This document shows, one piece after another, positions 1 through 64,000 of a stretch of DNA of 64,000 nucleotides. The translations under genes and the position numbers were made by a program. Position 1 is the first letter of the stretch. Each line of letters opens with the position of its first letter. Source of the stretch: Natronococcus sp. CG52 (GTDB lineage Archaea; Halobacteriota; Halobacteria; Halobacteriales; Natrialbaceae); contig NZ_CP099391.1 of NCBI RefSeq assembly GCF_023913515.1, positions 2,356,001 to 2,420,000 on the forward strand. The letters are read 5' to 3'. Below the pieces are notes generated by a model that worked only from the letters and a program-made list of their open reading frames with translations, made no database searches and was not told the origin of the DNA.

Positions 1-1
1 C

Positions 2-1285
2 GCCTCGCTCGAGCCGCGGACGAGTCTCGACTTCGACGACGAGGGCAGTTTCTCGCACCTGGTCGAACTCTGTAACGGCTGTGGCACCTGTCGGCAGACG
101 GACGGCGACGTGATGTGTCCGACCTATCGGGCGACCGAGGAGGAGATCACGACGACTCGAGGGCGAGCCAACCTGCTCAGGGCGGCGATCAGCGGCGAGA
201 TAGACCCCGACGAGCTGTATTCGGAACGCTTCCAGTCCGAGGTGCTCGACCTCTGTATCGGCTGCAAGGGCTGTCAGAGCGACTGTCCGACCGGCGTCGA
301 CCTCGCGAAGCTCAAAGCCGAGGTGAAACACCAGTACCACGACCGGGAGGGCGTCGGGTTGCGCGAGCGGCTCTTCGCAAATATCGACCGACTCGCCGCG
401 GCGGGGAGCACGCTCGCGCCGATCGCGAACCGCGCGCCGGAGCTGCCGGGCGCTCGGACGGTGCTCGAGCGAACCGTCGGTATCGCCGCCGAGCGCACGC
501 TCCCGACCTTCGAGCGTAAGACGCTCGTCTCTTGGTTCGCCGAACGCGGTCCCCGGGTCGATCCGGAAACGGCGACCGCCGGTGTCGTCCTCTACCCCGA
601 CACGGACACGAACTACTCGAACCCGGCCGTCGGCAAGGCCGCCGTCAGGGTGCTCGAGGCCGCCGACGTCCGCGTCAGGGTTCCGGACCTCGGACCGACG
701 GGACGGAGCGCCTACTCCCAGGGACTGCTCGACCGCGCGGCCGCGGACGGGCGGGCGCTGCTCGACGACCTCGAGCCGTACCTCGAGCGCGGCTGGTCGG
801 TCTGCTTCGTCGAACCCTCCGACGCTGCGATGGTGACCGACGAGTATCGCTCGCTGCTGGACGACGAGCGGACCGAACGCCTCGCCGCGAACGCCTACGA
901 CGTCTGCGAGTACCTCGACGAACGCCGCCTCGTCGAGAAGTTGCCGGTCGACGGAGGGGGAGATCAGCTGACGTATCACGGTCACTGCCACCAGAAAGCC
1001 CGCGGAACCGACCACCACCCCGTCGGCGTGTTGCGCCGCGCCGGCTACGCGGTCGACCCCGTCGACTCGGGCTGCTGCGGGATGGCCGGAAGCTTCGGCT
1101 ACGAGGCCGATCACTACGAGCTCTCGCGAGCGATCGCCTCCCTGCTCGAGGAGCAACTCGCGGCGAGCGACGGGACGCCCGTCGTCGCACCGGGGACCTC
1201 CTGCCGAACCCAGATCGGCGATCTCGAGGGGTACGACCGGCCAACTCACCCCGTCGAACTACTCGAACGGGGGCTCGAGGGGTAG
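2..1285 (+). CDS. FAD-linked 2-hydroxyacid oxidase with Fe-S/CCG domains, C-terminal part
   Basis: The 5' end lies outside the window; 427 residues are visible in one open frame from base 2. A two-cluster ferredoxin domain comes first, with Cys motifs CNGCGTC followed by MCP near residues 24-38 and CIGCKGCQSDCP near residue 85. A cysteine-rich CCG (heterodisulfide-reductase-type) domain follows, ending in GHCHQKA and SGCCGMAGSFGYE. This layout is the C-terminal half of GlcD/GlpC fusion oxidases (glycolate or D-lactate dehydrogenases of about 1000 residues), which oxidise a 2-hydroxyacid with FAD and pass electrons through Fe-S clusters to the quinone pool. The first CCG half reads EPSDAAM where relatives often have EPSC. 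The substrate cannot be told from this half. Confidence 0.85.
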   Translation, partial: ASLEPRTSLDFDDEGSFSHLVELCNGCGTCRQTDGDVMCPTYRATEEEITTTRGRANLLRAAISGEIDPDELYSERFQSEVLDLCIGCKGCQSDCPTGVDLAKLKAEVKHQYHDREGVGLRERLFANIDRLAAAGSTLAPIANRAPELPGARTVLERTVGIAAERTLPTFERKTLVSWFAERGPRVDPETATAGVVLYPDTDTNYSNPAVGKAAVRVLEAADVRVRVPDLGPTGRSAYSQGLLDRAAADGRALLDDLEPYLERGWSVCFVEPSDAAMVTDEYRSLLDDERTERLAANAYDVCEYLDERRLVEKLPVDGGGDQLTYHGHCHQKARGTDHHPVGVLRRAGYAVDPVDSGCCGMAGSFGYEADHYELSRAIASLLEEQLAASDGTPVVAPGTSCRTQIGDLEGYDRPTHPVELLERGLEG

Positions 1286-1353
1286 ACTCCACGCGTTCGC
1301 GGGACGATCCAGGACCGGTGCGGTCTTGTGGCACCGCACCGATAGCAACGTTC

Positions 1354-1623
1354 ATGCCAGTGCCGAAATCCGAGTTCGATCAGCTTCCGCCGTGTGACTT
1401 CTACACGCCGGACGAGTTGCTCGAGGACGACCAGATGTACACCGTCTACGAGATTGCCCGCCTGCTCCAGGGGATCGAGCCCGACACGGACATCGATCGG
1501 GAGACCGAGGACATCCTGCTCGACTGGGCGATTCCCTGGATCATGACCAACGCGGACGAACTCGTGGTCGCGGAGCCACGAGACGAGGACGAGCCCGGAT
1601 TCTACGGTCTGAAGGAGGAATGA
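1354..1623 (+). CDS. small acidic conserved haloarchaeal protein (DUF5827-like)
   Basis: This 89-residue protein starts at MPVPKSEFDQL; upstream codons in this frame run antisense-like through the previous gene and look non-coding. It is acidic, has no membrane segment and no Cys, and ends in a run of Glu and Asp. I recognise it as a small haloarchaeal orphan family, probably DUF5827, with no known function. Its stop overlaps the start of the P-loop ATPase gene by four bases (ATGA), so the two are probably translated together. Confidence 0.75.
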   Translation: MPVPKSEFDQLPPCDFYTPDELLEDDQMYTVYEIARLLQGIEPDTDIDRETEDILLDWAIPWIMTNADELVVAEPRDEDEPGFYGLKEE

Positions 1624-2456
1624 TCCTCCTCGTGGTCGGTTCCGATCGCGTCGACGCCGGCAAGACGACGTTCTCGGTCGGACTGCTCGAGCGCACCGGC
1701 GCGGTCGGCTACAAACCGCGCGCCGGCAACGACTACTGGTTCGACCACGACGACTGCCGGCGGGCGCTCGGGAACGGACGACTCTACGGCAAGGACGCCG
1801 CACGGCTCGCGACTGCGGAGGAATGCGGACGGCTCCCCGAGCAACTCAACCCGGTCCACCGACTGTGGCGGCCCGCACCCGGCGGCGGAACCGGGCTGCT
1901 CGGCCAGACCGACCGCGAGTTTCTCGTCGACAGAATCGGCCGCACGGGCGACGCGGCGGAGCCGACGTTCGTCCGGAACGCGACCGTCGATCTTCCCGAC
2001 GCCGTTTCGTCGGCGCTCCCGCTCGAAGACGCGATTCCGGTCGAGACGGTCGAGGCACTCAACGACGTCGTGGCGGAGCGATACGTCCCGGCCTTCGAGA
2101 ACCTCGCGACCGACCTCGAAGCGACGGAGGTCGCGGTCGTCGAGTCCTACAGCGACATCGCCCAACCTCTGACGGCGCTCGACCCCGCCGAAATCGCCGC
2201 CGTCGCGGCCGTCGAGCCCAGGCGGGCGCGGATCTACCAGGGGGATCGATACTGCCGAGCCTGCGAGGTCGCCAGTTCGAGCCCGAAAGACGGCGCCCTC
2301 GAGAAGCGCGTCCCCACCGTCCTCGACTACCTCGATCCCCTCGATCGGGTCCGGCTTCCACCGCTCGGCGGTGAGGAACGGGACGATCCGGCACGGATCG
2401 CCGAGGCCTACGCGGACGCGTACGACGCCCTGCTGGACGCTGCCGGACGCGTGTGA
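1620..2456 (+). CDS. P-loop ATPase of the dethiobiotin-synthase/CobQ-like type
   Basis: The 278-residue protein opens with a hydrophobic strand and a Walker A-like loop, VGSDRVDAGKTTFS (residues 5-18), close to the GxxxxGKT form found in dethiobiotin synthetase and cobyrinate amidase-like enzymes. A later segment, DLEATEVAVVESYSDI, sits where Walker B is expected. Cys pair CRAC near residue 212 may bind a metal or be structural. It overlaps the preceding small gene by four bases. Haloarchaeal relatives are usually annotated only as ATPase; no biotin genes are nearby, so the substrate is unknown. Confidence 0.75.
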   Translation: MILLVVGSDRVDAGKTTFSVGLLERTGAVGYKPRAGNDYWFDHDDCRRALGNGRLYGKDAARLATAEECGRLPEQLNPVHRLWRPAPGGGTGLLGQTDREFLVDRIGRTGDAAEPTFVRNATVDLPDAVSSALPLEDAIPVETVEALNDVVAERYVPAFENLATDLEATEVAVVESYSDIAQPLTALDPAEIAAVAAVEPRRARIYQGDRYCRACEVASSSPKDGALEKRVPTVLDYLDPLDRVRLPPLGGEERDDPARIAEAYADAYDALLDAAGRV

Positions 2457-2484
2457 GGACAGCGGGTCGTCGAGGACTCGTGAC

Positions 2485-3063
2485 TCAGGCCTGTCGGGCC
2501 ATCCGGGCGGCGAGTTCGACGTGATCGTAGGGCTGGCTCGCGACGCTCGGGCCGTGGCCCGTATGCATCTCGGCGAGTTCCGGCGAGATCCGCTCGAGCA
2601 GCCGGTCGATGCTCTCGATCAGCGTTTCCCGGTCGCCTTCTTCGAGATCGGTCCGACCGAAGCTGCCGTTCTGGAAGACGAGGTCCCCCGCGAAGAGCAG
2701 ACCCTCGTCCGCCGAGTAGAAACAGAGATGATCGTCCTTGTGGCCGGGCGTGTGGAGTGCGACGTACTCGTGATTGCCCAGCCGGACCGTCTCCTCGTCT
2801 GCGATCGCGTGATCGACGCCGTCGATCGACGGATCGTATCCCCAGGCGTCGACGTCGAACGCCGTTTTCACCGACTCGAGGTTCCCCACGTGGTCTGGAT
2901 GGGCGTGCGTGAGAATCACCGCATCCAGGTCGTCGATACGGGACTCGAGCCGTTCGACGACATCGAAGTTTGCACCGGTATCGACGAGAATCGTTCGCTC
3001 ACCGGTGACGAGATAGACGTTGCTCGTAAACGCCTGCACGCCCTGCGCGAGATTCGAGATCAT
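2485..3063 (-). CDS. MBL-fold metallo-hydrolase (glyoxalase II-like)
   Basis: The protein has 192 residues if it starts at MISNLAQGVQAF. The longer open frame upstream is basic and unlike the family, so I trimmed it. Metal ligands are visible as THAHPDH (HxHxDH), HTPGHKDDH, FAGDLVF and MHTGHGP, the full binuclear zinc set of the metallo-beta-lactamase fold. Length and the order of motifs fit the glyoxalase II / hydroxyacylglutathione hydrolase-like branch, which hydrolyses thioesters or related substrates in the cytoplasm. It converges with the ATPase gene and is divergent from the winged-helix membrane protein; no operon partner is evident. Confidence 0.9.
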   Translation of the reverse strand: MISNLAQGVQAFTSNVYLVTGERTILVDTGANFDVVERLESRIDDLDAVILTHAHPDHVGNLESVKTAFDVDAWGYDPSIDGVDHAIADEETVRLGNHEYVALHTPGHKDDHLCFYSADEGLLFAGDLVFQNGSFGRTDLEEGDRETLIESIDRLLERISPELAEMHTGHGPSVASQPYDHVELAARMARQA

Positions 3064-3248
3064 GGGCGGGAGTACAGTATCAGGTGGCTTGTGCGTGTCG
3101 ACACGGTCACGACTGCGTCCCCCGAACCGTCGTGATCGATTCGGGGTCGTGGGGCGCCGTTTCGGGCGATAAAGGCGGATGCTCGGCGTTCCACGCGGAG
3201 CCCCGATATTCACAAGGATTTTTAGCTCCGGCACGTAGTGGGTGACGA

Positions 3249-4448
3249 ATGACTCGGCCGGTCTCCGTCGGGGTTGTCGTCCTCGTCGCCGTCGTCGTAC
3301 TCGCAGGCATCAGTGGTCCGATGATACTGGTCGGGGTTGGAACCGCCAACTCTGCCGGTCCACAGCAGCCGTCGGGGGAGGATACGGTCTCCACGGCGAG
3401 TACCGCCGCGTCCGACGACGTCGACTCGCAGGATTTCGATAGCACCACGTTCGAAATCACCGTCCACGAGAACGGGAGCGCCACCTGGACGTTCCGCCAC
3501 GAGCAGCGGCTCGAGGACGCCGAGGCGGAGCGAAACTTCGACACGTTCGCCGAAGAGTTCGAGTCGGAGGAGACCGGCCTCTACGACCGCTTTACCAACC
3601 AGGCGGAGGCGCTGACGGAAACCGGCAGCGAGATGACCGACCGAGAGATGGAGGCGACGGATTTCAACCGCTCGGCGTCGCCCGAACACGGACTCAACAC
3701 GATGGGGGTCGTCGAGATGTCGTTCCGCTGGGAAGGGTTCGCCGAGGTCGAGGACGACAGGATCGTCGTCGGTGACGTGTTCCGAAACATGTACATCAGC
3801 GAGGATCAGTCGATCGTGATCGTTCCGGACGGCAACCTCGTATTCACCGAGGCGGAGCCGGACGGCGAGTACACCAGCAATTCGCTAACGGACGCCAGTT
3901 CGATAACCTGGAACGGTGAACAGGAGTTCCTCGACGAACGGCCTCGAGTCGTTCTCCAGGACGCCGACGATGTCGGCGGCAGCGGCTCCGGAAACACTGG
4001 CCCCTCGAACAGTGGAACCGAACTTTCCTCGGTATCGGTGCTGCTCGGAATCGTCGTGCTCACGCTCGGTATCGGGGTCGCGGCCCTCTGGTACCGAACC
4101 CAGCAGTCGGGCGACGAGACGACGAGCGCAGAGCCGACGGAGACACCGCCAGCCGCAGCGTCCGAATCGGAACCGGAGACGGATGACGATGCGGACACGA
4201 ACGTGCTTCCCGAGGACGAACTCCTGACGGACGAGGACCGGGTACTCAAACTCATCCGGAAGAACGGTGGCCGGATGAAACAGGTCAACATCGTCGAGGA
4301 GACCGGCTGGTCGAAGTCCAAGGTCAGTATGCTCCTCTCGGAGATGGAAAGCGAGGGCAACATCAGCAAACTCCGCGTCGGTCGCGAAAACATCATCAGC
4401 CTGGAAGGGTTCGAACCCGAGGCGACGAAGTCGCCGTTCGACGAGTAA
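3249..4448 (+). CDS. membrane-anchored winged-helix protein with exported N-terminal domain
   Basis: The 399-residue protein has a signal peptide or anchor at residues 1-37, an extracellular acidic domain to about residue 255, one transmembrane segment (LLGIVVLTLGIGVAALWY, about 261-278), an acidic linker, and a winged-helix domain at about 325-390 (DEDRVLKLIRKNGGRMKQ ... SEMESEGNISKL). The architecture matches haloarchaeal DUF7345/DUF7343 proteins. The helix-turn-helix would lie in the cytoplasm, so the protein may carry an outside signal to DNA without a kinase; that role is inference. It is monocistronic and followed by tRNA-Glu. Confidence 0.85.
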   Translation: MTRPVSVGVVVLVAVVVLAGISGPMILVGVGTANSAGPQQPSGEDTVSTASTAASDDVDSQDFDSTTFEITVHENGSATWTFRHEQRLEDAEAERNFDTFAEEFESEETGLYDRFTNQAEALTETGSEMTDREMEATDFNRSASPEHGLNTMGVVEMSFRWEGFAEVEDDRIVVGDVFRNMYISEDQSIVIVPDGNLVFTEAEPDGEYTSNSLTDASSITWNGEQEFLDERPRVVLQDADDVGGSGSGNTGPSNSGTELSSVSVLLGIVVLTLGIGVAALWYRTQQSGDETTSAEPTETPPAAASESEPETDDDADTNVLPEDELLTDEDRVLKLIRKNGGRMKQVNIVEETGWSKSKVSMLLSEMESEGNISKLRVGRENIISLEGFEPEATKSPFDE

Positions 4449-4573
4449 TCGCAGGGCAAACCGGTTACAGTCACCGCCAGTGGCCGTGTCACCGCTCGAC
4501 ACTGAGGGGACGAAACGGAATCCTTAAACATCAATCTCCACTACGAACGAATGCGGACAAGCACACGAGGCCC

Positions 4574-4648
4574 GCTCCGATAGTGTAGTCCGGCCAATCA
4601 TATTGCCCTCTCACGGCAATGACCAGGGTTCGAATCCCTGTCGGAGCA
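4574..4648 (+). tRNA. tRNA-Glu (anticodon CTC)
   Basis: The seven-base acceptor arms GCTCCGA and TCGGAGC pair fully, with discriminator A. The anticodon stem TTGCC/GGCAA closes loop CTCTCAC, giving anticodon CTC for GAG codons. The T arm contains GGTTCGAATCC. No intron and no encoded CCA are seen. Confidence 0.95.
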
Positions 4649-4948
4649 CTTCTTTCTGATACCGTCCCTTAACTTTGAGCTCGTGCTAACCGCAAATATC
4701 TTGGGATTCGAAATCAACGGCGATCGGCTCTGATCGGCTCTCCAGTCCGACGGACATCTCGAGGAGCATTGCGGCCAGATGCGCTCGCGGTCGTCGGTGA
4801 GGACAGCGACGACAGTGCTGTGCGTGCAGACGACGGACGAGCGAGTCCCGCGTCCCCGACCACCTGTTCGACGACGATGCCCGTGGCGACAACGTGTAAT
4901 CTTCACGGAAAAACATGTGTGAGGCAAACATTCGGGACTCTACGGGGC
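4649..4948. other. gene-free stretch before ppc
   Basis: About 300 bases separate tRNA-Glu from the ppc promoter. An open frame continues upstream from ppc through this stretch, but its predicted residues are Thr/Cys-rich and unlike the acidic neighbours. A short direct repeat (GATCGGCTCT twice near 4722-4742) is the only visible structure. I see no gene. Confidence 0.6.
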
Positions 4949-4955
4949 TTTTTAA
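4949..4955 (+). promoter_or_regulatory. TATA element of ppc
   Basis: TTTTTAA lies 23 nt before the ATG at 4979. No Shine-Dalgarno is present, so the transcript is probably leaderless. This supports the short start rather than the 70-codon upstream extension. Confidence 0.6.
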
Positions 4956-4978
4956 CCCAGGAGACGTACGATCCTGTA

Positions 4979-7669
4979 ATGACACTGCATAACAGGAATG
5001 TCCGTCAGGATGTCCGGGAGCTCGGAGCACTCCTCGGCGACGTGCTCGAAGACCAGACCTCTCGGCGGGCGTTCGAGACGGTCGAGTCCTGTCGGACCGC
5101 AGCGATCGACTACCGCTCCGGCGACCTCGAGTCCCGCGAACCGCTCGCGACGGAACTCGAGGCCCTCTCCCCGCACGAGCAGCGAATCGTCGCCCGGGGG
5201 TTTACGACCTACTTCGAGCTGATCAACCTCGCCGAAGAGCGCGAGCGGGTGCGGTCGATCCGCACCGGGTCACAGGAGAACACCCTCGAGGATAGCCTCG
5301 AGACGGCTGCGGCCGAACTGAGCGAGGCGGACATCGAGACCGTCCAGGAGGTCCTCGAAGACGTGCTGATCGAGCCGACGTTCACCGCCCACCCGACGGA
5401 GGCGCGGCGAAAGACCGTCAAGTCGAAGCTCCGGGCGATCGCGACGCACCTCGAGACGCTCGACGAGCGGCTCCTGACCGACAAGGAACGCGAGCAGGTG
5501 TGGCGAGACGTCGACGCCGAGGTCACGAGTCTCTGGCAGACGCCGCAGGTACGAAAGCGCCAGCCGGAGGTCGAAGACGAGGCGCGCAACGTCCAGTGGT
5601 ACCTCGAGAACACGCTGTTCGATGTCGTCGGCGAGGTCTACGACGAACTCGCGGACGCGATCGACGAGGAGGTCGGTCGGAATCTCGAGATCCCGAAGCT
5701 GTTCGAGTTCCGCTCGTGGGCCGGAAGCGACCGGGACGGAAACCCGTACGTGACGCCGGAAGTGACCGCGAACACGCTCGAGCGCCAGCGCGAGGTCGTC
5801 CTGGAGCAGTACCGTACCCAGCTCAAGCGGCTCTCGGGCGTCCTGAGCCAGGACGGCAGCCGGATCGACGTCGGGCCGGAGTTCGAGGCCGCCCTCGAGG
5901 CGGACCAGGAACGGCTGCCCGGCAGCGCTCGCACTGCCGAAGATCGGTACCCGGGCGAGCCCTACCGACAGAAGCTCAAGCTCATGCGCGAGCGCCTCGC
6001 GCGCGTCGGCGACGTTCGTCCCGGTGGCTACGAGGAGGTGGACGGACTGCTCGACGACCTCGAGATCATCGCCAAAAGCCTCCGGAACAACGGCGCCGAG
6101 AGCGTCGTCGATGCACACATCGATCCGATTCGCCGGCAGGTCGCCACCTTCGGGTTCTCGCTCGCGAGCATGGATCTGCGGGAACACCAGCAGAAACACA
6201 CCGACGCCATCGCGGCGGCGCTCGAACGCGAGGGAATCGACTACCACGGGCTGAACGAAGACGAGCGGACCGAGCTACTGACGGACGCGATCCTCCAGGA
6301 CGAGCAGGTGATCGACCTCGAGGACACCGAGGAGCTCTCGGAGGATTCCGCGCGCGTTCTGACGCTGTTCGAGAGCCTCGGCGACTGGCAGACCGAGTAC
6401 GGGGTCGAAGCGATCGACACCTACGCCATCTCGATGACCGACGAGCCCAGCCACGTCCTCGAGGTGCTGTTCCTCGCCGACCAGGCCGACGTCGTCTCCC
6501 TGCCCGAACACTGCGGGATCGACATCGTTCCGCTGCTCGAAACCGAGTACGCCCTCTCCGGCGCTCGCCGCATCATGGGGACGCTCTTCGAGAACGAGGC
6601 CTACGCACAGGCGCTCGAGGCGCGGGGGAAGACCCAGGAAATCATGCTGGGCTACTCCGACTCGAACAAGGAGAACGGCTTTCTCGCGGCCAACTGGTCG
6701 CTGTACAAGAACCAGCGTCGGCTCGGCGAGATCTGCGACGATCACGACGTGACGATGCGGCTGTTCCACGGCCGCGGCGGCTCGATCTCGCGCGGCGGCG
6801 GTCCGATGAACGAGGCGCTGCTTGCCCTGCCGAACTCGACGGTGACGGGCCAGGTCAAGTTCACCGAGCAGGGAGAGGCGATCGCCGAAAAGTACGGTAA
6901 CCCGCGCATCGCCGAGCGCAACATCGAGCAGATGCTGAACGCACAGCTTCGGTCGCGTCTTCACGCGAAAGACCGGCCCGAAGAAGCAGTCGACGAGGAG
7001 TGGGTCGAGGCGATGGAGACGATGGCCGACGCCGCCCGCCAGGAGTACCGCGACCTCCTCGAGACCGAGGGCTTCGTCCGGTACTTCGAGCAGGCGACGC
7101 CGATCACCGTCATCGAGAACCTCGACCTCGGCTCGCGGCCCGCCTCGCGGTCGGGCGAGCGGACCGTCGAGGACCTGCGGGCGATCCCGTGGGTCTTCTC
7201 GTGGACGCAGTCCCGGTGTATCCTGCCCGGCTGGTACGCTCTCGCGACGGGAATCGACGCCTACCTCGAGGACGGCGGCTCGGAGGAGACCCTCCAGGAG
7301 ATGTACGACGAGTGGCCGTTCTTCCGGACGACGCTCGACAACGCCGCCCTCTCGCTGTCGCGGACGGAACTCGAGATCGCAGAGACGTACTCGGGAATGG
7401 CCGACGAGGACCTTCGTGAGCGCTTCTTCCCGCGGATGAGCGGCGAGTACGAGCGCGCCGCGGAGTTGGTCAAGACGATCGGACAGCGCGACGAACTCCA
7501 CACCCGCGACTGGCTCGGCGAAAACCTCGAGCGACGGAACCCGTATGTTGACCCGCTGAACCTGCTGCAGGTCTACCTGCTCGATCGCACTCACCGAACC
7601 GACATCGAGGAGCGGACGCTGCGGCTGACGGTGAAGGGGATCGCTGCGGGGATGAAGAACACCGGATAA
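4979..7669 (+). CDS. ppc: phosphoenolpyruvate carboxylase
   Basis: The 896-residue enzyme carboxylates PEP with bicarbonate to oxaloacetate, refilling the citric acid cycle. Family motifs are intact: FTAHPTEARR with the catalytic His at residue 138, SWAGSDRDGNPYV, GYSDSNKENGF and FHGRGGSISRGGGP. The length is that of full bacterial-type PEPC rather than the short archaeal type. The chosen ATG (MTLHNRN) follows a TATA element at leaderless spacing. The gene stands alone, convergent with the MoxR ATPase gene. Confidence 0.97.
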   Translation: MTLHNRNVRQDVRELGALLGDVLEDQTSRRAFETVESCRTAAIDYRSGDLESREPLATELEALSPHEQRIVARGFTTYFELINLAEERERVRSIRTGSQENTLEDSLETAAAELSEADIETVQEVLEDVLIEPTFTAHPTEARRKTVKSKLRAIATHLETLDERLLTDKEREQVWRDVDAEVTSLWQTPQVRKRQPEVEDEARNVQWYLENTLFDVVGEVYDELADAIDEEVGRNLEIPKLFEFRSWAGSDRDGNPYVTPEVTANTLERQREVVLEQYRTQLKRLSGVLSQDGSRIDVGPEFEAALEADQERLPGSARTAEDRYPGEPYRQKLKLMRERLARVGDVRPGGYEEVDGLLDDLEIIAKSLRNNGAESVVDAHIDPIRRQVATFGFSLASMDLREHQQKHTDAIAAALEREGIDYHGLNEDERTELLTDAILQDEQVIDLEDTEELSEDSARVLTLFESLGDWQTEYGVEAIDTYAISMTDEPSHVLEVLFLADQADVVSLPEHCGIDIVPLLETEYALSGARRIMGTLFENEAYAQALEARGKTQEIMLGYSDSNKENGFLAANWSLYKNQRRLGEICDDHDVTMRLFHGRGGSISRGGGPMNEALLALPNSTVTGQVKFTEQGEAIAEKYGNPRIAERNIEQMLNAQLRSRLHAKDRPEEAVDEEWVEAMETMADAARQEYRDLLETEGFVRYFEQATPITVIENLDLGSRPASRSGERTVEDLRAIPWVFSWTQSRCILPGWYALATGIDAYLEDGGSEETLQEMYDEWPFFRTTLDNAALSLSRTELEIAETYSGMADEDLRERFFPRMSGEYERAAELVKTIGQRDELHTRDWLGENLERRNPYVDPLNLLQVYLLDRTHRTDIEERTLRLTVKGIAAGMKNTG

Positions 7670-7715
7670 GAACCGGCGACGGCCGTCGAGCGTTTTGCGT
7701 TCGAGGACGAGACGG

Positions 7716-8666
7716 CTACTCGAGCGTCGGCACCGGCACCGACTCGAGGACGCTCTCGATCACCCGATTCCTGTCGACCTGATTGACCGTCGCGTCGGGG
7801 GTCAGGACGAGTCGGTGAGCGAGCACCGGCTTCGCGACTCGCTTGATGTCGTCGGGGGTCACGTACTCGCGGCCGACGAGCGCCGCGTACGCGCGGGCCG
7901 CCTCGAACAGGCGCTGGGTGCCGCGCGGAGAGACGCCAACCTCGACGCGACCGTCCGTCCGGGTCTCCCGGGCCAGTGCGGCGACGTACTCGAGGAGGTC
8001 CTGGTCGACCCGCACGGTTTCGGGAACCCGTCGAAGCTGATCGATCTGATCCGGTTCGAGAACCGTCGAGATCGTCGGACTCCCTTCCTCGCGACTGGCG
8101 CGCCGTCGCAGGAGTTCGACCTCGCCGGCCTCGTCGGGGTAGCCCATCGACGTCTTGACGAGGAACCGGTCGACCTGGGCCTCGGGCAGCGGAAACGTCC
8201 CCTCCTGCTCGACGGGGTTTTGCGTCGCGATGACGAAAAAGGGGTCCGGCAACTGGCGCGTCTCGCCGTCGACCGTGACCTGGCCCTCCTCCATGGCCTC
8301 GAGCAGGGCGGCCTGGGTCTTCGGCGGCGCGCGGTTGATCTCGTCGGCGAGGACGATGTTGGCGAAGATCGGCCCCTCGTTGAACTCGAAGGTGCGCTCG
8401 CGCTCGTTGAACACGTGCGTTCCGGTCACGTCCGCGGGCAGCAGGTCGGGCGTGAACTGGATGCGCGAAAAGGAGAGGCCGAGTGCGGTGGCGACGCTCC
8501 GAGCGGTCAGCGTCTTGCCGGTCCCCGGGACGTCCTCGAGGAGGACGTGGCCGCGGCCGACGACCCCGACGAGGATCTCCTCGAGAAACGACCGGTCGCA
8601 GATGACCGCGTCGCCGATCTCCTCGAGGACGGCCGTACACTCGCTGCTGGCCTGGGTAGCGTCCAT
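7716..8666 (-). CDS. MoxR-family AAA+ ATPase
   Basis: This 316-residue AAA+ chaperone has Walker A at EDVPGTGKT (about 44-52), Walker B at IVLADEINRA (about 104-113) and sensor-1 IATQNPVEQEG. MoxR proteins act with von Willebrand and DUF58 partners in metal insertion or assembly of complexes. Here no DUF58, vWA or transglutaminase gene adjoins it, so it is an orphan MoxR whose partner must be elsewhere. It converges with ppc. Confidence 0.93.
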   Translation of the reverse strand: MDATQASSECTAVLEEIGDAVICDRSFLEEILVGVVGRGHVLLEDVPGTGKTLTARSVATALGLSFSRIQFTPDLLPADVTGTHVFNERERTFEFNEGPIFANIVLADEINRAPPKTQAALLEAMEEGQVTVDGETRQLPDPFFVIATQNPVEQEGTFPLPEAQVDRFLVKTSMGYPDEAGEVELLRRRASREEGSPTISTVLEPDQIDQLRRVPETVRVDQDLLEYVAALARETRTDGRVEVGVSPRGTQRLFEAARAYAALVGREYVTPDDIKRVAKPVLAHRLVLTPDATVNQVDRNRVIESVLESVPVPTLE

Positions 8667-8791
8667 GGAATCGTCGTCGAAGCCTCGCCTAAAACGTGTT
8701 TCGTTTGGCTGTCAGGTTCGTGCGTGATCCAATCACAGAGGACGAATCGAATCGAAACCGGTAAAAACGTTACCGCGGTAGAGAGGAGTGA

Positions 8792-8876
8792 GCCGAGATA
8801 GCCTAGCCCGGCCAAGGCGGCAGATTCGAAATCTGCTGTCCTCACGGACTCGGGAGTTCAAATCTCCCTCTCGGCG
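8792..8876 (+). tRNA. tRNA-Ser (anticodon CGA)
   Basis: The acceptor arms GCCGAGA and TCTCGGC pair fully, with discriminator G. Stem GCAGA/TCTGC encloses loop TTCGAAA, giving anticodon CGA for TCG codons. A long variable arm (GTCCTCACGGACTC region) and T arm GAGTTCAAATCTC fit a class II serine tRNA of 85 nt. The sequence TAAAAACGTTAC just upstream may be its promoter. Confidence 0.95.
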
Positions 8877-8936
8877 CTTCTCAGCGACACAAGACGACGA
8901 ACACAGCGAGTCGTCCGCGTTGCTGGAACCAAAAAT

Positions 8937-9000
8937 TGAGATTTGGAGTGGACCGAGGTTCTGCGCGAAGCGCAGGTTCTCGGACACGGTTCAAATCTCA
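8937..9000. repeat. 64-nt nested perfect inverted repeat
   Basis: Outer arms TGAGATTTG (8937-8945) and CAAATCTCA (8992-9000) pair fully. Inside them CCGAG/CTCGG and then CTGCGC/GCGCAG pair around a GAA triloop, with matching GTT bulges on both sides. It lies between tRNA-Ser and the convergent VOC gene, so it may act as a bidirectional terminator or be a relic mobile element. Confidence 0.7.
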
Positions 9001-9029
9001 CGCGGTATTTCGGTGATCGCGTTTCGACG

Positions 9030-9446
9030 TCAGGTCGAGGACGTCAGGCCGACGCGGTTTCCCTCCGTATCCGCAACGACCGCGTAGTAACTATCCATTT
9101 CGGGAATGTTCTCCTTCGGAATGAGAACCTCTCCGCCGCTTGATTCCACGTGAGAGAGCGCGGTGTCCAGATCCCCGTCAACAGTTAGATAGACGACGGG
9201 TCCGCTGTCAACGGTCGGCGTGTACGGAATCGTCGCCCCGCTCTCGGCGGTGAATTCCTCGTTCTCGAGGATCATCCCACCGACGTCGCCGTCCTCAGTG
9301 TGAAACATTCCAGCCCTCCCGTTCTGGGAGTCTTCCTCCTCAGGATCGTATACGTCTATATCACGCCCCGTTATTTCCGAATAGAAGTCGACAGCCCTGT
9401 CAAAGTCGGTGCTTGGGAGTTCGACCCAAGTAAATGCGTGCGTCAT
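9030..9446 (-). CDS. VOC (glyoxalase/bleomycin-resistance) superfamily protein
   Basis: The 138-residue protein starts at MTHAFTWVELPSTDFDRAV, preceded by GAGGAG eight bases upstream, so the 31-codon upstream extension is not needed. Two paired beta-alpha-beta-beta-beta modules are visible (FYSEITG ... VGGMILEN and PVVYLTVDG ... YYAVVADTEGNRVGL), with a C-terminal D-x-E-G-N-x-x-G-L pattern typical of VOC folds. Such proteins are small metal-dependent dioxygenases, lyases or binding proteins. The substrate is not predictable. It is monocistronic and convergent with tRNA-Ser. Confidence 0.88.
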   Translation of the reverse strand: MTHAFTWVELPSTDFDRAVDFYSEITGRDIDVYDPEEEDSQNGRAGMFHTEDGDVGGMILENEEFTAESGATIPYTPTVDSGPVVYLTVDGDLDTALSHVESSGGEVLIPKENIPEMDSYYAVVADTEGNRVGLTSST

Positions 9447-9686
9447 GGTCTTTTTCTCCTCGTAGAGGGCCGCTTCCTCCACTACGCCGTAGGTGCTCAG
9501 CGATAGTATAGACGCGCCTAGCGGAGTGTAAGTAGACATATTTTCAATCCCAAGTCTGTGAGATCGGATTCGAAATCACCGCCGATTCGCTCATCCGGAT
9601 CAGCCGTAACTCAGTTGGAGGCCGTCGGCAGCGGTCGAATGAGACGCGTTCGATCTGGCTGCGTGCGAGTAGTGAACCGTCGGAAT
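9447..9686. other. gene-free stretch upstream of the VOC gene
   Basis: It holds the likely VOC promoter region but no convincing gene. A frame continues upstream from the VOC ATG for 31 codons; I regard it as non-coding because the Shine-Dalgarno sits at the internal ATG. Confidence 0.5.
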
Positions 9687-9811
9687 TATAGTAGCCACTG
9701 AAAGTCAATGCACATCCGATCGCACGACAGGAGCGCGGTTCGGAGCGAGCGAAGCAAGCGAGAACCGCGGACAGTGCGATCGGTGTGTAAATCGTTTCAG
9801 TGGCTACTATA
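9687..9811. mobile_element. 125-bp MITE-like inverted-repeat element
   Basis: Perfect 17-bp terminal inverted repeats read TATAGTAGCCACTGAAA (9687-9703) and its complement (9795-9811). Inner matches GATCGCAC/GTGCGATC and GCGGTTC/GAACCGC let the whole element fold into one long hairpin whose centre is GCGAAGC. It carries no gene. The structure fits a miniature inverted-repeat element moved in trans; no clear target duplication was seen. Confidence 0.7.
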
Positions 9812-9907
9812 GCGAACGACGATACCCGTTCGTACTCCGATACGTTCTCTCTCGGTTCACGCTGTAGTCGCGCTCGCTGCTCGCGGCTCCCATCATTCGC
9901 AGGGTGG

Positions 9908-9915
9908 TTTTTTAT
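9908..9915 (+). promoter_or_regulatory. TATA element of the Fe-S subunit transcript
   Basis: TTTTTTAT lies 27 nt before the ATG at 9943, the start of a 20-codon upstream ORF, and 86 nt before the main ATG at 10002. A leaderless transcript would therefore begin at the upstream ORF. Confidence 0.5.
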
Positions 9916-9942
9916 CCCAGCAGGAGTGGGAGGTCGCCCTAC

Positions 9943-10005
9943 ATGGTGACAATGTCAGGAATTGAAAATGAAAGGGCGGACGGGAGAGGTGGGGTTCTTC
10001 GATGA
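9943..10005 (+). CDS. 20-residue upstream ORF coupled to the Fe-S subunit
   Basis: This frame reads MVTMSGIENERADGRGGVLR and its TGA overlaps the ATG of the next gene (ATGA). Its ATG is at leaderless distance from the TATA element. It may be a leader that couples or regulates translation of the ferredoxin gene. There is no independent evidence that it is translated. Confidence 0.35.
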   Translation: MVTMSGIENERADGRGGVLR

Positions 10006-11402
10006 GTTCCGACGACGAGCACCCGGATAGCGACCTCTTCCACCCGTTGGGAGAAGCCGCGGAGAAAGACTACAGGGCCATGCTCGAGGAGACCGAGTAC
10101 GATGCCGACCTCGGCATGGAGATGGCTCGGGACGCCATGCGGCTCAACAAGGGGGAAATCACGGAGGAGGAGTTCTACGATCGGTACCACGAGGACGTTC
10201 TCGAGGAGTTCGGCGAGGACAGCCGTCCGATGGCCGAGCGAGTCGAACAAGCCCGCGAGGAGGAGGGGCGACTCGAGCGGGCGCTGTCCCGCTTCGGCGA
10301 CGACGAGGACTCCCGGCGGGACGCGATGAAGAAGATGGGTGCCGGCGCCGCAGCCGTCGGCCTCGGCGCGTGGGGGACGGCCGAGAGCGGGGACGACTCG
10401 GAGCCGAACGTCGCCGCAGCCCAGGAGGACGAGGGGGACGAAGGTGGCGGTGACGGGACCCAGTGGGGGATGGCCCTCGACCTCGAGGTCTGTGACGGCT
10501 GTCTCTCGTGTGTCGTCGCTTGCAACCAGGAGCACAACTGGAACGAGGGGGCGAACTGGATGTACATTCTCGCCTACGACGACGGCACCGTCGAGTCGCC
10601 CGAGGCGGACGAGTTCGAGGATACGCGGGACTTTAACTACCTGATTCGCCCCTGCCAACACTGTACCGACGCCCCCTGCGAGAAGGTGTGTCCGACGACC
10701 GCCCGCCACACGCGAGAGGAGGGGGGCCTCGTCCTCACCGACTACGACGTCTGTATCGGCTGCCGGTACTGCCAGGTCGCCTGTCCGTACGGGGTCAACT
10801 ACTTCCAGTGGGAGGAGCCCTACGTTGATGCCCCGTCGGAAGACCTCGGCGAGGACATGATGTACGACGAACGCGGTCGCTGGGTCAGCGGTCGCGGTCC
10901 GCGCGGTGTGATGCAGAAGTGCATCTTCGATCCGGCCCGCCAGGACGGTAACCTGGGCGAGGATATGGTCGGCACCACAGCCTGCGAGCAAGCCTGCCCC
11001 CCTGGCGCGATCCAGTTCGGCGACATGAACGATCCCGACAGCGACCCACAGCAGTACATCGAGAACGTCCCGCTCGCCCGCGCCCGGGAGGAGGACCCGG
11101 ACGACCAGGAACTCCAGGACGCGATCACCGTCCTCAAGGAGGGCGAGGACGCGGGCGGGATGACCCAGGAGGAAGCGGAGCGTCTTCTCCGCGGCGAGTA
11201 CGGGAGCGCCGACTCGACCTTCAAGCTCCTCGAGGAGTACAACACCGATCCGAACGTGATCTACATCGGGAACGAGCCGGGGCCGAACGCCGAACAGGTT
11301 CCGGGACCGGTCGCCTACGACGACGTCGGACAGGTCGACAACGAGAAGAACGTCCTCGACGACAGGACGGTTAACGAGGGACTCGAGGGGCTGTCACTGT
11401 AG
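10002..11402 (+). CDS. four-cluster 4Fe-4S ferredoxin subunit (DmsB/NrfC type) with Tat-like segment
   Basis: The protein has 466 residues. Residues 1-104 are a helical acidic domain (the '4Fe-4S ferredoxin N-terminal' type of haloarchaea). A twin-arginine-like segment follows, SRRDAMKKMGAGAAAVGLG (about 104-122). Four Cys clusters come next: CDGCLSCVVAC, CQHCTDAPCEKVCP, CIGCRYCQVACPYG and a split set CIFDP ... CEQACPPG. This is the electron-transfer subunit of molybdopterin oxidoreductases. No catalytic subunit or NrfD anchor is adjacent, which is odd; the gene is flanked by a MITE-like element and a convergent beta-helix gene. The Tat motif is internal rather than N-terminal. Confidence 0.9.
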   Translation: MSSDDEHPDSDLFHPLGEAAEKDYRAMLEETEYDADLGMEMARDAMRLNKGEITEEEFYDRYHEDVLEEFGEDSRPMAERVEQAREEEGRLERALSRFGDDEDSRRDAMKKMGAGAAAVGLGAWGTAESGDDSEPNVAAAQEDEGDEGGGDGTQWGMALDLEVCDGCLSCVVACNQEHNWNEGANWMYILAYDDGTVESPEADEFEDTRDFNYLIRPCQHCTDAPCEKVCPTTARHTREEGGLVLTDYDVCIGCRYCQVACPYGVNYFQWEEPYVDAPSEDLGEDMMYDERGRWVSGRGPRGVMQKCIFDPARQDGNLGEDMVGTTACEQACPPGAIQFGDMNDPDSDPQQYIENVPLARAREEDPDDQELQDAITVLKEGEDAGGMTQEEAERLLRGEYGSADSTFKLLEEYNTDPNVIYIGNEPGPNAEQVPGPVAYDDVGQVDNEKNVLDDRTVNEGLEGLSL

Positions 11403-11464
11403 GCAGCCGCAACCGTCGGTATGGCTGCCTCCGACGGGGACGAAGGAGGGGATACGACCGGTGC

Positions 11465-13114
11465 CTAGACGCTGTAGCCAAAGTTGAAATCGCCCTGCCA
11501 GTTCGTCCGTTGGCCGTTGAAGATCGTCTGCGCACGGTGCCGGTTCCCGACCCACAGGACGTTCTGCAGCGTCGTGCGGGAATCGCTCATCACGATCCCC
11601 TCGAAGAACGAGTTCGTGATGTTGTGTTCCCTGCCGCTCTCGCCGAACCGGAGGCTCGCCCCGTCGGTATCGATCTCGCAGTGGTCCAGCGAGAGTCGGT
11701 CGACGTTCGTTCCCTGCCTGCTGACGAAGATTCCGTGCCGATCGACGTTCGACTGCGGATCGATATCGTACTCGCAGTCTTTGAACGTCACGTTCGACGA
11801 TCGAACGTAGATCGGATAGTCCGAAATCGTCGGGCTCGACCTGTCGATGAGCGAACATCCCTCGAAAACCGTGCGCGAGTTGTCGTCGTCAGAGACTCGG
11901 ATCGCGCGCCCGTCGGTGCCTTCGTCGACGATGTGCATGTTCGAGATTCTCGCCGAACCGTCCTGCGTGAGTCGAACGATCTCGGTGTCCTTCTCGACCT
12001 CGTTGTGGACTCGAAGCCCGTTGACGACCTGTCCGCTTCCGAGCTGGAGCCAGAGCCCGGACCACGCACGTCCCGGGTGTTCGTCCATCGTGATCCGGCA
12101 GTTGTACATGTAGTCGTCGGCGCCGAGGCGGAAGCATCCGCCGCCGCAGTTGCGGGCGTGACAGCCCTGATAGATGTTCCGACCGGAGTTGGACGACGCG
12201 TAGAACGCGCTGGTTTTGAAGCCCGACACCTGGCACCCTTCCCAGATGTTCACGCCGACGTTGTTCACTTCCGAACTGAACGCGAGTGCGTACGGCCCCT
12301 CTCGGCCGTGGTACGTGTCGCCGTCGTTCAGGTGAACGTTTCTGATGATATTCGTCGTCTCGGGCGTTCTTCCGTCGATCATGATCGTGTGGAGATCACC
12401 GCCGTACGCGGCCCCGCGATTGCGCTGTCCTACCAGCCGGATGTTCTCTATACGCCCGCACCCGTGCGTGTACCACCGACCGATTCCAGAATCGTAATCG
12501 CCGGTGATGTCGATGCGCAGGTCGCGCATCACCGTCCGCTGGGCTTGCCCAGCCGACGTATTGATTCGTCCGACGGTCATCATCCGGTCAACGTTCTGGT
12601 CGTTGACTCTGAGCGTGGCGGTCGGCTCTCCGACCAGGCCGAAGAACCGGTGGCTGGGCAGGTCGAGATTGTTCGACCGGACGAACCACGTCTCGGCCGG
12701 GACTACGTACAGATGGTTCCGATTCGCGGGGGAGAACGAGTTGTAGTGTCTCCGTATCGCGGCCCACAGATCGTCCTGTCGCGGGCGCACGCCGAGATCC
12801 ACGCGCACGTTGACGACGTTCGGGTTCGTCGCACTCTGAACCTGTACACTGTTAGTATCACCGTCTTGAACGGCGGGCGAAAGAGATCCCTCGAAGTCGA
12901 GTCGGGTGATACCGTCACTGACGTCGGTCCCCGAGTCACTTACCGTGATTCCGTGCGCGGCACCTTCGCCGTCGGGAGCCGCCGCGGCGACGTCGTTGCC
13001 GGACATCGTTGCCTGTACACCCGTTCCCAGTCCGACGGCACCGAGCAACTGCATGTACGATCGTCGCGATACGTCTCTCTCGTTCGATTCGTCGGGGGAT
13101 TCGTTCTCTGACAT
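11465..13114 (-). CDS. Tat-exported right-handed beta-helix (pectate-lyase-like) protein
   Basis: The 549-residue protein has a Tat signal at residues 15-36 (VSRRSYMQLLGAVGLG), so it should be exported folded. After about residue 140 it consists of short repeating strands rich in Asn and Gly (NIIRNVHLND, NVGVNIWEGCQVSG, NIYQGCHARNCGG, VFEGCSLIDR, NVTFKDCEYD), the Asn-ladder pattern of parallel beta-helix folds such as pectate lyases, polysaccharide lyases and phage tailspikes. No catalytic residues can be assigned. It stands alone with AT-rich DNA upstream, and could act on an extracellular polysaccharide or be a surface structural protein. Confidence 0.8.
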   Translation of the reverse strand: MSENESPDESNERDVSRRSYMQLLGAVGLGTGVQATMSGNDVAAAAPDGEGAAHGITVSDSGTDVSDGITRLDFEGSLSPAVQDGDTNSVQVQSATNPNVVNVRVDLGVRPRQDDLWAAIRRHYNSFSPANRNHLYVVPAETWFVRSNNLDLPSHRFFGLVGEPTATLRVNDQNVDRMMTVGRINTSAGQAQRTVMRDLRIDITGDYDSGIGRWYTHGCGRIENIRLVGQRNRGAAYGGDLHTIMIDGRTPETTNIIRNVHLNDGDTYHGREGPYALAFSSEVNNVGVNIWEGCQVSGFKTSAFYASSNSGRNIYQGCHARNCGGGCFRLGADDYMYNCRITMDEHPGRAWSGLWLQLGSGQVVNGLRVHNEVEKDTEIVRLTQDGSARISNMHIVDEGTDGRAIRVSDDDNSRTVFEGCSLIDRSSPTISDYPIYVRSSNVTFKDCEYDIDPQSNVDRHGIFVSRQGTNVDRLSLDHCEIDTDGASLRFGESGREHNITNSFFEGIVMSDSRTTLQNVLWVGNRHRAQTIFNGQRTNWQGDFNFGYSV

Positions 13115-13402
13115 CGCGAGATGACAGTCATGATTTCACTAATTTGTAGTCCGCAAGTTACCGAGAGTTCGGTATCGCCTACTCGAGTTTCGAGAAATGA
13201 ACTTCTAGTATTTCCTATCAGTATTAAAAATAATATATTTAAGCGATAGTATTACAATATATGACTGTAGCTGTTCAGTAACTATTTTAGTCTCCATTGA
13301 CACGCTCCACACCTACCAGTAAACGGCGTAGACTCTCCGCTTCAATGATCGAACGGACTCCGATACGCTATCACCGTTGCCCGAGAAACTCGAGCGGCGT
13401 TG
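13115..13402. other. AT-rich gene-free stretch upstream of the beta-helix gene
   Basis: The bases around 13195-13270 are far richer in A and T than the rest (runs such as TATTAAAAATAATATATTTAAG). This gives candidate promoter elements for the beta-helix gene and a composition typical of acquired DNA. No gene is supported here. Confidence 0.5.
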
Positions 13403-13480
13403 ACGAGACGCGAAGCGTCTCGTTCGCACACCAGAAATCGAAGATTTCTGACTGCCAATCAGAACGCATAGCGTTCTGAT
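13403..13480. repeat. three tandem perfect triloop hairpins
   Basis: Three adjacent hairpins have perfect stems of 9, 8 and 10 bp: ACGAGACGC-GAA-GCGTCTCGT (13403-13423), CAGAAATC-GAA-GATTTCTG (13432-13450) and ATCAGAACGC-ATA-GCGTTCTGAT (13458-13480). They may be the structured end of a decayed IS200/IS605-type element. No transposase remains next to them. Confidence 0.7.
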
Positions 13481-13639
13481 GACGCTCGCTGAGAGAGGGG
13501 GCTTAGCACCTCGATTCAGCTAATTCTGGACGGGGTCGTGATAACGAGCCGATGCTCGCCGTCGATCACGATTGTCCTCGGCAGTTCATTTTCGACTGAA
13601 ACACCCGCATTCATGCGTCTCGAGTGCGATCCGCTGCGT

Positions 13640-13837
13640 ATGGACCTTCGTCAGCGGCTGATCGTCGGACTGCTCTGGATCGGCGTCGCGGGGCTGATGG
13701 CGCTCACGCTCTATCCCGCGCCGTCCCTGTCCCTGAGTGTGCTCGTACGGCTGTTCGTCGTGGCGTTCGCGCTCTTTCTCGCTTTCGTCTACCTGTTCGA
13801 CCCGCGGGGCGTACTCAGCCGCCAGCCGTTTCACTGA
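13640..13837 (+). CDS. small two-helix membrane protein
   Basis: The 65-residue protein MDLRQRLIVG has two transmembrane segments, about residues 7-25 (LIVGLLWIGVAGLMALTLY) and 31-52 (LSVLVRLFVVAFALFLAFVYL), then a short basic tail. An ATG nine codons upstream is possible. I recognise it as a conserved haloarchaeal membrane orphan but cannot name a function. It converges with leuA/cimA. Confidence 0.6.
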   Translation: MDLRQRLIVGLLWIGVAGLMALTLYPAPSLSLSVLVRLFVVAFALFLAFVYLFDPRGVLSRQPFH

Positions 13838-13877
13838 TCGCGTCCGGAACGTGCATCGAACAGTGAACGACGAGGGG

Positions 13878-15404
13878 TCAGTCGTCGGCCGGCGCGAGCG
13901 GTTCCGCGTCGGACTCGAGCAATCGGTCGAGCGCGTCGACCATCGCTTCGACGCTCGCCCGCGTAATGTCGGCCTCGCTGCGGGCGACCGTCACCGATCG
14001 GTCGTTTCGAACCATCGTCACCTCGACGGTAACGACGGCGTCGGTGCCACCGGTGACCGCGTCGACGTGATAGGACTCGAGTTCGGCGTCGGCCATCGAG
14101 CCGAGCGCCTCTCGGACCGCGGAGACGGCGGCGTCGACCGGACCCGAGCCGGTACCGCTGGCGACCCGCTCCTCGCCACTGACGTCGAGTCGGATACTCG
14201 CGGTGGGAACGGGGCCGCCGCTCGTGGCGTTCAGATCGAGGAGTTCCACGACGCGGTCTCGGTCGTCGCCGGTGACGTCCTCGGCGACGGCGAGCAGGTC
14301 GGCGTCGGTAACGCGGCGGCCGCGGTCGCCGAGTTCGGTGACGCGGGTCGCGATCGCCGCGACCTCGTCCTCGCTGGCGTCGACGTCGTGTTCCTCGAGC
14401 GTCGCCCTGACGCCGGCTCGGCCCGTGTGTTTGCCGAGCGCGAGGCGGCGTTCGCGACCGACCGTCTCGGGCGCGTACGGTTCGTACATCTTGTCGTCCT
14501 TCAGCGTCCCGTCGGTGTGGATACCGCTCTCGTGCGTGAAGGCGTTCTCGCCGATGACGGCCTTATTCGGCGGTAGCGGGACGCCGGTCGCCCGCGAGAC
14601 GAGCTGAGCGAGATCGTACAGCTCCTCCAGCTCGACCGACTCGACGTCGTAGACGTGCTCGAGCGCGATCGCAACCTCCTCGAGGGCGACGTTGCCGGCG
14701 CGTTCGCCGAGGCCATTGACGGTACAGTGAACGAGGTCCGCACCCGCCGAGACGGCCGCCAGCGCGTTTGCGACGCCCAGCCCCAGATCGTCGTGGGTGT
14801 GGGCGCTGACCGGGCCGAGCGCGGCGAGTCGGGAGACCGCCTCGGCCGTGCGCTCGGGGCCGGTGTGACCGACGGTGTCGGCGAAGCAGGTCCGGTCGGC
14901 GCCCGCGTCGAGGGCGGTCCCCATCAGTTCCTCGAGGTAGTCGAGGTCGGCACGGGAGCCGTCCTCGCCGATGACCTCCACCCACAGCCCGTGGTCGGTG
15001 GCGTACTCGACGAGCTCGGCGGTCGCCTCGAGGTTCGCCTCGCGGGAGGTGCCGACCTTCCCCTCGACGTGGCGGTCGCTCGCGGGGACCACGAGGTGGA
15101 CCCCGTCGACGTCGCAGTCCAGCGCGAGATCGATGTCGACTTCCATTCCGCGACAGAAACTGGTGACGCGGGCCTCGAGGCCGAGGTCGGTCACTCGCGA
15201 GATGGCCTGTCGCTCGCCCGCGCCGGTGCAAGCGCTGCCGGCCTCGATGACCGAAACGCCGGTTCGCTCGAGCCCGCGAGCGATCTCGACCTTCTCGTCG
15301 GGTGAGAGCGAGACACCCGGGGCTTGTTCGCCGTCACGAAGCGTCGTATCGAGAAGGCGGACTGTACGATCAGATGCAATTGTCTGCTCCGGAGTGGGGG
15401 TCAC
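13878..15404 (-). CDS. leuA: 2-isopropylmalate / (R)-citramalate synthase family enzyme
   Basis: The 508-residue enzyme starts with GTG. The catalytic TIM barrel shows LLDTTLRDGEQAPGV (near residue 17), HTHDDLGLGVANALAAV (metal-binding HxH region) and NGLGERAGNVALEEV; ESGIHTDG follows in the linker. The C-terminal LeuA dimer domain (about 385-500) carries allosteric regulation. The enzyme condenses acetyl-CoA with either 2-oxoisovalerate (leucine branch) or pyruvate (citramalate route to isoleucine). Sequence alone does not decide which, and no ilv or leu genes are adjacent. A 29-codon open frame ends ten bases before the GTG. Confidence 0.92.
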   Translation of the reverse strand: MTPTPEQTIASDRTVRLLDTTLRDGEQAPGVSLSPDEKVEIARGLERTGVSVIEAGSACTGAGERQAISRVTDLGLEARVTSFCRGMEVDIDLALDCDVDGVHLVVPASDRHVEGKVGTSREANLEATAELVEYATDHGLWVEVIGEDGSRADLDYLEELMGTALDAGADRTCFADTVGHTGPERTAEAVSRLAALGPVSAHTHDDLGLGVANALAAVSAGADLVHCTVNGLGERAGNVALEEVAIALEHVYDVESVELEELYDLAQLVSRATGVPLPPNKAVIGENAFTHESGIHTDGTLKDDKMYEPYAPETVGRERRLALGKHTGRAGVRATLEEHDVDASEDEVAAIATRVTELGDRGRRVTDADLLAVAEDVTGDDRDRVVELLDLNATSGGPVPTASIRLDVSGEERVASGTGSGPVDAAVSAVREALGSMADAELESYHVDAVTGGTDAVVTVEVTMVRNDRSVTVARSEADITRASVEAMVDALDRLLESDAEPLAPADD

Positions 15405-15414
15405 GAAGGAAGAA

Positions 15415-15504
15415 TTATTTCCGTCCTGGAATTTCGCGCCCAGCCGGGTTGCCCCGACTTCCTCTATCCTCGGAATCCGGCGTTGAGAACGAATCTCGTG
15501 CCAT
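15415..15504 (-). CDS. possible 29-residue upstream ORF of leuA/cimA
   Basis: The frame begins MARDSFSTPDSEDRG and ends ten bases before the leuA/cimA GTG. A TATA-like GGTTAAG sits about 28 nt before its ATG, so a leaderless transcript could begin here. It contains no Leu or Val and a single Ile, so it is not a classical attenuator peptide. It may be chance. Confidence 0.25.
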   Translation of the reverse strand: MARDSFSTPDSEDRGSRGNPAGREIPGRK

Positions 15505-15675
15505 TGTACTGTGTGCTATTGGCGCATGCTGACTTAACCCCGCCGGTCGCGGCACCATCTGCGCGGCTGAGAGATCGATCGAAATTACCGGACCGAATCG
15601 GATCGAACGACCCGAAGCGAGAGTCGAGGACAACCACCCGAACACCCATCCGTCACCTCGCCGTACCCCGCGTAC

Positions 15676-16236
15676 ATGGACGCGAATCTGGAGCCACTCG
15701 CCCGATCGCTTCGTGCGGCGCCGATCGTCGACCGGGACGGGTACGAGTACTTCGTTCACGGCGTCACCGACGGAATCCCGCCGATGGAACCCGACGTACT
15801 GAACGCGATCGCCGACGGATTCCGCGAGCGGATCGAGTTCGCCGACGTCGACGTGATCGTCGCTCCCGAAGCGATGGGGATCCACCACGCCGCGGCGCTC
15901 TCGCTCGCAACCGACGTCCCGTTCGTGGTCGTCCGCAAGCGCTCGTACGGCTTTCCGGCGGAGGTCGCCGTCCACCAGAAAACCGGCTACGGCGAGAGCG
16001 AGTTCTTCCTGAACGGAGTCGACGCCGGCGACCGCGCGGTCGTCGTCGACGACGTCCTCTCGTCCGGAAACACGATCGAGACCATCTGCGAGGCGCTCGA
16101 GTCCGCCGATGCGGAGATCGTCGACGTCGCAGTCGTCCTGCGGCGCGTCGACAGTGACCGCGAGGAGTTTTCCAGAAGGGTGACGCACCTGCTCGACGTT
16201 CGCGTCGAGGACGGAGAACTCGTGATCGTCGACTGA
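15676..16236 (+). CDS. hpt: hypoxanthine/guanine (or adenine) phosphoribosyltransferase
   Basis: The 186-residue enzyme belongs to the type I PRTase fold. The PRPP-binding loop is RAVVVDDVLSSGNT (about 115-128), and a flexible loop and base-recognition region surround MGIHHAAALSLATDVPF and RKRSYGFPAEV. It salvages purine bases to nucleotides in the cytoplasm. Haloarchaeal members are annotated as HGPRTase although the sequence is closer to Apt, so base preference needs assay. It is monocistronic. Confidence 0.88.
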   Translation: MDANLEPLARSLRAAPIVDRDGYEYFVHGVTDGIPPMEPDVLNAIADGFRERIEFADVDVIVAPEAMGIHHAAALSLATDVPFVVVRKRSYGFPAEVAVHQKTGYGESEFFLNGVDAGDRAVVVDDVLSSGNTIETICEALESADAEIVDVAVVLRRVDSDREEFSRRVTHLLDVRVEDGELVIVD

Positions 16237-16337
16237 ACGGTGTACTGCCGGACAGACCTATTCGAAGATCGGTCTCGAATTCGCGGCCATTGCCGGTGAC
16301 AACGGCCGCACTCGACCGACCAACTTCTCACCGACTT

Positions 16338-16703
16338 CTACCCGGCGGTACAGTCGTCTTCGAGCACGAGTTGATCGCCGGGCTCGACGCCGGCCGCCGC
16401 GCCAGCGGGAAGTTCGGCGATCAGGTCGCACGTTTCGCGGGCGAAGCCGCGCCAGGGGCGAAGCCGCTCGACGCGCTGGACGACGCCGTCGACGACCCAG
16501 ACGACGTCGAGCGGGACGAAGACGAACAGCATGTGCACGTCGCGAGTCCTGGCCGTCCCGAACCGGAACGCGAGCGCGTAGTCGTCGGGGAGCGACCGGC
16601 GAAACGTGAGCCCGCGGAACTGACTCGCGATCGAATCCGCGGTCTCGACGGTCGAGGCCAGGGTCTCCGCCGGTTTGCGCTCCGACTCGTGGACGAGTTG
16701 CAC
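16338..16703 (-). CDS. DUF192 family protein
   Basis: The 121-residue protein probably starts at a GTG (VQLVHESERKPAETLA); upstream codons of the open frame are Ser/Arg-rich and overlap the divergent gene. Family features are LTFRRSLPDDYALAFRF, MLFVFVPLDVVWVVDG and VLELP-like AELPAGAAAGVEPGDQL, the conserved strand and turn pattern of DUF192 small beta proteins. Function is unknown; some members are secreted, but I see no signal peptide here. It is divergent from the HNH-like gene. Confidence 0.8.
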   Translation of the reverse strand: MQLVHESERKPAETLASTVETADSIASQFRGLTFRRSLPDDYALAFRFGTARTRDVHMLFVFVPLDVVWVVDGVVQRVERLRPWRGFARETCDLIAELPAGAAAGVEPGDQLVLEDDCTAG

Positions 16704-16837
16704 GCACTCGAGTCGCGGTGGATCGGTGAAAAAGGTCCCGTTCGCCGACGATTTCCCTCTAATCCACTCGTGCGTCGCGGCACAGTGTCGGATCGACCGA
16801 GGGTTCAAATTCCCGGCGCTCGAACGCGGGCTATAGC

Positions 16838-17374
16838 ATGGAGAAGACGCCACAGGGAACGTCGGTCGGCGTCGACGATCCGTACGAGTTCGCGGGCGTC
16901 TGTGACCACCTCACCGGCGAGGGCCGGTGTCGGTACGCGTTCGACCACTACGAACACGACCCCGATTTCGCCCGCGAACGCGCGACCGATGACTACGAGT
17001 GTCCCGTCGTCGACCCCGAAACCGACGAGACGTGGACCGACTGTCCCCACTTTCGCTCGCGCAACCGCGACCGCGAGTGCGTCCGCTGCGGACTCGAGGA
17101 GAAGCGACTGGCTCACGACGACGAGCGGCCGCTGCTCGAGGAGCACCACCTCTCGTACGCACGCAACGGCGAGGAACTCTCCCACGAGATCACGGTCTAC
17201 CTCTGTCGGTGGTGTCACTCGAAGGTCCACAACTCGTGGGCGCGGATCACCGACGACGCCGCGCCGGACCCCGACGCTGTCGCCGCGCTCGAATCGCGTC
17301 GCGGCCGCGAACGGGACGAACTGGGGTTCGAGTCGGCGGCGACGCGCTACGAGAACGGCGAGACGGGGGAGTAG
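16838..17374 (+). CDS. HNH-like zinc-binding protein (DUF7097-like)
   Basis: The 178-residue protein has an N-terminal Cys/His region (CDHLTGEGRC ... YECP ... DCPHF) and a central HNH-type module: CVRCGLEEKRL, EEHHLSYARN and YLCRWCHSKVHNSW (about 86-138), the C-x2-C ... HH ... C-x2-C-x3-H layout of HNH nucleases. It could cut DNA or simply bind zinc; the His pair is present, so nuclease activity is possible. It resembles a conserved haloarchaeal single-copy family I believe is DUF7097. No restriction or mobile genes are nearby. Confidence 0.7.
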   Translation: MEKTPQGTSVGVDDPYEFAGVCDHLTGEGRCRYAFDHYEHDPDFARERATDDYECPVVDPETDETWTDCPHFRSRNRDRECVRCGLEEKRLAHDDERPLLEEHHLSYARNGEELSHEITVYLCRWCHSKVHNSWARITDDAAPDPDAVAALESRRGRERDELGFESAATRYENGETGE

Positions 17375-17521
17375 GCGGGCGCATGCGGACTCCCGAGATA
17401 GAGACGTCCTCGAGCGGGGAGCGTCGATTGCGTCGCCACTCGAGACCGTTCGACTCCTCCTCACCGGCCGGATCAGGAAGTTGCAAGTACCGTTCCGACG
17501 CGCGCTTCCCGGGCTTCGATC

Positions 17522-17719
17522 TCAGGGAAGGATATCGCCGACGCGGCGCGGTTCGCCCTTCAGGTCCGGCTGTTCCGCGACGATCTTCAGCACCTCGTGG
17601 TCCGTCACGTCGTAGTAGGACTTCTCGGTAGCCTCTTCGATGAGTTCCCGCTCGAGGCGGAACTCGGTTCCTTCGTACACGACGTCGACTCCATCGTCGT
17701 CGAACGCGAGCGTCGTCAT
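17522..17719 (-). CDS. small conserved haloarchaeal protein (DUF5800-like)
   Basis: The 65-residue acidic protein begins MTTLAFDDDGVDVVYEG and ends GEPRRVGDILP. I recognise the family as DUF5800, a widespread haloarchaeal orphan. It is soluble with predicted beta then alpha structure, and has no metal ligands. The ATG at 17719 is preferred over a 35-codon extension that runs into a probable transposon relic. Confidence 0.75.
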   Translation of the reverse strand: MTTLAFDDDGVDVVYEGTEFRLERELIEEATEKSYYDVTDHEVLKIVAEQPDLKGEPRRVGDILP

Positions 17720-17757
17720 AACCGCCAGTAGGTGACGGGGTGTTAAAAACCGGACGA

Positions 17758-17915
17758 CTGGTTTCAGCCCGCCCTCAGCGGTGGAGACAGCGGCCAACGA
17801 GACATACGCAGACCGAAGTACCACCGAAGGCGGTGGGAATGTCGCTCTGAGCGGGTCTCAGACCGATTGAGACACCCACGAGAGGAATCCCACGACTTCA
17901 GTCGCGGGCGGATGT
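17758..17915 (+). pseudogene. probable TnpB C-terminal tail and IS200/IS605-like right end (relic)
   Basis: One frame up to the TGA at 17869-17871 reads VETAANETYADRSTTEGGG then NVALSGSQTD, the Ser/Thr-rich style of haloarchaeal TnpB tails. About 20 bases later comes a hairpin, CCCACGAC-TTCA-GTCGCGGG (one mismatch), then GGATGTCA, the look of an IS200/IS605-type right end. No zinc-finger or RuvC motifs remain. The call rests on recognition of style and needs a database search. Confidence 0.35.
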
Positions 17916-18103
17916 CAACGAAACGGATCCCACTCGAGTCGGATGATCCCCGCGAGTCCGACCATCGAGGCGACGATGAACACCAGGCTGACGACCGTGA
18001 TCGTCTCCGCCGACGAGCCGGGTTCGACGAACGGCCAGGTGAGCACCAGTAACGCGAGCAACACCGCGTTCATGGTGAACAGGAGCCGCCAGATCGTCGT
18101 CAT
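17915..18103 (-). CDS. small two-helix membrane protein coupled to the TrmB-like regulator
   Basis: The 62-residue protein has transmembrane segments at about 5-26 (WRLLFTMNAVLLALLVLTW) and 34-53 (ITVVSLVFIVASMVGLAGII). Its ATG overlaps the stop of the TrmB-like gene by four bases, so it is the last gene of the transporter-regulator run. No family function is known to me; the coupling suggests a role with that locus or a chance overprint. Confidence 0.65.
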   Translation of the reverse strand: MTTIWRLLFTMNAVLLALLVLTWPFVEPGSSAETITVVSLVFIVASMVGLAGIIRLEWDPFR

Positions 18104-19164
18104 TCGACCGGCCGGAGCGTCGTTTCGTTCGCTCGCAGGTCCTCGACGAACGCGCCGTCGCCGCCGACGCTGAGTCGCTCACCGTCGTCGGTCTCGACGC
18201 TGAGGCTGTTTTCGACGGGGAACGAGTTCGTGAACGGCTCGACGAGCCCCTGTCGGATTCCGACGACCCGACCCGTCACGAACCGAGGTTCGTCCGTATC
18301 GGTCGTTCGACCCGACACCTCGATTCGAAGCATTCGGCCGTCGAGTTGCGCGAGTACCGCGTTGAGTACCGCCGGTCGGGCCATCGTGTAGGTCGCGGGA
18401 AGCGACGCGGAATCGCCGGTGTAGACCTCCTCGCCCGCGGCCCAGAAGCCGCCCTGGAAGGCGCCGAACATCGATCCGACGACGTGGGATTCAGAGACGG
18501 CGACGGCTTCCTTGTCGTTGTCGTCGCTCCGGAGGAGTTGCCGCTCGCCGACGATTCCCGATCCCGAATCGCCGGTCGCGACGAACGACATGTCGTGGTG
18601 CCACTGACGGACGACGTGCGCGACGCCGTCGAACCGTCGCTCGACTTCTTCGCTCGACTGCGGCTCGACCGCACCCTCGAGCAACACGACCATTACGCCG
18701 CGATCGAACGCCGATTCGATCTCGTTCTCGAGTTTTTCGACCGCGTAGTGGGGAAGCGCGAGGAACACCTCCTCGGTTGCCGAGCTGACGATCCGTCGGA
18801 TCTCCTTGAGCACGGTCTGGCGGCTCTTGATGACGTTGAACGAGGCCGTCTCCTGGGAAGTCTCGGTGAACCGGGTCTCGAGACCCGGTTGGAGCGATCG
18901 CAGCCGACTGACGAGCCCCTCGATGGCCTGTTCCGGCGGTACGGCGGCGATCGTCGTCGGTTTCGCGTGGTCTTTCACGATCGCCAGTCCGCGTTCCTCC
19001 AGGTCCTCCGCGATCTGGTAAACGTACCGCTGAGAGACGCCGGATTCGTCGGCGATCGCGCTGGTCTTGGCCTCGCCGAGCGCGAGCAACGCGAGATACG
19101 TGTCGATCTCCTTCTCGGAGAGTCCGAACGCCGCCAGCTGTGATCTGAGTGTAGCTTCCTGCAT
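18100..19164 (-). CDS. TrmB-type sugar-responsive transcriptional regulator
   Basis: The 354-residue protein starts at MQEATLRSQLAAFGLSEKE. Residues 8-75 form the winged helix of TrmB (LLALGEAKTSAIADESGVS ... RYVYQIAEDLEERGL). Residues about 110-250 match the phospholipase-D-like effector fold, and a C-terminal beta domain follows. TrmB proteins bind sugars and repress or activate sugar uptake genes. It lies 28 bases downstream of the ABC transporter genes in the same direction and overlaps the membrane gene after it. Its likely targets are the transporter and the divergent GH13 gene. Confidence 0.88.
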   Translation of the reverse strand: MQEATLRSQLAAFGLSEKEIDTYLALLALGEAKTSAIADESGVSQRYVYQIAEDLEERGLAIVKDHAKPTTIAAVPPEQAIEGLVSRLRSLQPGLETRFTETSQETASFNVIKSRQTVLKEIRRIVSSATEEVFLALPHYAVEKLENEIESAFDRGVMVVLLEGAVEPQSSEEVERRFDGVAHVVRQWHHDMSFVATGDSGSGIVGERQLLRSDDNDKEAVAVSESHVVGSMFGAFQGGFWAAGEEVYTGDSASLPATYTMARPAVLNAVLAQLDGRMLRIEVSGRTTDTDEPRFVTGRVVGIRQGLVEPFTNSFPVENSLSVETDDGERLSVGGDGAFVEDLRANETTLRPVE

Positions 19165-19192
19165 ACCGTCCCCTGTGTCGAGACGATGGAGC

Positions 19193-20287
19193 TCAGTGGG
19201 TTTCAAGGTGTGTGGATTCGGCCCCCTCGAGGAGGTCACTGGACCAGTACTCGTGGTCCGGATCGTCTCGGAAACACTTCGCGCAGTGGCCCCGGTCGTC
19301 CGCCTCGCGCTGCGAGAGCGCGGGCGTTTCGGACGTGCAGACCGCCCGCGCCTCGGGACACCGCGGATGGAACCGACAGCCCGCCGGCGGGTTCACCGGA
19401 TCGGGAATGTCGATGTCGCGAACGGGCGGCTCCGTGGCGTCCCAGCTACTCGGGTCGACGTCCGCGGTCGCCCACCGCAACACCTTCGTGTAGGGGTGTT
19501 GCGGATTCTGGAGCACCTCGTCTGCGGGGCCGATCTCGACGATCTCTCCGAGGTACATCACCCCGAGGCGGCCGTTCGCGTTCTCAGCGAGGTAGCGGGC
19601 GTTCGAGAGGTCGTGGCTGATGAACAGGAACGACGTGCCGAACTCCTCCTGGAGTTCGAGCAGCAGGTCCATCGTCTCCACGCGCAGGGAGACGTCGAGC
19701 GCGGAGACGGCCTCGTCCGCGAGGATGAGATCCGGATTCATCAACAGCGCCCGGACCAGCGCGACGCGCTGTTGCTCGCCGCCCGAGAGCTGGTGCGGGT
19801 AGCGACTCGCGTAGTCGCCCGGCGGCTTCATCCCGACGCGCTCGAGCATCCGCAGGACTCGCGCCCGGCGATCCTCGCTGTCCATGTCGGGTTCCCACCG
19901 GGCCAGCGGGGTCGTGAGGCTCTTCATCACCGTCCGGTTCGGGTTGAGTGCCCCGCCGGGATCCTGGTGGATGATCTGCAGAGACTTGCGAATCTGCTCG
20001 TAGGGGATCTCTCCGGTACCGTCCTTGGCCTCCCAGATGTCCTGTCCGCGGTAGCGAACGCTGCCGCCCGTCGGACGCTGGACGCCGATAGCGGTCTTGC
20101 CGAGCGTCGTTTTCCCGCAACCGGATTCGCCGACGAGCGCGACGACGTCGTTCTCCGGAATGTCGAGCGAGACGTTGTCGACCGCCTTAACGCGGTCGGG
20201 ATCGTTGAACAGGCCCTCGACCAGACCCTGTTCCTTCTCGAAGTGCACCTCGACGTTCTCGAGGGAGACGACGTGGTCGTCGGTCAT
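19193..20287 (-). CDS. ABC transporter ATPase, oligopeptide/dipeptide class (DppF/OppF type)
   Basis: The 364-residue ATPase starts at MTDDHVVSLENVEV with a four-base overlap with the preceding ATPase gene. Walker A is GESGCGKTT (about 53-61), the signature LSGGEQQRVAL, and Walker B LILADEAVSALDV. The C-terminal extension has the CRFHPRCPEARAVC zinc/Fe-S-like motif of the Opp/Dpp family. It powers import together with the four genes upstream. The Opp class also imports oligosaccharides in archaea (for example Sulfolobus and Pyrococcus), and the TrmB/GH13 context favours that here. Confidence 0.93.
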   Translation of the reverse strand: MTDDHVVSLENVEVHFEKEQGLVEGLFNDPDRVKAVDNVSLDIPENDVVALVGESGCGKTTLGKTAIGVQRPTGGSVRYRGQDIWEAKDGTGEIPYEQIRKSLQIIHQDPGGALNPNRTVMKSLTTPLARWEPDMDSEDRRARVLRMLERVGMKPPGDYASRYPHQLSGGEQQRVALVRALLMNPDLILADEAVSALDVSLRVETMDLLLELQEEFGTSFLFISHDLSNARYLAENANGRLGVMYLGEIVEIGPADEVLQNPQHPYTKVLRWATADVDPSSWDATEPPVRDIDIPDPVNPPAGCRFHPRCPEARAVCTSETPALSQREADDRGHCAKCFRDDPDHEYWSSDLLEGAESTHLETH

Positions 20288-21387
20288 CGGTTCACCTCCG
20301 TCTCCCCGTTGGCCGTCTGCGCTTGCGGATCGAGATCGACCGCCTCGTCGGCGTCTTCCCAGTGGAAACAGGTTACCGCGTGTTCGCCGCCGTCGTCGAC
20401 CTCGTGGAAGTGCGGTTCCGTCGTCCGACACTCCTCGTCCGCGATCGGACACCGTGGCGCGTAGGTACACCCCTGCGGGATGTTCACCGGGTCCGGGGCG
20501 GAGCCCTCGATCGGCTGCATCGTCTCGAGCGGCGCGTCGAGGTTGGGGACCGCCTTGAGGAGCGCTCGCGTGTACGGGTGCGAGGGATTCCGGACGACGT
20601 CCTCGGCCGGTCCGACCTCGCGGAGGTCGAAGGCGTACATGACCGCGATCCGGTCGGCCAGCCCCGCCACGAGCGGGAGGTCGTGTGTGATGAACACGAC
20701 CGTCAGCTCGTACTTCTCCTGAAGGTCCGACAGCAGGCTGAGGATCGACCGCTGCATCAGCAGGTCCAGTGCGGCCGTCGGCTCGTCCATCACCAGCACT
20801 TCGGGCTCGAGGATGAGACTGAGCGCGATCAGCGCGCGCTGGGACATCCCGCCGGAGAGCTCGTGCGGGTAGGAGTCCAGCACGCGCTCGGCGTCGAGAT
20901 ACAGATCCGAGAGCAGCTCGCGGGCGCGCTCCATTCCTTCCTGGCGGTCGGCGCCGTGAGCGTCGAGCGTCTCCTCGAAGTGGCCCCGAATCGTCATCGT
21001 CGGGTTGAACGACCGCGAGGCGCCCTGGAATACCATCGCCACCTCCTCCCAGCGGAACTCCTTGAGTTCGCGATCCGAGAGTTCGAGGACGTTGATCGGG
21101 TCGCCGTCTTCGGGGTAGTAGACCACGTCGCCCGTGAGCCGACCCGGTTCGTCGACGGCGTCGAGCATCGCGTTCGCGAGCATCGACTTGCCGGAGCCGC
21201 TCTCGCCGACGATGCCGACGATCTCCTCGCGATAGACCTCGAAGTCGACGTCGTCGACGACCCGGGAGGTCCCCCGGTCCATGTCGAACTCGACGGTCGT
21301 GTTCTCGAGCGAGAAGACGACGTCGTCCGATCGTTCGTCGCTCGAGTCGTGCTGTCCCCCTGCGGTTCGTTGTGTCGCGTTTGCCAT
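20284..21387 (-). CDS. ABC transporter ATPase, oligopeptide/dipeptide class (DppD/OppD type)
   Basis: The 367-residue ATPase has Walker A GESGSGKSM, signature LSGGMSQRALIAL and Walker B VLVMDEPTAALDL. The C-terminal oligopeptide domain contains CTYAPRCPIADEEC. It overlaps the permease gene before it by one base and the second ATPase after it by four, so the five transporter genes form one operon. Its partner ATPase forms the second nucleotide-binding site. Confidence 0.93.
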   Translation of the reverse strand: MANATQRTAGGQHDSSDERSDDVVFSLENTTVEFDMDRGTSRVVDDVDFEVYREEIVGIVGESGSGKSMLANAMLDAVDEPGRLTGDVVYYPEDGDPINVLELSDRELKEFRWEEVAMVFQGASRSFNPTMTIRGHFEETLDAHGADRQEGMERARELLSDLYLDAERVLDSYPHELSGGMSQRALIALSLILEPEVLVMDEPTAALDLLMQRSILSLLSDLQEKYELTVVFITHDLPLVAGLADRIAVMYAFDLREVGPAEDVVRNPSHPYTRALLKAVPNLDAPLETMQPIEGSAPDPVNIPQGCTYAPRCPIADEECRTTEPHFHEVDDGGEHAVTCFHWEDADEAVDLDPQAQTANGETEVNR

Positions 21388-22379
21388 CAGGAACTCACCT
21401 CGTCGTCAGTGTCGTCTCCGCCGACCGTCTTCGCGTGGCGGGCGCGCACCCGCGGGTTGAACAGGCGGTCGGCCGACTGTGCGAACAGCGTCAGCCCCAT
21501 CGAGAGGAAGATTACGGCGAGCATCGGCATCAATAGCCAGTGGAACGCCACCATCGACGAGGTCGCGCCCGCCTGGGAGACCGCGTCGTTCATCATGACG
21601 CCCCAGTTGGTCCGGTTGTACGGGAGGATCCCCAGGAAGTACAGTCCGACGGAGCCGAAGATCACTGCCCGGGCCTGCTGGACGAAATTCATCGTGATGT
21701 AGGGCATCAGGTTGGGGATGATGTCCGTGGTGAGGATCTTCGGCGTCGAGACGCCCATGATCCGCGAGGCCTCCACGTACTCTGCGTCCCGCAGAGTCAG
21801 GACCTGCGACCGCAACGCGCGGGCCAGTCCCGCCCAGGCGTTGATCGAGAGCAACACGCCGATCAGGTACGGGTTCCCGCCGATATCCGTAACGCCCGCG
21901 AGGACGATCACCAGCGGCAGCCCGGGGATCGTCAGCATCACGTCGGTCACCGTCATCAGCCCCTGATCGACGGCTCCGCCCTTGTAGCCCGAGGTCGTGC
22001 CGACGACCGTCGCGACGACGACCGAGAACACCGCCCCGGCGGTGATCATCTGAATCATCGGCACCGTCGCGTAGACGACCTGCGAGAGGATGTCGACGCC
22101 GGAAGCCGTCGTCCCGAGGGGGTGCTCGAGCGTGCGGAACGCTCCGACGAGTCGATCGCCCTGGTTCGTCCGGGGTTCGTCGACGAGCCGGACGCCGACG
22201 GTCCCCAGGAAGAGGAAGAAGGCGATGATCGTCACGGCGATTCGCGCTCGCCAGTCGTGCCAGACGATTCTGGCGGGTGCGAGCACGAACTCGTCGACAA
22301 GCTGGCGGTACCGCTCCGATCGCGTGAGGTTGGTCTCGGAGACGGTCTCGAAGTCGGAGGCTGCCTCAGTACGACTCAC
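21387..22379 (-). CDS. ABC transporter permease, DppC/OppC type
   Basis: The 330-residue permease starts at a GTG placed seven bases after GGAGGT, a clear Shine-Dalgarno; a GTG three codons upstream is less well placed. One anchor helix lies near residue 50 (IAVTIIAFFLFLGTVGV), and the core five-helix domain shows the EAA loop EASRIMGVSTPKIL. It overlaps the upstream permease gene by 14 bases. Confidence 0.93.
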   Translation of the reverse strand: MSRTEAASDFETVSETNLTRSERYRQLVDEFVLAPARIVWHDWRARIAVTIIAFFLFLGTVGVRLVDEPRTNQGDRLVGAFRTLEHPLGTTASGVDILSQVVYATVPMIQMITAGAVFSVVVATVVGTTSGYKGGAVDQGLMTVTDVMLTIPGLPLVIVLAGVTDIGGNPYLIGVLLSINAWAGLARALRSQVLTLRDAEYVEASRIMGVSTPKILTTDIIPNLMPYITMNFVQQARAVIFGSVGLYFLGILPYNRTNWGVMMNDAVSQAGATSSMVAFHWLLMPMLAVIFLSMGLTLFAQSADRLFNPRVRARHAKTVGGDDTDDEVSS

Positions 22380-23373
22380 GGGAGCCACCTCCTTTGGCGC
22401 GGGGGTCGAGTTTTCCGTACGTCAGGTCGGCGATGTAGACGCCGATGACGACGGCGATCGTGATCAGGATGAACGCGCCCATCATCACCGGGTAGTCGCG
22501 CTGGTCGATCGCGCTGATCAGATAGAAGCCGATGCCGGGATAGGCGAAAATCTCCTCGATGATGATCGCGCCGCCGAACATCAGTCCGATGGCGATCATC
22601 AGGTTGGTGTACATCGGCAGGATCGCGTTGCGCGCGACGTACCGGAGCGCGATCCGGTGTTCGGAGAGCCCGCGCAGCCGGGCCACGTGCAGGTAGTCAG
22701 CGCCGAGGACGCGGATGCTGTTGCCTCGCATGTCGAGCGCCCAGCCGCCGAAGGCGACGACGGCCATCGACAGGACGGGCAAGGCCCCGTGGTAGGCGAC
22801 GCTCGCCAGAAACTCCGGGTGAATCCCGGGCTCGAGGCCGGAGGCGTAGCGCCCGCCGGTCGGGAACAGCCCGGTCTGGTGGCCGAGAAACGTCAGGGCG
22901 AGCAGCGCGACGACGTAGTCCGGGATCGAGTTCAACAGCAGCGCGACGCCCGTCGAGGAGACGTCGAACGTGCTCCCCTCGCGGTAAGCCATGTACGCGC
23001 CGAGGCTGATCCCGACGACGAACGCCAGGAACAGCGACGTGGCCATGATGAACACCGTCCAGGGGAGCGCGCTGCCGAGGATGTCGGCGACGGGTTCGTT
23101 GTGCCAGGTAGAGATACCGAAGTCCCCCGTCAGGATGCTCGCCATGTACTCGGCGTACTGGACGTACAGCGGCTCGTCGGGTGCGATGTTCATCTGCGCC
23201 TCGATCTGGCGATTGATCTGCTCGCTCGTCAGATCGTTGCCCTGTTCTAGCATCTGCGCCCGCATGGACTGTGCGGGACCGCCCGGAAGGAGCCGGATGA
23301 GCGCGAACGTGAGCGTGATCGTGGCGAAGACCGTGAAGATCGCCTGCGCGGTGCGCTTGAGTATGTAGTGCAT
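22366..23373 (-). CDS. ABC transporter permease, DppB/OppB type
   Basis: The 335-residue permease begins MHYILKRTAQAIFTVFATIT, the typical DppB N-terminal helix, followed by an extracytoplasmic region and five more helices. The EAA loop reads VARLRGLSEHRIALRYVARN. It lies 27 bases after the substrate-binding protein gene. Together with the DppC partner it forms the membrane channel. Confidence 0.94.
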   Translation of the reverse strand: MHYILKRTAQAIFTVFATITLTFALIRLLPGGPAQSMRAQMLEQGNDLTSEQINRQIEAQMNIAPDEPLYVQYAEYMASILTGDFGISTWHNEPVADILGSALPWTVFIMATSLFLAFVVGISLGAYMAYREGSTFDVSSTGVALLLNSIPDYVVALLALTFLGHQTGLFPTGGRYASGLEPGIHPEFLASVAYHGALPVLSMAVVAFGGWALDMRGNSIRVLGADYLHVARLRGLSEHRIALRYVARNAILPMYTNLMIAIGLMFGGAIIIEEIFAYPGIGFYLISAIDQRDYPVMMGAFILITIAVVIGVYIADLTYGKLDPRAKGGGSRESY

Positions 23374-23400
23374 GCTGGTGGTAACTGGCGAATCCGTCGG

Positions 23401-25245
23401 CTACTCCTCCTGGGCCATCGTCGCGAGCGAGTCGACGATCTCCGCGGGATCGACCGCCTCGCTCTCGCGGACGTCCTCGTGGAGCGGCTCGACCTCGAAC
23501 TCGTCCGGGAAGCTCCCCGACTGCTGGAGGCTGCCCTGGCCGCCCGTGTAGATGTGATCGTAGTGGTAGTACGGGTACGTGTGATCGAAGCTCGCCCAGC
23601 CTTCGACGGCGGCGACGAAGTCGCCCTCCGGGAAGTCCTGTCCGAAGTACGTCTCGTTGCCGCGGGTGAGCATCGCCGCGTCGAAGCCGAACTCGTCTAA
23701 CTGGTCGACGAGCGTCTCGACGCCCGACACCCAGTCGGAGAACCCTTCGGGCACTTTGACCGGGATCTCGATCGGCTCGCCGTCCTCGTCGACCCACCGG
23801 CCGTCCTCCTGACTGTAGCCCGCGTCCTCGAGCAGCTCCGCGGCGCGATCCTCGTCGGTCTCGTAGCGGTTGAACTCGTCGGCGACGCCCTCAAGCCACT
23901 CGTCTTCGACTCGGCCGGTGAAGTCGCCGGTGAGACCCGAGGGGATCGTGACGCCGAGTTTGGATCCGGTGCCCGCCGCGGAGTTGTCGGCGACCAGTTC
24001 GCGATCGATGACGTGGGCTACCGCGTGGCGAACCGCCCGCTCGCTCATGTGCTCGTCGTCGTAGTTGAAGACGAGTCCCATCCCCCAGTGGCGCGGAATT
24101 TCGGCGATCTGGACGTCGTCCGAGAGCTGCTCGACCTGGTTCTGGGGCATGAACAGCGTCGCCTCGCCGTCGAGTTCGCCGCTCTGGAGGGCGTTCCAGC
24201 GGCTCTCGTTGTCCGGCATGTACCGGTACTCGGCGTAGTCGAAGTTGATCTCGTCGGCGTCCGGGTGGTCGTCGAACACCGAACAGAGAACGCGCTGTGA
24301 GTCAGCCTCCTCGAACTGGAACGGGCCGCAGCCGATCGGCTCGTCGATCGATAGCTGGGTGAGGTCGCTGAAGGCGTCGAGTTCCTCGTCCTCGTCTTCG
24401 GCCTCGTCCATGCGTTCGACGTACTCGCCGTAGACGCTGTCCTTGGCGGCCAGGTGCGTCGGCTGGAGCGTCCCGACGACGACCTGCGTGTTGAGCGTAG
24501 TGTTGAAATCGATCCGTACCGTGTCGTCGTCGATCGCTTCGACGTCGTCGCTGACGTCGTCGATGAACGAGCGGAGCGTCCCGCCCCCGTACATGTCGAG
24601 TTTGACCTGATTGGCGACGTCCGTGGCGGTGACGTCGTCGCCGTCGTGCCAGATCAGGCCGTCTCTGACGACGAGCTCGATCGAGTCGCCGTCGAACTCC
24701 CAGTCGGAGATGGCGTACCCTTCGTACTCGGCCTCGACGATGTTGTAGCTCATGAATCGATCGTAGATGCCGCGGTGGGCCTCGGGATACTGCGTCAGGT
24801 TCCAGGGGTTGTACTGGGCGTCCGCCGGCACGTCCCACTGGGTGAGGCTCAGCGTGTCGTCGTCGCCGCCGGCCCGCCAGTCGCCGAACCGCGGGAGCCA
24901 CTCCGTCGGCCAGTAGTACATGAGGTCGGACGTGTCCGGCTCTGGCACGTCCCACTCGTCGGTCCGCTGGAACGACTGGGCGAGTTTCTCCATGACCGGC
25001 AACACGGGGAGTTCCTGGTTCGTGATCCAGGCGAGCTCCTGGATCATCTCGAGTTCCGCTTCGGTCGTCTCGATGGTATCGCCGGCCTCGAAACCGTCGT
25101 CATCGTCGTCACCGTTTCCGTCTCCGGCTTCCTGTCCACCGCATCCGGCCAGCAGTGCCGCACCGCCTGCGGCACCGATTCCTTTCATAAATCGCCGGCG
25201 AGCGAACGCCGGGACCGCCGTGCTGTGAGAGTCCTTCTCGCGCAT
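23401..25245 (-). CDS. ABC transporter substrate-binding lipoprotein, oligopeptide class
   Basis: The 614-residue protein has a Tat signal (ARRRFMKGIGAAGGAALL) ending in lipobox LAGC, so it is exported folded and lipid-anchored. The rest is an SBP_bac_5 (family 5) binding fold, with GYAISDWEFDG, DGLIWHDGDDVTATDVANQ and EPIGCGPFQFEE recognisable. Cargo could be peptides or oligosaccharides; the TrmB regulator and GH13 neighbour argue for a sugar. The promoter lies in the AT-rich divergent region. Confidence 0.93.
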   Translation of the reverse strand: MREKDSHSTAVPAFARRRFMKGIGAAGGAALLAGCGGQEAGDGNGDDDDDGFEAGDTIETTEAELEMIQELAWITNQELPVLPVMEKLAQSFQRTDEWDVPEPDTSDLMYYWPTEWLPRFGDWRAGGDDDTLSLTQWDVPADAQYNPWNLTQYPEAHRGIYDRFMSYNIVEAEYEGYAISDWEFDGDSIELVVRDGLIWHDGDDVTATDVANQVKLDMYGGGTLRSFIDDVSDDVEAIDDDTVRIDFNTTLNTQVVVGTLQPTHLAAKDSVYGEYVERMDEAEDEDEELDAFSDLTQLSIDEPIGCGPFQFEEADSQRVLCSVFDDHPDADEINFDYAEYRYMPDNESRWNALQSGELDGEATLFMPQNQVEQLSDDVQIAEIPRHWGMGLVFNYDDEHMSERAVRHAVAHVIDRELVADNSAAGTGSKLGVTIPSGLTGDFTGRVEDEWLEGVADEFNRYETDEDRAAELLEDAGYSQEDGRWVDEDGEPIEIPVKVPEGFSDWVSGVETLVDQLDEFGFDAAMLTRGNETYFGQDFPEGDFVAAVEGWASFDHTYPYYHYDHIYTGGQGSLQQSGSFPDEFEVEPLHEDVRESEAVDPAEIVDSLATMAQEE

Positions 25246-25516
25246 GAGGAAGGCGAACAGACCGATCCGTAATAAAAATTAGGTCGAAATATTACTTCTA
25301 GAATTTGTTCCACGTTAGTTAGCATTAATATATATAATATAGATCGTGATTTCTCATAATTATCATCATCGATAGTCTCGCACGTAACGTTTAACGAGAC
25401 AACTAGGTAACATCAGGAGTCGGCCGGCTGAACGATTCGGTTCCGAACGACCTACACTACCATCTCGTTGAAAAAATTCAACGCGTTTTTGTCACCCGTC
25501 GACGACGGTACTGACG
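25246..25516. promoter_or_regulatory. divergent promoter region between SBP and GH13 genes
   Basis: This 271-base spacer is very AT-rich around 25270-25380. On the minus strand TTTTTATTA about 27-35 nt before the SBP ATG is a plausible TATA element. A perfect palindrome near 25466-25483 precedes the GH13 gene. It is the obvious place for a TrmB-type operator controlling both directions. Confidence 0.55.
25466..25483. promoter_or_regulatory. palindromic operator candidate before the GH13 gene
   Basis: CGTTGAA-AAAA-TTCAACG is an 18-bp perfect palindrome with 7-bp arms, 33 nt before the GH13 ATG. It would overlap or abut the TATA/BRE site, a position suited to repression. Binding by the TrmB-like protein is inference. 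Confidence 0.45.
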
Positions 25517-27310
25517 ATGACTAGCAATGACCACGGCGGCGACCGCCGGTGGTGGAAGGAAGCGGTCGTCTATCAGGTGTATCCGCGGAGTTTCAACGAC
25601 TCGAGCGGAGACGGCGTCGGTGACATTCCCGGCATCGTCGAGAAGGTCGACTACCTCGAGGCGCTGGGCGTCGACGTCGTCTGGCTCAACCCGGTCTACG
25701 AGTCGCCGATGGCGGACAACGGCTACGACATCGCCGACTATCGGTCGATCCACCCGCAGTTCGGGACGATGGACGACTGGGAGCGCCTGCTCGAGGAACT
25801 TCACGCCCGGGACATGCGCCTGATCATGGACCTGGTTGTCAACCACACCTCGGACGAACACGAGTGGTTCCGCCGCTCGCGCGAAGAGGACGCGGAGTAC
25901 GAGGACTACTATTACTGGCGGGAGGGCGAAGCCCCTCGCGCCTCGGAAGAGTCGAGCGGTGGGAGGCGAGAACGAAGTGAGGTCCTCGATGAAGCGAACG
26001 GCGAAGCCGTGAGCGGCCCGCGAGGCGGTGATAACGGGGAAGAGCCGCCGAACAACTGGGATTCCTTCTTCGGCGGCTCCGCGTGGACGTACGACGAGGA
26101 GCGCGGCGAGTACTACCTCCACCTGTTCGACGAGAAGCAACCGGATCTGAACTGGCGCAACGAGACGGTCCGCGAGGAGGTATACGAGATGATGCGCTGG
26201 TGGCTCGAGCGGGGGATCGACGGCTTCCGGATGGACGTCATCAACCTCGTCTCGAAGACGCGAGGGCTCCCGGACGGCGATCCGGACGACGGGATGACCG
26301 GCGACGAACACTTCGTCGACGGCCCCCGCTCGGCCGAGTACATCAGCGAAATGTGCGACCGCGCGCTCGCGGAGTACGACGTGATGACCGTCGGCGAGAT
26401 GATCGGCGTCGACGCCGACACCGCCCTGGAGTACGTCGGCGAGGACGGCTGCGGTCTGTCGATGCTGATTCACTTCGAGCACATGGGCGTCGACACCGGC
26501 GACGGCGGCAAGTGGGACGTCGCGGACCTCGATCTCCTCGAACTGAAGGGGATAATCACCGACTGGCAGGAGACGCTCGCGGACGAAGGCTGGAACTGTC
26601 TCTACCTGAGCAACCACGACCAGCCGCGTGCGGTCTCCCGGTTCGGCGACGACGGCGAGTACCGCGAGGAGTCGGCGAAGATGCTCGCCACGTTCCTCTT
26701 TACGCTGCAGGGGACGCCGTTCGTCTACCAGGGCCAGGAGATCGGGATGACGAACACGACGTTCGAGGATCCCGGCGACATTCGCGACGTCGAGGCCGAG
26801 AATTTCGTCGACTCGAGCCTCGAATCCGGCGAGTACGACTCCTACGACGAACTGCGGCCGATCGTCGAGTCCCGGAGCCGCGACAACGCGCGGACCCCGA
26901 TGCAGTGGTCGGACGAGGAATACGCAGGGTTCAGCGAGAGCGAGCCCTGGATCGGCGTCACGGGCAACTACGAGGAGGTTAACGTCGAGGCGGCCCGCGC
27001 GGAATCGGATTCCGTCTGGCACTACTACCGCGAACTGATCGACCTGCGCGAGGAGCGCGATATCTTCGTCTACGGCGAGTACGACCCGCTCCTACCCGGC
27101 CATCCCGAGGTGTTCGCCTACCGGCGGACGCTCGAGGACGAGGAACTGCTGATCGTCTGTAACTTCTTCGACGGCGAACCCACCGTCGACCTGCCGCGGC
27201 TCGCCGACGTCGAGGCGCCCGAACTCGTGGTCGGCAACTACGAGGACACCGAGCCGAAAGACGGCGCGCTCGAACTTCGACCGTACGAGGCGCGCGTTTA
27301 CGAACTGTAA
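25517..27310 (+). CDS. GH13 alpha-glucosidase / oligo-1,6-glucosidase-like enzyme with an in-frame insert
   Basis: The 597-residue cytoplasmic enzyme hydrolyses alpha-glucosidic bonds. GH13 motifs are all present: DLVVNH (105-110), GFRMDVINL with nucleophile Asp240, VGEM with acid/base Glu294, and SNHDQP with Asp368. The early LNPVYESPMADNGYDI and lack of a signal peptide place it with alpha-glucosidases, oligo-1,6-glucosidases and trehalose-type hydrolases. Residues about 138-176 are a Ser/Gly/Glu/Arg-rich stretch absent from typical members, encoded by hairpin-rich DNA. It is divergent from the transporter and probably digests the imported sugar. Confidence 0.92.
   Translation: MTSNDHGGDRRWWKEAVVYQVYPRSFNDSSGDGVGDIPGIVEKVDYLEALGVDVVWLNPVYESPMADNGYDIADYRSIHPQFGTMDDWERLLEELHARDMRLIMDLVVNHTSDEHEWFRRSREEDAEYEDYYYWREGEAPRASEESSGGRRERSEVLDEANGEAVSGPRGGDNGEEPPNNWDSFFGGSAWTYDEERGEYYLHLFDEKQPDLNWRNETVREEVYEMMRWWLERGIDGFRMDVINLVSKTRGLPDGDPDDGMTGDEHFVDGPRSAEYISEMCDRALAEYDVMTVGEMIGVDADTALEYVGEDGCGLSMLIHFEHMGVDTGDGGKWDVADLDLLELKGIITDWQETLADEGWNCLYLSNHDQPRAVSRFGDDGEYREESAKMLATFLFTLQGTPFVYQGQEIGMTNTTFEDPGDIRDVEAENFVDSSLESGEYDSYDELRPIVESRSRDNARTPMQWSDEEYAGFSESEPWIGVTGNYEEVNVEAARAESDSVWHYYRELIDLREERDIFVYGEYDPLLPGHPEVFAYRRTLEDEELLIVCNFFDGEPTVDLPRLADVEAPELVVGNYEDTEPKDGALELRPYEARVYEL
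25921..26046 (+). repeat. hairpin-rich in-frame insertion within the GH13 gene
   Basis: Two GAA-triloop hairpins mark the insert, GGGC-GAA-GCCC near 25924-25934 and ACGGC-GAA-GCCGT near 25998-26010. DNA between them resembles intergenic palindromic DNA rather than GH13 coding sequence. Its length keeps the reading frame open. The limits are estimated from where GH13 conservation stops and resumes. Confidence 0.5.
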
Positions 27311-27424
27311 CTCGGCGCTTCGACGGCGCTCACACCGCCGCTGGAACGGTTTCGGTGACGATCCCGGGCGTCTCGTTCCGAATCACCCCGTTATCGTCCG
27401 CCGCCCGTCAGACATCGCGCGAGG

Positions 27425-27431
27425 TTTATTA
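27425..27431 (+). promoter_or_regulatory. TATA element of the bactofilin-like gene
   Basis: TTTATTA lies 25 nt before the GTG at 27457. This leaderless spacing decides the start; the longer frame from 27355 would place the promoter inside the gene. Confidence 0.55.
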
Positions 27432-27456
27432 CCCGGCGTTCACATTGGTTGCGAGT

Positions 27457-28311
27457 GTGGCCTTCAGCAGGGATCCGCTCGACGAACTCGCCGTCCCCGA
27501 CGGGACGGAAGCCAAGGAAGTCGCCCTCGAGACCGACGGAGACGTCCTCATCGGGAGTCGCTCGACGGTCGAGTTCGGCGTCCGCGGACGGAACGTCCTC
27601 GCGGGCGAGAGCGTCGAGTTCGGCGGCGACATCGAGGCCGAAGGAGACTGTCGACTCGACATGTGGTGTGACGTCGCGAACAACGTCCTGGTCGGCCAGG
27701 ACGCCTACATCGGCGAGCGCGTCCACGTCGCCGGCGAGATGAAAGTCGCCGGCGACCTGGACATCGGCGACGACGTCGAGATCGAGGAAGGGTTCGAGGC
27801 GAACGGCTGGATCGTCATCCGAAACCCGATGCCGACGATTATTTTCCTCTTCGTCTACCTCAAACAGCTACTGCTCATCGGCGAGGAGGACGCCGCCCAG
27901 CGGCTCATCTCCGAACTCGTCGACGAGGAAGAAGAAGTCGAGGCCGAACCGCTGATCATCCCCCGGAACGCGACCGTCAGCGACGACGCCTGGCGGGTCT
28001 CGACGCCCGCGACGATCGGCGACGACTGCCGACTCCACGGCAACATCCGGGCCGAGACGATCGACGTCGGTCGCGACTGCGATATCTTCGGCAGCCTCAG
28101 GGCTCGCGGCGACGTCACGGTCGGCGAGGGGACGCGCATTCACGGCGATCTGACCACACGCAGCGGCGACGTCGTCGTCGAACGGGACGCCCGCATCCTC
28201 GGCGATGTCTCATGTGAGAACCTCGAGCTCGGCCCGGAAGCCGAGGTCGACGGCTCGATCCGCGCGAACGGCGAAATCACGATGCGGACGACCGAGCGCG
28301 AGCAGGAGTAA
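27457..28311 (+). CDS. bactofilin-like polymer-forming cytoskeletal protein
   Basis: The 284-residue protein starts with GTG. Two stretches of short repeating strands with Gly/Asp turns (VLIGSRSTVEFGVRG ... VAGDLDIGDDVEIEEG, about 25-115, and ATIGDDCRLHGNIRAETI ... EVDGSIRANGEI, about 180-275) predict a beta-helix like bactofilins, which polymerise into filaments. Between them is a hydrophobic-helical insert (PTIIFLFVYLKQLLLIGEE) followed by an acidic helix, so the helix is split into two halves. A role in cell shape or membrane association is inferred. It is downstream of the GH13 gene but has its own promoter. Confidence 0.75.
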   Translation: MAFSRDPLDELAVPDGTEAKEVALETDGDVLIGSRSTVEFGVRGRNVLAGESVEFGGDIEAEGDCRLDMWCDVANNVLVGQDAYIGERVHVAGEMKVAGDLDIGDDVEIEEGFEANGWIVIRNPMPTIIFLFVYLKQLLLIGEEDAAQRLISELVDEEEEVEAEPLIIPRNATVSDDAWRVSTPATIGDDCRLHGNIRAETIDVGRDCDIFGSLRARGDVTVGEGTRIHGDLTTRSGDVVVERDARILGDVSCENLELGPEAEVDGSIRANGEITMRTTEREQE

Positions 28312-28492
28312 CTCGAGTTCAGTCGGTCCCGGACAGTGGGAGAAGTTTTCTGCGCTCGTTACCGACGAGAATCGTCCGTCCGACGAGAGTCGGCGTCGCG
28401 ACCGCGACCAGTACCTCGTAGCACTACAGCGTCTCGCCTCCATTGGGATCGATGGCGTGCAGCCGCCCTCAAGCGGCGACTTTCACCCCTAT

Positions 28493-28500
28493 TCTTAATA
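28493..28500 (+). promoter_or_regulatory. TATA-like element of the fix operon
   Basis: TCTTAATA sits about 66 nt before the etfB ATG. A transcript starting 25 nt downstream would have a leader of roughly 40 nt containing a short open frame at 28529-28585 (MASETTSHAQGGVCDRSY) that overlaps the etfB start out of frame. Confidence 0.4.
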
Positions 28501-28566
28501 GCCATAGTTGCGATAGGATGATACGAGAATGGCAAGCGAAACCACATCACACGCACAGGGGGGAGT

Positions 28567-29430
28567 ATGCGATCGCTCGTACTGACGAAGGGCGTCCCGG
28601 ACTTTTCCGAAGGAGCGGTGTCGTTCGACGAGGACGGCCACCTTGAGCGCGGGAAAACGCCGACGGTGATGAATCCGAACGACGAGTTCGCCGTCCGGGC
28701 GGCGCTGCAGACGAAGGTTCGCCACGGCGGGCACGTCAGCGGGATGAGCATGGGTCCGCCGGGCTACGGCGACGTCCTGCAGGAGGCGATGGAGTCAGTC
28801 TACACCGACGACAGCTACCTGCTCTCGGATCGGGAACTCGCGGCGTCGGACACGTGGGCGACGGCGATCACGCTCAGCGCGGGCATCGAGAAGTACCGGG
28901 AGGAGGTCGCCGACGTCGACCTCGTCTTCGCGGGGTTCAAGACGGCCGACGGGGAGACCGGCCAGACCGGCCCCCAGACCTGCTGGGCGCTCGACTGGCC
29001 GATCGTCACCCACGTCATCGCGCTGGACATCGACCCCGACGAACGCCGACTCCGCGCGAAGCGCCTCGTCGAGGGTGACGTCGACGAAATCGAGACCGTC
29101 GAGGCGCCGCTGCCCTGTATGGTCATCACCGATCCGGAGTTCGAGCCCGCCTATCGCAAGGCCTCCCACCGGCTGACGCACAAACGGCTCCGGGACGAGA
29201 CCGAAGAGCGGGCGGCCGACCACGACGAGCACCTGACGACGTGGGATCACGTCGACCTGAATCTCGATCCCGACTATATCGGACTCGACGGCTCGCCGAC
29301 AATCGTCTCCTCGGTCGATCCGATTCCGAAGGCGCCGTCGGAGCGGGAGGCGACGATGATCGATCCCCACGACGGCGACGCGATGGAACCGGTACTCGAG
29401 GAACTGCAGCCGTTCGCGGGGAGTGACTGA
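28567..29430 (+). CDS. fixA: electron transfer flavoprotein beta subunit (FixA)
   Basis: The 287-residue protein is the EtfB/FixA fold, with AMP/FAD-contacting segments VFAGFKTADGETGQTGPQ (near 118) and LVEGDVDEIETVEAPLPC. It pairs with EtfA/FixB to carry electrons from dehydrogenases. The four genes fixA, fixB, fixC(X) and a small protein are spaced by a few bases or overlap, so they are one operon. Fix-type ETF can bifurcate electrons between quinone and ferredoxin; whether that happens here is untested. Confidence 0.93.
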   Translation: MRSLVLTKGVPDFSEGAVSFDEDGHLERGKTPTVMNPNDEFAVRAALQTKVRHGGHVSGMSMGPPGYGDVLQEAMESVYTDDSYLLSDRELAASDTWATAITLSAGIEKYREEVADVDLVFAGFKTADGETGQTGPQTCWALDWPIVTHVIALDIDPDERRLRAKRLVEGDVDEIETVEAPLPCMVITDPEFEPAYRKASHRLTHKRLRDETEERAADHDEHLTTWDHVDLNLDPDYIGLDGSPTIVSSVDPIPKAPSEREATMIDPHDGDAMEPVLEELQPFAGSD

Positions 29431-29432
29431 CC

Positions 29433-31010
29433 ATGGCACTGGATCCAAACGACCACACGGTGGACGAACTGGCGGACGAACTCGAGACGGTCGACGACGT
29501 CGACGAACTCCAGGCGGCGCTCGAGGCCGAGCAGGCCGGCCGGGATCGCAAGACTGCACGGGAGGCGATCCACCGGCGACTCGAGATCCTCGACGAGGCG
29601 GGGAGCGATCACGAGGGCGTCGAGGAGGGAACCGAGACGGAGGGCGAGTACGAGGAGACGAAGGAGGACGTCGGCGACGAGGCGGAGGGCGAAGAGGTAG
29701 ACGAGGTCGACGACGGCGACGAGGGTGCGGACGAGGAAGCGCCAGCGGACGAGGAGGATGACGGTCTCTCTCGTCCCACTCGAGACAAGAAGCACGTTCG
29801 AGCGCTCGACGGCGGCGAGTACGCCGACATGTGGGTGTTCTGTGAGACCCAGCAGGGCGAGTTGCTCGAGGTCTCGCGGGAGATGCTCGGCAAGGCTCGA
29901 GAGCTGATGGACCAGTTCGAGGAGGATTACGGCGAGGAAGAGCGAGTCGTCGCGTTCCTGATGGGCGACGACTGCGAGGGACTCGCCGAGGAGTGTATCG
30001 CCTACGGCGCCGACGTCGCGGTCTACCACGACGACGATCGGCTCGAGCGGTTCCTCCACAAGCCCTACACCGAGGTCGCGGCCCACATGGCTCGCGGCCA
30101 GGGCACCGTCGAGAGCACCGACTGGCGCGAGTACGACGCGCCCAGATACGTCCTGTTCCCGGCGACGAACAACGGACGGGACCTCTCGGCGAAGGTGCAG
30201 GCCGAGTTGGACTCCGGGCTCGCTTCGGACTGTTCGGACCTCTTCATCGAGGAAAACGAGGTGTCGAACCCGGTCAAAACCGGCGAACCCGGCGTCAAGA
30301 AGACCTTTGAGAAAGTGCTGCACATGAAGCGGCCGGACTTCTCCGGCTTCGAGTACTCCACGATTCTCTGTCTCGACAACCCCGGCCGGGACTTCCACCC
30401 GCAGGGCGCGTCGATCATCCCGGGTAGCTTCGAGCCGATGGAGCCCGATTACGATCGGGAGGGGATCGTGATCGAACACGACATGGAACTCGAGGACGAC
30501 TGGTTCCGCGTCGAGATCACCGAACACGACGAACTCGAGGCCGGAATCGATCTCACCGGCCACGAGGTGATCGTCTGTCTCGGTCGGGGCATCGCCGACG
30601 ACCCCACTGAGGGGATGGAACTCGGCCTCGAACTCGTCGACGCCTTCGAGGACGCCGAACTGGGCATCACCCGGGGGATCGTCACCTCCGCCTACCAGTT
30701 CGAGGGCCACGTCGAGGAGTACTCGAAGGAGGAACGCCAGATCGGCGAGACGGGACAGGTCGTCGCGCCCGACCTCTACATCGCCGCGGGCGTCTCCGGG
30801 GCGGTCCAGCACAAGGTCGGGATGGACGAGTCGGACACGATCGTCTCGATCAACACCGACACCGACGCGCGGATTCGCGACTTCAGCGACTACTTCATCG
30901 AGGGCGACCTGTTCGAGGTGCTGCCGCGGCTCAGGGCGGCGGTCGAAGCGGGCGAGACGGAACTCGAGACAGTTGCGGACGGAAGCGGTGACGGAGGTGA
31001 CGACCAATGA
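29433..31010 (+). CDS. fixB: electron transfer flavoprotein alpha subunit (FixB) with acidic N-terminal extension
   Basis: The protein has 525 residues, well above the usual 320-350. The first 120 residues form an extension of helical and then strongly Glu/Asp-rich sequence. The EtfA core begins near MWVFCETQQGELLEVSREM. The FAD-binding C-terminal domain shows VAPDLYIAAGVSGAVQHK and SDTIVSINTDTDARI. It starts two bases after fixA and overlaps fixC by four. The extension may be a haloarchaeal interaction tail. Confidence 0.93.
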   Translation: MALDPNDHTVDELADELETVDDVDELQAALEAEQAGRDRKTAREAIHRRLEILDEAGSDHEGVEEGTETEGEYEETKEDVGDEAEGEEVDEVDDGDEGADEEAPADEEDDGLSRPTRDKKHVRALDGGEYADMWVFCETQQGELLEVSREMLGKARELMDQFEEDYGEEERVVAFLMGDDCEGLAEECIAYGADVAVYHDDDRLERFLHKPYTEVAAHMARGQGTVESTDWREYDAPRYVLFPATNNGRDLSAKVQAELDSGLASDCSDLFIEENEVSNPVKTGEPGVKKTFEKVLHMKRPDFSGFEYSTILCLDNPGRDFHPQGASIIPGSFEPMEPDYDREGIVIEHDMELEDDWFRVEITEHDELEAGIDLTGHEVIVCLGRGIADDPTEGMELGLELVDAFEDAELGITRGIVTSAYQFEGHVEEYSKEERQIGETGQVVAPDLYIAAGVSGAVQHKVGMDESDTIVSINTDTDARIRDFSDYFIEGDLFEVLPRLRAAVEAGETELETVADGSGDGGDDQ

Positions 31011-32680
31011 CGGAAGAGAGAGAACACTACGAGGCCGTCGTCGTCGGCTGTGGCCCCGGCGGAGCCGCGGCGGCCGCCCGACTGGCCGACCACGGCGTCG
31101 AAACGCTCGTTCTGGAACGCGGCGTCGAGGCGGGCTCGAAGAACGTCTCCGGCGGGCTGATCTACGCCGAGGAGTCGGCGCCCTACACGATCGACGACCT
31201 CTTCGAGGGCTTTCGCGAGGAGGCGGCCGAGCGACCGGTTACCGACTACCAGATCCACAACATCGCCGGGAACAAGGTCAAGAGCTACGATCTCACCGAC
31301 CTCCACGAGCACGACACCGACTGGTGCGACGCCGTGCTCCGCCGGAAGATGGATTCGCGGCTCGAGGCCCGCGTCCACGAGAAGACGAGCGAGACGGGCG
31401 GCGGCGTGCTGACGAACGTTCGGGTGAACGGGCTCCTCCGAGACGACGGGGAGATCGTCGGCGTCACCTGCGACGAACTCGACCCGATCGAGGCGGATCT
31501 GATCGTCGCGGCCGACGGCGTCAACTCCGAACTGGCCCGCGACGCCGGGCTCATGGACTGGGAGGAACCCGACGAGTGGTTCCAAGGCGTCAAGGCCGTC
31601 GTCGACATGGAGCCCGACGTCATCGACGACCGGTTCGACATCGACGAGGACGAGGGCGCCGCCCACCTGTTCTCGGGCGACCTCTTCGAGGACGTCCGGG
31701 GCGGCGGCTTCCTCTACACCAACGAGGACTCGCTGTCGATCGGGACGGTCTTCCACCTCGACAGCCTCGTCGCGGAGCAGGCCGAGCCCCACGAACTGCT
31801 CGACGCGCTGCTCACTCACCCCGTGATGGCCCACTGGCTCGGCGACGAGTACGACGAGCGCGAGTACGGCGCAAAACTCGTCCCCGACTCGAAGAAGGTC
31901 GCCCACCGTGAGCCCTACCGCGACCGCCTCGTCCTCGTCGGCGACGCCGCCGGCCAGATGCAGGCCCAGGGCCCGATCATCAAGGGGATGAACCACGCCG
32001 TCACCGGCGGCGCGCTCGCGGCCGACGCCTTCGCCATCACCCGCGGGAACGCCGATCCCGAAGCCGCCGGCCGCCGGTACGCGAAACTCCTCGAGGAGTC
32101 GGGCACGATGGACAAACTCCGCCCGCGGCGGTACGACCTCGCCCGCACGGTCGGCGAGCGAGACGTCGTGACGAACGCCGTCGAACGCGTGCTCGACTCG
32201 CGAGTTGGGAGCCTCGCGCTCGGCAATCCCGTCGCCGATCGAGTGCTGAAGCGGGCGTACAACTCGCCGTTCCTGGTGTCGATGATTCCCGACACCCGCA
32301 CCGGCTACGTCACGGTGCCGGCGATCGTCGGCGAGGAGCACGGTCGAACGATCCGCTGGGAGAACGGCGTCGAACCGCCGAGCCTCGAGGCCCGAATCGG
32401 CGGCCTCACGTACGATACGGACGTCGGCAACCCCCACATCGAACTGCTCGACGACTCCGCGGAGGCGAGCGAGGCCGCCGTCTACGCCTGTCCCGTCAGC
32501 GCTGAGGACTTCGGCGGCGGCTGCTACCGAACCGAGCAGGTACAGACGAACGGCGACGAGGAGACGGTCGTTAGCCTCGACACTCAGCCATGCGTCGAGT
32601 GTGGCACCTGTGCGATCGTCGCCGACACCGCGTGGGAACACCCCCGCGGCGGCAAGGGCGTCGAGTACCGCGAGGGGTAA
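31007..32680 (+). CDS. fixC: FixC-type ETF:quinone oxidoreductase fused to a FixX ferredoxin domain
   Basis: The 557-residue flavoprotein starts with the FAD dinucleotide loop VVVGCGPGGAAAAARLADHG. A second FAD motif is DRLVLVGDAAGQMQAQGP. The last 70 residues form a FixX-like ferredoxin (ACPVSAEDFGGGC ... PCVECGTCAIV), which in many bacteria is a separate gene. The enzyme accepts electrons from the FixAB flavoprotein and passes them to the membrane quinone pool. It overlaps fixB by four bases and is followed directly by a small conserved gene. Confidence 0.93.
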   Translation: MTEEREHYEAVVVGCGPGGAAAAARLADHGVETLVLERGVEAGSKNVSGGLIYAEESAPYTIDDLFEGFREEAAERPVTDYQIHNIAGNKVKSYDLTDLHEHDTDWCDAVLRRKMDSRLEARVHEKTSETGGGVLTNVRVNGLLRDDGEIVGVTCDELDPIEADLIVAADGVNSELARDAGLMDWEEPDEWFQGVKAVVDMEPDVIDDRFDIDEDEGAAHLFSGDLFEDVRGGGFLYTNEDSLSIGTVFHLDSLVAEQAEPHELLDALLTHPVMAHWLGDEYDEREYGAKLVPDSKKVAHREPYRDRLVLVGDAAGQMQAQGPIIKGMNHAVTGGALAADAFAITRGNADPEAAGRRYAKLLEESGTMDKLRPRRYDLARTVGERDVVTNAVERVLDSRVGSLALGNPVADRVLKRAYNSPFLVSMIPDTRTGYVTVPAIVGEEHGRTIRWENGVEPPSLEARIGGLTYDTDVGNPHIELLDDSAEASEAAVYACPVSAEDFGGGCYRTEQVQTNGDEETVVSLDTQPCVECGTCAIVADTAWEHPRGGKGVEYREG

Positions 32681-32681
32681 C

Positions 32682-33080
32682 GTGGACCGGTACGGACCCA
32701 GAATCGCCGCGCTCGACCGCCAGGCCGAGCGCGACCGGAAAGCCTTCGATCCCGACGCGTCCGGCCCGGAGGACGGACTCGAGTACCTGCGTGAAGGGGC
32801 CGGCCAGGCGATCTGGCTCTACGTCGAGGCTCGAACCGGCGGCCGACTCGTCCCGTTCTCGGAGGCCGAGTTTACCGCCCTCGAGTCCGCGATGAACCGG
32901 TGGCTCGAGTGTTACGCCCGGTGTTACGGCGTCGACCTCGAGGCCGACTTTACGATCAGAGCGGCGGCCGAACTGCTGCTCGAGACGAGAAACGTTGTCG
33001 ATACGGCGCAGTTACTGACGGGCGTACCCGAACGGAAGCGAACGCGAGCGCCCGAAACGGGTCGCTCGACCGATCCGTGA
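32682..33080 (+). CDS. small conserved protein of the fix operon
   Basis: The 132-residue protein starts with GTG (VDRYGPRIAALDRQAERD) one base after the fixC stop. It is soluble and mainly helical, with a Trp/Cys-rich centre (MNRWLECYARCYGVDLEADF). I do not recognise a family function. Tight spacing after fixC indicates co-expression and possibly a role in assembling or coupling the ETF complex. Confidence 0.7.
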   Translation: MDRYGPRIAALDRQAERDRKAFDPDASGPEDGLEYLREGAGQAIWLYVEARTGGRLVPFSEAEFTALESAMNRWLECYARCYGVDLEADFTIRAAAELLLETRNVVDTAQLLTGVPERKRTRAPETGRSTDP

Positions 33081-33112
33081 CGCCAGCCTGAAACGGACGT
33101 TCGCGCGGCGTC

Positions 33113-35020
33113 TCAGGCCGCAGCCTGTTCGATCCAGCTTTCGGCGCGTTCCTCCGTCACTTCGGCGGCTTCCGCGACGGTCTCGACGTCGGCGTACGCG
33201 AGGTCGTCGAGCGTAGTGATGTCCGCATCCTCGAGACGCTCGCGGTACATCGAGTCGAGGCCGTCGACGAGTTCGAGTCGGCGCTCGAACGTCCGCTCAC
33301 GGTTCGCCGACTCCGGCGAGTCGCGTCGTCGCTGGAGCGTTCCGGTGTCCGACCGCGATCGGTCGGCAGCGCTCTTCGTCGACTGGTGCTCGGAAGACGG
33401 CTTCGGTGGCTCTATCGATTCAGCAGCCTCGACGGGATCGGGAGTCACCGCCCGGAACAGTTCGAGCCCCTGGCGCTGGAGTGCCGTCTGCCCGCGGAGC
33501 GCGCTCAGTGCGATTCTGTTGACGTCCCGCTGGACTGCGAGTCCGTCCTCGAGCAGTTGCTGGCTCTGTGCGATCGCCGTTTGCTGCGCATCGAGCATCG
33601 CCCTGACCGGCGACTCGACATCACCTCGCTCCCCGCGGCTTCGATTCGCCTCGTCGGTCACGGATTCGTTCGTCGCCGCCGGCTCGTCAGTATGCTGATC
33701 GAGCACCGGCTCCGCCCCGAGAGCCGCGTGACTCGTCGACTCCATCGAACGAGGGGCGGCCGCGTCGGACGTCGTCTCGGTGTCAGTTTGCGGACCCGGG
33801 AACGCGTCGGCGTCGACTGCGGCGCCTTTCTCGGAGTCCGTCTCCGCCGCCGGTTCGACGTCGACTCCCTGATCCAGTTCCTCGACGAGGTCCATCTCCT
33901 CGGTCGGCTGCTCGCCCACATCGCGGTCGGACGTCGCCGACGGCGCGTCCTCCTCGATCGCGTCGAAATCGACGCCTCGTTCGAGTTCGTCGGCGAGATC
34001 CATCTCCTCGGTTTCGGGCCGCTCCGGCGATCCCTCCGACCGGTCCGCTTCCGACACGAGGTCGCTCCCGCGGGATAGCTCGTCAGCCGCGTCTCTCTCC
34101 GCAGTTCGCTCCGAGGCGTCGCTCTCGGCGTCGACCGACTCGAGATCGGTGCCGCGATCCAGTTCGTCGGCGAGGTCCATCCCTTCGGTCTCGCGCTCCG
34201 CGTCTTCGACGACCTCGGACTCTGTGTCCGTGGCGTCCCCGTCGTACTCGGGTTCCGCGTCGTCAGTATCCTCGTCCGTCTCGAACGCTTCGTCACCCTG
34301 CGACTCGTCGATTACGTCCATCGATTCCGCGTCTCCGGAGCTCCCGCTCCGGCCCAGTTCGTCCGGTTCACTTCGTTCCGCGGCTTCTGCTCTCTCCGCG
34401 GTCGAGTCCGACTCCGAGGTGTCGCGGTGCTCCTCACTCGTTGCCAGTTCCTCAGGTACGTCCGTCATCTCGGCCGTCTCACCGCCCGCAGTTTCGGTCG
34501 CCTCGTCGATCGCGTCACGCACCTCACTCTCTGCCGGCGGCTCGACCTCGGGTCCGCGGTTCAGTTCGTCCTCGAGATCCTGCTCGGTCGCGGTCGTCTC
34601 CGGGGAAGGGTCCGCCGTCTCGTCCGGTTTCCGTCGTTCTCCGCCCTCGAGGCGGTCGATTTCCGGACCTCGAGTCGAAGCCTCGTCGGACTCGAGCCCC
34701 GCGCCGCGGGCCGTTTCGTCCGGTACGTCGCCCGTGGGTCCCGACTCGTCGGCCGCGGGTCCCGCCGCTTCGTCCGCTTCCAGCGGCTCCGTCCCGAGGT
34801 GAATTACCTCATCGGTGATCTCGTCGACTGCATCCGCCCGGACCGAGACGGCTTCCCGCGTTCGCGTCCACCCGAGCGTCGCCCGGATCGAGTCCATCAC
34901 GCCCGCCCTGGGTTCGACTTGCGCAACGTCGCCCTCGACCGCCGTAACGGTCCCGATAGTTTCCCCGTTCGCGTCCTCGACGGTCTTCTCGAGGTCGTCG
35001 TCCGTAAACTGTGCACTCAT
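33113..35020 (-). CDS. PRC-barrel-like / acidic repeat / helical / helix-hairpin-helix protein
   Basis: The protein has 635 residues from MSAQFTDDDLEKTV. Residues 1-75 resemble a PRC barrel. Residues 80-470 are very acidic and low in complexity, with a recurring motif D-L-x-x-E-L-x-R-G-x-D-x-E at about 148, 282, 311, 341 and 377. Residues 471-528 form an amphipathic helix with Gln-rich heptads (LDAQQTAIAQSQQLLEDG). Residues 583-634 look like a helix-hairpin-helix (LVDGLDSMYRERLEDADITT) ending in an Ala tail. The order is unusual: a scaffold or DNA-associated protein is suggested, but no function is known. It is next to phoU in the same orientation. Confidence 0.7.
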   Translation of the reverse strand: MSAQFTDDDLEKTVEDANGETIGTVTAVEGDVAQVEPRAGVMDSIRATLGWTRTREAVSVRADAVDEITDEVIHLGTEPLEADEAAGPAADESGPTGDVPDETARGAGLESDEASTRGPEIDRLEGGERRKPDETADPSPETTATEQDLEDELNRGPEVEPPAESEVRDAIDEATETAGGETAEMTDVPEELATSEEHRDTSESDSTAERAEAAERSEPDELGRSGSSGDAESMDVIDESQGDEAFETDEDTDDAEPEYDGDATDTESEVVEDAERETEGMDLADELDRGTDLESVDAESDASERTAERDAADELSRGSDLVSEADRSEGSPERPETEEMDLADELERGVDFDAIEEDAPSATSDRDVGEQPTEEMDLVEELDQGVDVEPAAETDSEKGAAVDADAFPGPQTDTETTSDAAAPRSMESTSHAALGAEPVLDQHTDEPAATNESVTDEANRSRGERGDVESPVRAMLDAQQTAIAQSQQLLEDGLAVQRDVNRIALSALRGQTALQRQGLELFRAVTPDPVEAAESIEPPKPSSEHQSTKSAADRSRSDTGTLQRRRDSPESANRERTFERRLELVDGLDSMYRERLEDADITTLDDLAYADVETVAEAAEVTEERAESWIEQAAA

Positions 35021-35155
35021 GATCGGAGCTAGCATCTCTCCGAGACAAGCGTATGCTGCCTGCATCCGCGGGGACGATCGCGGTGGTGCAACCGTCGGTT
35101 CGGTACCGTCCGAAACCGGCTGTCGGATCGTCACGGAAGAAGCGAAACGGAGCGG

Positions 35156-35827
35156 TCAGTAGATGAGTTCGTCGTCGTTCTCGACCATGTACAGCGTTCG
35201 CGCGGCGATGTTCACCGCGTGGTCGCCGACTCGCTCGAGGTCGCGGATCGTCAGGAGGAGTCGGGAGACGTCCTGGAGCACCTGTTCGATCTCGTCGGGT
35301 GAGTCGAGTTCGCGCTCGATGAGGTCCCGGACGACGATTCCGCTCGCCCGCTCCGCGAACTGATCGACGTCGTCGTCGCGGACGGCGAGCTCCCGGCAGC
35401 CGTCGGTGTCCTCGGTATCGTAGGCGATCATCGCGTCCTCGACCATCTCGAGGGTGAGTTCGCCCATCGCCTGTACGTCGACGTCGGGGAACCGGTCGTG
35501 TTTGGCCTCGTGCGTGTACTCGCCGAGGTTGACCGCGAGGTCGCCGATCCGTTCTAAGTCGGTGATGATCTTGAACGTCGAGGCGATCAGCCGCAGGTCG
35601 CTCGCGACGGGCTGTTGGAGCGCCAGCAGTTCGATGCAGTCCTGCTCGAGGTCGAGATACAGCTGATTGACCTCGCTGTCGCCCTCCATCACTTCGTTGG
35701 CGAGCTCCTCGTCTTTCTGCTCCAGAGCGTCGAGCCCCATGCGGAGTCGCTCCATGACGACCTCGCTCATGTAGAGGACGTCCTCGCGGAGCGCCGTCAG
35801 TTTCTCCTGATACGACTTTCTGGCCAT
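35156..35827 (-). CDS. phoU: PhoU phosphate-signalling protein
   Basis: The 223-residue protein has two PhoU three-helix repeats, each with the metal-binding E/DxxxD pattern: DLRLIASTFKIITDLERIGD and LLLTIRDLERVGDHAVNIAA. PhoU links Pst transport to phosphate gene control. It lies downstream of pst copy A but separated by 750 bases that include a solo transposon end, so it probably has its own promoter. Confidence 0.94.
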   Translation of the reverse strand: MARKSYQEKLTALREDVLYMSEVVMERLRMGLDALEQKDEELANEVMEGDSEVNQLYLDLEQDCIELLALQQPVASDLRLIASTFKIITDLERIGDLAVNLGEYTHEAKHDRFPDVDVQAMGELTLEMVEDAMIAYDTEDTDGCRELAVRDDDVDQFAERASGIVVRDLIERELDSPDEIEQVLQDVSRLLLTIRDLERVGDHAVNIAARTLYMVENDDELIY

Positions 35828-36360
35828 ACCTCACACACTTCTCCCCTTCTTGATGTAGCTTGCGCCTGATAGCGTTTTTGTGTCGATCCGTTCAGCGGAC
35901 GACGGCAGATGATTGGTGAACCACTCATCTTCTTGCCAGGGCACCCAATATCTGTCACCTGATCTGCGACAGCCTGTTCAGGACGTCAGGAGGACCTCGT
36001 GCCGCCCAACTCTCGGTCGTCGGACCGTTCGAGCATCTCGGATGGGGCGTCTCGCTGTGAACGGTACCGAGTTCCAAGTGGCGCCGAATTGGGGGCCGAC
36101 CGCTGATCTCGGGCGGTGGTGGCCGACTTCATCTCCGATTACGTCGAAATCTCGCGCTCGTTGATTCACGACCTCGAGCCCCGCTTCCGAACCGCCGTTT
36201 CTGTCCACCCCGGTGAAGTTGCCGACTATCGTCTCGAAACGGAGGTGCGGATCAACTCGCGCCCTATCCGTAATATCGCGCTACAGTTCGAAAGCGTCCG
36301 CCCCATTTTACACTCGAAACACCGGCTATCGGATATGGATACGACCCTCCACCGCCGCCG
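35828..36360. other. gene-free stretch between phoU and pst copy A
   Basis: About 530 bases carry only short overlapping frames in several registers. None shows a family motif, Shine-Dalgarno or haloarchaeal residue bias. It ends at a solo transposon end, so part of it may be decayed mobile DNA. Nothing else is supported. Confidence 0.5.
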
Positions 36361-36416
36361 GATTCTACAGGCGGAGCAGGCCGAGTGCCTCGGGGCTTGA
36401 CCCCGAGGCGGTTCAC
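36361..36416 (+). mobile_element. solo IS200/IS605-like right end, copy 1
   Basis: The segment contains a perfect 9-bp hairpin GCCTCGGGG-CTTGA-CCCCGAGGC (36387-36409) and ends GGTTCAC. A 54-base match with four differences lies on the opposite strand at 62821-62875. Subterminal hairpins ending in a short cleavage tag are typical of IS200/IS605 elements; no transposase is present. Confidence 0.6.
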
Positions 36417-36581
36417 CGCTGACGGCGAGATCTCGCGGACGGATACCGAGTAAGTCGTCCGTCTCGGAACGGCGAATAGAATCTTACTCCGAGGCTGGTA
36501 TCGTACCCGATCGAACACGGCGTGGGTTCTGGTCGCAACTGCGACTCCGACCGAGATCGAAAAAGTCGACACCCCGCCGAC

Positions 36582-37436
36582 TCAGCCGAACTTGCCGGTG
36601 ATGTAGTCTTCGACCCGATCGCTCTGGGGGTTCTCGAAGATCTTGTTGGTGTCGTCGAACTCGACGAGGTTGCCGCCGGTGAGGAAGACGGCCGTCTTGT
36701 CGGAGATTCGAGCCGCCTGCTGCATGTTGTGAGTGACGATCGCGACCGTGTACTCCTCGGCCAGGTCCTCGATGAGGTCCTCGATCTTCGAGGTCGCGAC
36801 CGGGTCCAGCGCCGAAGCCGGTTCGTCCATCAGGATGACCTCCGGGTCGGTCGCGATCGCCCGAGCGATACAGAGGCGCTGTTGCTGCCCGCCCGAGAGG
36901 TCGAGTCCGCTCTCGTCTAACTGGTCTTCGACCTCTTCGAGCAGTGCAGCCCGCTCGAGCGCCGTGTAGACCTTCTCCTCGACGTTGTCGTCCTTGCCCT
37001 GGACGCGGAGACCGTAGGCGACGTTGTCGAAGATACTCTTTGGGAACGGATTCGGTTTCTGGAAGACCATACCGATCTTTCGGCGGAGGGCGACGGGGTC
37101 GACGTCCTCGTCGTAGATGTTCTTCCCGTGGAAGTAGAGGTCGCCTTCGACGCGAGCGACGTCGATGAGGTCGTTCATCCGGTTGATCGAGCGCAGGAAG
37201 GTGGACTTGCCACAGCCCGAAGGGCCGATGAGCGCCGTCACCTGCTTCTCGGGGATGTCCATGGAGACGCTCCGAAGCGCCTGGTCGTCGCCGTAGAAGA
37301 CGTCGAGGTCGCGCACTTCGAGGATCGTCTTCTCGCGGGATTCGCCGATTCGATCGGCGGGGCTGGCGGTAGTCGACGTCGGCACGGTTCGCTGATCGTC
37401 GGTCTGTTCCGTCTCGAGGGAAACCTGTCGTGTCAT
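36582..37436 (-). CDS. pstB: phosphate ABC transporter ATPase PstB, copy A
   Basis: The 284-residue ATPase has Walker [11 protein letters not shown], signature [15 protein letters not shown] and Walker [13 protein letters not shown], and ends in DYITGKFG. It energises phosphate import. It overlaps pstA by four bases. The C-terminal coding half is identical at DNA level to copy B over 290 bp, far above the similarity of the neighbouring pstA, pstC and pstS pairs. Confidence 0.96.
36586..36875 (-). repeat. 290-bp perfect repeat shared with pstB copy B
   Basis: Bases 36586-36875 are identical to 40661-40950 (offset 4075), and high identity continues to about 37260. The tract codes for the PstB C-terminal half. 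Third-codon positions are also identical, so selection on protein alone does not explain it; recent gene conversion does. Confidence 0.9.
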
Positions 37437-38368
37437 TGTCCGTTCTTCCGCTGATACTTATTTCGGATGAGGATCGCGATCGAGTTGATCGACAGCAGGA
37501 TGACCAGCAGCGTCACCACGCCGGCCGCGACGACGCCGTACTGGAACTCCATCTCGGGTCGATCCGCCCACGTGAAGATCTGCATGGGCATGGCGCTGAT
37601 CTTGCTGAACAAGCTGTTGGGAACGCCGAATACCGCGGTCGGAGCGCCGATCATGATCAGCGGGGCCGTCTCGCCGATCGCGCGCCCGAGCGCCAGGATC
37701 GTTCCGGTGAGGATCCCAGGCATCGCCCGCGGCAGGATGACGTTGCGGATCGTCTGCCACTTCGTCGCACCCATCCCGTAGCTGGCTTGCCGCTGGGAGT
37801 CGGGAACCGAGCGGATCGCCTCCTGAGCCGAGATGATGACGATCGGCAGGATGAGCAGCGAGACGGTAAAGCCCGCGACCAGCAGCGTCCCGAATCCGAT
37901 GTTTAGCAGACCCACGAACAGCCCGAGTCCGAGCAGTCCGTAGACGACGGACGGGACGCCGGCGAGGTTCGCGATGTTGAGCTGGATGAACCGCGTGAGG
38001 TAGCCGTCACTGGCGTACTCCTCGAGGTAGATCGCCGCGCCGACACCCAGCGGAAACGTGATCAGCGCGATTACGATCATGAGCGCGATCGAGCCGACGA
38101 TCGCCGGGAAGAATCCGGCGTCGTACGGATCGCTGAAGCTCGGCGGGTTCGTGAGGAACTGCCAGTTGAGCCACGGGCTGTACTCGGGCTCGAACAGTGC
38201 GAGCGCGTCGACGAGGACGTTCAGCAGTAACACGGCGAGCGCGACGATTCCGACCAGCGCCGCCGCGAGGGTGAGCCACCGGAACGCCACGTCCTTCGTT
38301 CGACTCACGCGGCCGAAGTTCGATTCCGACGCGTCGACCGGGTCCGAGCGTTCGGTTTCGGACGACAT
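37433..38368 (-). CDS. pstA: phosphate ABC transporter permease PstA, copy A
   Basis: The 311-residue permease starts at [13 protein letters not shown], preceded by GGAGGT, and overlaps the pstC stop by one base. Six transmembrane segments and the EAA-type loop [16 protein letters not shown] identify PstA. It pairs with PstC to form the phosphate channel. Confidence 0.95.
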
Positions 38369-39285
38369 TAGCGGTACACCTCCCGGTAGCGCGACGAAAC
38401 CCACTCGCTGATAAGATTCATGGCAAAGGTAATGACGAACAGCGTCAGCCCGACCGCGAAGAGGCTCTTATACTCCGTCGATTCGCCGATGACGTCGCTG
38501 GCCCCGATCTGGACCATCGCGGCGGTCATCGTCTGGACCGACTCGAGGAACATCCCGCCGGGATCGGTCAGGTCGATCATACGCGAGGTCTGCCCGGCGG
38601 CGATCGCGACGATCATCGTCTCGCCGATCGCCCGCGAGAGCGCGAGGATGTACGAGGAGAGGATCCCCGACAGCGCCGACGGCACGACGACGGACGTCGA
38701 GACGGTGAAATTCGTCGCCCCGAGGCCGTAGCTCGCCTGGCGTAGCGAGTCGGGAACCGCGCTCATCGCGTCCTCGCTGATCGAGGAGACCATCGGAATG
38801 ATCATGATCCCGACCATGATCGACGCCGAAAGCGCGTTGAACGTCCCGAGTGGAAGGATCCGGTCGAGTACCGGCGTGATGTACACTAGCGCGAAGTAGC
38901 CGTACACCACCGTCGGTACGCCCGCGAGAACCTCAAGGGCGGGTTTGAGGTACGCCCGTCGGCGGTCAGTGGCGTACTCGCTCAGATAAATCGCCGTCAG
39001 CAGCCCGATCGGGAGGGCGATCAGCGCCGAGCCGAGCGTGATGATCAGCGTGCCCGATATCAGCGGCCACACGCCGTATACCTCGTTTTCGGGCGTCCAC
39101 GTCGTCCCCGTAAAGAATTCGACGGGGGAGACCGCCGCGAAGAAGTCGACGGCGTCATACAGCAGCGTCGCGACGATCGCGACCGTGGTGAGAATCGAGA
39201 GGAACGCACACAGTGCGAAGAACACCTTGAACGCGGCGCCGCGAGCCGATCTGGCTCCGTCGTGTGTGAGATCGGGCGCGCTCAT
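38368..39285 (-). CDS. pstC: phosphate ABC transporter permease PstC, copy A
   Basis: The 305-residue permease has six membrane helices, the first at about 18-42, and the loop QASYGLGATNFTVSTSVVVP. It overlaps pstS by four bases and pstA by one, consistent with a single pstSCAB transcript. Confidence 0.95.
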   Translation of the reverse strand: MSAPDLTHDGARSARGAAFKVFFALCAFLSILTTVAIVATLLYDAVDFFAAVSPVEFFTGTTWTPENEVYGVWPLISGTLIITLGSALIALPIGLLTAIYLSEYATDRRRAYLKPALEVLAGVPTVVYGYFALVYITPVLDRILPLGTFNALSASIMVGIMIIPMVSSISEDAMSAVPDSLRQASYGLGATNFTVSTSVVVPSALSGILSSYILALSRAIGETMIVAIAAGQTSRMIDLTDPGGMFLESVQTMTAAMVQIGASDVIGESTEYKSLFAVGLTLFVITFAMNLISEWVSSRYREVYR

Positions 39286-40259
39286 TCGTCGGTCACCTCC
39301 TCAATCGCGTCCTCGAATCGTTCGAGGTTCTCGTCGCGCACCTCCTCGGTAACCGGGACGTAGCCGACCTCGTTGACGAGATCGGTCGACGACTGCTCGA
39401 GGTAAAAACGGACGAAGTCTCGAACTTCGGGCCGCGCCAGCGACTGTTTCGCGACGTAGATGAAAAGCGGCCGGGACAGCGGCGTGTACTCTTCTTTCTT
39501 CGCCGTCTCGAGCGACGGCTCGACGCAGCCGTTTCCGTCGTCGATTCCGAGGGCCTTGATCTCCTCCGGATTCTCGTCGTAGTACGCGAACCCGAAGTAG
39601 CCGACCGCGAACTCGTTACCCTGTACCCCCTGTACGATCGTCCGGTCGCGCTCGGTTGCGTGGTAATCGGTTCGGTGGGTCGCGTCCTCGCCGAGGACCG
39701 CCTCGACGAAGTAGTCGTACGTTCCCGAGGTCGTGTCCGCGCCGAAAAACTCGATCTCCTCGTCGGGCCACTCGTCGCGGACGTCGCTCCACCGTTCGGC
39801 GCCGTCGGCGCGCCATAGTTCGCGGAGCTCTTCGATAGTGAGACAGTCGATCCAGTCGGCCTCGGGACTGACGACGACGGTCAGCGCGTCCGTCGCGACC
39901 GTGAACTCGATCGGCGTGACTTCGTTATCTCCGCACTGTTCCACTTCGGGATCGGCTATCTCGCGGCTGGCGTTGTTGATGTCCGTCATGCCCGGACAGA
40001 AGAAGTTCGAGAAGCCGCCGCCGGTCCCCGTTTGGCTGATCGAGACGGTAACGTCCTCTCGATCCTTCGAGAACGTCGACGAAACGACCTCGGTGATCGG
40101 GAATACCGTCGAACTGCCGGCGATGTTCACCTCTTTCGCCCTATTCGAGACCGAAGCAACGCAGCCGGACAGTCCGGTTACCCCTGTGATGGCCGTCCCG
40201 GCCAAGAAGTGCCGTCGTCCGAGTTCGAACGACGGTGGTCCGGTGGTGTCTTTCGACAT
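39282..40259 (-). CDS. pstS: phosphate-binding lipoprotein PstS, copy A
   Basis: The 325-residue protein starts at the ATG MSKDTTGPPSFELG; one GTG codon upstream is also possible. Its Tat signal (GRRHFLAGTAITGVTG) ends in lipobox LSGC. The PstS fold shows AGSSTVFPITE and GTGGGFSNF phosphate-binding segments and TTSGTYDYFVEAVLG. It binds phosphate outside the membrane and delivers it to PstCA. The ATG lies 26 nt from the shared promoter box. Confidence 0.95.
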   Translation of the reverse strand: MSKDTTGPPSFELGRRHFLAGTAITGVTGLSGCVASVSNRAKEVNIAGSSTVFPITEVVSSTFSKDREDVTVSISQTGTGGGFSNFFCPGMTDINNASREIADPEVEQCGDNEVTPIEFTVATDALTVVVSPEADWIDCLTIEELRELWRADGAERWSDVRDEWPDEEIEFFGADTTSGTYDYFVEAVLGEDATHRTDYHATERDRTIVQGVQGNEFAVGYFGFAYYDENPEEIKALGIDDGNGCVEPSLETAKKEEYTPLSRPLFIYVAKQSLARPEVRDFVRFYLEQSSTDLVNEVGYVPVTEEVRDENLERFEDAIEEVTDE

Positions 40260-40284
40260 CACTAGAGGAACGCTAACTGCCGGA

Positions 40285-40312
40285 TAAGTACCCTACTATG
40301 ATAGATATATAG
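40285..40312 (-). promoter_or_regulatory. shared pst promoter box, copy 1 (before pstS A)
   Basis: On the coding strand it reads TATATATCTAT-CATAGTAGGG-TACTTA. The TACTTA end is 26 nt from the pstS ATG, placing it as TATA element of a leaderless transcript; the CATAGTA part and the distal TATATA recur upstream of two other pst genes. Confidence 0.7.
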
Positions 40313-40656
40313 ACGAATATAGATCGGGCGGACAGTTAATCGTGATCGAGACTACGCCGTTATCAGCCAAAAGTAGCCGAGTAACACCACGATACGGCCC
40401 GAGAGAGATACAGAGGGGCTCAAATACCGTGGGTGTGATGAGACTGTCAAGTCGTCCGCAATATGGTATATAGAATAACTCGTGAGTACGGTAGCCGTCG
40501 CTCGCCGTCCCGAAACTCCGTATACCTCGACATTCAGATAACAGACGAAAAAGCCGAACCGATAGCAGGACCGCATACCATACGAAACCGACCTGATCCA
40601 CCGTCGCGACGGCGACGTTCGAACGACCGAGTCGGTTTCGCTCGATCGTTCGGTCG
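40313..40656. other. gene-free spacer between the two pst copies
   Basis: About 340 bases are AT-richer than the flanks. They separate the pstB copy B stop from the pst copy A promoter. Short frames here have no support; a terminator for copy B is expected but I could not single one out. Confidence 0.5.
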
Positions 40657-41679
40657 TTATCCGAACTTGCCGGTGATGTAGTCTTCGACCCGATCGCTCT
40701 GGGGGTTCTCGAAGATCTTGTTGGTGTCGTCGAACTCGACGAGGTTGCCGCCGGTGAGGAAGACGGCCGTCTTGTCGGAGATTCGAGCCGCCTGCTGCAT
40801 GTTGTGAGTGACGATCGCGACCGTGTACTCCTCGGCCAGGTCCTCGATGAGGTCCTCGATCTTCGAGGTCGCGACCGGGTCCAGCGCCGAAGCCGGTTCG
40901 TCCATCAGGATGACCTCCGGGTCGGTCGCGATCGCCCGAGCGATACAGAGACGCTGCTGTTGGCCGCCCGAGAGGTCGAGTCCGCTCTCGTCTAACTGGT
41001 CTTCGACCTCCTCGAGCAGTGCAGCCCGCTCGAGGGCGGTGTGAACCTGCTCGTCGAGGTCGTCGTCCTTGCCCTGGACGCGGAGGCCGTAGGCGACGTT
41101 GTCGTAGATGCTCTTCGGGAACGGGTTGGGTTTCTGGAAGACCATGCCGATCTTTCGGCGGAGGGCGACGGGGTCGACGTCCTCGTCGTAGATGTTCTTC
41201 CCGTGGAAGTAGAGGTCGCCCTCGACGCGGGCGACGTCGATGAGGTCGTTCATCCGGTTGATCGAGCGCAGGAAGGTGGACTTGCCACACCCCGAAGGGC
41301 CGATGAGCGCCGTCACCTGCTTCTCGGGGATGTCCATATTGATCCCGTTCAGGGCCTGCGTGTCGCCGTAGAAGACGTCGAGATCCCGGGCCTCGATGAG
41401 GGCGTCGTCGACCCGGGGCGAACCCAGCGGCCTGTCGGCACTCGACATTTCGACGCCGGTCGTTGATCCCGTTGCGGTCGTTGATCCCGTTGCGGTCGTC
41501 GATCCCCCTTCAGTTCCCGGACTCTCGACCGCCTCGGATTCGCTGGTGTTCGCAGTCATACCAGTTGTGTTGGCATTGGCTCTGAGCAAGTTACCTGTTG
41601 TGAAACGCTCGCGACCAGGGTTGATCGACGCGAGCGTCGATTTCAGCCCGTCGAACCGGCCGTTCGTCTCGTCACCCAT
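40657..41679 (-). CDS. pstB: phosphate ABC transporter ATPase PstB, copy B, with N-terminal extension
   Basis: The protein has 340 residues when started at [15 protein letters not shown] chose this start because the shared pst promoter box lies exactly 26 nt upstream, as before both pstS genes; the next ATG (MTANTSESE at 41559) would give 300 residues. The extension of about 85 residues includes tandem TTATGS repeats. The ATPase core has the same Walker and signature motifs as copy A, with the last 97 residues identical. Unlike copy A it is 144 bases away from pstA, so it has its own promoter. Confidence 0.93.
41456..41505 (-). repeat. short tandem DNA repeat in pstB copy B
   Basis: An 18-bp unit CGTTGATCCCGTTGCGGT occurs twice in tandem with a third partial copy. 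It codes for TTATGS repeats in the N-terminal extension. Slippage at this tract would change extension length in steps of six residues. Confidence 0.7.
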
Positions 41680-41704
41680 TACGTAGTTCGAGCGACGGGG
41701 CGCC

Positions 41705-41732
41705 TAAATACCATACTATGTCTTCTATATAG
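41705..41732 (-). promoter_or_regulatory. shared pst promoter box, copy 2 (before pstB B)
   Basis: The coding strand reads CTATATAGAAGA-CATAGTATGG-TATTTA, 26 nt before the ATG at 41679. It matches the boxes before both pstS genes, with TATTTA in place of TACTTA. Confidence 0.7.
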
Positions 41733-41823
41733 TGCTATAGTCTCCCGCGGCCGATCGGAGGCCGACGACACGGAGCACCGGCTACTCGAGGAGATCGATC
41801 GAGAATCAGCGACGGGTCGAGAA

Positions 41824-42753
41824 CTACGTCCGCCGGTCGTACTTGTTTCTGATGAAGATCGCGACCGCGTTCATCAGCAGCAAGATCGTCAGGAGGACCA
41901 CGATCCCGGCCGCAGTCACGTGCTGGAACTCCGCCTCGGGGAGCGTCGCCCACTCGAAGATCTGCATCGGCATGGCGCTGAAGGCGCCGGTGGGGCTGTA
42001 CGGCGGGCGGAACATCATCGTCGCCGCCCCGACCATCAGGATGGGGGCCGTCTCGCCGATCGCGCGCGAGAGCGAGAGGATAATCCCCGTCATGATTCCC
42101 GGAACCGCTTCCGGGAGGACGACGTTGCGGATCGTCTGCCACTTCGTGGCGCCCGCGCCGTAGGATGCACGACGCATCGAGTCGGGGACGGCTCGAAGCG
42201 CCTCCTGGGAGGAGACGATGACGATCGGTAGGATGAGCAGTGTCAGCGTCAGCGCGCCCGCGATGAGGCTGCTTCCCATCTGCAGGGCGCGAGCGAACAT
42301 CGCCAGCCCGAGCAGCCCGTAGACGATCGACGGAACGCCGGCGAGGTTCGAGATGTTCGCTTCGATGAAGCTCGTAAACCGGGTATCGGGAGCGTACTCC
42401 TCGAGATAGATCGCCGCTCCGACGCCGAGGAACAGCGTGAACACGGCAGTGAGCGCGATCAAGTAAATCGAGCCGATAAGCGCGGGGTAGATTCCACCCG
42501 GACCGGTCTCGAGACCGCCGTAGTTCGCGGGATTATAGTTCTCGATAAGGTTCGACGGGGGGTAGGTCAGGAACTCTATCGTGAGCCACCCCCACGCCTC
42601 GTAAGCGACGTCGGCGAGCAGCGCGATCAGGGCGACGATGCCGACCATCGTCGCGGCGAGACACGCGCCGAGGAACACTTTGCCGAGCAGTCGCTTTCGT
42701 CGAATCGCCGAGCCGTCGAACTCGTACTTGGATCGGGTCGTATCCGTACTCAT
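41824..42753 (-). CDS. pstA: phosphate ABC transporter permease PstA, copy B
   Basis: The 309-residue permease starts at [14 protein letters not shown], with GGAGGAG a few bases before the ATG and a four-base overlap with pstC. Six membrane helices and the loop [16 protein letters not shown] are present. It differs clearly from copy A outside the motif regions. Confidence 0.94.
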
Positions 42754-43670
42754 TGGTACTCCTCCCGGTATCGGGACCGGACCCACATGCTGAAGATATT
42801 CATCGAGAAAGTCATGATAAACAGCGTTAAGCCGACCGCGAACAGGCTCTGGTAACCGATCGAACCGACCGAGACGTCACCGGTCCCGATCTGTACCATG
42901 TACGCGGTCATCGTCTGAATCGGTTCGAACGGGTTCGTAGTGATCTGCGGAAGCATCCCCGCTGCGAGCGAGACGGCCATCGTCTCGCCGATCGCTCGCG
43001 AGATCGCGAGGATGTACGCGGCGACGACCCCGGATATCGACGCGGGAAAGACCACCTGCGTCGAGACCTCGAGCCGCGTCGCGCCGAGCCCGTAAGCGGC
43101 CTGCCGGAGGTCGTCGGGAACGGAACTCATCGCGTCCTCCGAGAGCGAGGACACCATCGGGATGATCATGATCCCGACGACGATCGCCCCTGCAGCGGCG
43201 TTGAACGTTCCCGTTTCGGGGTAGATCCGCTGGAGGATCGGCGTGATAAACGACAGCGCGAAGAATCCGTAGACGATCGTCGGGACTCCCGCGAGGACCT
43301 CGAGAACGGGCTTTACCGTCCGTCGTACCTGCGGATCGGCGTACTCAGAGAGGTAGATCGCGGTCAACGTCCCGACCGGCAGCGCGATCAGTGCCGATCC
43401 GGCGGTGATCAACAGTGTTCCGTAGATCAGCGGGAGGACGCCGTAACTTCGCGGTCGGATACGCGGCGACCAGTTCGTGCCGGTGAGGAACTCGACCAGC
43501 GACACGTGGGAGAAGAAGTCCATCGATCCTTCGATAAGGACGAGGATGATCGCGACGGTCGTGATCACCGAAAGGGACGCACACGCGAAGAAGACGTAGC
43601 GAGCCACCCGGTCCCCGATCGTGCCGACGTCGTTACTACCTCGAGAGAGGTCTATCCGTTCTTGGGTCAT
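42750..43670 (-). CDS. pstC: phosphate ABC transporter permease PstC, copy B
   Basis: The 306-residue permease has six membrane helices and the loop [20 protein letters not shown]. Its start overlaps the pstS stop by four bases. It forms the channel with PstA of the same copy. Confidence 0.95.
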
Positions 43671-44641
43671 TCGTATTCCTCGATTCGCTCTTCGAGTTTC
43701 TCGCGCTGTGCTTCGATCGTCTCGTCCGGGATCGCGTAGTAGCCGACTTCTCGCGCCGTCTCCTGCGTATTATCGAGATAGAAGCGAGTGAACTCGCGAA
43801 CTTCCTCTCGCTCGAGTTCCCGCAGCCGGATGTAGATGTACATCGGCCGGGACAGCGGCGTGTACTCGTTGGTCTCGATCGACTCCTCGGTCGGCTTCAC
43901 GCAGCCGTCGCCGTCGTCGACGGCGACCAGTTTCAGATCGTCCTCGTTCTCGTAGTAGTAACCGGCGCCGCCGAACCCGATCGCGTCCTTGTTACCGCTG
44001 ACGCCGCGAACGATGACGTTCGTGTCCGGCGTTCCCGTGTAGTCCGAGCGGATGTTCCCCGCCTCACCGTTGATCGCCTCGGTGAAGTAGTCGAAGGTGC
44101 CGGAGGCGGAGTCCCGGCCGTAGAGATCGATCTCCTCGTCCGGCCACGAATCGTCCAGATCGCTCCAGGTCTCGACGTCCGATCCCGACTCCCACAGCTG
44201 ATTCAGTTCGTCGACGGTGAGGCAATCGACCCAGTCGTTCTGGGGATTTACGAAAACCGCGAGTCCGTCCATGACGACCTCGAGTTCGAGCCACTCGACG
44301 CCGTTCGCCGAACACTGCTCCCGTTCGTCGTCCGTGATCTCGCGGCTCGCATCCTGTATTGTGCTCTCACCGGCACAGAACCGCTGGAAGCCGGCGCCCG
44401 TCCCGGAACCGCGGACCGGAATGCGAACGCGGTTGTTCTCCCACATGAACCGCTCCGCGACTGCGGCGCTGTTCGGGAGCAACGTGTCGCTTCCGTCGAT
44501 AATGATCTCACCTTCGAGGCCGCTATCTTCGCCGCGAACGAGACAGCCCGACAGCCCCGTCAACCCCGCACCGACGGTACCGAGCAGTACCTGACGGCGC
44601 GAGAGCGCGCCACCAGAACCAGATCCCGGATCAGTTCCCAT
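43667..44641 (-). CDS. pstS: phosphate-binding lipoprotein PstS, copy B
   Basis: The 324-residue protein has a Tat signal ([17 protein letters not shown]) and lipobox LSGC. Phosphate-binding segments are [16 protein letters not shown] and [11 protein letters not shown], and [16 protein letters not shown] follows. The two PstS proteins share motifs but differ in most other positions, so they may differ in affinity. The ATG lies 26 nt from the shared promoter box. Confidence 0.95.
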
Positions 44642-44667
44642 CAGTGCACTCTATAGAAGATCGCATC

Positions 44668-44697
44668 TAAGTACTCTACTATGTTTTCTATATATCC
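44668..44697 (-). promoter_or_regulatory. shared pst promoter box, copy 3 (before pstS B)
   Basis: The coding strand reads ATATATAGAAAA-CATAGTAGAG-TACTTA, 26 nt before the pstS copy B ATG. Together with the other two boxes it defines a common control sequence. Confidence 0.7.
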
Positions 44698-44795
44698 CTA
44701 TGTTCTAGACCAGTTCCCAGTGTGTCCAGTTCCGCCTACGCGGGTGAGAGGTCGCCCGACGAATCCGGTCTCCAGGAACGCGTATTCGTCGCCAG

Positions 44796-44819
44796 CTCTA
44801 TAGAGTGATGGCATTTATA
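44796..44819 (+). promoter_or_regulatory. palindrome and TATA element before the AbrB-PhoU gene
   Basis: CTCTATAGAG (44796-44805) is a perfect palindrome, followed by CATTTATA ending about 24 nt before the ATG at 44843. The half CTCTATAG also occurs near 44650 on the pstS side of this divergent region. Confidence 0.45.
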
Positions 44820-44842
44820 CGCACCCGGTCGAAATCGCGCGT

Positions 44843-45838
44843 ATGGAGACCCGCAAGGTCCAGGTGACGGGCGGCTCTACGTTCACCGTCTCGCTTCCGA
44901 AGACCTGGGCGACCGACAACGGCGTTAGCGCCGGCACGACCGTCGAGTGTTATCCGGAGGACGACTCGCTGTTGCTCACACCGACCAGCAAGACGGATCG
45001 CCAGGAGGGAACTCTCGACGTCTCGGATCTCGAGGGCGAGCGGCTCACCCGCGCGGTGATGACGATGTACGTCAGCGGCTTCGACATCATCCGCCTCGAG
45101 GCGACCCGTATCACGACCGACCAGCGCCGAGCGATCCGCGACGCGACCCAGAGTCTGGTCGGCGTCGAGGTCTTAGAGGAGACGACCGACAGCGTCGTCA
45201 TCCAGGACCTGCTCGACTCCTCGGAGCTGTCGATCGTCAACGCCGTCTCTCGGATGCGTCTGATCGCCCAATCGATGCTCGAGGACGCCGTCACCGCGCT
45301 GATCGAGAACGACGACGACATCGCCCACGACGTCATCCAGCGCGACGACGACGTCGACCGACTCTGGCTCGTCGTCTCCCGCATCTTCCGGGCGACCCTG
45401 CGCTCGCCGCGAGCCGCCGAGGAGCTGGGCGTCCTCCGCGAGGACTGCTTCGACTACCACTCGAGCGCCCGCCAGCTCGAGCGCGTCGCCGATCACGCCG
45501 CCAAGATCAGCAACCTCGCGCTCAAACTCGAGGAGATTCCGGAGCCCGTCGCCGAGGGGCTCGTCGCGCTCCACGAGGACGCCTTCGACATCCTCGAGAA
45601 GTCGATGGACGCGCTGTTCGCCGACGAGACCGACGAGGCGAACCGGCTCGGCCACGCCGCCCGCGAGGCGATCCTCGAGATCGATCAGCACACCCGGGAG
45701 ATCGACGACAAGCTTCGGGGTCTCGATCCCGCACAGGCCCAGTCGCTGGGACTGATCGTCGACTCGCTTTCCCGGAGCGCCGACTACGGCGGGAACATCG
45801 CCGAGACGGCGCTCCAGAAGGCCGCACCGCGACCCTGA
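44843..45838 (+). CDS. AbrB-PhoU fusion regulator
   Basis: The 331-residue protein has an AbrB/SpoVT-type DNA-binding domain at residues 1-48 (METRKVQVTGGSTFTVSLPKTWA) and then PhoU-type helical repeats (ARQLERVADHAAKISNLAL near 215 and SLSRSADYGGNIAETAL near 310). Such fusions are archaeal phosphate regulators that combine operator binding with phosphate signalling. It is divergent from pst copy B with a 200-base shared control region, so it probably regulates the pst genes. Confidence 0.9.
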   Translation: METRKVQVTGGSTFTVSLPKTWATDNGVSAGTTVECYPEDDSLLLTPTSKTDRQEGTLDVSDLEGERLTRAVMTMYVSGFDIIRLEATRITTDQRRAIRDATQSLVGVEVLEETTDSVVIQDLLDSSELSIVNAVSRMRLIAQSMLEDAVTALIENDDDIAHDVIQRDDDVDRLWLVVSRIFRATLRSPRAAEELGVLREDCFDYHSSARQLERVADHAAKISNLALKLEEIPEPVAEGLVALHEDAFDILEKSMDALFADETDEANRLGHAAREAILEIDQHTREIDDKLRGLDPAQAQSLGLIVDSLSRSADYGGNIAETALQKAAPRP

Positions 45839-46078
45839 ACTCTCGGGGCTGTCGTCTCTCGATCGGGCGCTGTAGCGACTCCGACCGGTCTCAATCGCCC
45901 GAGGGCCGTTCGATCGGCGGGGAGCTCGTTTCAGTCGGTACCGTAACCGGTTTTCGACCGTATCGGCCGCGGCTCCTGACGAACCACGAGGCGTACGGAC
46001 GGCTCAATAGTACAACTAGCAATCGCCTTATGACGATTCCTCGTCGGACGACGTGTGGCACTCAGTGCCAGATCGATC
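45839..46078. other. gene-free spacer after the AbrB-PhoU gene
   Basis: About 240 bases carry no supported gene. AT-rich CAATAGTACAACTAGCAATCG near 46007 may contain the promoter for the next small gene. Confidence 0.4.
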
Positions 46079-46303
46079 ATGCATAGACGCTCCAGCGGTG
46101 ACGACGAGCCAGTCCGAGAGCAACGGACCGATCCCGAATCCGCGGCTTCGACGCCGCCAGCGCTCGAGGCCGACGTCGTTACATACGAAACCCGACCGGA
46201 TCGGCAGACGATCTACCCGTCCGACTGCACGGAGGATCGGAAGCTGACGGCGTGGCTGAGCGCGAACACGAGCGCGTTCGTCGATCTCGGAGACCGCCGC
46301 TGA
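46079..46303 (+). CDS. small acidic protein, DUF7511-like
   Basis: The 74-residue protein starts at MHRRSSGDDEPVREQ. Its second half, TIYPSDCTEDRKLTAWLSAN then SFVDL-like AFVDLGDRR, is a conserved haloarchaeal pattern I associate with DUF7511. The N-terminal third is variable and disordered. Function is unknown. Confidence 0.65.
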   Translation: MHRRSSGDDEPVREQRTDPESAASTPPALEADVVTYETRPDRQTIYPSDCTEDRKLTAWLSANTSAFVDLGDRR

Positions 46304-46381
46304 TCCGACCGCGCGATTCGCGAGGCCATCGCTGTCAGGATTCGAGAAGCGGTCGAAAACGGTTCGTCGGCGAATCGGCGA

Positions 46382-46753
46382 TTACTCGAGAAGAACGGCG
46401 TTGACCTGACCGCTCTGGCCGGGTCGGGACGTGACGCGTGCCTTCCCTTCGGAGGTTTCGACGACTGCGCCCTTCGTGATGATGTTTCGGCGGACGTAGT
46501 TCGGGTTGGCGTCGTTTTCGACGACGTCCTCGATCTCGGCGGTGACCGTCTCGTCACCGTCGTTGACGCTCGCCACGTTGGTCGCGAGTGCACGGGTCTT
46601 CGTGCCCTTGCCGCGGACGTCGACGATCCGGAAACGGGGCTCGCCGACCTGCGTCTCCGTCGGCAGTCGACCGATTTCGGACTTTCGGCGTTTTCGGACG
46701 TTCTTCAGTCGGCCTCCGGTTCGCTTGCGCGTCGAGTTGCCCTGGTTTTGCAT
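46382..46753 (-). CDS. rps8e: 30S ribosomal protein S8e
   Basis: The 123-residue protein begins MQNQGNSTRKRTGGRLKNVR, the invariant basic N-terminus of archaeal S8e, and contains VRGKGTKTRALATNVASV and NPNYVRRNIITKGAVVET. It is part of the small ribosomal subunit. Its basic charge contrasts with the acidic proteins around it. It is monocistronic. Confidence 0.97.
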   Translation of the reverse strand: MQNQGNSTRKRTGGRLKNVRKRRKSEIGRLPTETQVGEPRFRIVDVRGKGTKTRALATNVASVNDGDETVTAEIEDVVENDANPNYVRRNIITKGAVVETSEGKARVTSRPGQSGQVNAVLLE

Positions 46754-47048
46754 ACTCGGATAACGTTCTGGCGGATACTTGAATGCACGCTTTCACGCCG
46801 ACCTTTTTCCGTTCGGGTAGCTCACTACGTTCACCACCTCTCTCTGCTCGCGAGCGCGAAGCGCTCGTTCACGGGTCACTCCGTTCCACGTTCTCATCGC
46901 GGTTCTCGCTCACGCCGTTCGCTCCGAACCGCGCACCGTTCGCACGGCTCGCGGGACCTCCGGTCCCGCGCTAACGCAAAAAATCTCGACCAAAAAGAGC
47001 CGCTCACTCACTCCGTTCGTTCGCGGTACTACTCGTGAGTTACTCGGT
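46754..47048. other. gene-free, hairpin-rich spacer
   Basis: It holds two perfect triloop hairpins: CGAGCGC-GAA-GCGCTCG (46851-46867) and CGCGGGACC-TCC-GGTCCCGCG (46950-46970). The rest is GTTCGCTC-type low-complexity DNA. The hairpins may terminate the convergent-side transcript of the PQQ-like gene's neighbour, but no gene is supported. Confidence 0.5.
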
Positions 47049-48464
47049 TCACTCATCTTCGACGAGACAGTAGGCGTGACCCGGCGCCTCGAGGATCGTC
47101 TCCTCGTCGTCGTCCCAGTAGTTCGAGAAGACGCCGCGCTCGGCGTAGTAGATCCGGCCGTCGTGGAGAACCGGCGCGCTCGTGACGTGGCCGCGGTTCT
47201 CGACCCGCCAGCGGCGCTCGCCGGTTTCCTTGTCGAGCGCGTACAGGTGCGAGTCGTAGGAGCCGACGAGGATCGTCTCGGCGGTGGCCGTCAGCGCGCC
47301 GATGATCGACCCGTTGACGTCCGTTGACCACAACTCCTCGCCGGAGTCGCAGTCGAGGGCGTAGACGTGGTCGTCGTTGCTTCCGGTGTAGACGACGTTT
47401 TCCTCGGGATCCAGCGCCGGGTTGGCCATGATTCGCCCGTCCGTCTCGAACGCCCACTCCTCGCCGCCGTCCTCGAGGTCCAGACAGTAGAAGTGTTCGT
47501 CCCAGGAGCCGAAGTAGCCGTACCCGTCGTGGGCCGCGATCGTTCCCTTGATCTCCGCGCCGAGGTTGAACTCGCCGTCGGCCTTCGACTCGCCATCGGG
47601 ACCGTCCTCGCCGCCGGTCTGGAACTCCCAGGCGAACTCGAGGGAAGGGAACTTCCAGCAGTAGACGGCGCCGTCGTTCGATCCGGCGCAGATCCGGCCC
47701 GTCTCGAGGTCCACCGTCGGGGAGGGATGGGCCTGCCCCCAGATCCGGTCGTCGCTCCAGGTCGGGTCGCCGGTTTCGGCGTCGAGCGTCCAGAGCGCAC
47801 CCGAGGAGGGACTGCCGTACTCCGCGATGACGTAGAGCGTGCCGTCGTAGTAGACGGGACTCGAACCGATCGCCAGCGTGTTCTCGAGGTCGCCGGATCG
47901 CGTTCGCCAGACGATGTCGCCGGTCTCGACGTCGAGCGCGTACATGTCGCCGTCGTAGCCGCCGACGTAGGCGGTCCCGTCGACGATGGCCGGCGAGCCG
48001 TGGAATCCGAGATCGGTCGCGCCGGTCCTGGTCGCCCAGCGGAGCTCGCCGGACGGCTCGACGGCGTGAACCCAGCCCGTGTCGCCCGCGATCACGATCG
48101 TCTCCCCGTCGGGCGTCGGGAGCGGACTCGACTTCGCCGCAGCGTGGCCGACGTTGTTGATCGGGAACGACCAGTTGACGCTGACGGCGTCCGGAACGAC
48201 CTCGTCCGGGAAGTAGCCGAGTCGACGCAGTCCGCGACGGAACATCGTTACGTCGTCGTCCGGATGGGTCACGTACTCCGAGACGGTATCGGCGACGCCG
48301 TCGGACGAATCGGACGTCCTGTCGGGCCCGGACTCGTCGTCCGTCGGTTCCCACAGGGTACAGCCGGCGAGTCCGGTGGCTGCGGCGACGCCGGCTGCGC
48401 GGAGAAACGTCCGTCGGATACGACCGCCATCGGCGGATCGGAGGGTATGAGGTTCATCTGACAT
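47049..48464 (-). CDS. Tat-exported lipoprotein with PQQ-like beta-propeller
   Basis: The 471-residue protein has a Tat signal (RIRRTFLRAAGVAAATG) and lipobox LAGC. At least seven blades follow with the Ala-Leu-Asp/Glu-x-Glu-Thr-Gly signature, for example MYALDVETGDIVWRTRSG, VYALDCDSGEELWSTDV and LYALDKETGERRWRVEN. This is the PQQ-repeat/BamB-like propeller. Most such proteins bind no PQQ and act as extracellular scaffolds. There is no dehydrogenase motif. Confidence 0.9.
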   Translation of the reverse strand: MSDEPHTLRSADGGRIRRTFLRAAGVAAATGLAGCTLWEPTDDESGPDRTSDSSDGVADTVSEYVTHPDDDVTMFRRGLRRLGYFPDEVVPDAVSVNWSFPINNVGHAAAKSSPLPTPDGETIVIAGDTGWVHAVEPSGELRWATRTGATDLGFHGSPAIVDGTAYVGGYDGDMYALDVETGDIVWRTRSGDLENTLAIGSSPVYYDGTLYVIAEYGSPSSGALWTLDAETGDPTWSDDRIWGQAHPSPTVDLETGRICAGSNDGAVYCWKFPSLEFAWEFQTGGEDGPDGESKADGEFNLGAEIKGTIAAHDGYGYFGSWDEHFYCLDLEDGGEEWAFETDGRIMANPALDPEENVVYTGSNDDHVYALDCDSGEELWSTDVNGSIIGALTATAETILVGSYDSHLYALDKETGERRWRVENRGHVTSAPVLHDGRIYYAERGVFSNYWDDDEETILEAPGHAYCLVEDE

Positions 48465-48561
48465 ACGGCGAGACTCTGCCGGAACTCGAGCGGTGAGTCG
48501 ATAAAAGAATCCCGATGTCCGTCGAATTCCGTGACAGTTCGGTTTCGAAACCGGTCGCTCG

Positions 48562-50817
<2,256 letters not shown>

Positions 50818-50926
50818 ACCGATGGCACTGTGGGGGGAATACTAAAAACAATGTGAAAGAGGGGTTCGACGGTCGTCGAAATAGTCGTTCAGACGTAACG
50901 GCCGATTGCGTCCACGGAGTCGACCG

Positions 50927-50933
50927 TTTTATA
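50927..50933 (+). promoter_or_regulatory. TATA element of coaD
   Basis: TTTTATA lies 24 nt before the ATG at 50958, leaderless spacing. This supports the internal ATG over the 35-codon longer frame. Confidence 0.6.
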
Positions 50934-50957
50934 CGCACCGCGCCAGTGAGATGGGGT

Positions 50958-51452
50958 ATGGACGTCGCGCTTGGTGGGACGTTCGACCCCGTTCACGACG
51001 GCCACCGTCGGCTGTTCGAACGGGCGTTCGAACTCGGAGACGTGACCGTGGGACTAACGAGTGACGGACTCGCACCGCAGACTCGCCACGTCGATCGGCA
51101 CGTCAAATCGTTCGACGAACGAACGCAGGCTCTCGAGGAGGAACTCGAGCCACTCGCGAGCGAACACGACCGCGAGTTCGAGATTCGTCCGCTGGAGGAA
51201 CCGACGGGAATCGCGACGGAGCCGCAGTTCGAGTATCTGGTCGTCTCGCCGGAGACCCTCGAGGGTGGTAAACGCATCAACGAGATTCGCCACGAGCGCG
51301 GGCACGATCTCCTCGAGATCGTCGTCGTTCCGCACGTCCTCGCCGCCGACGACGAGATCATCTCGAGTACCCGGATCGTCAACGGCGAGATCGACGAGCA
51401 CGGGAACGTTCTCGAGGCGGACGCCGAAACGGGTCAGCAGGATCCCGACTGA
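50958..51452 (+). CDS. coaD: phosphopantetheine adenylyltransferase (archaeal type)
   Basis: The 164-residue nucleotidyltransferase starts at MDVALGGTFDPVHDGHRRLF, with the HxGH nucleotide-binding motif. The C-terminal IISSTRIVNGEID carries the SSTRI motif. It adenylates 4'-phosphopantetheine in coenzyme A biosynthesis. It is monocistronic. Confidence 0.93.
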   Translation: MDVALGGTFDPVHDGHRRLFERAFELGDVTVGLTSDGLAPQTRHVDRHVKSFDERTQALEEELEPLASEHDREFEIRPLEEPTGIATEPQFEYLVVSPETLEGGKRINEIRHERGHDLLEIVVVPHVLAADDEIISSTRIVNGEIDEHGNVLEADAETGQQDPD

Positions 51453-51590
51453 CCGACCGGACGGTTCATCAGCCACTGTTCGTTCAGCCTGACTGCCAGT
51501 TTGTGGTCACGTTTACGACCGTCGGCACTGTTTTCGTCCGCGTATCGTTCACTTACGCGGACGCAGGATCGGAATGCCTCGCTGAAACGA

Positions 51591-51899
51591 TTACCAGCGC
51601 GGTGGCTCGAGCCCGGCGTCCTCGAGCAGGGCCTTCCACCGGGACTGAATCGAGAGTCGAGAGACGTTCGCGGCGTCCGCGACTGCACCTTGCGTTCGGC
51701 CGTCGCCGGCGACGAGTGAACCGGCGTAGAGGCTGGCTGCGAGCAGCGCTCGCTTCGAACGGTCAGCCTCTGGGACGTCCGTCAGGAAGAGTTCCGTAGC
51801 ACACGACCGCGCCTCGCTCGACAGCTCCAGCCGGTCGGCAGCCTGTTCGAGTTTCTCGAGCCAGGGTTCGTATTCAATGCGATCCCGGGCGCTATGCAT
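51591..51899 (-). CDS. single cyclin-fold TFB-like protein
   Basis: The 102-residue protein resembles the second cyclin repeat of archaeal transcription factor B (KRALLAASLYAGSLVAGDGR ... VADAANVSRLSIQSRWKALL). It lacks the zinc ribbon, B-finger and first cyclin repeat. It could be a stand-alone regulator that competes for TBP or DNA, or a shortened TFB. It is complete, with its own ATG and stop. Similar short proteins occur in haloarchaea without known function. Confidence 0.7.
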   Translation of the reverse strand: MHSARDRIEYEPWLEKLEQAADRLELSSEARSCATELFLTDVPEADRSKRALLAASLYAGSLVAGDGRTQGAVADAANVSRLSIQSRWKALLEDAGLEPPRW

Positions 51900-52153
51900 A
51901 CGACGAGGTATCGCTCCATCCGGGATAAATCCACGGTCCGCGTCAGTGTCTCGAGCGCGAGCCAGTAATCGCGGGCCGATTCGATCGTCTCACCGCCCAA
52001 TACTGGGCTAGGAACGGCAACATTCAGCTACGAACGACTCAGCAAACCGGCCGTTCACCCGCGATTTCACTAGGATACAACTACTAAAGCCCCAAACCAC
52101 CGAACCCAGGATTGACGTCCGTCGCTCCGACGAGGCCGGCGGTTCGCGTTACC

Positions 52154-52327
52154 ATGAAAGAACCAACATGCAAGCTGGTGTGTACCGGGTGTGGCCTCGA
52201 GATGCCGTACCGGGATCGATCGTTGGCCGAACAGGCGGCCGAACTCCACCAGCTTCGCGATTCGGAACACGTGACCTTTATCGTTCCACCCGACTGGTCT
52301 CCCGAGGAGCCGGTAAAACACGAGTGA
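52154..52327 (+). CDS. small CxxC zinc-finger-like protein
   Basis: The 57-residue protein is MKEPTCKLVCTGCGLEMPYR and then a helix (SLAEQAAELHQLRDSEH) and VTFIVPPDW. Cys6, Cys10 and Cys13 plus downstream His resemble a half zinc finger. Small zinc-finger proteins of this size are common haloarchaeal regulators. No function is known to me. Confidence 0.6.
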   Translation: MKEPTCKLVCTGCGLEMPYRDRSLAEQAAELHQLRDSEHVTFIVPPDWSPEEPVKHE

Positions 52328-52373
52328 GTCGGATCGACAGCTTCTTACTCGATTCGTGACAAGCGGGGGACGA

Positions 52374-52458
52374 GCGCGGGTAGCCAAGCTAGGCCAACGG
52401 CGCAGCGCTTAGGACGCTGTCCCGTAGGGGTCCGCCGGTTCGAATCCGGTCCCGCGCA
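52374..52458 (+). tRNA. tRNA-Leu (anticodon TAG)
   Basis: The arms GCGCGGG and CCCGCGC pair fully, with discriminator A. Stem CAGCG/CGCTG closes loop CTTAGGA, giving anticodon TAG for CTA codons. The variable arm (TCCCGTAGGGGT) is long as in class II leucine tRNA. The T arm is CCGGTTCGAATCCGG. No intron is present. Confidence 0.95.
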
Positions 52459-52499
52459 TTCTGTCGCGAGCAAACTCGCGAGCGACAGCAATCGCATGT

Positions 52500-52602
52500 C
52501 CGGTTCGAATCAGGGAGTGACGCGAACGAAGTGAGCAGAACGACCGTGGTTCGAATCCGGTCCCACACACTGTCTACAAATCTCCGATTTGAATCCGGTC
52601 CC
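52500..52602 (+). repeat. three degenerate copies of the tRNA-Leu 3' arm
   Basis: Downstream of tRNA-Leu the T-arm core recurs as CCGGTTCGAATCA (52500-52512), GGTTCGAATCCGGTCCCACA (52548-52567) and TTTGAATCCGGTCCCGAACA (52588-52607), spaced 65, 46 and 38 nt. Such copies are left when elements integrate at a tRNA 3' end and later decay. No integrase gene is in the window. Confidence 0.6.
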
Positions 52603-52703
52603 GAACAGGATCGGCCTTGCTCGAGAATCCGTGATAGACGCTAGCAAGACGGGCGTCAGACACTCCACAATGCTTATTCGCGCGGGTGCGGCTTGTATGA
52701 GCA

Positions 52704-53516
52704 ATGGCCGGGTTAGACGATGTCTTCGGGGACCTCTTCTCGAGTGTGGATGCAGTCGCACTCTTCTCACCGAGCGGATCGTACTACGAACGGTTCGCGA
52801 CGGTGGACGAGGTCGACGTGATCGTTATCGGGACCGAGAACGACGTCGGTGCGGAGACGTTCGTCGAACTGCCACTCGAGTTCGACAACATCTCCGACCG
52901 GATCCGTTTCGGGCTCGAGGGCGCGCTCGATCAGGACATCATCGAGGACGGCGACACGATAGCGTGTGCGACGAGCGTCTTCAGCGACGACATCGACACG
53001 GTCTCTCGCGTGCGTGCGGACGCAGATTCCCGCACCGGAATATACGACCTGTTCGCGAAGTCCCGCGCGGATCCGGAGGTAATCAAGTCGGTGCTGGAAC
53101 TGGCGATCGAACTGGGTCAGAAGGGTCAGAAGGGCAAGCCGGTCGGGGCGCTGTTCGTCGTCGGCGACGCGGGCAAGGTGATGAACAAGTCCCGGCCGCT
53201 GTCGTACAACCCGTTCGAGAAGTCCCACGTCCACGTGGGCGACCCGATCGTGAACGTGATGCTGAAGGAGTTCTCCCGGCTCGACGGCGCGTTCGTCATC
53301 TCGGACGCGGGCAAGATCGTCTCGGCGTACCGCTACCTCGAGCCGTCCGCGGAGGGGGTCGACATTCCGAAGGGGCTCGGTGCACGCCACATGGCCGGCG
53401 GCGCGATCACGCGAGACACGAACGCGATCACGATCGTGCTTTCGGAGAGTGATGGTCTCGTCCGGGCGTTCAAGGCCGGAGAGATCATTCTGGAGGTCGA
53501 CCCGGAGGCGTACTGA
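52704..53516 (+). CDS. dacZ: diadenylate cyclase DacZ (c-di-AMP synthase)
   Basis: The 270-residue protein has an N-terminal archaeal domain and a C-terminal DAC catalytic domain. Active-site motifs are LDGAFVISDAG (DGA at 194-196) and GARHMAGGAITRDT (the RHR-type motif, near 228). It joins two ATP molecules to make c-di-AMP, which in Haloferax is essential and controls osmotic balance. A TATA-like element sits 25 nt upstream. The stop is two bases before the channel gene, so the two are co-transcribed. Confidence 0.94.
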   Translation: MAGLDDVFGDLFSSVDAVALFSPSGSYYERFATVDEVDVIVIGTENDVGAETFVELPLEFDNISDRIRFGLEGALDQDIIEDGDTIACATSVFSDDIDTVSRVRADADSRTGIYDLFAKSRADPEVIKSVLELAIELGQKGQKGKPVGALFVVGDAGKVMNKSRPLSYNPFEKSHVHVGDPIVNVMLKEFSRLDGAFVISDAGKIVSAYRYLEPSAEGVDIPKGLGARHMAGGAITRDTNAITIVLSESDGLVRAFKAGEIILEVDPEAY

Positions 53517-53518
53517 GT

Positions 53519-54286
53519 ATGGTAGAGTGGCAGACGCTCATCGACGAGCCGGCGGTCATCGCGACGGCGGTATTGATCCTGGGTATCGTCGTCGGCTACC
53601 TGGTCGGTCGACTTAACGAGGAGTTGCTGACGGCCTCGGGTGTGCCGGAGGCCGTCGAGGGGACGCCCTTCGAGCGGACTGCCCAGTCGCTCGGGACGTC
53701 GACGGTCGAGATCGTCGCCCGGTTGAGCGCCTGGTTCATCTACGGAATCGCCGTGCTGACGGCGATCCACATCGCCCAGTTGCTGGATACCGACGCTTTC
53801 TGGCTGCGCGTGACGGAATTTATCCCGCAGGTGTTTATCGCCGTTCTCGTCGTGATCGTGGGGTTCATCATCGCGGACAAGATGGAACTCGCCATCAGCG
53901 AGTATCTCCGCGGCGTCAAACTGCCGGAAGTCTCCCTGCTCCCGAAACTCGTCAAATACTCCGTTCTCTACGTCGCGCTGATCATCGCGCTGGGACAGGT
54001 CGGCGTCCACGTCCTCGCACTGATGATTCTCCTGACCGTCTACGCTGCGGGCCTCGTTCTCGTCGGCGCCTACGCGTTCCAGGACTTCCTCGTCTCGAGT
54101 GCGGCCGGGATCTATCTCCTCCTCAACCAGCCCTACGGCATCGGCGATCGGGTACGGATCGGAGAGCAGACCGGCATCGTCCAGGAGGTCGACCTCTTCG
54201 TGACCAAGATCGAGGACGACTCCGAGGAGTACATCGTGCCAAATCGGAAGGTGTTCGAGGACGGTATCGTCCGGATTCGAGAGTAG
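53519..54286 (+). CDS. MscS-family mechanosensitive channel protein
   Basis: The 255-residue membrane protein has about five transmembrane segments, ending with the pore-type helix (LIIALGQVGVHVLALMILLT) and the MscS beta domain (LLNQPYGIGDRVRIGEQTG then IVQEVDLFVTKIED). It lacks the C-terminal cytoplasmic cage of long MscS proteins, so the vestibule would be small. Coupling to dacZ suggests that c-di-AMP or osmotic stress controls it. Confidence 0.9.
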   Translation: MVEWQTLIDEPAVIATAVLILGIVVGYLVGRLNEELLTASGVPEAVEGTPFERTAQSLGTSTVEIVARLSAWFIYGIAVLTAIHIAQLLDTDAFWLRVTEFIPQVFIAVLVVIVGFIIADKMELAISEYLRGVKLPEVSLLPKLVKYSVLYVALIIALGQVGVHVLALMILLTVYAAGLVLVGAYAFQDFLVSSAAGIYLLLNQPYGIGDRVRIGEQTGIVQEVDLFVTKIEDDSEEYIVPNRKVFEDGIVRIRE

Positions 54287-54608
54287 AGCGGAACCGAAGG
54301 TTCCGCTAACGAACGATAACCAGCGGAAACCGTGAGTAGCGAGACTCCTTCGGCCTCTCGAAAGACGAGCGGTGATCGATAGAAACTGAAGACCGAGGGA
54401 CGCCGAACTCGAGATCCAGTCACGACTGCGTGTAGCGCGTCGGACCCATCGCTGTCGACACGATTGGATATCGAAGCGACCGCGACCTCGAGCCGCTGCC
54501 ACTCCACGACAATTCTAAACTGATTCTGTAAGCCCAGACAGCTATCTGAGTAAACAACGTTGCGAGAACATACATCTTTATCAAACAGTACCACAGTACA
54601 GAGGGATA
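54287..54608. other. gene-free spacer before the APC permease
   Basis: About 320 bases are AT-richer near 54540-54600 (CATCTTTATCAAACAGTACC). This holds a probable promoter for the permease. An antisense frame overlapping the channel gene is not supported. Confidence 0.45.
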
Positions 54609-55991
54609 ATGGAAAATTATGGTATAATAAACACCAAGGTCGGACTCGTCGGGGCGACGGTGCTCATCGTGGGTAACGTCATCGGGGTGAGCGCGTTCGT
54701 CCTTCCCGGACCGCTCGCCGGCCAGGCCGGGCCGAGTATCGTACTCGCGCTGTTGCTCGCGATGGTCCCGCTGTTCTTCGGGATTCTCATGTCGCTTCAG
54801 TTGGGCAGCGCGATTCCCGCCGCCGGGGGGAGTTACGTCTACGCCTCGAGGCTCGTCGGCCCCTTCTGGGGATTTCTCTTGCCCTGGATCGCCATCCCGG
54901 GCGTCTGGGCGGGGATGCTGTTCATCGGCATCGGCTTTGCGGAGTACGTCAACTTCATCTCGACGGCCGTCTCGATCGTCCCGTCGGTTCCCGAACTCGC
55001 GCTGATCTACGCGCTGCTCGTGCCGTTTATCGTGCTGAACGTGCTCGGAATCCGAATGGTCGCGATCGTTCAGTTCCTCATGGTCGCGGCGATCGTGCTC
55101 GGAATGCTCGCGTTCATCGTTCCAGGCGCGTTCCTCGTCGACACGGGCAACTACGCGCCACTGTTCCCCGAGGGCGTCGGCCCCTTCGTCGTCGCGGTCG
55201 TCTCGATGTACTTCCCGCTGCGCGGATTCCGGCTCGTACTCGAACTCGGCGAGGAGATGGAGAACCCCGCGAAGAACATTCCCCGCGTGCTGGGCCTGTC
55301 CGCGGCGGTCTCGCTCTCGCTGCTCGTCGGACTTGTGGTCGTGCTCGTGGGGACGACGAACTGGCAAGCGCTCGGCGGGATGGACGCCGCCGTCGCGCAG
55401 GTCTCGCTGGACAACTTCCCGGCGCCACTGACGGCGCTCGTCCTGCTGGCGGCCGCGATGGGCGCGCTCACCTCGATCAACATGACCTACACCGCCTACT
55501 CGCGAATCCTCATGCGCGCCGGGCGAGACGACGTGATCCCCGCGGCCCTGGCCCGGGTCCACGATCGGTACGACTCGCCGTACGTCGCCATTATTCTCCT
55601 CGGCGTCCCGCCGCTGCTCGTCGCGCCGATCTCTCCGGGACCCGTCGTCCTCTCGGTCGCGCTGTCGATGGCCATCCTGTTCGGGCTCGCCGTCGCCGGA
55701 ATCGCGCTCTGGAACCTGCCTAAGGTCTACCCGCAACGCTACGAGTACTCGATCTACAAGCTCCCGCCGTGGCTGCTCAAGGTGACCGCCGTCGGCGCGG
55801 TCGGCTCCGCGACGCTCCTGTGGGTCCTGGTCGCGACCCAGCTTCCGGCGATGGTCGCCGTCCTGCTCGGCTGGCTCGTGTTCGGCTACATCGTCTACCG
55901 GGCACGGGTCCAGTGGTTCGAGAACAGGGGTGTCGACCTCGAGACGCGAATGCAACGGCTCCACGAGAACGAGCGACTCGAGACCAACTGA
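54609..55991 (+). CDS. APC-family amino acid permease
   Basis: The 460-residue protein has about 12 transmembrane helices and the APC N-terminal motif GLVGATVLIVGNVIGVSAF, with AAGGSYVYASRLVGPFWGFL. It has a short C-terminal helix. It imports an amino acid or related amine by proton or sodium symport; the substrate is not clear. It is convergent with the nucleoside phosphorylase gene. Confidence 0.9.
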   Translation: MENYGIINTKVGLVGATVLIVGNVIGVSAFVLPGPLAGQAGPSIVLALLLAMVPLFFGILMSLQLGSAIPAAGGSYVYASRLVGPFWGFLLPWIAIPGVWAGMLFIGIGFAEYVNFISTAVSIVPSVPELALIYALLVPFIVLNVLGIRMVAIVQFLMVAAIVLGMLAFIVPGAFLVDTGNYAPLFPEGVGPFVVAVVSMYFPLRGFRLVLELGEEMENPAKNIPRVLGLSAAVSLSLLVGLVVVLVGTTNWQALGGMDAAVAQVSLDNFPAPLTALVLLAAAMGALTSINMTYTAYSRILMRAGRDDVIPAALARVHDRYDSPYVAIILLGVPPLLVAPISPGPVVLSVALSMAILFGLAVAGIALWNLPKVYPQRYEYSIYKLPPWLLKVTAVGAVGSATLLWVLVATQLPAMVAVLLGWLVFGYIVYRARVQWFENRGVDLETRMQRLHENERLETN

Positions 55992-56001
55992 GTCGTCAGT
56001 C

Positions 56002-56826
56002 TCAGTCCTCGAGCGAGAGGCCGGCGTGCCAGCGGTCGACGCCCGCCTCGCGCTTTTTTTGGTCCATTTTCGCGAGCAGGTGGGTCGCGAGCGTGGCGGT
56101 CTCGGCGGCGCGCGACTCGCCCTCCTTGCTGAACTCGCCGCCCTGTCGGTCGGCGTAGACGGTACAGACCGCGCCCGCGCGGAGTCCGTAGATGCTCGCC
56201 AGCGTAAGGATGGCGCTCGCCTCCATTTCGATGTTCTTGACGTTCGCCTCGGCGAGTTGCTCGACTAGGTCGGTCGAGCCGGCCGCCTCGAACCCCTCGA
56301 AACCGGGCCGTCCCTGGCCGGCGTAGAAGGAGTCGGCGCTCATCGTGACGCCGGTGTGGTAGTCGTAGCCGAGTCGCTCGGCGGCGGCGACGAGCGCGGT
56401 GACGACCTCGTGGTCGGCGACCGCGGGGTAGTCCTCCCGCACGTACTCGTCGCTGGTCCCCTCCTGGCGGAGACCGCCGGTCGTGATCACGAGATCGCCG
56501 ACGTTCATCTCGGGCTGGACGGCGCCGCAGGAGCCGACTCGAATAAAGGTCTCGCAGCCGACGCGGGCGAGCTCCTCGACGGCGATCGCCGCGGACGGAC
56601 TTCCGATTCCGGTCGAGGTGACCGAGATGGGCGTCCCCTCGTAGCTCCCGGTCGCGGTCCGGTACTCGCGGTGGTGAGCCCGCATCTCGTGGTCGTCCCA
56701 GTAATCGACGATGACCTCGAGTCGCTCGGGGTTCCCGGGCAGGAGCACGGTGTCGGCGACGTCGTCCGCGTCGACCTCGAGGTGGTACTGTACGTCGGCG
56801 TTCGGATCTTCGCTGTCTCCGGGCAT
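56002..56826 (-). CDS. udp: nucleoside phosphorylase (uridine phosphorylase-like)
   Basis: The 274-residue PNP/UDP-family enzyme has PGNPERLEVIVDYWDD, a phosphate-binding GTGIGSPSAAIAVEEL-like segment (STGIGSPSAAIAVEEL), IRVGSCGAV and the base/ribose site NIEMEASAILTLASIYG. It splits a nucleoside with phosphate to a base and ribose-1-phosphate. Placement beside the nucleoside transporter and cytidine deaminase supports uridine. Its promoter lies on the shared TATA at 56855. Confidence 0.9.
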   Translation of the reverse strand: MPGDSEDPNADVQYHLEVDADDVADTVLLPGNPERLEVIVDYWDDHEMRAHHREYRTATGSYEGTPISVTSTGIGSPSAAIAVEELARVGCETFIRVGSCGAVQPEMNVGDLVITTGGLRQEGTSDEYVREDYPAVADHEVVTALVAAAERLGYDYHTGVTMSADSFYAGQGRPGFEGFEAAGSTDLVEQLAEANVKNIEMEASAILTLASIYGLRAGAVCTVYADRQGGEFSKEGESRAAETATLATHLLAKMDQKKREAGVDRWHAGLSLED

Positions 56827-56854
56827 TCGGGTCCGCCGATTCGCACCCGCGCTG

Positions 56855-56862
56855 TATATAAA
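56855..56862. promoter_or_regulatory. shared divergent TATA element
   Basis: TATATAAA lies 23 nt before the DUF488 ATG on the plus strand and 28 nt before the udp ATG on the minus strand. Its near-palindromic TATATA could fire both ways. The total intergenic space is 59 bases. Confidence 0.55.
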
Positions 56863-56885
56863 TGCCGGGCGGTCGTAGCCCAGCT

Positions 56886-57323
56886 ATGGGAGACGCCGCG
56901 CTCACGGACACGTACGTGGCCGCGCTACAGCACGATCTGGCCGACCTACCGGCGGACGCGACGCTGGTCGGCGTCGTTCGCAGTCCGACGCCGTGGTTCC
57001 ACGCGGCCGTCGACGAGAACGTTCCCGAACTCGGCCCGCCGCCCGACCTGCTCGAGTCGATCCGACAGACCGAGGAGGACCTCAAGATGCAGGGGATCTG
57101 TGAGGAGGGCGCGCACAACGCCGCGTGGGAACAGGTCGACTTCGGCGAGCAGTACCAACGCCATCTCGAGGACTCGACGGAGGCACAGGCGGCGCTCGAG
57201 TCTCTCGCGGATCGACTCGCGTCCGGCGAGTCGCTGGCGCTGGTCTGTTACGAGAACACCGAGAAGAAGCGGTGTCACCGGACGGTTCTTCGGGAGCGAC
57301 TCGAGAAACGCGCCGGGAACTGA
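56886..57323 (+). CDS. DUF488 family protein
   Basis: The 145-residue protein starts at MGDAALTDTYVAALQHD; an ATG at 56862 lies within the TATA region and is unlikely. The C-terminal CYENTEKKRCHRTVLRERL is the DUF488 signature, and VGVVRSPTPWF matches the N-terminal strand. Function is unknown. It diverges from udp and converges with cdd. Confidence 0.82.
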   Translation: MGDAALTDTYVAALQHDLADLPADATLVGVVRSPTPWFHAAVDENVPELGPPPDLLESIRQTEEDLKMQGICEEGAHNAAWEQVDFGEQYQRHLEDSTEAQAALESLADRLASGESLALVCYENTEKKRCHRTVLRERLEKRAGN

Positions 57324-57335
57324 ACCAACGGCGTG

Positions 57336-57728
57336 CTACTCGAGCGTTTCCTGGGTGATCGTATCGGGCAACAGTTCCCCGAGCGTGTACTCCGAGACCG
57401 GTTCGTCCTCACCCTCGTCACAGAGCACGACGAGGTCGTCATCACAGAACTCCGTCAGAGTCTGTCGGCACATTCCGCACGGCGTGACGCCGTCCCGGCG
57501 GCCGGAGCTAACGGCGATCCGTTCGAAGTCGCGGTGTCCCTCCTTGACCGCCTCGGCGACCGCGACCTCCTCGGCGTGGAGACTGTTGCTGAAGTTCGCG
57601 TTTTCGAGGTTACAGCCGACGAAGACCTCGCCGTCGGTCGTCTCGAGGGCGGCACCGACCGGATACTCGGAGTAGGGAACGTGGGCCTGCGACTGGATCT
57701 CGCGAGCGGCGTCGATCAGTTCGTTCAT
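57336..57728 (-). CDS. cdd: cytidine deaminase
   Basis: The 130-residue enzyme starts at MNELIDAAREIQSQAHVPYS. Zinc ligands and catalytic Glu are in SLHAEEVAV (HAE) and TPCGMCRQTL (PCxxC). It deaminates cytidine to uridine. It lies 56 bases downstream of the last nucleoside permease gene in the same direction, and likely feeds the uridine phosphorylase. Confidence 0.94.
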   Translation of the reverse strand: MNELIDAAREIQSQAHVPYSEYPVGAALETTDGEVFVGCNLENANFSNSLHAEEVAVAEAVKEGHRDFERIAVSSGRRDGVTPCGMCRQTLTEFCDDDLVVLCDEGEDEPVSEYTLGELLPDTITQETLE

Positions 57729-57784
57729 GGACGCGATACGTCGATGAGATCCAAGAAGGCACCGACCCAAGGCGACTCAGACGC

Positions 57785-58852
57785 TCAGTCCTCGTCGCCG
57801 TCGTAGGCTTCGCCGGCCGCCTCCGGCAGCCGGGTCTTGCCGACGAAGACGAGCACGACGATCACCGTCACGTACGGGATCGTCCGGATCAGCTCCGTCG
57901 GCACCGCGTAGCCGAGGTTCTGGAGCTGGATCTGGAGCGCCTCGAGTCCGGCGAAGAGGAACGAGCCCAGCAGCGCGCCAATCGGATGGTAGTTCGCGAA
58001 GAGGTAGGTCGCGATGGCGATGAATCCGCGGCCGCCGATGGCCGTCTCGCCGCCGCCGGCGAACGTGCCGAGCTGACCGAGCGCGAAGCCGGCCCCGCCG
58101 AGGCCTGCGAAGACGCCCGAGAGCACCACCGCGGCGTACCGGACCTTGCGAACGTCGACGCCCGCCGTGTCGAGCGCCTTCGGGTTCTCGCCGCTGGCGA
58201 CGACCCAGCGGCCGAACGCCGTCCGGTTGAGCAGGTACCAGCCCGCGGCGGTGGCCCCGAGCATGAGGTACACCTGCGGCGGCGTGTCGAACAGCAGGTA
58301 GCCGAAGAACGGGATCTCCGACAGCAACGGAATCGTCACGTTCTGGAACCGTCCGACTCCGGCGGTGTTCGGGCTGTCGAAGACGATTCGGGAGGCGAAC
58401 GGAGCGAGTCCGAGCGCGATCAGCCAGACCGCGAGCCCCGCGATGATCTGATCTGCCTTGAAGTCGATGCAAACGATGGCGAAGATCAGCGCGAAGAGGG
58501 TGCTCGCGAGGACGCCGACCGCGAAGCCCCACCAGTGGTGAGAGAGCAGCATCGTCGACTCGCCCGATCCCAGCCAGAACGTCACGATGATGGCCGAGAA
58601 CGCCGAGACGATGAGCAGTCCCTCGAGCCCGATGTTGATCACGCCGCTCTTCTCGGCGAAGATCCCGCCGAGCGCGGCCAGCGCGATGGGGACGGCGAGA
58701 CGAAGCATCGCCGTGTGCGTGCTCGGGCTGGCGGCGATCGAGAGCAGCACGCCTGCCCACGAGTCGGGGAACGCGAGACCGGCGACAATCCACAGCGCCG
58801 TGAGCGCTCCGACACTCCGGAGGATTCTCCGCCGAGAGAGGCCGTCAATCAT
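57785..58852 (-). CDS. nucleoside-type ABC transporter permease 2
   Basis: The 355-residue permease belongs to the BPD_transp_2 class found with BMP-family binding proteins. Its ATG (MIDGLSRRRIL) follows GGAGGTG by six bases and overlaps the preceding permease by eight. It has about eight to ten membrane helices. Confidence 0.9.
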   Translation of the reverse strand: MIDGLSRRRILRSVGALTALWIVAGLAFPDSWAGVLLSIAASPSTHTAMLRLAVPIALAALGGIFAEKSGVINIGLEGLLIVSAFSAIIVTFWLGSGESTMLLSHHWWGFAVGVLASTLFALIFAIVCIDFKADQIIAGLAVWLIALGLAPFASRIVFDSPNTAGVGRFQNVTIPLLSEIPFFGYLLFDTPPQVYLMLGATAAGWYLLNRTAFGRWVVASGENPKALDTAGVDVRKVRYAAVVLSGVFAGLGGAGFALGQLGTFAGGGETAIGGRGFIAIATYLFANYHPIGALLGSFLFAGLEALQIQLQNLGYAVPTELIRTIPYVTVIVVLVFVGKTRLPEAAGEAYDGDED

Positions 58853-60071
58853 CCGCCTCACCTCCGGCGGACCGCGCCGGCGCAGCGTCGTCGACGTCGA
58901 CGAACCGACGCCCGATCATGCGGAAGAACTCGGGCATCGCGACGAAGAGGATGATCAGCCCCGACAGGATCCCGACGAGTTCCGGCGGCACGTCCGTCGC
59001 GGTGTTGATCGACCGCGAGCCGCTCGAGAGGATGCCGAAGAGGAATGCCGCGGCGCCGACCCCGAGCGGGTTGTTCCCCGCCAGGATCGAGACGGCGATG
59101 CCGTCGAACCCGAGCGGCGGAACGTTCTCGAGCCAGTAGCCGTGTTGCATCAGCACCCAGAACGCGCCGGCGATACCTCCGAGAGCGCCCGACAGGGTCA
59201 TGCTCGCGACCGTCATGCGCTTCTCGTCGACGCCGCCGTAGGCTGCTGCCTCGGGCTGGACGCCGCTCGTCCGGAGTTCGTAGCCGAACGAGGTCCGGGC
59301 GAGCAGCCAGGCGACGAAGATCATGAGCACGGCCGCGAAGCCAAGCGCGAGCAGCGAGAAGTCCATCCGGCCGCTGAAGCCGACGAACGGAACGTTCGGA
59401 ATCTCGGCGTACTCCGGCACCGGTCGGGTCTGCGGGTTAGCGCTATCGGGGTCTTGGAACCGCCAGGAGAGCAGCGTCGACGTGACGCCGACGGCGATGA
59501 AGTTGAGCATGATCGTCGTGATTACCTCGTTGGCGTCCGCGTACGCCTTGAGCGCACCCGGTATCGCGCCGTAGAAGCCGCCGCCGATCGCACCCGCGAG
59601 GACGCCGATCGGGACCAGGAGCACGGTGCCGACGAAACCGCCGGGGACGTACGACGCCGCGAACAGGACCGTCACCGCGGTCAGCAGGCCGCCGACGATC
59701 AGCTGTCCCTGCGTTCCGATGTTGAACAGGCCTGCCCGGAAGGCGACGGCGACGGAGAGACCGGCAAAGATCAACAGAGTCGTCTGGCGGAGCGTCGTCG
59801 CGAGGCTGTAGTTCATCGGACTCCAGTTGCCCCCGAGCGGGTGGCCTAGCGAGCCGAGGAACAGCTCGTAGTAGACCTGCATGGGGTTGTAACAGAAGGT
59901 CATCCCGGCAAGATCGAGCCCGGTTCGACAGGAGGCGAACCCGCCGGAGATGAAGACGAGAACGCCGCCGATCAGGATCGCCGCGAACAGCGCCGCGAAG
60001 CTGATGACGACGCGCTCGACAACCGACGCGTGGACGAGTCGGTCGAGCAATCGCTCGATGTCGTCCCGCAT
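58845..60071 (-). CDS. nucleoside-type ABC transporter permease 1
   Basis: The 408-residue permease is the first of the BPD_transp_2 pair, with a helix near residue 25 (VVISFAALFAAILIGGVLVF) and the conserved LFNIGTQGQLIVGGLL. Its ATG overlaps the ATPase stop. The pair forms the nucleoside channel. Confidence 0.9.
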   Translation of the reverse strand: MRDDIERLLDRLVHASVVERVVISFAALFAAILIGGVLVFISGGFASCRTGLDLAGMTFCYNPMQVYYELFLGSLGHPLGGNWSPMNYSLATTLRQTTLLIFAGLSVAVAFRAGLFNIGTQGQLIVGGLLTAVTVLFAASYVPGGFVGTVLLVPIGVLAGAIGGGFYGAIPGALKAYADANEVITTIMLNFIAVGVTSTLLSWRFQDPDSANPQTRPVPEYAEIPNVPFVGFSGRMDFSLLALGFAAVLMIFVAWLLARTSFGYELRTSGVQPEAAAYGGVDEKRMTVASMTLSGALGGIAGAFWVLMQHGYWLENVPPLGFDGIAVSILAGNNPLGVGAAAFLFGILSSGSRSINTATDVPPELVGILSGLIILFVAMPEFFRMIGRRFVDVDDAAPARSAGGEADD

Positions 60072-61690
60072 CACCGCTCACCTCCCTCGGCGGGCTTGTC
60101 GACGTCCGCCGTCGACTCGCGGTCGTGGCCGTCCGGCTGCTCGCCGGCCATGAGCAGGCCGAGTTCCTCCTCGGTAACCGCGTCCGGATCGGTGACGTCG
60201 ACGAACTCTCCCTCGTAGATGACGGCGAGTCGATCCGACAGCGCCTGCACCTCGTCGAGCTTCGAGGAGACGAGCAGGACCGCCTTCCCCTCGCGACGGA
60301 GTTCAAGGAGCCGGTCGTGGATGAACTCGGTCGAGCCGATGTCGACGCCCCGCGTCGGATGGGTCGCGACGACGAGCTCCGGATTCCGCTCGAGTTCGCG
60401 TCCGACGATGAACTTCTGCTGGTTGCCGCCGGAGAACGACTCCGCGTCGGCGGCGGCGTTCGGCGGTCGGACGTCGTAGGTCTCGATGACGTCCTCCGCG
60501 TGCTCGCGAACGTCGCTCCAGTCGATGCGACCGTTGGTGGCGAACCGCGGCGACCGCTGGCTGCCGAGGACGGCGTTCTCGACGAGATCGAACGGCATGA
60601 CGAGCCCCTGTTCGTGGCGGTCCTCCGGAACGTGCGCCATGCCGGCGTCGATCCGGCGGCGGCGCGACCAGGACGTTACGTTCTCCCCGTCGAAGTGGAC
60701 CGTCCCCTCGTCGGGCGTTCGGAGCCCCGTGATCGCGTCGATTAGCTCGCTCTGTCCGTTGCCGTCGACGCCCGCAATGCCGAATATTTCGCCGGCACGA
60801 ATCTCGAGGTCGGTATCCGAGACGAGTTCGACCCCGCGGTCGCCCTCGACGGTCAGGTCCGACGCCGAGAGGATCGGCCGACCGACGTCGACCGGTTCGC
60901 TGTCGGCCTCGAGGAGGACCTCGCGACCGACCATGAGTTCGGCGAGCTCCTCGCGGGTGGTCCCGTCCGGTTCGACCGTCCCGACCGATTTCCCGTCCCG
61001 GAGGACGGTGATCGCGTCGGCCGCGTGCATCGCCTCGCCGAGCTTGTGGGTGATGAAGATGATCGTCTTCCCCTGGTCGGTGAGCTCCTCGAGGACGCCG
61101 TAGAGGTCCTCGACCTCCTGGGGCGTCAGTACGGCCGTCGGCTCGTCGAGGATGAGCACGTCCGCGCCGCGGTACAGCGCCTTCAGGATCTCGACGCGCT
61201 GCTGGGCACCGACGCTCAGCTCTTCGACGGTCGCCGACGGGTCGACCGAGAACCCGTAACGATCACAGAGATCCTCGATCTCGCGCTCGATCCGGTCGTG
61301 GTCGACCGCCAGCCCCCACCACTTCCGCGGCTCGCTGCCGAGCGCGATGTTCTCGGCGACGGTCATCGTATCGACCAGCATGAAGTGCTGGTGGATCATG
61401 CCGACACCCGCGTCGATTGCATCCCGCGGCCTGTCGAACGACCGCCCCTCGCCGTCGACGACGACACGGCCCTCTGTGGGCTCGTAGAGCCCGTAGAGGA
61501 CGTTCATCAGCGTCGTCTTGCCGGCACCGTTCTCGCCCAGTAGCGCATGGACGCTCCCGCGGTCGACGCGGAGGTCGACGTCATCGTTCGCGACGACACC
61601 GGGGAACCGTTTCGTGATCCCGTCGAGGTGGACGGCGAGCTCCGCGTTCGGTCGTTCACCCCGCTCCGTGGCTGTACCCGGATCACTCAT
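60071..61690 (-). CDS. nucleoside-type ABC transporter ATPase (double domain)
   Basis: The 539-residue protein contains two ATPase domains. The first has Walker A GENGAGKTTL and signature LSVGAQQRVEI; the second has degenerate Walker A GVDGNGQSEL and signature SGGNQQKFIVGREL. This RbsA/YufO-type layout belongs to BMP-family nucleoside importers. It starts at the ATG in MSDPGTATERGERP and overlaps its neighbour. Confidence 0.93.
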   Translation of the reverse strand: MSDPGTATERGERPNAELAVHLDGITKRFPGVVANDDVDLRVDRGSVHALLGENGAGKTTLMNVLYGLYEPTEGRVVVDGEGRSFDRPRDAIDAGVGMIHQHFMLVDTMTVAENIALGSEPRKWWGLAVDHDRIEREIEDLCDRYGFSVDPSATVEELSVGAQQRVEILKALYRGADVLILDEPTAVLTPQEVEDLYGVLEELTDQGKTIIFITHKLGEAMHAADAITVLRDGKSVGTVEPDGTTREELAELMVGREVLLEADSEPVDVGRPILSASDLTVEGDRGVELVSDTDLEIRAGEIFGIAGVDGNGQSELIDAITGLRTPDEGTVHFDGENVTSWSRRRRIDAGMAHVPEDRHEQGLVMPFDLVENAVLGSQRSPRFATNGRIDWSDVREHAEDVIETYDVRPPNAAADAESFSGGNQQKFIVGRELERNPELVVATHPTRGVDIGSTEFIHDRLLELRREGKAVLLVSSKLDEVQALSDRLAVIYEGEFVDVTDPDAVTEEELGLLMAGEQPDGHDRESTADVDKPAEGGER

Positions 61691-61695
61691 GGCAC

Positions 61696-62748
61696 TCACA
61701 GCTCGTCCGGTACCTCGATCTCCCCGTCGATGATCTGCTGTCGGGTCGATTCGACCTCCTCCGTGATCTCGTCCGGAATCTCGTCGCCGATCGACTGTCC
61801 GTAGACGTTCTCGATGGCGTCGTCCTCGAGTCCGAGTTCCTCGACTTCGCCGCCCTCGAAGGCGTCGTCGATGACGGACTCGATCGCGGTGAACACCGCT
61901 TCGTCCACGCGCTTGACCATACTCGAGACGATGACGTCCGCGTAATCCTCCTGGCTCATAGACTGGTCGTCGTCGACGCCGATCGCGAACCGGCCCTCGG
62001 ATTCGGCGGCCTGGAAGACGCCGACCCCCGTCCGACCCGCGGCGTGGAAGACGATATCCGCACCCGACTCGTACATCAGGCGGGCCGTCTCCTGACCTCC
62101 CCCGGTGTCGTTGAAGTCGCCGACGTAGCTCGAGAGAACCTCCGCGTCCGGGTTGGCGTGTTCGACGCCGGCCTCGAAGCCGGCGTGGAACGACTCGATC
62201 AGGGGCGACTCCTCGCCGCCGACGAAGCCGACGGTCGACTCGTCGGGGTTGGTCTCGCCGTCGCCGGCCGCGAACTCGGTGTCCGTCAACAGGCCTGCGA
62301 GGGTGCCGACCAGGAACGAACCCGCGGGTTCGTCGAAGACGTAGCTCCGGACGTTGTCCGCCTCGACGACCGTGTCGACGATCATGAAGTTCTGGTCGGA
62401 GTACTCCTCGGCGTTCTCGCGGAGCGCGTCCTCCTGGGCGAAGCCGATACAGCTGACCAGATCGTAGTCGCCGGACTCGGCGAAACTCCGCTGTGCGCCG
62501 TCGAAATCGCCGACGGAGCCCGGTTCGGCCTCGTCGAACGAGACTCCGAATTCCTCTTCGGCCTGGAGGACGCCCTGTTGTGCCATGTCATTGAACGAGT
62601 CGTCGCCCAGCCCGCCGGTCGCGTAGACCATGCCGACGTTGGTATCTTCGCCCTCTCCTTCGTCGCCGAACCCGCCGACGCAACCGGCAAGCGCCGTGAG
62701 ACCGGCCACACCCGTGCCGTACAAGAACCGCCGTCTATCACGCACCAT
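61696..62748 (-). CDS. BMP-family nucleoside-binding lipoprotein
   Basis: The 350-residue protein has a Tat-type signal (VRDRRRFLYGTGVAGLTA) and lipobox LAGC. The BMP/PnrA fold shows GGLGDDSFNDMAQQGV, SCIGFAQEDALRENAEEY and FHAAGRTGVGVFQAAE. These bind purine or pyrimidine nucleosides. It is the first gene of a five-gene run (binding protein, ATPase, two permeases, cdd). Confidence 0.92.
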   Translation of the reverse strand: MVRDRRRFLYGTGVAGLTALAGCVGGFGDEGEGEDTNVGMVYATGGLGDDSFNDMAQQGVLQAEEEFGVSFDEAEPGSVGDFDGAQRSFAESGDYDLVSCIGFAQEDALRENAEEYSDQNFMIVDTVVEADNVRSYVFDEPAGSFLVGTLAGLLTDTEFAAGDGETNPDESTVGFVGGEESPLIESFHAGFEAGVEHANPDAEVLSSYVGDFNDTGGGQETARLMYESGADIVFHAAGRTGVGVFQAAESEGRFAIGVDDDQSMSQEDYADVIVSSMVKRVDEAVFTAIESVIDDAFEGGEVEELGLEDDAIENVYGQSIGDEIPDEITEEVESTRQQIIDGEIEVPDEL

Positions 62749-62761
62749 GATAGTGGGGTAG

Positions 62762-62818
62762 TGCACGAGAGTGGGTTAAGTGATGCGGATTCGCGGCCTC
62801 TGACTGGACGCTCGTGCA
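62762..62818. promoter_or_regulatory. inverted repeat around the BMP gene promoter
   Basis: TGCACGAG (62762-62769) and CTCGTGCA (62811-62818) are 8-bp inverted arms 41 bp apart. A TATA-like CTTAAC lies between them about 28 nt before the BMP ATG at 62748. The arms could be operator halves, or chance. Confidence 0.35.
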
Positions 62819-62820
62819 TT

Positions 62821-62875
62821 GTGAAGCGCCTCGGGATCAAGCCCCGAGGCACTCGACCTGTTCCGCCTGTAGAAG
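62821..62875 (-). mobile_element. solo IS200/IS605-like right end, copy 2
   Basis: On the minus strand it reads TTCTACAGGCGGAACAGG, then hairpin GCCTCGGGG-CTTGA-TCCCGAGGC (one wobble pair), ending TTCAC. It matches the end at 36361-36416 with four differences in 54. No transposase gene adjoins it. Confidence 0.6.
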
Positions 62876-62978
62876 CTACCAGCGTTCGTAGTAAGTTAAT
62901 AAACGTATCAGGGTGACGGATCGCAAATCCCTCGACCGATCGATGGGGTCACGGCCGAACTTGAGCGGGCTGGTCGAA

Positions 62979-64000
62979 CTATCGTACCGATTCGATCGAC
63001 CGATCGACGACGGCTCGTCCCTCGGCGACCAGCTCGTCGACCTCGTCGCTCTCGGCGTAGAGCCGAACGTAGGGTTCGGTGCCGCTCGGTCGGACGAGTA
63101 TCCAGGAGGCGTCCTCGAACTCGAGGCGAACGCCGTAATCCGTGTCGACGGTCGCCTCCGGGAACGCGTCGGGGAGGTCGGTCTCGAGAGCGGCCATCGC
63201 GTCGGCCTTGAGCCGGTCGGGACAGTCGATGCTCACCTTCCGATAGGGGCGTTCGGTGACGGGTGCCCGAAGCGTCGCGGTATCGCCGGCGTCGGCGGTG
63301 AGCGCGGCGACGACGGCCGCGCTCGTGACGCCGTCGATCCAGCCGCCGAAAGCGGTGTGAATGTGCTTCCAGGGCTCGGCCGCGAAGGCGACTTCGGTGT
63401 CATCGTCGCCGCGCGCGCGTTCTCGAGCAATACCCTCGTGAAGCGAGCCGAGTCGGACGCGTTCGACGCGCCCGCCGGCCTCCCGAACCCGCTCGTCGAT
63501 TCGGGCCGAGGCGTTCGGGGTGGTGACGACGACGGGGTCGGCGGCCTCGCTGGTCTCGGTGTAGTGGGCCGCGACGAGGGCGAGGACGGTGTCCTCGTGG
63601 ATAACCCCGCCGTCGGGTTCGAGCACGACGAGGCGGTCGGCGTCGCCGTCGTGGGCCAGGCCGAGGTCGAACGATCCCTCGGCGAGGAACGCGCTGAACT
63701 CGGTCAGCGTCTCGGGAGTCGGTTTGCTGGCGCGCCCGGAGAAGTAGCCGTCGACGTTCGCGTTGACGGCGACGACCTCGGCGCCGAGATCGTCGAGGAC
63801 CTGCGGCGTCGCGAGCGCTCCCACCCCGTTGCCGCAGTCGACCGCGACCGACAGCCCCGCCAGCGGATGTGCCCGCTTATCGAATCGAGTGCGAACGTAG
63901 TTCTCGACGGCGTCGCGGTACTGCTCGAGGACGTCGGCGGTGGCCGAGTGGCCCCACTCCTCCCACGACGCGAGTCCGGACGACTCGCCGGCGACCTGTT
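62979..64000 (-). CDS. phosphohexomutase-family enzyme (PMM/PGM/GlmM), partial at window end
   Basis: The 5' end lies beyond 64000; about 340 residues are visible, with the frame open to the window edge. Metal-binding loop AHDGDADRLV and phosphate loop RPSGTEPYVRLY are intact. The sugar-binding loop reads AEPWKH, where typical GlmM/PMM proteins have GEQSGH-like sequence, so specificity may differ. It converts a sugar-1-phosphate and sugar-6(or 5)-phosphate. Its place beside nucleoside salvage makes phosphopentomutase a possible role; that is inference. Confidence 0.85.
   Translation of the reverse strand, partial: QVAGESSGLASWEEWGHSATADVLEQYRDAVENYVRTRFDKRAHPLAGLSVAVDCGNGVGALATPQVLDDLGAEVVAVNANVDGYFSGRASKPTPETLTEFSAFLAEGSFDLGLAHDGDADRLVVLEPDGGVIHEDTVLALVAAHYTETSEAADPVVVTTPNASARIDERVREAGGRVERVRLGSLHEGIARERARGDDDTEVAFAAEPWKHIHTAFGGWIDGVTSAAVVAALTADAGDTATLRAPVTERPYRKVSIDCPDRLKADAMAALETDLPDAFPEATVDTDYGVRLEFEDASWILVRPSGTEPYVRLYAESDEVDELVAEGRAVVDRSIESVR

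Follow-up and report, generated by a model that had tools for sequence, protein, structure and literature searches.

A haloarchaeal protein combining a PRC-barrel-like domain, a PhaP-type helix and a helix-hairpin-helix as a probable scaffold of PHA granules

In bacteria, the granule linkers PhaF, PhaM and PhaH are described as proteins that bind the granule at one end and DNA at the opposite end, according to the available text of PMC13052382 and, for PhaF and PhaM, of PMC9049629. The DNA-binding parts of PhaF (Pseudomonas) and PhaM (Cupriavidus) are histone-like in the available text of PMC13052382, and PhaH of Caulobacter crescentus (Salinas 2023) has a phasin part followed by a C-terminal helix-hairpin-helix (HhH), as the accessible parts of PMC13052382 and PMC12028471 describe it. 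On the archaeal side, the granule proteins named in the accessible portions of the searched literature are the small PhaP and the C-terminal extension of PhaC. The latter is reported to be indispensable in vivo (PMC6631277, available text), and the HhH of PhaC has already been noted in print (PMC12028471, available text).

Domain layout and the motif-bearing linker

The window analysed here is a stretch of 64,000 nucleotides from Natronococcus sp. CG52 (contig NZ_CP099391.1, positions 2,356,001 to 2,420,000). The focal gene occupies 33113..35020 on the minus strand, as established from its ORF and translation; it begins with an ATG at 35020 and encodes 635 aa plus stop. From the N-terminus onwards, the protein comprises a PRC barrel, an acidic motif linker, a phasin helix and an HhH. 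This order was proposed in a first-pass annotation of the window and was borne out by our analysis, which recovered a PRC fold, about 390 acidic linker residues, a long amphipathic helix and a C-terminal HhH. The annotation also knew of no characterised protein with this order, and in searches on archaeal HhH phasins, PRC barrels with PHA, H. mediterranei granule proteins and haloarchaeal PRC proteins, mostly outside subscription journals, no description of such a protein was found; an earlier mention is possible.

The N-domain and the helix occur within a single ORF in 30 genomes, a count taken without G070, where the gene is split over two frames, and without genomes whose locus is too short for both parts. 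Counted from the ATG, focal-type proteins have 532-757 aa in the gene set used for the upstream element, and 366 aa in G119. Five loci lie in named genomes (Natronococcus, Halovivax, Natrinema, Natrarchaeobius and Natronoglomus), and a plasmid collection gave a single weak match, to the N-terminal part. The distribution is patchy; a core division gene would differ. At L198 (G070) the gene is broken across two frames and at L190 (G061) a remnant is present, pointing to recent decay or to errors in sequencing.

Residues 1-78 (34787..35020, minus strand) form a predicted PRC-barrel-like domain. The model of residues 1-84 had a mean pLDDT of 74 and a pTM of 0.59, and structure comparison placed A. 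fulgidus PRC1/PRC2 at the top (Z 8.1 over 65 residues), with RimM (7.2) and CdpB1/B2 (Z 7.0) about level. Foldseek returned a best E of 4.2e-3 at probability 1.00 and nothing at or below 0.001. In the Pfam search, the focal protein reached no PRC match at the curated cut-off, and PRC appeared weakly in 10 of 23 aligned relatives (best E 0.021); a sequence search listing matches up to E 10 contained no CdpB chain. The PRC-barrel-like start named in the annotation therefore holds at the level of predicted fold, with moderate confidence, on comparison of the model with PRC barrels.

Residues 79-468 (33617..34786, minus strand) constitute an acidic linker of 390 aa with 34% D+E, matching the roughly 400 acidic residues reported before; judged by composition, it is presumably disordered. 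Five copies of a motif lie within it on the minus strand: DLEDELNRGPEVEP (residues 148-161, 34538..34579), DLADELDRGTDLES (residues 282-295, 34136..34177), DAADELSRGSDLVS (residues 310-323, 34052..34093), DLADELERGVDFDA (residues 341-354, 33959..34000) and DLVEELDQGVDVEP (residues 377-390, 33851..33892). The annotation had counted five copies of DLxxELxRGxDxE; the number of motif copies stands, and only DLADELDRGTDLES fits that string exactly. A relaxed core, [DE][LMVIF]x(1,2)GxD[LVI][ED], picked after inspection of the sequences, is present in 17/20 members of the protein family (absent in L039, L043 and L049); shuffled linkers averaged 0.004-0.026 occurrences each. A lack of conservation in orthologues had been set beforehand as the outcome that would refute the motif; its retention in 17 of 20 speaks for a non-random motif rather than linker drift. 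Multivalent binding by the motif array, as suggested in the annotation, is plausible. The motif was also considered as a genome-wide short linear motif and rejected as such: its DNA pattern gave 13 matches in the host genome, 3 in the focal gene and 10 scattered, with 1 match for the reversed control, and no binding partner was found by this genome-wide pattern search.

The amphipathic helix and its co-occurrence with PHA synthase

Residues 471-525 (33446..33610, minus strand) are predicted to form one 55-residue helix of the phasin (PhaP) type. Nine of its 55 residues are Gln, and its hydrophobic moment was reached by 2/1000 shuffles, which confirms the Gln-rich amphipathic helix of the annotation. 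In each of the three helices tested, those of the focal protein, PhaP and the paralogue, the hydrophobic moment peaks at 101 degrees, with a strength reached by 1-2/1000 shuffles.

A profile of focal-type helices, A1, was built from 16 of 20 (L036, L039, L041 and L045 were excluded for length variation or for lack of a pattern match) and matched the PhaP of the host genome at E 2.9e-10. Conversely, this PhaP as a single query matched a focal-type protein in G079 (E 6.5e-7) and the host's helix-plus-HhH paralogue (E 1.3e-8), and hhalign gave 94.6% (E 6.6e-8). The PhaP start NPFTAVFDAQRTAIEQSQ resembles SPVRAMLDAQQTAIAQSQ of the focal helix, significantly in both search directions. By these sequence comparisons, the focal helix is a homologue of the haloarchaeal PhaP helix.

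The pha cluster of the host, consisting of a MaoC-type gene, phaR, phaP, phaE and phaC, begins about 0.4 kb past the window end and about 30 kb from the focal gene. PhaE was identified by PF09712 (E 1.2e-8) and PhaC by a PhaC_N match and TIGR01836 above cut-off; Pfam gave no clear match for PhaR or PhaP, which were named from position and likeness to the published cluster order (PMC9049629, available text). Because it lies outside phaRPEC, the focal gene was not classed as PhaP itself. It shares with haloarchaeal PhaP of the Haloferax mediterranei type a homologous amphipathic helix and occurrence with PHA synthase; however, the host PhaP is a 160-aa protein encoded within phaRPEC, whereas the focal protein has 635 aa, is encoded outside it and adds a PRC barrel, a motif linker and an HhH.

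We then compared the helix with the synthase across genomes. In the host's taxonomic family, TIGR01836 was found in 105/125 genomes (103 over cut-off) and A1 matches in 104/125, all 104 of them synthase-positive; the 20 synthase-negative genomes gave no A1 match, and G013 carries the synthase without matching A1. With PhaP as a single query sequence, matches were obtained in 106/125 family genomes, including one synthase-negative genome, G117, weakly (E 4.0e-4). Across the host's order, synthase was present in 230/392 genomes (226 over cut-off) and the helix in 227/392; with the lists compared by hand, 220 genomes had both, 155 neither, 10 the synthase only and 7 the helix only. These seven carry PhaP-like proteins, beside a phaR in 3/7, and neither phaE nor phaC was matched over about 15 kb. 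At L241, L242 and L243, phaR-phaP pairs were observed in genomes without a synthase match, likewise with no phaE/phaC match within about 15 kb.

ORFs joining N-domain and helix were in synthase-positive genomes in 30/30 cases (P 0.0024, not corrected for kinship). The helix-synthase correlation is carried largely by PhaP itself. Of the 105 family genomes with a synthase, the focal type was verified in no more than 30, indicating that PHA storage does not need the focal protein.

The C-terminal HhH and related HhH phasins

Residues 581-633 (33122..33280, minus strand) match Pfam HHH_5 (E 3.5e-6; 27.8 bits, the cut-off being 27) and were modelled with pLDDT 89-96 (87 at the very end), which confirms the C-terminal HhH seen at first pass. 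Its hairpin reads G-L-D in place of G-h-G, the consensus expected for DNA binding, and G-[LIV]-D replaces G-h-G in 12/12 focal-type HhH domains. The host's PhaC and four other host HhH domains compared keep G-h-G; the host's type II paralogue lacks it. The labels TopA and RadA on host HhH proteins are presumed from their sequences. The loss of G-h-G in all 12 domains disfavours simple DNA tethering. The focal HhH carries 17 D+E and 4 K+R; haloarchaeal proteins are acidic in general. Its nearest solved sequences, weakly matched, are NusA acidic repeats (E 0.16), and in fold it resembles the N-terminal domain of RadA (E 0.015, probability 1.00). We read it as a protein-contact domain. Among 20 focal-type C-termini, 12 have an HhH and 8 an apparent coiled coil.

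The closest neighbours of the focal HhH are the host paralogue (70.5 bits), L141 (34.7), L145 (29.5) and, fourth, PhaC (28.3); a special tie to PhaC was dropped given this ranking. The PhaC extension resembles the focal protein in having an acidic linker followed by an HhH, in 20/20 loci judged by eye and by Pfam for the host's PhaC HhH, but differs in keeping G-h-G and in being only the fourth-nearest HhH. With Caulobacter PhaH as the available text describes it, the focal protein shares a phasin part with a C-terminal HhH; it adds the PRC barrel and the motif linker, and its own HhH lacks the G-h-G hairpin.

Two shorter types of HhH phasin were also found. The second type, of about 280 aa, combines helix, coiled coil and HhH in 7/7 loci examined and in the host's L052 protein; its members are L052:3944-4831, the host paralogue near a thiolase-like gene, L132-L138 (without L135) and L193. 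The third type, of about 340-370 aa, has helix and HhH in one ORF in 6/7 loci. Within this third type (L184-L189, L191), both of the HhH domains compared retain G-h-G.

Gene context and the proposed role

Upstream of the focal gene, the element TGCAGGCA-N6-GCTTG (35046..35064, minus strand) occurs once in the window without mismatch. In 20/20 family genes, TGCAGGCA lies 42-44 bases ahead of the start codon (50 bases in one gene), followed in most by N6-CTT. The core was present about 43 bases before the ATG in 29/29 focal-type genes and in 8/13 other genes with the same N-domain (PRC-only); this set excludes duplicates and genes with no ATG near the expected start or fewer than 75 bases upstream, and counts L199 as without helix although a weak helix is present. 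A count over 464 kb of host DNA, including the window, gave 3 occurrences of the core and a single one of the longer element, at the focal gene. A coding reading of the element was rejected: its distance to the ATG shifts by 1-2 bases, so that no frame is kept. The element probably serves as a promoter or operator site. The same rare candidate regulon site was also seen in upstream regions in L021, L023, L030, L033, L056 and L062.

A phaR-type site, CCATN3ATGG, was found in 7/9 phaR promoters, 5/8 type II and 2/7 type III upstream regions, and in 0/20 upstream of focal-type genes. This pattern is post hoc, having replaced paired CATTCA boxes after the sequences were seen, and its phaR set comprises the 9 of 20 loci in which the PhaR start was located, 11 being dropped. 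The earlier paired-CATTCA pattern, too narrow, had given 3/10 phaR (own promoter counted twice), 4/8 type II and 0/20 focal. With the phaR-type site upstream in 5/8, the HhH phasins of about 280 aa seem to belong to the PhaR regulon. Co-regulation of the focal type with phaRP was rejected on the count of 0/20; since TGCAGGCA is also found before PRC-only genes and no PhaR-type operator is present, co-regulation with PHA genes is not supported. Regulation thus ties the focal gene to PRC-only genes rather than to pha, which counts against a role at the granule.

Taken together, we consider it probable that the focal protein is a multi-domain phasin acting as a scaffold on the PHA granule surface, and a storage-granule scaffold is more likely than a chromatin or cell-division protein. 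The PhaP-homologous helix, its co-occurrence with the synthase, its one-face hydrophobicity and the combination of helix and HhH in two further protein types favour this role. Against it stand the pha cluster about 30 kb away, the phaR-type site in 0/20, the element shared with PRC-only genes, the seven synthase-less order genomes with PhaP-like helices and the weak G117 match. By analogy with PhaP, the 55-residue helix would lie on the hydrophobic granule surface, while the 390-residue acidic linker would extend outward and present its conserved motif copies to a partner. At the two ends, the PRC barrel on one side and the HhH (in 8/20 a coiled coil in its place) on the other may serve as contact heads that connect the granule with further granule proteins or with a structure that positions it. 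In this way the protein may determine the number, spacing or inheritance of granules, like PhaF, PhaM and PhaH in bacteria, and would act more likely by protein contacts than by DNA. It shares with PhaF and PhaM the proposed division of labour, one part on the granule and another on a second structure; their histone-like DNA-binding parts, as described in the available text, are of another fold. By this analogy, the focal protein should work like PhaF, PhaM and PhaH at its granule end, and the rest of it seems suited to contacts with proteins.

A granule-nucleoid tether of the PhaH or PhaF kind, with the helix on the granule and an HhH that attaches to DNA of any sequence so that granules spread along the chromosome, is possible but unlikely. 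The order of a leading phasin part and a C-terminal HhH is that of Caulobacter PhaH in the available text (PMC13052382, PMC12028471), HHH_5 scores above the Pfam cut-off and the fold is like the RadA N-terminal domain. Yet all 12 hairpins are of the G-[LIV]-D form while PhaC and four other host HhH domains have G-h-G, acidic residues outnumber basic ones 17 to 4, 8/20 members have a coiled coil instead of an HhH, and the best solved sequence match, a weak one, is the NusA acidic repeat at E 0.16. Also unlikely is a DNA-free coupling of granule inheritance to another machine, in which the PRC barrel would pair with PRC proteins (CdpB of the divisome, or the PRC-only paralogues sharing the upstream element), the helix would hold the granule and the motif array would gather a granule coat.

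The chromatin or division scaffold favoured by the first-pass annotation fares worse. Because the helix is related to PhaP and A1 is confined to synthase-positive genomes in the taxonomic family, this scaffold is not supported, and the absence of G-h-G in 12/12 HhH domains weighs further against it. A version in which the PRC barrel is CdpB-like and the helix a generic amphipathic membrane helix seems very unlikely to us: A. fulgidus PRC1/PRC2 (Z 8.1) and CdpB1/B2 (Z 7.0) do rank among the top fold matches, and the PRC proteins CdpB1 and CdpB2 act in haloarchaeal division (PMC12186497, available text), but RimM comes out about equal (7.2), the sequence search up to E 10 lists no CdpB chain and the distribution is patchy. 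Beyond the shared PRC-barrel fold, the focal protein differs from CdpB1 and CdpB2 in that this sequence search listed no match between them and in that its PRC domain is one head of a large protein. CdpB1 and CdpB2 are small stand-alone PRC proteins. Membership in the phosphate (Pst-PhoU) system, suggested by gene neighbourhood, is highly improbable. As annotated, phoU adjoins the focal gene (PF01895, E 8.9e-42), which lies downstream on the same strand, and PhoU and Fix genes flank it in the host and in L034, L035 and L042. However, L034, L035 and L042 are 3 of the 19 fetched orthologue neighbourhoods, other ortholog groups have different neighbours with some contexts shared, and the conserved element sits between phoU and the focal gene; the adjacency looks incidental, and phosphate-regulon membership was rejected on these counts. 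Beside the Fix-type genes, a 159-aa ORF (32601-33080, plus strand) has related ORFs in L034, L035 and L042; Pfam showed nothing of note in it and NCBIfam no match.

If the DNA-free coupling held, it would represent a protein-based carbonosome-positioning system of archaea. For the preferred reading as a granule-surface scaffold, the focal family and the two shorter HhH-phasin types provide a concrete, testable set of archaeal granule proteins, and the upstream element TGCAGGCA should lead to a regulator. The findings also have a bearing on PHA bioplastic production in haloarchaea.
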